Program-made: the position numbers and the translations under genes
Notes under the pieces: generated by a model
The model's input: the letters and a program-made list of their open reading frames with translations, nothing else
Database searches by the model: none
What the model was told of the DNA's origin: nothing
DNA from: a virus
Length of the DNA stretch: 24,990 nt
Direction: 5' to 3' (one strand)
IMG/VR virus record: IMGVR_UViG_3300046028_002005
Coordinates: 1-24,990 of that record
Shown: piece after piece, positions 1 to 24,990 of the stretch
Position numbering within the stretch: the first letter of the stretch is position 1
How the letters are laid out: the number at the start of each line of letters is the position of its first letter

Positions 1-1
1 A

Positions 2-187
2 AATCACGGAGCGTATGGCATTGGTTCTGGTGGTCAACTTGCTCTTGGCTACCTGTATTCAATTGTCAAACCTGATATGGACCTAGCCTATTCAAAGAGA
101 CACGCCCGTAGAGCCGTAGAGATTGCTTCGGTCCTTGACGCTAACACTAACAAGCCCTTACAGTTAGTGGTCCAGGAAAGGATGTAG
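2..187 (+). CDS. Ntn-hydrolase / HslV-like peptidase, C-terminal part
   Basis: The gene enters from the left edge, so only its last 61 codons are visible. The frame opens at base 2 and ends in TAG. The visible protein begins with a GxYGIGSGGQLALGYL segment followed by an alpha-helical stretch with regularly spaced alanines. This resembles the IGSGG-x-A-x-G core of proteasome beta-subunit/HslV-type Ntn hydrolases, which cut proteins in a self-compartmented barrel. The catalytic N-terminal threonine or serine would lie outside the window and cannot be checked. The stop overlaps the next start by one base. The fold assignment rests on one motif, so it is moderately sure; a phage protease of this type could act in head maturation or on host proteins. 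Confidence 0.5.
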   Translation, partial: NHGAYGIGSGGQLALGYLYSIVKPDMDLAYSKRHARRAVEIASVLDANTNKPLQLVVQERM

Positions 188-387
188 TGATGCACAAGAC
201 ACTAGAGTACGCACTCAGTGAAGCATTAAATAGTGGGTACCAAGCAGGTCGTGTTGGTAGTTCCTTTGATTCAATGGCATTGCGTGAGCAAATGGCACAG
301 TTGATTGAGAACTATGAAATTAAAAATGAGAACGCACAAGGTATGAAGATGATTGCACTTGCAATAATAAGGGGGCATAGTGATTGA
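187..387 (+). CDS. Hypothetical small protein
   Basis: A 66-codon reading frame starts at GTG 187, or at the adjacent ATG 190, which would remove one residue. It overlaps the previous stop by one base and the next gene by eight, as is usual in this operon. The product is soluble-looking and helical, with no cysteines, membrane segment or recognisable motif. I do not recognise a family. Its place between the peptidase-like gene and the Cas4-like nuclease suggests only that it is transcribed with the replication genes. Confidence 0.6.
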   Translation: MMHKTLEYALSEALNSGYQAGRVGSSFDSMALREQMAQLIENYEIKNENAQGMKMIALAIIRGHSD

Positions 388-1321
388 TCCTAAAGAACTG
401 CTACTGACTGCACTTAAAGCAGGCGATGCAAAGCGTTCACGTTCTACACAAGTGCAGATAGGACCATCAGAGTTAGGTGGTTGTCGTCGTAAGGTCTGGT
501 ATAGATTAAATGACCAACCTGAAACCAATGACAACGAGATGAAACTCGCTGCCATTATGGGTACTGCTATTCACGCAGAGATTGAAAGAGCATTAGCAGA
601 TAACCCAGATGTATTGATTGAAACATTAGTTGAACACAACGGTATGAAGGCACACATTGACTGCTATGTACCAGCCACTGGTGATGTCATTGACTGGAAG
701 ACAAGCAAGGTACGTAACCTTTCATACTTCCCATCAACACAGCAACGCTGGCAGGTACAGACCTACGGTTATCTACTGGCTAAGAATGGTCACGATGTAA
801 AGCGTGTATCTCTAGTTGCTATTGCACGTGATGGTGATGAGCGAGACATCAAGGTACACACAGAAGACTATGATGAAAGCGTTGCTATGCAAGCATTGAA
901 TTGGTTGGAAGCAATCAAGGGTGCAGCAGAAGCACCAGATCCAGAACGCGATGCAACTTACTGCAAGTTCTATTGTAAGTTCTACGATGCATCAGGTGAG
1001 ATGGGATGCGTTGGTATAAAAAAAGAACATACACCAGTGACTGATATAGTCATTGAAGATGCAGACATTGACAAGAATGCATTGCTGTATCTACAATTAG
1101 CAGGACAAATCAAGGAGTTAGAGAAGCATCAGGATTCTTTGAAGGCTTCTTTTGAAGGGTTACTAGGTACTACACATTCTGGTATTGAAGTCAGTTGGAC
1201 AACAGTGCGAGGTCGTGAAAGTATTGACAGTGAAGAAGTAGAAAAACTTATTGGGTTCGTACCTAAGAAGTTTGGCAGTGAATCACAACGGCTATCAATC
1301 AAACAAACTGGAGGCAAGTAA
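380..1321 (+). CDS. Cas4/RecB-like PD-(D/E)XK nuclease with probable Fe-S cluster
   Basis: The 313-residue product has the ordered motifs of the RecB/Cas4 exonuclease family: Cys35 near the N-terminus, GTAIHAEIE at 61-69 (His65), HID at 92-94 (Asp94), IDWKT at 104-108 (Asp105, Lys107) and QxQTYGYLL around 125-133. It then has three cysteines at 195, 199 and 210. One early and three late cysteines are the known layout of the 4Fe-4S clasp in Cas4, AddB and phage relatives. The likely role is degrading or trimming DNA ends in phage recombination or host DNA breakdown. No Cas1 or Cas2 is present, so a CRISPR role is not indicated. It starts at GTG 380 inside the previous gene, and its last base is the A of the next ATG. 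Confident on fold, less so on biological role. Confidence 0.82.
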   Translation: MIDPKELLLTALKAGDAKRSRSTQVQIGPSELGGCRRKVWYRLNDQPETNDNEMKLAAIMGTAIHAEIERALADNPDVLIETLVEHNGMKAHIDCYVPATGDVIDWKTSKVRNLSYFPSTQQRWQVQTYGYLLAKNGHDVKRVSLVAIARDGDERDIKVHTEDYDESVAMQALNWLEAIKGAAEAPDPERDATYCKFYCKFYDASGEMGCVGIKKEHTPVTDIVIEDADIDKNALLYLQLAGQIKELEKHQDSLKASFEGLLGTTHSGIEVSWTTVRGRESIDSEEVEKLIGFVPKKFGSESQRLSIKQTGGK

Positions 1322-1698
1322 TGTCAGTAGAAGGAACAAAGTTTCAAGTCAACTACAAGTTGGCAGATGGAACACTTATCAATCTGTATGCAAAAGATAT
1401 TAAAGATTTAGAGACAGGTCTTACTGATCTATCAATGGTTTCTACTCTGATTAAATCAACAGGTAAAGAGTTTGTTAGTGGTTCATCAGCACCAACAGTT
1501 GAATCAATTGAAAAGCAATTTAATACACCACCTGTAGCAGCGTCTGCTCCTGTAGTTACTGAAGGACAAGCACCTACCTGTAGTCACGGCACTATGGCTT
1601 TCCGTAATGGAACTTCAGCACGTGGACCTTGGAGAGCGTGGATGTGTGCTGCACCAAAGGGTGCAGCAGATAAGTGCGAAGCAATCTTCCTAAGATAA
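1321..1698 (+). CDS. Hypothetical protein with C-terminal zinc-binding cysteines
   Basis: The product has 125 residues. An N-terminal beta-rich domain (about 1-55) is joined by a Ser/Pro/Ala/Thr linker (about 55-85) to a C-terminal segment with Cys87, His89, Cys109 and Cys119 around a PWRAW core. This spacing could bind one zinc ion. It starts with ATG sharing one base with the stop of the nuclease gene, so the two are probably translationally coupled. The layout of folded domain, flexible linker and small nucleic-acid-type finger, next to a nuclease, would suit a single-strand DNA-binding or nuclease-partner protein. That function is inference only. Confidence 0.7.
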   Translation: MSVEGTKFQVNYKLADGTLINLYAKDIKDLETGLTDLSMVSTLIKSTGKEFVSGSSAPTVESIEKQFNTPPVAASAPVVTEGQAPTCSHGTMAFRNGTSARGPWRAWMCAAPKGAADKCEAIFLR

Positions 1699-1702
1699 TT
1701 GA

Positions 1703-1972
1703 ATGCGGGAACCTCGTGAGTACGAGAACCCGTTATGTGCACAGATAGGTGGTGACTTCTGGTTCCCTGAAAGAGAAGAGGGAGCAGTAAGTTACGTTGA
1801 TGGTCAGTATGCGAAATCAATTTGCAGAGGATGTTCTCATAGAATTGAATGCGCTGAGTGGGGAATCCGCAAAGAAGCATTTGGTATATGGGGTGGGTTG
1901 GCACCACGTGAGCGTCTGAGTGTAAGAAGACAACGCAGAATAAATCTTGGAGGGGATGGGGAAGTTGCTTAA
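1703..1972 (+). CDS. WhiB-family iron-sulfur transcription regulator
   Basis: The 89-residue protein carries the full WhiB signature: Cys12, then Cys41-x2-Cys44-x5-Cys50 for a 4Fe-4S cluster, followed by FGIWGGL at 60-66, the beta-turn that contacts sigma factor region 4. A basic tail (RRQRR near 75-79) would bind DNA. Wbl proteins act by binding the main sigma factor of the host RNA polymerase and are confined to Actinobacteria and their phages, which identifies the host group. Phage copies such as TM4 WhiBTM4 interfere with host WhiB2 function. It starts at ATG 1703, four bases after the preceding stop, and its end overlaps the ATPase gene. A sigma-like gene lies further along the operon. 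Confidence 0.93.
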   Translation: MREPREYENPLCAQIGGDFWFPEREEGAVSYVDGQYAKSICRGCSHRIECAEWGIRKEAFGIWGGLAPRERLSVRRQRRINLGGDGEVA

Positions 1973-2798
1973 TCTAAAGCGGGCACTGGGCACCAGCACT
2001 ATTAAGGCTGTGCCCCTGCCTGATGTATGGACTGGCCTTGCTGGTGAGTCCATTAAGTTTAGACGAGGGCAAGTATGTATGGTTGCTGCTGCACCGAATG
2101 CTGGTAAGAGTATGTTTGCTCTTGTCTATGCAATCAAGGCAAAGGTACCAACACTTTTCTTTTCAGCCGATACTGATACTGCTACAGTCTTAATGCGTTC
2201 AGCAGCGCAGATCTCAGGGCATACACAGTTAACAGTTGAATCCAATATGGAATATAAAGATGACTTCTACGCTGACCACCTAAATAAAATGTCGCACATA
2301 CAATGGGTCTTTGATTCAAGTCCATCACTCGATGACATTGAATTAGAAATCAAAGCCTACGTTGAACTCTTTGGCATAGCACCTGAGTTAATTATCATTG
2401 ATAACTTAATGAATGTTGCAGCCGAAACAGACAATGAATGGGCAGGACTACGTGCAATTATGATGGAACTGCACGATATGGCACGCAAGACAGAGGCTTG
2501 TGTCTTAGTACTTCATCACGTATCAGAACAATCAGAGTATGGGTCACCGTTGATGCCACCTCCACGCCGTGCTATACACGGTAAGGTCAGTCAGTTACCC
2601 GCTCTTATACTTACACTAGGTTATGACCCATCACAGGGTATGTTGCGTGTGGCTGCAGTGAAGAATCGCTTTGGTCCACACACAGCAGATGCTTCTAAAT
2701 GGGCTACACTATTTGTTAACTTTGCAGCGTGTCAGATAGGAGACCAAGATGCACAAGGCAGGGCATACTTGCACTCTAATATGCAGACGGTGTACTAA
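1956..2798 (+). CDS. RecA/DnaB-like AAA ATPase (RepA-type replicative helicase or recombinase)
   Basis: A P-loop ATPase of about 280 residues. Visible motifs are Walker A APNAGKS near residues 46-52, a FFSADTD strand after it (RecA/DnaB-like motif 1a position), Walker B ELIIIDNL near 144-151 and VLVLHHVSE near 183-191. The last is the sensor-type strand found in RepA/DnaB_C proteins. It probably forms a ring that moves on or opens DNA during phage replication. The start is uncertain: TTG 1947, ATG 1956 and TTG 1965 are in frame. The GGAGGGG at 1949-1955 sits too close to ATG 1956 and best spaces TTG 1965. The 5' end overlaps whiB. The stop overlaps the next ATG (TAATG). Confidence 0.82.
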   Translation: MGKLLNLKRALGTSTIKAVPLPDVWTGLAGESIKFRRGQVCMVAAAPNAGKSMFALVYAIKAKVPTLFFSADTDTATVLMRSAAQISGHTQLTVESNMEYKDDFYADHLNKMSHIQWVFDSSPSLDDIELEIKAYVELFGIAPELIIIDNLMNVAAETDNEWAGLRAIMMELHDMARKTEACVLVLHHVSEQSEYGSPLMPPPRRAIHGKVSQLPALILTLGYDPSQGMLRVAAVKNRFGPHTADASKWATLFVNFAACQIGDQDAQGRAYLHSNMQTVY

Positions 2799-2932
2799 TG
2801 CATAAAGAGAAGAGCATTGGAAAGATCTGGCTATGTATTGGTATCAGTAAGCAGATAGCATTCGGCTTTGTAATTAATAAATACTTTGTCAGTGTTGATG
2901 TTGGACCATTCTATATAACGGTGGAGTTCTAA
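2798..2932 (+). CDS. Hypothetical 44-residue protein
   Basis: A short frame is linked at both ends by TAATG stop-start overlaps, to the ATPase gene before it and the resolvase gene after it. That makes a real coupled gene likely even though no strong ribosome site is visible. The product is rich in aromatic and beta-forming residues (FGFVINKYFVSVDVGPFYI). It has one cysteine and is not hydrophobic enough for a clear membrane helix. The alternating pattern suggests a small beta-hairpin protein. I cannot assign a function. Confidence 0.6.
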   Translation: MHKEKSIGKIWLCIGISKQIAFGFVINKYFVSVDVGPFYITVEF

Positions 2933-3282
2933 TGGCTAACAAGAACGGACGTAAAGGTTCTCAGTTTGAGACAGATGTAATGAAGTGGCTCCGCAATGCG
3001 GGTGCTATGGCAGAACGTTTGACTAAGGCTGGGGCAAAGGATGAAGGAGATATGGTTGTTATCATATCTGGGGAAACTTACATCCTTGAACTCAAGAACA
3101 GGCAGACCCTTTCCCTGCCTGAGTTCTGGAGAGAAGCGCAAGTTGAGGCGCTTAACTATGCAAAGGCACGAGGTCTTGGGGAAGTACCTATGTCTTATGT
3201 TGTAGTTAAGCGTCGCAACGCATCAATAGATCAGGCTTGGGTAATCCAAGACTTAACTCAATGGCTAAAGGAGAAACAATAA
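2932..3282 (+). CDS. Hjc-like PD-(D/E)XK nuclease (putative Holliday junction resolvase)
   Basis: The 116-residue product begins with a basic GRKGSQFET segment holding Glu13. It continues with GDMVV (Asp40) and an ILELKNR strand (Glu53, Lys55). This E...GD...ExK order and the short length fit archaeal Hjc/VRR-NUC-like endonucleases, which many phages use to resolve branched DNA before packaging. It starts with ATG overlapping the previous stop and ends overlapping the next ATG. Recombination-associated neighbours (Cas4-like nuclease, RecA-like ATPase) agree with the role. The catalytic residues are visible; junction specificity is inferred. Confidence 0.78.
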   Translation: MANKNGRKGSQFETDVMKWLRNAGAMAERLTKAGAKDEGDMVVIISGETYILELKNRQTLSLPEFWREAQVEALNYAKARGLGEVPMSYVVVKRRNASIDQAWVIQDLTQWLKEKQ

Positions 3283-3377
3283 TGCCAGTACCAGGTGGAG
3301 AAATAACAACGACAGAGATACTAGTACCAGAAGTTGAACCAGAAGAAGTAGATGATAGTTCAACTAAGCAAGGATGA
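3282..3377 (+). CDS. Hypothetical acidic 31-residue protein
   Basis: A 31-codon frame starts in the TAATG overlap with the resolvase stop and has AAAGGAG about eight bases upstream, a good ribosome site. The product is strongly acidic and proline-containing (PEVEPEEVDD) and probably disordered. Its 3' end overlaps the start of the next gene by 26 bases in another frame. It may be a true micropeptide or a leader that couples translation of the next gene. No function can be given. Confidence 0.45.
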   Translation: MPVPGGEITTTEILVPEVEPEEVDDSSTKQG

Positions 3378-3837
3378 GGTACGAGTCTGTACCTTGTTAG
3401 CAACAGAGCGTTGGCTCGCTAAGTATGGGTCAGTAGACAGACCTAACTATGCAGAAGGTAAGAAGAACGGCTACTTAGAGCACGAACTTCTTGCTAATGT
3501 GCGGGCCAACGTATCTGAGTGGGCTGTTGCATCATTGACTGATACTGCGTGGAACGTACCGTGGTATCCCAATGAACTACACCCACGCCGTGCAAAACTA
3601 CCTGATGTTGGTAACAACTTTGAGGTACGCACTGTACGCACACGTGATTCTATTCCATTCTGGAGTAAGGATAACGGGAAGATCTTAGTAGGCACAAAGA
3701 TTCTTGATGAAGATTATTACTCACAGGTTGAAGTCTATGGTTACTGTAACCCTGAAGAGTATGCAACGTCCCAGTACAGGGATGAGGTTATCGGTGGCTG
3801 GCGTGTACCAGTAACTGAACTGAAGGAGTTCAAATGA
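3352..3837 (+). CDS. Hypothetical protein, possible PD-(D/E)XK-like fold
   Basis: The product has 161 residues. A helical first half contains NGYLEHELLANVRANVSEW (about 39-57). It is followed by LPDVGNNFEVRT at 83-94, a polar loop, and strands near VLGTKILDEDYYSQVEVYGY. The pattern of helix with conserved-looking Glu, then D-(x)5-E-V-R, then strands resembles the core of restriction-endonuclease-like folds in which Arg replaces the usual Lys. That reading is inference from pattern only. It begins at ATG 3352 inside the 31-residue gene and ends in an ATGA overlap with the next gene. Confidence 0.68.
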   Translation: MIVQLSKDEVRVCTLLATERWLAKYGSVDRPNYAEGKKNGYLEHELLANVRANVSEWAVASLTDTAWNVPWYPNELHPRRAKLPDVGNNFEVRTVRTRDSIPFWSKDNGKILVGTKILDEDYYSQVEVYGYCNPEEYATSQYRDEVIGGWRVPVTELKEFK

Positions 3838-4013
3838 TTTGTTCTAACTGTATGAAAGGTGGAGAAGAGAACTCTCTTACCCATTACAAACGTGCCTCTA
3901 ATTGGCACGAGAAGTGCAACGACAAGGGGTGTGTATGCCAGCACAAGACTGGTCCAGGGTACGTAAAGCGGGAGGGTTCAAAGGTCCCGTTGATGCAAAC
4001 ACAATCCCCATAG
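3834..4013 (+). CDS. Small zinc-finger-like protein, 59 residues
   Basis: The frame starts with ATG 3834 in an ATGA overlap with the previous stop. The product has Cys3-x2-Cys6, then Cys28, Cys33, Cys35 and His37, enough ligands for one or two zinc sites. The rest is basic and polar. Its 3' third overlaps the primase zinc-finger gene, which begins at ATG 3935 in another frame. Its position directly before the primase genes suggests a nucleic-acid-related role, but nothing more specific can be said. Confidence 0.6.
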   Translation: MICSNCMKGGEENSLTHYKRASNWHEKCNDKGCVCQHKTGPGYVKREGSKVPLMQTQSP

Positions 4014-4312
4014 GATTAATAGTTACCCACTATGGTGGGGAAGTAAGAGAGGGTAGGTCAGCATCTGTTAGGTGCTGCATCCACCCAGATAAAAGACGTA
4101 GTGCTGTCATCAATACTTATGACAACCTATTCTTTTGTCACACCTGTGGGAAGGGTGGCAATGCAGTAAATGTTGTCGGGATAATAGAGAACTTGGAGTT
4201 TAAGGATGCACTCAAAAGAGCAATCGAAATCGTTGCTGGAAGCGGTCACACACTACAGCAAAAGTCTGGACGCAAAGGCGCTGGAGTATCTCGAAGGACG
4301 TGGGATATCTGA
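3935..4312 (+). CDS. Primase zinc-binding (CHC2) subunit
   Basis: The product has 125 residues when started at ATG 3935, which has AAGGGG about seven bases upstream; a longer in-frame start at 3902 is less likely. The CHC2 finger is clear: Cys47 or Cys48, His50, Cys68-x2-Cys71 around the NLFFCHTCGKGGNA segment, followed by a helix ALKRAIEIV at 92-100. In DnaG-type primases this module recognises the template start site and is normally fused to the Toprim catalytic core. Here the frame closes soon after the helix. The core is encoded separately in another frame, overlapping by 107 bases. The last ~22 residues, in the overlap, look unstructured. Confidence 0.82.
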   Translation: MPAQDWSRVRKAGGFKGPVDANTIPIGLIVTHYGGEVREGRSASVRCCIHPDKRRSAVINTYDNLFFCHTCGKGGNAVNVVGIIENLEFKDALKRAIEIVAGSGHTLQQKSGRKGAGVSRRTWDI

Positions 4313-4847
4313 AGACGTTGCTCTGCAGTTTTCATTAGGACTAGTAACCGATCCTATTAATGGTCACGAAAACCACGCGGGCTGGCTTTCTATTCCATAT
4401 CTGACTGCGTTAGGTATGTGTGTAGGCGTGAAGTTCCGTAGGTTAGATGATGGAAAGCCTAAGTACGGTGCACCTACGGGACAGAAGGCTCACCTGTTTA
4501 ATGTTGCTGATATAACTATTGATTCAGGTGCCATTGTTATATGTGAAGGTGAGTTAGATGCAGTAGTTGTATCAGGTTTGATAAACATACCTGCAGTGGG
4601 TGTACCTGGAGTGCAGGCTTGGAAGCCACACTTCTCTAAGTTATTTACTGGATACGATACCGTCTACATTGTAGGTGATAATGATATCAAGGAGGACGGC
4701 ACCAATCCTGGTGCTGAGTTCTCTCGCCGTGTCTCACAAGAGGTATTGAACTCACGCATAGTATCATTGCCTGCGTCAATGGACATTAACGATTACTACC
4801 TTGCAAACGGCAAAGAAGAATCGTTAAAACTATTTGGAGGTGTGTGA
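4206..4847 (+). CDS. Primase catalytic (Toprim) subunit
   Basis: The 213-residue product opens with the primase-like KALEYLEGRGIS segment (24-35), continues with a basic strand region, and has Toprim residues Glu114 in VICEGELDAV and Asp158/Asp160 in YIVGDND. This is the RNA-polymerizing core that binds metal ions and makes primers. It lacks its own zinc finger, which the overlapping upstream gene supplies. The start at ATG 4206 has GGAG seven bases upstream, so independent initiation is well supported. It lies +1 relative to the upstream frame. The stop overlaps the next ATG (TGATG). No helicase domain is fused. Confidence 0.85.
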   Translation: MHSKEQSKSLLEAVTHYSKSLDAKALEYLEGRGISEDVALQFSLGLVTDPINGHENHAGWLSIPYLTALGMCVGVKFRRLDDGKPKYGAPTGQKAHLFNVADITIDSGAIVICEGELDAVVVSGLINIPAVGVPGVQAWKPHFSKLFTGYDTVYIVGDNDIKEDGTNPGAEFSRRVSQEVLNSRIVSLPASMDINDYYLANGKEESLKLFGGV

Positions 4848-5260
4848 TGTATGGTGATGACCGAGAACGAGTGGGTCATAATGCTACAGACTTTGCAGCA
4901 TATGGGCTTTCACATCTTGCACCACGACAGGAAGACGCAGACCATACTCATACGCCCGCAGCCAACCCGTTAGTAGATCACGCTGCCGTTACTGGCTATC
5001 GTGCACTGGGTGTATCAACTGAAGACCTAACATCCTTTATTGAATCCTTTGCATCTCTTCGTGCTATGCGTGTCAAGGGTGTGGGCCACGACCAGTACTC
5101 ACACGCTAAGGGTCAGAAGTTTGAGTCCTTTACCACATCAGATACCATCAGAGAATTGATTGAAGAGTTAGCAGATGCCAGTAATTACATTGACTTCCTT
5201 GCTATCAAACTACTTAACATCCAACACACTATAGATTTGGTGCTACCTGACTGTGACTGA
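4847..5260 (+). CDS. MazG-like all-alpha NTP pyrophosphohydrolase-like protein
   Basis: The product is 137 residues. The start is set at ATG 4847 because GGAGG at 4836-4840 is six bases away; the GTG at 4844 is too close. The C-terminal half holds a helix with RELIEELADASNYIDF (102-117), an ExxE...ExxD-like pattern found in MazG and related phage nucleotide pyrophosphohydrolases, which clean or adjust dNTP pools. A preceding helix pair (about 60-95) completes a possible four-helix core. The N-terminal 45 residues are histidine- and acid-rich and may be disordered. Not all classical metal ligands can be confirmed by eye. Confidence 0.6.
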   Translation: MYGDDRERVGHNATDFAAYGLSHLAPRQEDADHTHTPAANPLVDHAAVTGYRALGVSTEDLTSFIESFASLRAMRVKGVGHDQYSHAKGQKFESFTTSDTIRELIEELADASNYIDFLAIKLLNIQHTIDLVLPDCD

Positions 5261-5882
5261 ACCCAACCCAATACTCAATGACATTGTGCCTAGTGTAGTA
5301 AGTCTTGTGCACCGTCGCTATCGTAAGTATGTAGACCGTGCTGACCTAACGCAAGAAGCATACGCTTGGTTGATGACACGTGTGGTGTACTTCAATGGGT
5401 TACTAGAAGAAGAGAACGAGTCAGTGCGCTTGGCTAATCAAAGGCGTATAGGCTGGCAGATGAAGCGTGCTATCGAACGCTATGCCCGCAAAGAGAAGGC
5501 TACTCGATCTGGGTATCAGACCAATGATGAATCCTTCTACGATGTTATTACTATTGCACAACTGTTACCTTATGTTATCGCAAGCGTTGTCAATGACACT
5601 GCCATTGAACAGGCACAGAACCTAGTCAATGATGGCACACCACGTAAACCTTCTGCTCCTTCTGAGGGTGGCAACCTGTTGGCTACGCTCATTGATATCA
5701 AGAAGTCTTATGAATTACTAGATGAAGATGAGCAGAAGATACTACGCCTGAGATACCACGAGAACTATACGCTGCAACAGTTGAGTGAGGTTCTTGAGTG
5801 TGCTATCTCTACTGCAGATCGAAGATGTGGTAATGCTTTGCGTAAACTACTTAACTTTATGGGAGGGGAGTCACCTTACTAA
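5253..5882 (+). CDS. Sigma-70-like / ECF-like transcription factor
   Basis: The product has 209 residues. The N-terminal part contains YVDRADLTQEAYAWLM (26-41), like the DLxQE core of sigma region 2. A middle segment (about 85-145) is poorly structured. The C-terminal segment LLDEDEQKILRLRYHENYTLQQLSEVL... (155-200) reads as a sigma region 4 helix-turn-helix. It may redirect RNA polymerase to phage promoters; a non-sigma HTH regulator is the main alternative. The GTG start overlaps the previous stop by eight bases, and the stop overlaps the next ATG (TAATG). WhiB proteins bind sigma region 4, so having both in one operon is notable. Confidence 0.7.
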   Translation: MTEPNPILNDIVPSVVSLVHRRYRKYVDRADLTQEAYAWLMTRVVYFNGLLEEENESVRLANQRRIGWQMKRAIERYARKEKATRSGYQTNDESFYDVITIAQLLPYVIASVVNDTAIEQAQNLVNDGTPRKPSAPSEGGNLLATLIDIKKSYELLDEDEQKILRLRYHENYTLQQLSEVLECAISTADRRCGNALRKLLNFMGGESPY

Positions 5883-6055
5883 TGATATATGACTATGAAT
5901 GTCCAGGATGTGGTGATGTGCGACAGATAGAGCGCAAGATGACTGACCCCGAAGAGACATACATCTGTACCAATTGTCACAATGAGTTCAGACGTGTGTG
6001 GACTTCTCCTCCTGTGCAATTCAAGGGCAAAGGCTTCTACTCTACGGACAAATAA
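5882..6055 (+). CDS. FmdB-type zinc ribbon protein
   Basis: A 57-residue protein with MIYDYECPGCG at the start (Cys7, Cys10), a second knuckle CTNC (Cys29, Cys32) and a tail SPPVQFKGKGFYSTD. This is the classic FmdB/CxxC zinc-ribbon pattern, including the FKGxGFYxTD ending. Members are widespread in bacteria and actinophages; their molecular role is not well established. It starts in a TAATG overlap with the sigma-like gene and is the last gene of the rightward operon. Its TAA lies at the base of the terminator hairpin. Confidence 0.88.
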   Translation: MIYDYECPGCGDVRQIERKMTDPEETYICTNCHNEFRRVWTSPPVQFKGKGFYSTDK

Positions 6056-6093
6056 AGAACCCCACCGCAGGAAGGGTAGCGGTGAGGTTCTTT
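6054..6093. terminator. Bidirectional intrinsic terminator between convergent operons
   Basis: AAGAACCCCACCGC (6055-6068) pairs with GCGGTGAGGTTCTT (6079-6092), a 14-pair stem with one mismatch and a 10-base loop. The plus strand leaves TTCTTT at the 3' side, and the minus strand reads TTCTTTATTT. It lies just after the FmdB gene and 33 bases beyond the end of the minus-strand lysozyme gene, so it can stop both operons. Confidence 0.85.
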
Positions 6094-6125
6094 GTGCCCG
6101 AAGAAGAGGATGCACTTATAGTGTA

Positions 6126-6551
6126 TCAGTACCAGCCTCGTCTGTTGCTATGTTGGAGAGCGCGACACGCAGATTTTCCGTAGCGATGGTCAAGGTATCG
6201 TAGACCGTGTAAGACTTGGAGTTCAGGCTGGCTACTACGTTCTCTAAGGAGTTGAGCAATTCCGTAAGCCGTGCTTCTTGGGTTGTCGGCGAGGTGGTCA
6301 AACCTGCTCTCACGGGTCCAAAGGGTGAGCAGACACTGGATCTGGTTGTGGTTGTAACCGAGTGCTCTCGCGTAACTAACCGTAAGTGCTCTGTTCTCAC
6401 GCTTCTCCTCCATTGTCGCCTTCGTCCGTGCCTTTAGATAGGTTTTCTTTGAGGACAGGGGCACCTCGCCCGTCTGCTGTGCGGACACGAACACCGACAA
6501 CAGGGATAGTATTACCATCAAGGTCAAGCCACGTTTTACCTTCTTGTTCAT
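6126..6551 (-). CDS. Secreted lysozyme / lytic transglycosylase-like protein
   Basis: From ATG 6551 the product is 141 residues. Residues 1-25 form a near-ideal Sec signal peptide: basic NKKVKR, a hydrophobic core LTLMVILSLLSVFV, and VSA before QQ as cleavage site. The catalytic domain begins near residue 53. It holds LWTRESRF (Glu81, the expected catalytic acid of the SLT/goose lysozyme type), NPRSTAYGIAQLL (90-102), YLDHRYG and a final RRGWY. It probably cuts peptidoglycan after export. GGAG lies ten bases before ATG 6551. A shorter form without signal could start at ATG 6413 (GAAGG upstream). The first 155 bases overlap the upstream gene in another frame. Confidence 0.78.
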   Translation of the reverse strand: MNKKVKRGLTLMVILSLLSVFVSAQQTGEVPLSSKKTYLKARTKATMEEKRENRALTVSYARALGYNHNQIQCLLTLWTRESRFDHLADNPRSTAYGIAQLLRERSSQPELQVLHGLRYLDHRYGKSACRALQHSNRRGWY

Positions 6552-6681
6552 CTGTCTTCTTCTCCATTTCAAGCAACTGCTTATAGGTATCAGGGTAAAG
6601 ATGAGCAAGACGTATCAATGCACGGTCTCTTGCCCTTCTGTAGTTGCGTTGGCGCACTGCCTGTTTAGCAGCACCAACCAT
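6397..6681 (-). CDS. Hypothetical basic phage protein (ARDRALIRLA type)
   Basis: From ATG 6681 the product is 94 residues; an in-frame ATG at 6702 would add seven. GGAG lies about nine bases before ATG 6681, and that start avoids overlap with the membrane miniprotein stop at 6686. The sequence has a basic helix AVRQRNYRRARDRALIRLA followed by YPDTYKQLLEMEKK and WLDLDGNT. I recall similar short proteins in actinophages but no known function. The C-terminal half is polar and overlaps the lysozyme signal-peptide region. The basic helix suggests nucleic-acid contact. Confidence 0.72.
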   Translation of the reverse strand: MVGAAKQAVRQRNYRRARDRALIRLAHLYPDTYKQLLEMEKKTDEQEGKTWLDLDGNTIPVVGVRVRTADGRGAPVLKENLSKGTDEGDNGGEA

Positions 6682-6685
6682 TCTC

Positions 6686-6778
6686 TTATTCTCCGCCTCC
6701 ATTGTTCGTCTTATCCTCCCATACTATTAGAACGTAGGCTATCAACATCACCAGCAGTAGACCTAAGAAGTAACTCAT
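6686..6778 (-). CDS. Single-pass membrane miniprotein, 30 residues
   Basis: ATG 6778 overlaps the stop of the upstream gene (ATGA, 6775-6778). The product begins MSYF and is almost entirely one hydrophobic helix (LGLLLVMLIAYVLIVW), followed by a short charged, glycine-rich tail. A membrane helix of this kind two genes before the lysozyme could be a mini-holin or lysis regulator, but nothing proves that. It is very short, but the exact overlap and helix composition support it. Confidence 0.6.
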   Translation of the reverse strand: MSYFLGLLLVMLIAYVLIVWEDKTNNGGGE

Positions 6779-7032
6779 TGTGTGCCCGCCAGTACTGCGT
6801 GGACAATCTTTGTTATATCAATGGGTTCAATTATCAACCGCGCATCCTCTTCCCCTGCCTCCCAGCAGGAGACCAATAGACGTGAGTCCATAGGTGATTG
6901 GCGTAGCCATTGGTATGCACTGTGCGGATCTTCCCCGCCCCATACTGCGTTGCCCTCCTTGGTCGCTACCTCGTAGAAGTTTACCAGTTTATTCTTTGGG
7001 TGAAATCCCACCACATTATCCTCAGTTGTCAT
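6775..7032 (-). CDS. Hypothetical protein, 85 residues
   Basis: ATG 7032 has AAGGAGG five bases upstream, so it is chosen over the adjacent GTG 7035. The product is mixed alpha/beta, with no membrane segment and one cysteine (SCWEAGEEDARLIIEPIDI). No family is recognised. It overlaps the upstream gene by eleven bases and the downstream membrane miniprotein by four, in keeping with coupled translation. Confidence 0.7.
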   Translation of the reverse strand: MTTEDNVVGFHPKNKLVNFYEVATKEGNAVWGGEDPHSAYQWLRQSPMDSRLLVSCWEAGEEDARLIIEPIDITKIVHAVLAGTQ

Positions 7033-7198
7033 CACTTCCTCCTTCGTTGAATGTATCTACCATAGACAGGGCGTAGACCATACGCATAAGGTTCATCCCT
7101 GCCTCCTTCTCTGTCTTCTCATCTTGTACTTGTAGTATTGCTAGGTCTTGACACAACTGTGCCTTAGCACGCCAGTAGTCTACCGTAGGCTCAGACAT
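7022..7198 (-). CDS. Hypothetical helical protein, 58 residues
   Basis: ATG 7198 follows AGGAGG at a spacing of six. The product is a predicted long helix with heptad-like hydrophobics (VDYWRAKAQLCQDLAIL... then MRMVYALSMVDTF), possibly a small coiled coil. It overlaps both neighbouring genes by a few bases. The function is unknown. Confidence 0.68.
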   Translation of the reverse strand: MSEPTVDYWRAKAQLCQDLAILQVQDEKTEKEAGMNLMRMVYALSMVDTFNEGGSDDN

Positions 7199-7364
7199 TA
7201 CTAACCTCCTCTACCTCGAAGAAATACTCCACCTTGTTATCGTCGAGTAGTTCTTTGTATCTATCACGCTTTGCCATAGCCCACATACGGGCTTCCTCGT
7301 TTGTGTTGAACTCATCTGTGGTGCGGTACACCACCTTCGATATAGTTATCTCATACGCCTTCAT
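7191..7364 (-). CDS. Hypothetical protein, 57 residues
   Basis: ATG 7364 has GGAGAGGG eight or more bases upstream. The product starts MKAYEITISKVVYRTTDEF, continues with a helix NEEARMWAMAKRDRY, and ends in YFFEVEEV. The beta-helix-beta pattern is like many tiny phage proteins, but no family can be named. It overlaps its upstream neighbour by fourteen bases and its downstream one by eight. Confidence 0.68.
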   Translation of the reverse strand: MKAYEITISKVVYRTTDEFNTNEEARMWAMAKRDRYKELLDDNKVEYFFEVEEVSNV

Positions 7365-7596
7365 CTTCTGCCCTCTCCTTTACTAAGTCGCTGACCGTCT
7401 TCTCCTGCTTATCTGTTGGTAGTTCGATCTTTGATAGCGCCTCACCTAGCGCCGTGCGCCAGTTCGTGCCCTCACCTGCTGCGATTAAGTCAGGCTTTGC
7501 ACCTGCAAAATCCCATAGTTCTATTTCATATCGCTTGTTATCAGGTATAACTACCACCGTGAATACAAACTGCGCCGTCTTATCCTGTTCAGTCAT
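7351..7596 (-). CDS. Hypothetical protein, 81 residues
   Basis: The start at ATG 7596 is set by AAGGAGG a few bases upstream; the longer frame to 7644 has no such site. The product has two or three beta strands (QFVFTVVVI, RYEIELWDFAG), then a helix TNWRTALGEALSKIEL and a charged tail. No known motif is visible. It overlaps the zinc-ribbon gene upstream by eight bases. Confidence 0.7.
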   Translation of the reverse strand: MTEQDKTAQFVFTVVVIPDNKRYEIELWDFAGAKPDLIAAGEGTNWRTALGEALSKIELPTDKQEKTVSDLVKERAEDEGV

Positions 7597-7723
7597 CTTC
7601 TCCTCCTTTGTTATAGCAAGGGAGGCATACCCAATACATCCCACCCTTGTCTCCCCATACTAACTCACTAGTGTTGAAATCATCTAAACATTTTTTACAG
7701 GTTGATAGTTCATTAGTTATCAT
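7589..7723 (-). CDS. Zinc-ribbon miniprotein, 44 residues
   Basis: ATG 7723 has GGAGG five bases upstream. Two CxxC knuckles (TCKKC near residue 10 and VCLPC near residue 35) are separated by about 20 residues, the normal spacing of a rubredoxin-like zinc ribbon. Such ribbons may bind nucleic acid or a host protein; the partner is unknown. The longer frame upstream to 7786 lacks a ribosome site and would overlap a membrane gene. Confidence 0.7.
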   Translation of the reverse strand: MITNELSTCKKCLDDFNTSELVWGDKGGMYWVCLPCYNKGGEDD

Positions 7724-7826
7724 CTTCTCCTCCTTCTCTAGCCTTCTTCTCCATCCAATACGCAAGCGTTGCGATTGGTACACCATACAGCAACATCAAG
7801 CCCCATAAGACTAAGGCATCAGTCAT
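7713..7826 (-). CDS. Single-pass membrane miniprotein, 37 residues
   Basis: ATG 7826 shares its bases with the upstream stop (TGATG) and has GGAGG nine bases before it. Residues about 5-24 form one hydrophobic helix (LVLWGLMLLYGVPIATLAYW), followed by a charged tail EKKAREGGEDD, so the C-terminus is probably cytoplasmic. It is the second such miniprotein in this operon. It could be a holin-like or host-envelope factor; no evidence chooses between them. Confidence 0.62.
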   Translation of the reverse strand: MTDALVLWGLMLLYGVPIATLAYWMEKKAREGGEDDN

Positions 7827-7951
7827 CACGCCACCTCCTCCTTCTTAGGTCTAATAGGCTGATGAAAGGTGCAGTACCGCGAGCCTTCTTTAACTTCCTC
7901 ATAGCATTCATAGAGGTTGCATTCCTTGATTTTGATCGAACCCTCGCTCAC
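7826..7951 (-). CDS. Small putative zinc-binding protein, 41 residues
   Basis: GTG 7951 follows AAGGAGG at a spacing of eight and overlaps the upstream stop (GTGA). The product has Cys11-x4-Cys16 and Cys27-x2-His30, a plausible single zinc site, between a beta strand and a basic tail. The stop overlaps the start of the membrane miniprotein. Too short for a family assignment. Confidence 0.6.
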   Translation of the reverse strand: MSEGSIKIKECNLYECYEEVKEGSRYCTFHQPIRPKKEEVA

Positions 7952-8280
7952 GCCTTGACCTCCTTCTTCTCCGCAATCATTAGCCCTGTATGTATGCCCG
8001 TAATTAATTTGCGTAGGCTATGAGCCGCTTCTGCCTTGCTTCCTCCAAGGTAATCACTAAACCCGCGAGGCTCACAATGTCCCGAACCGTACTTACTACC
8101 GCCCGTAAAGTGCACACGCCAGGCGCGTCCGTATGTCTTACTACCCTCCTGTAACACAAGGTGCGGGCGCTTCATTGATTCATAGGGCGCATCTTCTACT
8201 ACCTCACCCTCAAACAAGGGTTGGATTAACTTCTCTAGTGCTATTACTAGGTTGCGAACTTCTTCTATTGTGGTCTGCAT
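7948..8280 (-). CDS. Hypothetical protein, 110 residues
   Basis: ATG 8280 is chosen because GGGAG lies about five bases upstream; the extra codons to 8328 would overlap the upstream gene. The product has an N-terminal helix (TIEEVRNLVIALEKLIQPLF), a central glycine-rich beta region (RAWRVHFTGGSKYGSGHCE) and a C-terminal helix (KAEAAHSLRKLITGI). It has a single cysteine. No family is recognised. Confidence 0.72.
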   Translation of the reverse strand: MQTTIEEVRNLVIALEKLIQPLFEGEVVEDAPYESMKRPHLVLQEGSKTYGRAWRVHFTGGSKYGSGHCEPRGFSDYLGGSKAEAAHSLRKLITGIHTGLMIAEKKEVKA

Positions 8281-8293
8281 TTTTCTCCCTCTC

Positions 8294-8719
8294 TCAGTTA
8301 TTTCTAAAGAAATCAATGGCCCAGTCATAGACCGCGCCCTGGGTTAGTTCTGTTTCATCTTCATCAGTAAAGTATGTAATCGTAATCTCTCCAAGGTCTA
8401 AATCCTCAGTGATTTTTACGCCGTCATTGTGCCCTCCTGGTACATCCTCAAAGAATAAAGACATCACCTTAAAGCGGTTAGGCCCCTGTTCTGCAAAGAG
8501 GATTGGATTACTAACGCCCATATCCTCAGCCCCTTCTAACTCTTCCCGTATCTCTTCCGTTAGGGCTATGACTTGCTCATTACGGGTCTGCAATACCTCT
8601 AGGATATCGCTCCCGTTACAGCACACGCATTCATTCTCGCATCCGCCATAAGCGCGGGTGCCGTCGGGCTGTGTCTCTAGATATATCGAACACTTACAGG
8701 TCTCACACATAACTGCCAT
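8294..8719 (-). CDS. Hypothetical protein with cysteine-rich N-terminus, 141 residues
   Basis: ATG 8719 has GGAAGGG about seven bases upstream. Residues 5-34 hold seven cysteines (5, 8, 10, 27, 31, 33, 34), enough for one or two zinc sites. The rest is a helix (EVLQTRNEQVIALTEEIREELEG) and an acidic beta-rich domain ending YDWAIDFFRNN. The acidic character could mimic nucleic acid or bind a basic partner, but this is speculation. A gap of about 110 bases with a hairpin precedes it. Confidence 0.7.
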   Translation of the reverse strand: MAVMCETCKCSIYLETQPDGTRAYGGCENECVCCNGSDILEVLQTRNEQVIALTEEIREELEGAEDMGVSNPILFAEQGPNRFKVMSLFFEDVPGGHNDGVKITEDLDLGEITITYFTDEDETELTQGAVYDWAIDFFRNN

Positions 8720-8773
8720 TTTCTGCCCTTCCTAGGCTAAGAGAGTTGGCCCGTGTTGGCCTCCTTCTCTAGT

Positions 8774-8815
8774 GCCCCCGTGAGAGTGTGAATCTCTAGC
8801 CTTTAGCGCGGGGGC
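8774..8815 (-). other. GC-rich hairpin in the minus-strand operon
   Basis: GCCCCCG (8774-8780) pairs with CGGGGGC (8809-8815). The 28-base loop contains a possible inner GAGA/TCTC stem. It lies in the only longer gap (8720-8831) between minus-strand genes. It is not followed by a T-run on the minus strand, so it is more likely an mRNA-stabilising or processing structure than a terminator. Confidence 0.5.
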
Positions 8816-8831
8816 GGTTGATCGATTTGGT

Positions 8832-8936
8832 TTATACCTCCTCCTTGGTATCCTTACCGCAATCTTGACAAGACCAATATATCCCGCCCTGGCTTGATGT
8901 GTAAAGGATGACCGCTCTACATCTTAGACACCTCAC
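8832..8936 (-). CDS. Zinc-ribbon miniprotein, 34 residues
   Basis: GTG 8936 overlaps the upstream stop (GTGA) and has GGAGG seven to ten bases before it. The product begins MRCLRC and has a second knuckle SCQDC near residues 22-26, giving a compact CxxC...CxxC zinc ribbon with a short charged tail. It is below the usual gene-calling cut-off, but the overlap and paired cysteines make it credible. Confidence 0.6.
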   Translation of the reverse strand: MRCLRCRAVILYTSSQGGIYWSCQDCGKDTKEEV

Positions 8937-9169
8937 GCCCTCACCTCCTCAATTACTAGCGCCTCGCGGTCTACCTTCTCACAATAGGCGCGGGCTTGTG
9001 CGCTTGTGGTGAATGTCTCGCGGTAGGGAATCTCCATATTAAAGCCGTAGTATCCCGCCCGCCAATTGTGAGCCCCTTCTCTCTTAATCCAATAGTACCA
9101 ATGCGCCCGTGATGTTCCCTTTACGGTTATCTGCATTTTACCTATGCGTGTTCCCCAATTGAGTTTCAT
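8933..9169 (-). CDS. Hypothetical protein, 78 residues
   Basis: ATG 9169 overlaps the upstream stop (ATGA) and has GGAGAGGG upstream. The product is rich in aromatic and basic residues (SRAHWYYWIKREG, NWRAGYYGFN) and ends with a helix (SAQARAYCEKVDREA). It looks like a small beta-sheet plus helix fold. An internal ATG twelve codons in is a weaker start. The function is unknown. Confidence 0.7.
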   Translation of the reverse strand: MKLNWGTRIGKMQITVKGTSRAHWYYWIKREGAHNWRAGYYGFNMEIPYRETFTTSAQARAYCEKVDREALVIEEVRA

Positions 9170-9339
9170 TTCTTGCCCTCTCCTTCTCCGTACCAGTAGG
9201 AGGAGCCTTCTATCTCGCGCATCTGCAAGCCGTCGGCCTCTTCGCCGTTAAAGTATCCATCATAAAACGCTTTCGCTTGCTCTTGTGTGTCGGCCTCAAT
9301 CTCCCACACGGTGCCCTCAATCACTCTAAATTTAGCCAT
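9166..9339 (-). CDS. Hypothetical acidic protein, 57 residues
   Basis: ATG 9339 shares its first base position with the upstream stop (TAATG). The product starts MAKFRVIEGTVWEIEADTQEQ and has a strand-helix-strand order typical of tiny ferredoxin-like phage proteins. It is acidic and has no cysteines. No family can be named. The four codons upstream in frame lack support. Confidence 0.68.
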   Translation of the reverse strand: MAKFRVIEGTVWEIEADTQEQAKAFYDGYFNGEEADGLQMREIEGSSYWYGEGEGKK

Positions 9340-9509
9340 TACATTACCCCGCAAGCGTCTAGGAATCTAGCGCGGTCAAATCGGGGGTTATCTGCCTGTA
9401 ATGTGTTGGCTAGCATATAAGCAACTACGCCCGCCCCCGCCTTCTCGCTTGTTAGGCGGTGAGCCTCTTTAATCGTCTCTGCAATCAATACGTAATCCTT
9501 GCGTGTCAT
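9339..9509 (-). CDS. Hypothetical protein, 56 residues
   Basis: ATG 9509 has GAGGAG about seven bases upstream. The longer frame to 9647 runs through a GC-rich hairpin and the end of the upstream gene and is rejected. The product is mainly helical: MTRKDYVLIAETIKEAHRL, then VVAYMLANTLQ, then RFDRARFLDACGV. I have seen proteins with the MTRKDY...IA..I opening in other phages but know no function. Confidence 0.7.
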   Translation of the reverse strand: MTRKDYVLIAETIKEAHRLTSEKAGAGVVAYMLANTLQADNPRFDRARFLDACGVM

Positions 9510-9552
9510 CTTGTTCTCCTCTTGATTTGGTGGCGGGGTAGTTCCCTCCACT

Positions 9553-9598
9553 CGTGCCCCGCTCCGAATCGAATCGGCACGCCCTAGGCGGGCGGGGC
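9553..9598 (-). other. Pair of mutually exclusive hairpins in an intergenic leader
   Basis: CGTGCC (9553-9558) can pair with GGCACG (9576-9581). Alternatively GCCCCGC (9556-9562) can pair with GCGGGGC (9592-9598). The two share bases, so they cannot form together. They lie in the 98-base gap between the first and second genes of the minus-strand operon, upstream of the ribosome site of the 56-residue gene. A switch or RNase-resistant stem is possible. There is no T-run next to the stems. Confidence 0.5.
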
Positions 9599-9607
9599 TG
9601 GCGTTGC

Positions 9608-9817
9608 TTATATCGCGTACTTTAACTCGTACACGACATATTCCCAAGATTCATAGTTGGCTGGTGTTTCATCTATTGTGTATCCTTCTGACTTGTGAGC
9701 ATCTAAGACTTGGACTAACAGGTCATTGAATGAGCCAAATTGTGTTTTTAATCCCCAAATGAAATCGGTGTTTAGTGTGATAGTCTTACCATTTGTGTGG
9801 GTCATCTTGATATCCAT
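9608..9817 (-). CDS. Hypothetical protein, 69 residues; first gene of the leftward operon
   Basis: ATG 9817 has GAGGAG eight bases upstream and lies about 50 bases downstream of the near-consensus promoter, so this is the first gene transcribed leftward. The product has a beta-hairpin start (MTHTNGKTITLNTDF), a helix (FNDLLVQVLDAHKSEG) and an aromatic C-terminal strand (ESWEYVVYELKY). No family is recognised. As the most promoter-proximal gene it is probably among the earliest products. Confidence 0.72.
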   Translation of the reverse strand: MDIKMTHTNGKTITLNTDFIWGLKTQFGSFNDLLVQVLDAHKSEGYTIDETPANYESWEYVVYELKYAI

Positions 9818-9869
9818 TTGCTTGCTCCTCTTAGGTTAATTCAATTAACATTTATTAATTGATAAGGCA

Positions 9870-9898
9870 ACTATATACGGGTGTCTACCGTATGTCAA
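9870..9898 (-). promoter_or_regulatory. Sigma-70-type promoter of the leftward operon
   Basis: On the minus strand TTGACA (9893-9898) and TATAGT (9870-9875) are separated by exactly 17 bases. The -35 is a perfect match and the -10 differs from TATAAT at one base. It points to the operon starting at 9817 and should be read by the host housekeeping sigma factor. Confidence 0.85.
9875..9893. promoter_or_regulatory. Palindromic operator inside the leftward promoter
   Basis: ATACGG (9875-9880) and CCGTAT (9888-9893) form a perfect six-base inverted repeat around a seven-base spacer. The palindrome fills the space between the -35 and -10 elements, where a bound dimer would block RNA polymerase. 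No repressor gene is visible in the window. Confidence 0.55.
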
Positions 9899-10178
9899 GC
9901 CCAAATGAGGGTTATTTGATAACGATTTGGTAACGATTTTAGGGGTGTGTCTTGTCTATTTGTCGACAATTCTAAGGCCTTGCGGGTCACAATATAGTTG
10001 AACTTTCAACCACTTACGGGGCGATATGTTACCGCTCAGTAACTTAGGGGGATTGAACAAGGTAGACAATTAAACCTTGAATGTCTAAGGCTTAGGTAAA
10101 GGGTTATTAATGGACAGATAACTAAGTTATGTATAGGGTGCCCGAGGTACAGCCCGCCCGTTTACTTTACATAATAAC

Positions 10179-10207
10179 TTATCCACAGGTCAGACCAGTT
10201 ATCCACA
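10179..10207 (+). other. Putative replication origin: two perfect DnaA boxes
   Basis: TTATCCACA occurs at 10179-10187 and again at 10199-10207, same orientation, starts 20 bases apart. This is the exact consensus bound by bacterial DnaA. AT-rich sequence lies to the left (10160-10180). A GGGGG/GTAGG...CCTAC/CCCC hairpin (10214-10248) lies directly to the right. A weaker match, TTGTACACA, is at 10332-10340. The phage encodes its own primase and ATPase, so host DnaA could load or regulate them here. Confidence 0.55.
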
Positions 10208-10429
10208 GGGTGTGGGGGTCTGCTGTAGGCCGTAAAAACCCTACCCCCAGGTGTTAAGTTTCAGCGCCGTACTACATATACTCCCCGAAAAGAAATTTAC
10301 GCTAAAGTGAGATCCAATTAAATGTCCTAGTTTGTACACATATTAAAGTGACGTTAGTCACAAATAGAAAATAAAATCTACCCTAGACGGGAAATGGGCT
10401 ATTTTTTCTGCCTTATATATAGTAGGGGA

Positions 10430-10629
10430 GTAAAACGAACCAGTACTAGTTTTACGACCCAATCTCGCTACGTTGGCACTACGCGAGTCCCCCTAGGACG
10501 AGCACCAACTTACCCCTCGGTTCGCTGTGGCTCCCTCGGGCGCTAAGCCCGAAGCGGTGACTGCTTTTAGTGGGGACAATACTATCTCCAGTATAAAACA
10601 CTTCCCCTAGTAAAGGAATCTCTGATTCC
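10430..10629 (+). other. Hairpin-rich untranslated leader before terminase
   Basis: Successive inverted repeats are visible: GTAAAAC/GTTTTAC (10430-10455), CTCGC/GCGAG (10464-10487), TCGGGC/GCCCGA with a five-base loop (10536-10552) and GGAATC-TCT-GATTCC (10615-10629). No reading frame explains the region. A TATATAGT sequence (10416-10423) could serve as a -10 element just upstream, but no good -35 accompanies it. It may be a structured RNA leader or a packaging-related region. Confidence 0.45.
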
Positions 10630-10632
10630 GTT

Positions 10633-10684
10633 CGAGGGCTGCGCCCCTCGTATAAAAATTTTTTCGCGCCTTCGGCGCTTTATT
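10633..10684 (+). terminator. Tandem terminator-like hairpins just before terminase
   Basis: CGAGGG (10633-10638) pairs with CCCTCG (10645-10650), followed after a TATAAAAA stretch by six T residues. A second hairpin GCGCC-TTC-GGCGC (10666-10678) is followed by TTTATT. Both have the form of intrinsic terminators on the plus strand, yet the terminase start codon is only 13 bases beyond. This implies either termination of an upstream leader transcript with antitermination for late genes, or structural use. Confidence 0.55.
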
Positions 10685-10696
10685 AGAGGAGACTAC

Positions 10697-12556
10697 GTGG
10701 CAGAGAAGTCCAGTGACATCGCCAAGCGTCTAATCCTTAGTGGTGTAGCAGAGGGTTTAACTATCGAGGCAGCCACGGCTGCATCTGGTAAATCCTATAA
10801 GACTTATGAATACTATCGCAGGACCGATAAGGTCTTTGCTGACAAGATGGACCGAACACGGCTAGGTCTTAAAGATAAGAACTTTGCCTCCAGCGATGTC
10901 CACGACATAAACTTTGCAGAGTTTCGCCAAAGATACCTACACTCTCGTACCTTTCCACACCAGCAGAACCTGATAGATGTGATCGAGGGTCGTCCCCCAG
11001 GCTGGCTACATCCTAGTATGAAGTACGAACCAGGGCTGGCTAATAACAGAATCCTTCTTAACATCCCGCCTAACCACGCCAAGTCAATGACTGTGACGGT
11101 AGATTACGTCACCTGGCAGGTGTGTCAGAACCCTAACTTTCGTGTGCTGATAGTCTCTCAGACTCAGCAACTAGCAGCAGACTTTCTCTACGCCATCAAG
11201 CAACGCCTGACTCATCCAAATTATGAAGCACTCCAACAGGCTTACGCTGCTGGCGTAGGGTTTAACTCTAAGACCGCTTCTTGGCAGGCTACCCGTGTGA
11301 CCTTTGGTGATGAACTCCGTGAGTCATCTGAAAAGGACCCAAACATTGAAGCCGTTGGTATCGGTGGTCAGATCTACGGCAAGCGTGCCGATATGATTAT
11401 TGTAGACGATGCGGTGACATTAAAGAACGCTAATGAGTTTGAGAAGCAGATCCGTTGGTTAACCCAGGATGTGCGCTCCCGTCTTAACCCTACTGGTAAA
11501 TTAATTATCGTAGGTACCCGCGTTACAGCAATTGATCTTTACAAAGAACTACGCTCTGAGGACCGCTACCCTGGTGGCTTGGTACCCTGGACCTACCTGG
11601 CAATGCCAGCGTTACTGACAACAGATGATGACCCTGATAAGTGGGAAACCCTCTGGCCTGCAAGTGATGCTCCATTTGATGGGCAAGTAGAATCAGATTT
11701 GAATGAGGATGGATTATATCCACGTTGGAATGGTCGCAACCTCTATAACGAACGTCAAGCAATGGACGCATCTACTTGGGCATTGGTTTACCAACAACAA
11801 GATATCTCAGATGATGCCATCTTTGACCCAGTATGTGTACGAGGTGCTATAGATGGAATGCGTAAAGCAGGTCGTTTGGTTCCTGGTCACCCTGGTCACC
11901 CACGTGATCTCAGTGGCTTCTCTGTTATTTGTGGTCTTGATCCCGCTATGGTTGGTGATACAGCCGTCGTTTGTTACGCTATTGATCGGGTTAGTCATAA
12001 ACGCTATATCGTTGATGCTATTAAAATTACTAGGCCAACACCTGCTGCAATCCGTCAGTTAATCTTTGACTGGACTGGGCTATACCAACCTAGCGAGTGG
12101 ATTGTAGAAAAGAATGCGTTCCAATCTTTCCTTACCCAAGACGAAGGTATTAGACAAAACCTGGCCTCCCGAGGAGTGCTACTGCGGGAACACCATACTG
12201 GTACCAACAAGTGGGACTCAGGATTCGGTGTTGCATCAATGTCAACTTTGTTCGGCACCAAGCAACACGACGGTAAGCACCACAGAGACAACCTTATTCA
12301 TTTACCTTCTGACCAAACTGAAAACATTAAGGCGCTCATAGAGCAACTCATTACCTGGTCGCCTACTACTAAGGGCAAGACCGATATGGTGATGGCTCTG
12401 TGGTTCTGTGAGATCCGCGCACGCGAGATGCTCAACCAAGGTATGCACAAGACCCACCATATGAAAAACCCTTTCCTATCTCGACACGAGGTAGGCAAAC
12501 GAACAGTTATCAACATAGATGAACTGCTCGCCGAGAAAGACCGCACATTCATCTAA
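10697..12556 (+). CDS. terL: Terminase large subunit
   Basis: The 619-residue protein starts at GTG 10697 with AGAGGAG six bases upstream. The ATPase half shows a Walker A-like NIPPNHAKS (122-130), Walker B MIIVDD (233-238) and a coupling-type GTRVTA (273-278). The nuclease half shows GLDPA (Asp415), VEKN (Glu471) and TDMVMA (Asp563), the three acidic residues of the RNase H-like cleavage site. It packages the genome into the prohead and cuts it. Residues 1-55 form a helix-turn-helix-like segment (EGLTIEAATAASGKSYKTYEYY) resembling small-terminase DNA-binding domains; no separate small subunit is seen. It is the first gene of the late operon. Confidence 0.93.
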   Translation: MAEKSSDIAKRLILSGVAEGLTIEAATAASGKSYKTYEYYRRTDKVFADKMDRTRLGLKDKNFASSDVHDINFAEFRQRYLHSRTFPHQQNLIDVIEGRPPGWLHPSMKYEPGLANNRILLNIPPNHAKSMTVTVDYVTWQVCQNPNFRVLIVSQTQQLAADFLYAIKQRLTHPNYEALQQAYAAGVGFNSKTASWQATRVTFGDELRESSEKDPNIEAVGIGGQIYGKRADMIIVDDAVTLKNANEFEKQIRWLTQDVRSRLNPTGKLIIVGTRVTAIDLYKELRSEDRYPGGLVPWTYLAMPALLTTDDDPDKWETLWPASDAPFDGQVESDLNEDGLYPRWNGRNLYNERQAMDASTWALVYQQQDISDDAIFDPVCVRGAIDGMRKAGRLVPGHPGHPRDLSGFSVICGLDPAMVGDTAVVCYAIDRVSHKRYIVDAIKITRPTPAAIRQLIFDWTGLYQPSEWIVEKNAFQSFLTQDEGIRQNLASRGVLLREHHTGTNKWDSGFGVASMSTLFGTKQHDGKHHRDNLIHLPSDQTENIKALIEQLITWSPTTKGKTDMVMALWFCEIRAREMLNQGMHKTHHMKNPFLSRHEVGKRTVINIDELLAEKDRTFI

Positions 12557-12569
12557 CAAGGAGATAACT

Positions 12570-13025
12570 ATGCCAAAAGGAATTGATCCAAAGGCTTACG
12601 CTGCAAGAGTCACTAAGGCTAAGAAAGTTATAGCAGCAATGGACCCTGCAATGAAAGCAAAGATTAAAGATATGTACCCAAAGATTTCAAAAGAACAAGT
12701 TGCTAGACAAGCAATGGGTGGAAAAGATATTTCATCTATGGAGAAAAGAATGAAGTCAGTAGCAGACCGTAAGAAAAAAATGACTGCTGAAATGAATGCA
12801 TTTGGAAAAACACGTACACCATCAAAGGCTGTTAAAACTCCAATGCCTAAGACAGCAACTAAGGCTCCAGCAAAGCCAACTACAAAGGCTAAGACACTTA
12901 CAGGTCCTGCTGCTGTACGAGAACTGCAACGTCAGGTTTCACCTGCTGGTGTCAAGAAGGCAGAGATGGATGCTAAAAAAGCCATTGCTAAGAAGTACCC
13001 AGGATTAACTAAAAAGTCTAAGTAA
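12570..13025 (+). CDS. Lysine/alanine-rich basic protein
   Basis: From ATG 12570, with AAGGAG seven bases upstream, the product is 151 residues; a longer in-frame start at 12519 lies inside terL and is rejected. It is very rich in Lys, Ala, Pro and Thr. A helical N-terminal part (AYAARVTKAKKVIAAMDPAM) is followed by an AKAPAKPTTKAK-type low-complexity stretch (about 85-115) and a basic end. The composition is like histone H1-type or nucleoid-binding tails. Sitting between terminase and portal, it may bind packaged DNA or aid packaging; this is inference. Confidence 0.7.
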   Translation: MPKGIDPKAYAARVTKAKKVIAAMDPAMKAKIKDMYPKISKEQVARQAMGGKDISSMEKRMKSVADRKKKMTAEMNAFGKTRTPSKAVKTPMPKTATKAPAKPTTKAKTLTGPAAVRELQRQVSPAGVKKAEMDAKKAIAKKYPGLTKKSK

Positions 13026-13034
13026 GGAACCCCA

Positions 13035-14792
13035 TTGTTATCAACTAAAGAGGTAGTAGCCAAGGTTAATCGCCTTCAAACACGCTACGCCGCACGTGAT
13101 CAGAGAATGCGTGATGTGCTCTCTGTACGTCAAGGAGACATCAGCAAGGTTTATCCTGCAATGTTTTCGGAGGAATACCCAAAGCCTCTAGTTGCTAACT
13201 TCATTGACGTAGCAGCGCGTGACCTTGCAGAAGCAATGGCACCGCTACCATCATTTAACTGTGCTGCAACCAATATGGTTTCAGATTCAGCACGCAAGGC
13301 TGCAGATACTCGCACTCGTATTGTTAATCATTACATCAGTGCATCTGAACTACAAATTCAAATGTATACTGGTGCTGATTGGTTTAATACCTACGGTATG
13401 TTGCCAGCACTTGTAGAGATGGACTACGAGACAAACAATCCTCGTATTCGTTTGCTTAATCCTTTTGGTACTTACCCTGAGATTGATCGCTTTGGTCGCA
13501 CTATCTCTCTTACTCAGGTAATGGCATCTGATGCTGAGACATTAGCAATGCAGTATCCAGAGTTCTATGACCAGATTATGCCAAAGAATGTGTACTCACC
13601 TGGTTCTCCTTATGTATCTCTAGTTCGCTATCACGATGCAGACCAAGACTTAATCTTTATTCCAGAGCGTAAGAACCTAGTACTCTCAAACATCCCGAAC
13701 CCTATTGGTAAGTGTATGGCACGTGTTGCTATGCGCTCATCCATTGACGGTGAAGCACGTGGACAGTTTGATGATGTTCTATCAGTTCAACTTGCTCGTG
13801 CTCGCTTTGCAGTATTGCAAATCCAAGCAGCAGAAAAATCTATTCAAGCACCTATTGCTATTCCACAAGATGTGCAAGAACTTGCTCTTGGTCCTGATGC
13901 AATTATGCGTTCTGCTAATCCACAAGGCATTCGTCGTGTTCCATTGGAACTACCACCTGGAGTCTTCCAAGAGTCAGGTGTACTAGAGCGTGAACTACGC
14001 TTAGGTTCTCGTTACCCAGAGGTTCGCTCAGGTAACATTGATGCATCTATCGTTACAGGTCGTGGCGTTCAAGCGTTACAAGCAGGCTTTGATACACAGA
14101 TCAAATCAGCACAAGCACAGTTTGCTAGATTGTTTACAGACCTTGCTTCTCTTTGCTTTGAAGTAGATGAGAAGATCTTTGGTTCTATGCCAAAGGAAAT
14201 CAAGGGCGTAGATGATGGTACTCCGTTTAATATGAAGTACATTCCATCACGTCAAATTGATGGTAACTACGGTGTAGATGTTCGCTACGGAATTATGTCT
14301 GGTATGGATCCTAACCGTGCCATCATTGCTTTACTACAAATGCGTTCAGACAAACTCGTATCTCGTGACTATGTACGTCGTGAGATTCCAATGGAGTTAA
14401 ACGTAACGCAGGAGGAACAGCGTGTTGACATTGAAGAAATGCGCGATTCTTTGCGTGTTGCTGTTGCTCAGTATGCTCAGGCAATACCAGCCCTTGCAGC
14501 GCAAGGCCAAGATCCATCTCAAATCATTACTCGTATTGCAGAAGTTATTCAAGGCCGTCAAAAGGGTCTTCAATTAGAAACTATTATTGGTAAGGCATTT
14601 GCTCCAGAGCCTGCACCAGAGATGCCAGTAGCACCAGAATTAATGCAAGGTGCACCTCAACTTCCAGCAGCAGGTGCGATCAACGCCCCAGCCTCAGCGC
14701 AACCTCCACAAGAACAAGGTGGAATGGCCCCTGCTGCTGGTCAACGTCCAGATATAGCAAACCTACTAGCCGCCATTGGCGGGGCAGCATAA
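13035..14792 (+). CDS. Portal protein
   Basis: A 585-residue protein directly follows the terminase block. The start is TTG 13035, with AAGGA about seven bases upstream. The sequence has the portal-like order of an N-terminal helical part, a beta-rich wing (NPRIRLLNPFGTYPEID), a long helical stem region rich in Arg/Gln (about 330-400) and a crown with many Gln/Ala. It ends in a Pro/Ala/Gln-rich tail (about 515-575) that is probably disordered. The dodecameric ring would sit at one capsid vertex and dock terminase. Assignment rests on position, size and general pattern rather than a single diagnostic motif. Confidence 0.8.
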   Translation: MLSTKEVVAKVNRLQTRYAARDQRMRDVLSVRQGDISKVYPAMFSEEYPKPLVANFIDVAARDLAEAMAPLPSFNCAATNMVSDSARKAADTRTRIVNHYISASELQIQMYTGADWFNTYGMLPALVEMDYETNNPRIRLLNPFGTYPEIDRFGRTISLTQVMASDAETLAMQYPEFYDQIMPKNVYSPGSPYVSLVRYHDADQDLIFIPERKNLVLSNIPNPIGKCMARVAMRSSIDGEARGQFDDVLSVQLARARFAVLQIQAAEKSIQAPIAIPQDVQELALGPDAIMRSANPQGIRRVPLELPPGVFQESGVLERELRLGSRYPEVRSGNIDASIVTGRGVQALQAGFDTQIKSAQAQFARLFTDLASLCFEVDEKIFGSMPKEIKGVDDGTPFNMKYIPSRQIDGNYGVDVRYGIMSGMDPNRAIIALLQMRSDKLVSRDYVRREIPMELNVTQEEQRVDIEEMRDSLRVAVAQYAQAIPALAAQGQDPSQIITRIAEVIQGRQKGLQLETIIGKAFAPEPAPEMPVAPELMQGAPQLPAAGAINAPASAQPPQEQGGMAPAAGQRPDIANLLAAIGGAA

Positions 14793-14807
14793 AGAGGGGG
14801 TGTAAAT

Positions 14808-14951
14808 ATGAACAAAGGATCACGTGCAGCAGCACCAATGTCAAAGCCAGTCGAAGGCAAGAAAGATACTTCTAAGCCAGCAGGACCAGGCAAGGTTGTA
14901 CCATCAACAATGCCAGCAGGTCGTCGCGGCAACGCAGTAAAAAAGGGTTAA
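14808..14951 (+). CDS. Small basic hypothetical protein, 47 residues
   Basis: ATG 14808 is preceded by GAGGGGG at good spacing. The product is rich in Lys, Ala, Pro and Gly (SKPVEGKKDTSKPAGPGK) and looks disordered. It resembles the tail of the basic protein upstream of the portal and may likewise contact DNA. No homologue is recognised. Confidence 0.6.
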   Translation: MNKGSRAAAPMSKPVEGKKDTSKPAGPGKVVPSTMPAGRRGNAVKKG

Positions 14952-14979
14952 TCTATTTTAATTAACGGAGGTATTGGGC

Positions 14980-15201
14980 GTGGATAATAATAACGATGTT
15001 CCACGTCCAATACACTTCGCTGATTTTCTAGTAACCCTTGCAGGTTTATTACATAACATACTCAGTTCACTACAAACATTTACAGAAGAGTTAATGGAAA
15101 TAGCAATCTATAATGCTAACCGTAACTCTAAAGTAAACAAAGTGTGGGAACAATTTACAAATGATTTAGAAAAGATACAGGAGGAAACCGATGGCAGATA
15201 A
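14980..15201 (+). CDS. Hypothetical helical protein, 73 residues
   Basis: GTG 14980 is eight bases after GGAGG and is preferred to the in-frame TTG 14974, which is too close. After a polar start (DNNNDVPRP) comes an amphipathic to hydrophobic helix FADFLVTLAGLLHNILSSLQTF, then a charged coiled-coil-like end. It could be a small head-assembly or membrane-associated factor. It overlaps the next gene by eleven bases. Confidence 0.65.
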   Translation: MDNNNDVPRPIHFADFLVTLAGLLHNILSSLQTFTEELMEIAIYNANRNSKVNKVWEQFTNDLEKIQEETDGR

Positions 15202-15595
15202 CCCAATCAGGGGCGTATCAGGTCCTGGCAAATTCTCTGTACGTACAGATCTACCAGCATCACAAAATTATGGTGACCGTAAGGCTATGGCAGAACAAAT
15301 AGCAGGAGCACCTACCGCTAGAACACCAGACGTTCGCGGGTTACCTACAGGTCAAGTTCAGGCTGCAGCACAGGCTGCACCACAACCACCTATCACAGAA
15401 TTATTTGCACCAACCCAACGTCCTAACGAGCCAATCACTTCAGGTGTAGCGGTAGGACCAGGCCCAGGACCAGAGGTAATGGGCTATAACGGACAGTCAG
15501 AAAAACTATCTGACATTTTATCTCAGATGCTTCCATACGATACAGATGGTGAAATAGCAATTCTTTATCAGCAAGCCGTATCCAGAGGTCTGTAA
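15191..15595 (+). CDS. Hypothetical proline/alanine-rich protein, 134 residues
   Basis: ATG 15191 follows AGGAGG at a spacing of five or six. The first 95 residues are Pro/Ala/Gln/Gly-rich and likely flexible. The last 35 (SEKLSDILSQMLPYDTDGEIAILYQQAV) form a compact helical end. Its stop overlaps the start of the giant gene (TAATG), so the two may be made in a fixed ratio. Position suggests a virion or assembly protein; no family is recognised. Confidence 0.65.
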   Translation: MADNPIRGVSGPGKFSVRTDLPASQNYGDRKAMAEQIAGAPTARTPDVRGLPTGQVQAAAQAAPQPPITELFAPTQRPNEPITSGVAVGPGPGPEVMGYNGQSEKLSDILSQMLPYDTDGEIAILYQQAVSRGL

Positions 15596-18500
15596 TGGCA
15601 GAAACGCCAAAGAACTCTAACCTTGCTCAAGCAGCATTTCGTGCAGGATTAAATCCGTCACAGACACGTCAGATTGATGGCCTTGCTTCAGCATTGTCTA
15701 CACATCAGCGTCTATCTGATTTACCACAGCAGTATGCAGCAGAAGAGTTTAACAAACTACCTAACAACAAGAAGCAATCTCTTGTATCAATGACTGGTAC
15801 TAGCAAACAAGATAACGACCCAAATCGTTCCTGGCTAGAAACTGGTGCTCACTACGCATTTAGTCCTTTCAAAGTAGCAGCAAAGACTTTGTTCGATGCA
15901 CTCGATTACGCATCAGATACTATGACTCGTGTCTATCGTACTGGTGCTATCGCTGCTAATGAGAACATTAACTTCGGTGATGCTTGGGGCAAAGCAGGTC
16001 GTGACGGTGAGAACGTATTCATCCAAGACCGTATAAACACAGCAACATCTCGTTATGGCGCAGCACGTGTAAACGTAGCCAAGCGCATTGCTGCAGGTGT
16101 TGCTCCAGAAATTATCTTTGCAGAAGCACAGAACGAAGAAGAAAAGCAAATTGCTGCACAGGCACAGCAGAGCGAAACAGGCGAGATTATTGATCCGCTA
16201 CTTCGTGATGCACTTGCAGAAGTAAATGCTGCTAAGTATTCTCCAGGTCGTCAGATTGCAAACCTATTCTTACCTCAAGATTTAGAGGGTAAAGGTCCAC
16301 TCTACTCTTGGATCTCAGGTTCAGTAGATGCTTCATACAGAATCTTTATGGACCCAACACTTGCATTAGGCAAGGCTCGTAAGATTTATCTTGGTGGCTC
16401 ACAGGCTCTTAAAGTTACTGGCAAGTATGCAGCAACTGCAAAACTTGGTAGTGCTCAAAAGGTATCTAAGTATTTTGATACTACAGATATCTTTGGTACA
16501 AAAAATGTACAGAACCTATGGACAGATTACACAAACCTTTTTACTAAGTATGCTGCTGCAAAGACAACTGATGAAGTTGTTACAGCACGCACAGCACTTA
16601 ACGATCTAGTACCAGAACTAAAAGATGACTTTATTGTTTCCTTTAAGTCTTTTGGCGAAAAGGAATTTGGTGGTGTCTGGGACCTAGATACTGCTAAGGC
16701 TTACCTATCAGATGCCTCAAAGGTTGAGTCTATGCTTTATGGTCAGGCTGGTGCTCGCATCAAGTTAGCACCACGTATGACTCCAGCGCGTAAGGCGCGA
16801 GTGCTTGCCCTAACTACTGGACGACGTGTATTTGATTTGGATAAAGACTCTCGTGCTCTTATTCAGACAATGGAATTAACAGATGATGCAGCATTGCTTC
16901 AGGCTGTTGTAGGCAGTGAGACACTATCTCCAGCCCAAGCAGGCGTAACACTTGCTGGTGAAATTATTAAATCACGCCAGAACATTAAACGATTTACTCC
17001 AGAGTATTTTGCTAATCGTATTGACCGTATCAAAGCCAAGTTCACACCTATTGCTTCCCTGATAGATGATGAAGCATTTGACCACGCATCAAAGACAGCG
17101 CCACAAGATTTCTTCCGTTACTCACGTATGGCTCTGGGTTCATATCACGCTAAGGCATTTACTGAAATCTATTCATCAGCAGATCTTGGTCAACGCAAGG
17201 CAATGATGAAGGGTATTCAATCAACAGTTGGAAACCTTATTGGATTAGATAAGACTGATGGCGGACGTAAGTTACTCAAGGCTCTATCAGATGACGCATA
17301 CGCAGGTGTAGCATATTCAGCACGTGGTGCAGATGGTGCTGTTCCTTCAGTAGTTAACGGTATAGACAGTGCACTATATCCTGCACAGACATCTAACCTT
17401 TCTCGTGTTATCGGTCTTCGTGATATGCAACGCTTTGCAGGTCGTGAGAGTTTCTTTAGTAGAGTTCTAGGTGTTCAGTATAGCGCTGCTGCAGATGGCG
17501 TAATTGATGCCTGGACATTCGGAACTATTGCTGGACCTCGTTTCCCAGTACGTAACGCTATTGAAGATTACACAATGGGTATTCTTAATGGTCAGTCTAT
17601 TCTTAGAACTGCACAAGCACGCAGAACAGCAACTAAGGTTCGCCTAGGATCTGGACAAGATCTAGGTATGATTAATCGAGTTGTTAAGCGCAAGGACCAA
17701 GAGTATTTCAAGACTCGTCTTGCTGCAGTTGATGGTCAATCAGGTGCTATTGATGACCTTGTTAAAAAAGGTATTCTTAAAGAACAAGATATAACTGCTT
17801 ATCGCAATATGACACCACAGCAACAGTTAACTCAACGCCGTATTATTATGGCAGAGGCTTTTATGAAGGCTAAGATTGATGATGTTGCTAATGCTGATAT
17901 CTTGGAAAAGGTACCAAGTCACATCAAGGACTTTGTTAAGTACGGTAACCTAGAAGCGCTACTGCGTGGAGCAGGTGAAGGTGCATCTAATGCAGTCAAT
18001 GGACTTAACGCCTCTTCACGTGCGATAGCAACTGCAGACCGTAATGGCAAGACAATAGCACTTAACATTAACGATACTGCAATGCGTCCAATTCGTGGAA
18101 GTGCAATTGGACAGAAGTCTCTTATTGATGACCAAGGCAAACTTGCCTGGGGTTGGAACATTCTTATACGTGGAACTGATGACATTGGTCAACGCGGTAT
18201 TCAACTCTTTGACGATAAGATTACACAACAAGAGTTTGTGGCTCAGTTAGCACCATACATTGATTCACTTGGAGATGAAGTACCATCAATCCTGATACGA
18301 TATTCAGATCCAAACTACACATCACAGCAGCACGCAGCAGCCATTTATGATGATCTAAAGAATCTATTCAGTCGTCAAGATGGAAAGTCTGTTAATATGG
18401 ACTTACTAAGTAAGATTCGTAAAACAGATGCAGATGGTAAGGCTTACATAGATTTAGAAGACTTTAACCTAGACGATCTACCAACAAGCATTGAAGATCT

Positions 18501-20421
18501 TCCAGCATCTGTAGCAGGACCTACGTTTATCCCAGTAATGGAAAGCAAGAACATCTTTACTGACATATCTAAGCGTGGTTGGACCTGGATGGGTGAGGCA
18601 AATGCACGTTTCTCACGTGAACCACAGGTAGTTAATGCTGCAGTTCGCTACTATGACGAACTTAATGCACCTGGTGGCTACGCAGAAGACTTAATTAACC
18701 AGTATACCAAGGGAATTGTAGGCTCTACAGCACGTGAATCAGCAACAGATGCTGCAAAAGCACAAGTTGTACGCATATCTGAAGAACTTGCACTGGAATC
18801 TACGCTTGCATTTGTGGATAACCCTGCACTTCGTACACAGTTAGCGTGGTCAGCACGTAACTTTGCTCGTTTCTATCGTGCAACTGAGGACTTCTATCGT
18901 CGTTTGTACCGTACTGCTAAGTATAACCCAGAGGCTATACAGAAAGCAGCACTAACTTATGAAGGCATAAGCCATTCTGGGTTCGTACAGAAGGATGACC
19001 AAGGAGAAGCGTACTTTATTTACCCTGGGTTGGCTCCAGTATACGGTGCAATGAAGAAAGCACTAGACGTATTTGGTCTTGGAGATAATTTTGTTGCACC
19101 AATGCCATTAGAGTTTAGTGGAAAGTTAAAGATGCTTACACCATCCTTTGACCCTGAGTCTTGGGCACCAACATTTTCTGGTCCATTAGCAGCAGTGCCA
19201 ATGAAACTAGTTTATTCTATAATTCCATCTCTTGCTAAGTCAGAGAATGCAATTATGGCCCGCGCTGGTAAGGAACTTGGTTCAGTACAACGTGCAACTC
19301 TTGGTCCTATTGGTGAAGACCAGGGACTTCTTGCTTCAATGGTACCAGCACACGTTAATAGATTACTTGCTCGTCTTAATAAGGATGAGCGTGAGTCACA
19401 ATATGCATCAGCATTTCGTAAGGCTGTTACATACCTTGAAGCAGCAGGTGCAACACCAGGTGCAGATGCAACTCCAGGTGAAACAAAGGCGTATCAAGAA
19501 GCGTTAGAGTCAACAGTTCAAAACATTCTTAGTGTTCGCTTTGTTGCAGGATTCTTTGCTCCAGCAAGCCCATCAGTCTCGCTCAAGTCAGATATGGCAG
19601 AGTGGGCACGTGATAATGGCAGTGTTAACTTCAAGCAGACCTGGAACAAACTGATTAACAAGTACGCTGAGCAGGGTTCAGAAGACCCATACGGCGAAGC
19701 AATGGGCGATTGGGTAAAGTACTTCCCTAATCAGATTCCATTTACTGTTAATGAGTCAGATCCACAGGTATTGCCTTACTTCCAGTCTAGTAATGCAGCC
19801 TCTAAGTGGGTAGATGACAACCGTGCTTTGGTCAAGAAGTACCCACAGGGTTCAGCGTTCTTGATTCCAAATACTGGTGAGTTTACCTACGATGCGTACC
19901 AGACATTAATGAATAACGGCTATCGCCAGAAGAAGTTAATTGGTGATTACCTCAAAGAAGTATCAGTAGCCAAAGATGAGCAACTTTATTACTCACAAAA
20001 GGCTATTCGTGATCAGGCGCTTACTGAAGTATTTAGTGATCGTCAACGTAGTATCATTAACGATAACTGGCAATCTTGGTCTAAGGAATTTCTAGCAGCA
20101 CGACCACTACTTCGTATGGAGTTTGCTAGTGCAGCAGAAAATACCATCAAGCGTGACGCAGCATTTGCTGATCTACGTAAGATGATTGCAGAACCAAACC
20201 TTACTGGGTCTACTATTGATCGTTTACGTGAAATGGTACGTGAGTATGATGACTATGAAATCATCACTACTACCCAGTATAACTCAAGTTCAGACCGTGA
20301 TATTAAAATACGTAAGTCCTATAAAGAATCATTAAGACTACGCTTGCAGGAGATTGCAGCAGGAGATCCTAATGCAACGTCCACATACAGCGTTCTATTT
20401 AGCAGATTGATTGGTGACTAA
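15595..20421 (+). CDS. Giant hypothetical virion protein, 1608 residues
   Basis: By far the longest gene in the window, it begins in a TAATG overlap and ends in one. The protein is alanine-rich, largely helical with many charged residues, and has no obvious membrane helix or signal peptide. I find no Walker, protease or lysozyme motif with certainty. A region around 850-960 (WGWNILIRGTDDIGQRGIQ, then IRYSDPNY) looks more globular and beta-containing. The gene lies between portal and scaffold, where some phages place MuF-like or internal ejection proteins, rather than after the tail genes where tape measures lie. An internal virion or ejection protein is the best guess; a tape measure is the alternative. 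Confidence 0.6.
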   Translation: MAETPKNSNLAQAAFRAGLNPSQTRQIDGLASALSTHQRLSDLPQQYAAEEFNKLPNNKKQSLVSMTGTSKQDNDPNRSWLETGAHYAFSPFKVAAKTLFDALDYASDTMTRVYRTGAIAANENINFGDAWGKAGRDGENVFIQDRINTATSRYGAARVNVAKRIAAGVAPEIIFAEAQNEEEKQIAAQAQQSETGEIIDPLLRDALAEVNAAKYSPGRQIANLFLPQDLEGKGPLYSWISGSVDASYRIFMDPTLALGKARKIYLGGSQALKVTGKYAATAKLGSAQKVSKYFDTTDIFGTKNVQNLWTDYTNLFTKYAAAKTTDEVVTARTALNDLVPELKDDFIVSFKSFGEKEFGGVWDLDTAKAYLSDASKVESMLYGQAGARIKLAPRMTPARKARVLALTTGRRVFDLDKDSRALIQTMELTDDAALLQAVVGSETLSPAQAGVTLAGEIIKSRQNIKRFTPEYFANRIDRIKAKFTPIASLIDDEAFDHASKTAPQDFFRYSRMALGSYHAKAFTEIYSSADLGQRKAMMKGIQSTVGNLIGLDKTDGGRKLLKALSDDAYAGVAYSARGADGAVPSVVNGIDSALYPAQTSNLSRVIGLRDMQRFAGRESFFSRVLGVQYSAAADGVIDAWTFGTIAGPRFPVRNAIEDYTMGILNGQSILRTAQARRTATKVRLGSGQDLGMINRVVKRKDQEYFKTRLAAVDGQSGAIDDLVKKGILKEQDITAYRNMTPQQQLTQRRIIMAEAFMKAKIDDVANADILEKVPSHIKDFVKYGNLEALLRGAGEGASNAVNGLNASSRAIATADRNGKTIALNINDTAMRPIRGSAIGQKSLIDDQGKLAWGWNILIRGTDDIGQRGIQLFDDKITQQEFVAQLAPYIDSLGDEVPSILIRYSDPNYTSQQHAAAIYDDLKNLFSRQDGKSVNMDLLSKIRKTDADGKAYIDLEDFNLDDLPTSIEDLPASVAGPTFIPVMESKNIFTDISKRGWTWMGEANARFSREPQVVNAAVRYYDELNAPGGYAEDLINQYTKGIVGSTARESATDAAKAQVVRISEELALESTLAFVDNPALRTQLAWSARNFARFYRATEDFYRRLYRTAKYNPEAIQKAALTYEGISHSGFVQKDDQGEAYFIYPGLAPVYGAMKKALDVFGLGDNFVAPMPLEFSGKLKMLTPSFDPESWAPTFSGPLAAVPMKLVYSIIPSLAKSENAIMARAGKELGSVQRATLGPIGEDQGLLASMVPAHVNRLLARLNKDERESQYASAFRKAVTYLEAAGATPGADATPGETKAYQEALESTVQNILSVRFVAGFFAPASPSVSLKSDMAEWARDNGSVNFKQTWNKLINKYAEQGSEDPYGEAMGDWVKYFPNQIPFTVNESDPQVLPYFQSSNAASKWVDDNRALVKKYPQGSAFLIPNTGEFTYDAYQTLMNNGYRQKKLIGDYLKEVSVAKDEQLYYSQKAIRDQALTEVFSDRQRSIINDNWQSWSKEFLAARPLLRMEFASAAENTIKRDAAFADLRKMIAEPNLTGSTIDRLREMVREYDDYEIITTTQYNSSSDRDIKIRKSYKESLRLRLQEIAAGDPNATSTYSVLFSRLIGD

Positions 20422-21176
20422 TGCCAGAGACATTCATACCTTTTGACCCAAAGAAGGTACCAGGAAATGTTATTATCACAGGTGGTACGACATCAAATAC
20501 TAAGCAACGTAGCGGTTTTACACTTGTAGATGTTGTTTCCACAGAGCCATTAGTTGCAGATCGAAATAGACTGCTACAAGATTTTGAGGGATTTACTGCT
20601 GATTACCGTAGGGCCTTGTCACAAAAGTTAAAGGCTGCTGGTTATTACCGTGGCGATGTCACTGGTAAGCCAAGTCTTAAATTACAAGATGCATATTTTG
20701 CTGCCTATGAAGATCTAAATACTTATACACGTGAGCGATTTAGTGCCCTTCCTGGTGCAGCACAACAGACAACACCTGTAGATAATCTTGACACATTCTT
20801 ATCTAAGCAGACAACAGATGATGGTAGTGGTAGTGGCGAGAAGATTACCAAGATCCAACAACAAAGAAACCTTAGTCCAGATAGTATTGAAGCAACTATT
20901 GACAAGGTATTCCGCGACTTAACAGGTAGTGGTGCGTCTAAGGCACAGATTGCTAAGTACACAAAGAACATTCAGACACAGATGGCTAAACCACAAAACC
21001 TTGCACAAACAGAATACAAGAATATGGGTGGCGGAGTACAGCGCCAGATTGTAACTGAGGCTGCCTTTGATCCAGAGTCATTCCTTATCGAAGAGGTATC
21101 TAAGGGTGACCCTGCAAAGGCAAGCAGTGTTATGGGATTCTATGAAACATTTAACAAATTCATTGGGAGAGGCTAA
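20421..21176 (+). CDS. Hypothetical structural-type protein, 251 residues
   Basis: It starts in a TAATG overlap with the giant gene and ends in one with the next. Residues about 65-100 (LSQKLKAAGYYRGDVTG... then LQDAYFAAYEDLN) are reminiscent of a peptidoglycan-binding repeat (L..L...GYY.GdvtG......a), though the match is weak. The rest is helical and Gln/Thr-rich, with an acidic region around FDPESFLIEE near 215-225. It probably belongs to the same virion complex as its neighbours. No function is assigned. Confidence 0.6.
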   Translation: MPETFIPFDPKKVPGNVIITGGTTSNTKQRSGFTLVDVVSTEPLVADRNRLLQDFEGFTADYRRALSQKLKAAGYYRGDVTGKPSLKLQDAYFAAYEDLNTYTRERFSALPGAAQQTTPVDNLDTFLSKQTTDDGSGSGEKITKIQQQRNLSPDSIEATIDKVFRDLTGSGASKAQIAKYTKNIQTQMAKPQNLAQTEYKNMGGGVQRQIVTEAAFDPESFLIEEVSKGDPAKASSVMGFYETFNKFIGRG

Positions 21177-22678
21177 TGGCAGAAACATTAAAGCAGACCC
21201 AAGGTAAGTTACAGTCACGGATTGCTCAACTTCTTAATCAGGCAGCAAAAGAAACAGACCTTGTTGAAAAGGCACGTCTAAAAGGACAAGCCAAGAAACT
21301 CAATCAACAACTCGAAAAATCTAAACAATCATCTAACTTGGAAAAGAATCTATCTGTAGTTGAAAAAGCACAGAAAGAACTTGATCGCCTTAATGCTTTA
21401 GATCCTAATACACCTGGTGTTGCACCTGCAAAAACTGCACAACAAAACATTATTAATGATGCTACAAAGAAAGGCTTACCAAAGCCAGAAGTAAAGAAAA
21501 AAACAGAACCAACTATTATTGATACTGCTGCATCTAAAGCAGCAGCAGACAAGAAAAAGGTAACAACTCCAGCAGTTGATAACCAAGCAAAACTTCCTCC
21601 AAAGAAAACTGCTACTCCTGCTCCTGGTGGTGCATTTACAGATTCACAAAACGCAGCACGTATATCAAAAACTGGTACAAAGACTGCCACTGGTAATGAA
21701 GATATCAATGCCATCTATGCTCTTGCTAGATCTAAGTATGACAACGTAGATTCTATCTTCCTGTATGACCAAGAACTCAAGCAGATTCTTATTGATGCTG
21801 TTGGAGATATTGCAACCGCTAAAGATGATATGGAACCAGACGAGTTCCTTCGTCGTCTTAATGCATCTGACTGGGCTATCCGTAACGCCAGTACATATCG
21901 TGCTCGTGATGCACAACGCAGAGAGTACAACGAAACTTTAGACAAGTATAACAAGCAGTTAGAGATGGCTGATACCCAAGATAAGAAGGATGCAATCCTT
22001 TCTAAGATTGGTCAGTTAAATAATACTTCTTCTTATGCTCGTGGTTTAGCATCTGCTAAGGCTTACATCGAAGCAACTGCATCAGGTCTTACTGGAACTA
22101 TGGATCCAGCACGTCTTGATGCTTTCGTTAAACGTATGTATGACTCAGCCAATGACAAAGATCCAAACATTATCAATCGTGAGTTGGCTGCACTTATTTC
22201 GTATAAGCCTGGTAGCCAACTAGGTGGTGCAATAGGAGCAGACCTAACAGTACTTCGTGCTACAGCACGTGCTAATGGATTTGATTTGGATACTACATTC
22301 AAAGATCAAATTAATAACTGGATGCAACGTCTAGCAGTAGGCGAGTCAGTAGAGACATTTAAGAATACAATCAGAAGTCAGGCTAAGTTAGGTCTACCAG
22401 ATAAGGTAGCAAACCTATTAGACCAGGGTCTTGATCTAGCAAACATCTATGCACCATACAAAAATGTTATGGCTGCTGTACTAGAAGTCGCACCTGATTC
22501 TATTAACCTTAACGATAAGACATTGCGTTCTGCAATTGGACCAGAAAAAGAAATGTCTCTTTATGATTTCCAACGTACACTTCGCAAAGATTCACGTTGG
22601 CAGTACACAGACAATGCTCGCACTGAAGCATCAGATTCAGTACTTAAAGTCCTCAAGGACTTTGGATTTCAGGGGTAA
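21176..22678 (+). CDS. Hypothetical structural-type protein, 500 residues
   Basis: The N-terminal 60-70 residues form a Lys/Gln-rich coiled coil (EKARLKGQAKKLNQQLEKSK). A Lys/Pro/Ala/Thr linker (about 70-165) follows, then a helical domain of about 330 residues. The domain contains MEPDEFLRRLNASDWAIRN (about 222-240), a motif echoed in the next gene product. It begins by overlap with the preceding stop. The pattern of coiled coil, flexible linker and helical domain suits an internal or connector protein. No enzyme motif is seen. Confidence 0.62.
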   Translation: MAETLKQTQGKLQSRIAQLLNQAAKETDLVEKARLKGQAKKLNQQLEKSKQSSNLEKNLSVVEKAQKELDRLNALDPNTPGVAPAKTAQQNIINDATKKGLPKPEVKKKTEPTIIDTAASKAAADKKKVTTPAVDNQAKLPPKKTATPAPGGAFTDSQNAARISKTGTKTATGNEDINAIYALARSKYDNVDSIFLYDQELKQILIDAVGDIATAKDDMEPDEFLRRLNASDWAIRNASTYRARDAQRREYNETLDKYNKQLEMADTQDKKDAILSKIGQLNNTSSYARGLASAKAYIEATASGLTGTMDPARLDAFVKRMYDSANDKDPNIINRELAALISYKPGSQLGGAIGADLTVLRATARANGFDLDTTFKDQINNWMQRLAVGESVETFKNTIRSQAKLGLPDKVANLLDQGLDLANIYAPYKNVMAAVLEVAPDSINLNDKTLRSAIGPEKEMSLYDFQRTLRKDSRWQYTDNARTEASDSVLKVLKDFGFQG

Positions 22679-22682
22679 ATAA

Positions 22683-24113
22683 ATGGCTAGAGAAGATATG
22701 ATGATTGATGAAGGTGTTGCATTTGGTCGCCGTCGTACAAATACACCAACTTCTTCTGCAACCAAAGAAGATGTAAGTCAAGCACTTAAAGATGCTGCTG
22801 AAAGTCTTGGTGTTGATTCAGCAGGCGATCAATTTGAATCAACAGAATTATTTTCTCCTATTGGTGGAGGCCAACCAGTAGCAGGTGCTAGTATTGCAGA
22901 TGCTGATATGTTTATGAGGGAAGGTTATACCCCTGGAACATTACCAGCAGAATACCAAACTCTATTTGGGAATGATCCAGATGTTATTGGTTACAAAGTT
23001 TCAACTAATCCAGATGGAAGCCAAAGTATAACCGTTGCCAAAGCACAAGGCGATGCTGATGGTGGTCTTCAATTTCAAACATATGGTGCCTCATTCGAAA
23101 CAGATGCTTCAGGCAAAATAGTCCCATTTGTTAGAAGCGCAACAGGTAACAATAATTCAGGCAACGGCAATGATAGTAAAAATGGACTTTATACAGCATC
23201 AGATGGAAGAAAGTTTAATGACCCAGACACATTTGCTTTGTATCAGGGAAACCTAGACGAAAAAAAAGAAGGCCGTAAATCTGCATACGATCTATTGCTA
23301 TCAGAGTTTGATCGTTATGGACTAGGTGCTCTAGTAACTCCACTCAAGTCTTTGATTGAAGAAGGCGTATCTCCATCAGAGTTTACACTTCGCCTACGTG
23401 AGACAGATGCTTACAAGAGGCGCTTTGCTGCTAACGCGCAGCGTGTGGCTAAGGGCCTACGTGCACTATCTGAGGCTGAGTACATCGGTACTGAAGACCA
23501 GTACCAGGATGTAATGCGTCGCTATGGTATGCCTGAGTCCTATTACGCAAAGGGTGACCTTGGTATTCAGAGTGGATTTGAGAAGTTCCTAGCAGGAGAT
23601 GTATCTGCAGTAGAACTAGAAGACCGAATCCAGACAGCGCAAAACCGTGTGGTTAACTCTAATCCAGAAGTTTCTAAGGCACTTAAACAATTTTATCCAG
23701 GTATCTCTAATGGAGATATCTTATCTTATGTACTAGATCCAACCAATGCTATTGAGAACATCAAGCGCAAGGTAACTGCTGCTGAGATCGGTGGCGCTGC
23801 AATTCAATCTGGATTACAGGCTGGAGTTGCACGTGCTGAAGAACTTGGTGCTGCTGGTATTACCAAGCAACAAGCACAATCAGGGTTTGGAACTATTGCA
23901 GGTGGACTACAACGTGGTTCACAACTTGCATCTATCTACGGAGAAGATCCATATAGCCAAGCAATTGCAGAGACAGAAGTCTTTGGAATTGCTGGTGCTC
24001 AGGATGCAGCAAAGCAACGTAAGAAAATTACTGGACTAGAAAGGGCTACCTTCAGTGGTCAGTCTGGTGCATCTTCAGGTGCACTAGCGCGAGACCGTGC
24101 TGGCGCTTACTAA
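22683..24113 (+). CDS. Hypothetical structural-type protein, 476 residues
   Basis: ATG 22683 follows the previous stop by four bases. The N-terminal ~195 residues are polar and low-complexity, including a Gly/Asn/Ser run near 155-166. A helical C-terminal domain contains VSPSEFTLRLRETDAYKRRF, parallel to the motif in the preceding protein. This is followed by a long Ala/Gly/Gln-rich end with AAEIGGAAIQSGLQ and SGFGTIAGGLQRG repeats that may form an amphipathic, membrane-interacting helix. The last genes before the capsid block are likely virion proteins. No established family is recognised. Confidence 0.62.
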   Translation: MAREDMMIDEGVAFGRRRTNTPTSSATKEDVSQALKDAAESLGVDSAGDQFESTELFSPIGGGQPVAGASIADADMFMREGYTPGTLPAEYQTLFGNDPDVIGYKVSTNPDGSQSITVAKAQGDADGGLQFQTYGASFETDASGKIVPFVRSATGNNNSGNGNDSKNGLYTASDGRKFNDPDTFALYQGNLDEKKEGRKSAYDLLLSEFDRYGLGALVTPLKSLIEEGVSPSEFTLRLRETDAYKRRFAANAQRVAKGLRALSEAEYIGTEDQYQDVMRRYGMPESYYAKGDLGIQSGFEKFLAGDVSAVELEDRIQTAQNRVVNSNPEVSKALKQFYPGISNGDILSYVLDPTNAIENIKRKVTAAEIGGAAIQSGLQAGVARAEELGAAGITKQQAQSGFGTIAGGLQRGSQLASIYGEDPYSQAIAETEVFGIAGAQDAAKQRKKITGLERATFSGQSGASSGALARDRAGAY

Positions 24114-24117
24114 ATAA

Positions 24118-24210
24118 CAAGCCTGCCAATGGGACGACTGGTCCGTTGGAGTGAGATTAAAACCAGTAGCAAGAGCCATACCACCTCCCCCAAGGTGAAT
24201 GTGAGGCTTG
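24118..24210 (+). ncRNA. Candidate structured RNA with pseudoknot, scaffold-gene leader
   Basis: A closing stem CAAGCCT/AGGCTTG (24118-24124 with 24204-24210) encloses hairpin CCAATGG/CCGTTGG (24126-24132 with 24143-24149). The loop sequence ACTGGT (24137-24142) of that hairpin is exactly complementary to ACCAGT (24162-24167), giving an H-type pseudoknot. A third hairpin CACCT/AGGTG (24182-24197) follows. The element fills the only sizeable gap (114 bases) in the late operon and ends about 20 bases before the ribosome site. All pairings are read by eye; there is no comparative support yet. Confidence 0.5.
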
Positions 24211-24242
24211 CGTCAATCTAACAAAGAATGGGAGAAGGACCT

Positions 24243-24710
24243 ATGTCCAATTATGACTACGAGGATGATGACTTCGATACGGACTCATCAGGCAATGACC
24301 TTGTAAAACAACTGCGTAAGCAATTAAAAGCGAAAGAGAAAGAACTGAGCGAAAAAGATTCTGCTCTAAACAATCTTTCAAAGACGCAACGTGAACGAGC
24401 AATCAAAGATGCCCTCGCAAGTCGCGGGGTAAACAGCAAAATTGCTGCATTTATCCCACAGGATATAGACCCAACTGAAGAGTCTGTATCTAAATGGTTA
24501 GAAGATTATGCCGATGTATTCGGTTATGAATCTAACCAGACCCAGGCAACACCTAACGTTAATCCAGCCGATGCTGCTGCATATAAGCGTATGACTAATA
24601 CTGTCGAAACAGGAGTATCTCCTGAACACAACGACAACATTATGCAGAAACTTATGAATGCAAATAGCAGAGAAGAACTAGATGATGTTATTAGGTTGTC
24701 TGGACTCTAA
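24243..24710 (+). CDS. Scaffold-like protein
   Basis: From ATG 24243 (GAAGG a few bases upstream) the product is 155 residues; five further in-frame codons upstream are less likely. It has a very acidic N-terminus (YEDDDFDTDSS) and a charged coiled coil LVKQLRKQLKAKEKELSEKDSALNNL at about 20-45. A helical middle and a C-terminal helix-rich end (MQKLMNANSREELDDVI) follow. Small size, acidity, coiled coil and position directly before the capsid gene are typical of head scaffolding proteins. No protease motif is visible. Confidence 0.7.
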   Translation: MSNYDYEDDDFDTDSSGNDLVKQLRKQLKAKEKELSEKDSALNNLSKTQRERAIKDALASRGVNSKIAAFIPQDIDPTEESVSKWLEDYADVFGYESNQTQATPNVNPADAAAYKRMTNTVETGVSPEHNDNIMQKLMNANSREELDDVIRLSGL

Positions 24711-24741
24711 TCCGATCCTAAAATAAGAAAGGCTAGACCCA

Positions 24742-24990
24742 ATGGCAATTCCAACAGGTACCCCTACCACCACGTCTAGCATCAGCAACCTCGTACAAGC
24801 AGCATACGACCAGTATGTAAGAATGGCACTACGTTCCATTCCTGTTATGCGTTCACTTGCAGATGTTAAGCCAGTTCAACAGGCGATGCCAGGATCATCA
24901 GTTGTTTTCTCAATCTACTCAGATTTGGCTCAGGCTACTTCTACATTGACAGAAACATCAGATGTATCTTCTATCGCACTAGGTAACCCA
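24742..24990 (+). CDS. Major capsid protein, N-terminal part
   Basis: The gene leaves through the right edge after 83 codons. ATG 24742 is about 30 bases after the scaffold stop, with AAGAAAGG upstream. The visible part (a flexible Thr-rich start, a helix NLVQAAYDQYVRMALRS, then GSSVVFSIYSD and LTETSDVSS) matches the N-terminal arm and E-loop style of HK97-fold major capsid proteins, which often carry a TLTE-D segment. Position after a scaffold-like gene agrees. The full fold cannot be checked within the window. Confidence 0.75.
   Translation, partial: MAIPTGTPTTTSSISNLVQAAYDQYVRMALRSIPVMRSLADVKPVQQAMPGSSVVFSIYSDLAQATSTLTETSDVSSIALGNP

Follow-up and report, generated by a model that had tools for sequence, protein, structure and literature searches.

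A lysozyme-like phage gene overlapped along its whole length by two genes in other reading frames

Introduction

Can a gene for a lysozyme-like enzyme share every one of its bases with other genes, and if so, how might such an arrangement have come about? The question is raised by a locus where a run of small leftward genes comes to its end, in a whole virus record of 24,990 bases (hereafter the window). The run is faced convergently by a rightward sigma-factor gene and a zinc-ribbon gene, and close to its end three genes, here called B, L and C, occupy three different reading frames of the minus strand. We read the locus, with a probability of about 0.86, as a three-gene overlapping cassette in which L is doubly coding throughout and C has been overprinted on L.

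Results

Layout of the locus

B (6397–6702, minus strand; 101 aa, ATG at 6702, TGA at 6399–6397) is an orphan. L (6126–6551, minus strand; 141 aa, ATG at 6551) encodes a lysozyme-like (transglycosylase) enzyme that is predicted to be exported, and C (6116–6400, minus strand; 94 aa) starts with GTG and overlaps L by 275 nt. The earlier note on this DNA had described an out-of-frame overlap of 155 bases between L and the gene ahead of it. On checking the coordinates we found this to be exact: positions 6397–6551 of the minus strand, the last 155 nt of B, are also the start and export-signal region of L. The feature that was overlooked there is the frame of C, which covers the remainder of L. The stop of B and the start of C share the tetranucleotide GTGA (6397–6400, minus strand), which lies within Arg-Glu codons of L and is read in three frames; L spans this junction in the third frame, beginning 151 nt ahead of it. 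Since 155 + 275 - 4 = 426, all 426 bases of L, stop codon included, are shared with B or C. The overlap of L is therefore 100%, with B covering its first part and C the rest, and the four junction bases code three times. Four nucleotides before the GTG lies a Shine-Dalgarno-like GGAGGAG (6405–6411, minus strand), a putative ribosome site for C that also encodes part of the L residues MEEK.

C is followed by a strong terminator-like hairpin (6054–6093, minus strand; -26.4 kcal/mol for the whole stretch, z = -5.95); it lies between the convergent C and zinc-ribbon genes and is likely their shared terminator. On the other side of the cassette, a 30-aa ORF with a single transmembrane segment, H (6686–6778, minus strand; MSYFLGLLLVMLIAYVLIVWEDKTNNGGGE), shares 4 nt with the gene before it and 17 nt with B. 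A rule-based count places this small membrane protein, which neighbours the lysozyme gene, in 95 of 100 loci. Searches of the window's B and C against Pfam and PHROGs gave nothing usable, nor did those of the alignment members against PHROGs (lowest E-values: B 0.018, C 0.0044). NCBIfam gave no match to B, C or H, and tblastn against 50,697 phage records returned no match to the window's C or B (E ≤ 1) or to a second B (E ≤ 0.1). As B, C and H are without known relatives, no function is supported for them.

Distribution of the cassette

Relatives were gathered by five scans of viral contigs, to which one phage record was added. L was found in at least 373 loci, and among the matches listed 237 were distinct by their last 330 nt: 188 carry C, 42 belong to a sister clade that contains ct2KA10 (OX376641), and 7 are others, one of which (L188) is without the N-terminal part that L usually has. 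A tree built from 106 rows (58 C-positive, 42 sister and 6 other), with few columns behind it, placed each group on one side of a branch (100/98 for the C-positive rows, 99/84 for the sister clade and 100/99 for the others). The rows are related and partly near-copies, so that the counts given here are not independent. With a length of 0.97, the branch to the C-positive rows is long beside that of the sister clade (0.32), which looks as though L changed much at the time C arose.

All 42 sister-clade rows have between 1 and 7 stops in the frame of C and no start there, and in 30 of 41 of them L shares 4 nt with the ORF ahead of it. B and C each had strong matches in 240 loci, to which the sister clade and the outgroup contributed none. 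When the best 80 of 510 loci from the B scan were inspected, 79 carried L and C (the remaining one, L339, is cut off), while L was present in all of the best 80 of 572 C loci. At least 572 C-encoding stretches occur among viral contigs. The cassette belongs to a widespread group of uncultured phages, and the sister phages have L without this sharing. Because the sister clade and the outgroup are both without C, C was probably gained rather than lost; in the ancestor of the C-positive phages it would have been overprinted on an L that predates it.

Two C-like matches in the outgroup, in L216 (E = 2e-4) and L212 (E = 0.0067), were not counted as C, and we read them as the conserved sequence of L itself seen in another frame. 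In L216 (2600–3314), one outgroup phage, this alternative frame of L runs on without a stop into the ORF that follows, possibly a raw state for overprinting.

As to hosts, no host genome was found, the L relatives among genome contigs numbering 8: seven with 35–41% identity from actinobacterial groups and one from Erysipelotrichaceae at 29%. A WhiB gene stands ahead of L in ct2KA10 (4645–4998 of L082), and the window ORF at 1321–1698 matches gp49 of mycobacteriophages L5 and D29; these two observations point to actinobacterial hosts.

Conservation of the frame, start and junction of C

The tetranucleotide that joins the stop of B to the start of C is present in 188/188 C-positive rows: as GTGA in place in 176, and shifted 9 nt upstream in the other 12 (L345, L346, L349, L352, L358–L360, L367–L369, L372 and L373). 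In these 12 rows the junction, 8 times ATGA and 4 times GTGA, lies three codons further upstream; neither the usual GGAGGAG nor the MEE of L is present there, and yet the B stop and C start have moved jointly. The frame of C is free of stops in 167/167 rows as well as in a further 21/21, one of the 188 ending at a contig edge, and the third, unused frame carries 4–13 stops in the 167. L is wholly covered by B and C in 187/187 rows with complete ends (the 188th is cut by a contig end), the stop of C falling 4–82 nt past that of L. When the L protein is held fixed and its codons are shuffled synonymously at the codon usage of the window, the probability of a stop-free C frame is 0.013 per sequence. 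We also considered that C might be a frame left open by chance; the synonymous shuffle, the third-frame control and the sister clade rule this out.

The start of C is kept as well. The motif TGGAGGAR precedes it in 162/167 rows, and in the first 80 rows the L codon at this point is CGT (77/80) or AGT (3/80), so that the GTG of C is retained even where the L residue changes. These data bear on a further reading, in which frameshifting near the GTGA yields C only as a fusion with B and no new start is used. The frame of C is open for some codons before its start in the 21 further rows, except for two that stop right there, and frameshifting at a GTGA junction was raised by the authors on mycobacteriophage Ms6 in the part of their article available to us (PMC3111421). 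However, TGGAGGAR is retained before the GTG, all 12 shifted rows have a start codon (ATG or GTG) at the new junction, and L358 and L360 carry a stop in the C frame directly before it. We therefore regard production by fusion as very unlikely.

In the predicted structure of C, residues 1–40 are unstructured and residues 41–82 form a single 42-residue helix with a heptad pattern (pTM 0.37, mean pLDDT 71.3; blocks of residues 41–80 at 86–97). The pattern suggests that C is a coiled-coil protein and oligomeric.

Selection in the two overlaps

To see how the overlapping frames evolve, pairwise changes were sorted by their effect in both frames, using a simplified count that resembles OLGenie but is not that program; neither the count nor the bootstraps behind the bracketed intervals are tree-aware. 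Changes that are synonymous in L and alter C (dSN) were about half as frequent in the C-positive rows as in the sister clade (0.37 in 187 rows vs 0.68 in 42 rows), and changes that alter L and leave C unaltered were alike in the two groups (0.23 vs 0.21). The ratio dSN/dSS for C over L was 0.39 (0.29–0.54) in the C-positive set vs 0.87 (0.66–1.35) in the sister clade. For dNN/dNS the values were 0.70 (0.56–0.90) vs 0.89 (0.70–1.14), with overlapping intervals. The never-used third frame of the C-positive set gave 1.18 and 1.26, respectively. Split by halves, dNN/dNS was 0.59 in the second half of C and a weak 0.82 in the first, where the phantom frame of the sister clade gave 0.84.

Single codons of L were then compared where both groups have an identical fourfold-degenerate residue. 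Ala95 is GCT in 187/187 C-positive rows vs 2/42 sister rows and sets Leu45 of C; Pro109 ends in T in 187/187 vs 4/42 (Leu59 of C), Ala131 ends in T in 185/187 vs 19/42 (Leu81), and Gly97 ends in A in 186/187 vs 21/42 (Glu47). The third position of Ala88, on the other hand, is free, with all four bases. Along residues 42–82 of C, T occupied the third position of L with a frequency of 0.71 at heptad columns and 0.23 elsewhere in the C-positive rows, vs 0.15 and 0.22 at the same positions in the sister clade; because we picked the heptad register from these data, the real control is the sister clade.

A lower rate of synonymous change could in principle mean that C is not a protein at all and that an RNA structure or regulatory element at the operon end is being kept. 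Synonymous constraint alone cannot discriminate between the two, and there is a strong hairpin after C. Yet the constraint has the shape of a reading frame, with 0 stops in 188 rows, the start/stop tetranucleotide shifts by 9 nt along with the stop of B, the enrichment of T follows the heptad columns (in a register chosen on these data) and is not seen in the sister clade, and dSS is not depressed relative to the control (0.96 and 0.78). An RNA element in place of a protein thus seems extremely unlikely, and we continue to treat C as a protein-coding gene overprinted on L.

The overlap of B and L behaves similarly. Outside the overlap, B gave a dSN of 0.66 and its phantom L frame a dNN/dNS of 1.21; inside it, dSN was 0.37–0.49 and dNN/dNS for the L frame 0.37–0.58 (101 of 109 rows counted, the 8 without the anchor motif being excluded). 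Judged from these substitution patterns, purifying selection acts in both frames of both overlaps.

L as a lysozyme-like enzyme

L scores 53.1 bits on NCBIfam NF052397 (AggPromo_Cterm, aggregation-promoting factor C-terminal-like; cut-off 40) and matches PHROG 15428 and PHROG 12661. It stays below the Pfam cut-offs for SLT (16.7, cut-off 21.3) and Phage_lysozyme2 (20.8, cut-off 28.2). The hallmark of the family is a catalytic glutamate within an ES motif; E81 and S82 of L are invariant in 55 aligned rows, and E81 is the probable catalyst. The predicted structure (mean pLDDT 80.4) had 0 Foldseek matches at E ≤ 0.001, and L had 0 matches at E ≤ 0.1 to the sequences of solved structures. With VIA-align, the phi29 cell-wall enzyme gp13 came first (Z 6.6 and 6.3; rmsd 3.1 over 99 residues for the best row), a C. 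difficile hydrolase third (Z 4.6), and unrelated rows reached at most 3.7. L is predicted to cut peptidoglycan. Other cell-wall enzymes (PF01510, PF01551, PF00877 and PF05257) were found in 0/6 relatives of 38–41 kb, which says little, as PF01464 was likewise found in 0/6 although L is present.

The export signal and the internal ATG

The N-terminus of L (MNKKVKRGLTLMVILSLLSVFVSA-QQ) begins with basic residues, contains a hydrophobic core and shows VSA ahead of QQ. Its residues 1–24 (6480–6551, minus strand), comprising the basic N-terminus and the core, are encoded inside B and may serve as an export signal or as a signal anchor. By a rule that asks for a hydrophobic 14-mer and a net positive start, a basic start and hydrophobic segment were found in 188/188 C-positive rows, in 41/42 sister-clade rows (in the exception, L210, the region is absent at a contig end) and in 5/7 other rows (L188 lacks the region, and L213, with a longer N-terminus, failed the rule). 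Export of L looks like an old trait. The motif for signal peptidase I is not conserved: [AVS]xA follows the core in 63/188 C-positive rows, and outgroup rows have AEANA or AHAEA there, resembling classical cleavage sites. For this reason we do not claim cleaved secretion; L may be exported by the Sec pathway, or an uncleaved signal may keep it anchored in the membrane. Where the earlier note saw a textbook Sec signal, the basic start and core hold up in relatives and the VSA-like cleavage motif (63/188) does not; its picture of a predicted exported lysozyme whose signal is encoded inside the end of an upstream gene is conserved among them.

It had further suggested that the long start gives an exported enzyme and an internal in-frame ATG (6411–6413, minus strand; M47) a cytoplasmic one without signal. 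The ATG is indeed there, with GAAGG (6423–6419) 5 nt upstream, a usable distance. In the model, the first helix of the catalytic domain starts at M47, so a short form would retain nearly all of that domain, and a lysin with two in-frame starts has a precedent in lysA of Ms6, as described in the consulted portion of PMC3111421. Residue 47 is M in 168 of the 188 C-positive rows (I in 9, A in 8, T in 2, G in 1) and in 35 of the 42 sister rows (T in 3, W in 4). The ATG is therefore missing from 20/188 and 7/42 rows, and AAGG stands ahead of it in 126/167 C-positive rows. Moreover, in seven rows ATC replaces the ATG, yet GAGGA and CGTGA, the ribosome site and start of C, are kept. This argues that the internal ATG is conserved elsewhere because it coincides with the likely ribosome site of C, which accounts for the motif. 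The earlier note would have been refuted by relatives that conserve the short start alone; the opposite is seen, relatives keeping the long start with its hydrophobic core and not the short start. A short product may be made in some members, but a dual-start lysozyme strikes us as quite unlikely for the locus as a whole.

Discussion

Taken together, the data favour a cassette that would close a leftward operon. In this scheme B and C would be a coupled pair, joined by their GTGA or ATGA stop/start junction, with C probably translated by reinitiation after B and GGAGGAG assisting; L would initiate independently inside B, cross the junction and terminate inside C. As a best guess, we would take C for an accessory of this operon, coupled to it in expression, and not for a lysis enzyme. 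It is doubtful that C is a young coiled-coil regulator or partner of L, encoded over the catalytic domain of that enzyme, for example one that holds the enzyme inactive or times it; if it were, enzyme and regulator would be locked in one stretch of DNA and inseparable by recombination.

The un-overlapped L of the sister clade and the subgroup with a shifted junction together amount to a natural experiment on the birth of a gene inside an old one, and the cassette could show what a new overlapping gene costs the old protein. Annotation programs usually retain one frame of such overlaps. Consequently B, L or C may be absent from the annotation of many contigs, given the number of C-encoding stretches.

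In the open-licence PMC literature on overlapping and overprinted genes in phages, on endolysins and on actinophages, we found no report of this cassette and no lysin gene wholly covered by two others. Overprinting itself is an established kind of gene origin, as set out in the available sections of a review (PMC8227390), which also treat the phiX174/G4 overlaps A/K and D/E; the variant described here is new and unusually complete.

Several known systems come close to the arrangement. Phages of the ct2KA10 type (OX376641 and relatives L165–L210) have an orthologous L with an export signal and neither B nor C; in OX376641, L follows the WhiB gene with a 4-nt overlap, unlike the long overlap with B. 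Among the lytic transglycosylase genes of Streptomyces phages, HUN43_00052 of Endor1 has a catalytic domain homologous to that of L (hhalign probability 99.1, 88 columns) but, unlike L, stands clear of its annotated neighbours, with gaps of 1 and 35 nt. Tgl of Kayvirus is a lysozyme-like transglycosylase exported by an N-terminal signal, according to the excerpt consulted of PMC7150955; L is likewise lysozyme-like with a predicted N-terminal signal, and the AXA cleavage motif is conserved in Tgl but not in L. A GTGA stop/start junction at a lysin locus is also found in gp1-lysA of Ms6, where a second in-frame lysin start is embedded (PMC3111421, in the part cited above). There, however, it is the lysin that begins at the junction, with the embedded gene in frame; L begins 151 nt earlier, and here the embedded gene is out of frame.

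In topology the cassette resembles phiX174. Gene K of phiX174 and G4 spans the A/C junction in the third frame, and L resembles it as a third-frame gene laid over a stop/start junction whose bases serve three frames. K, however, is a small accessory protein, and phiX174 is an ssDNA phage of small size; in the cassette the spanning gene L is the older, predicted enzyme, the flanking genes are the orphans, and the records are of about 39 kb.
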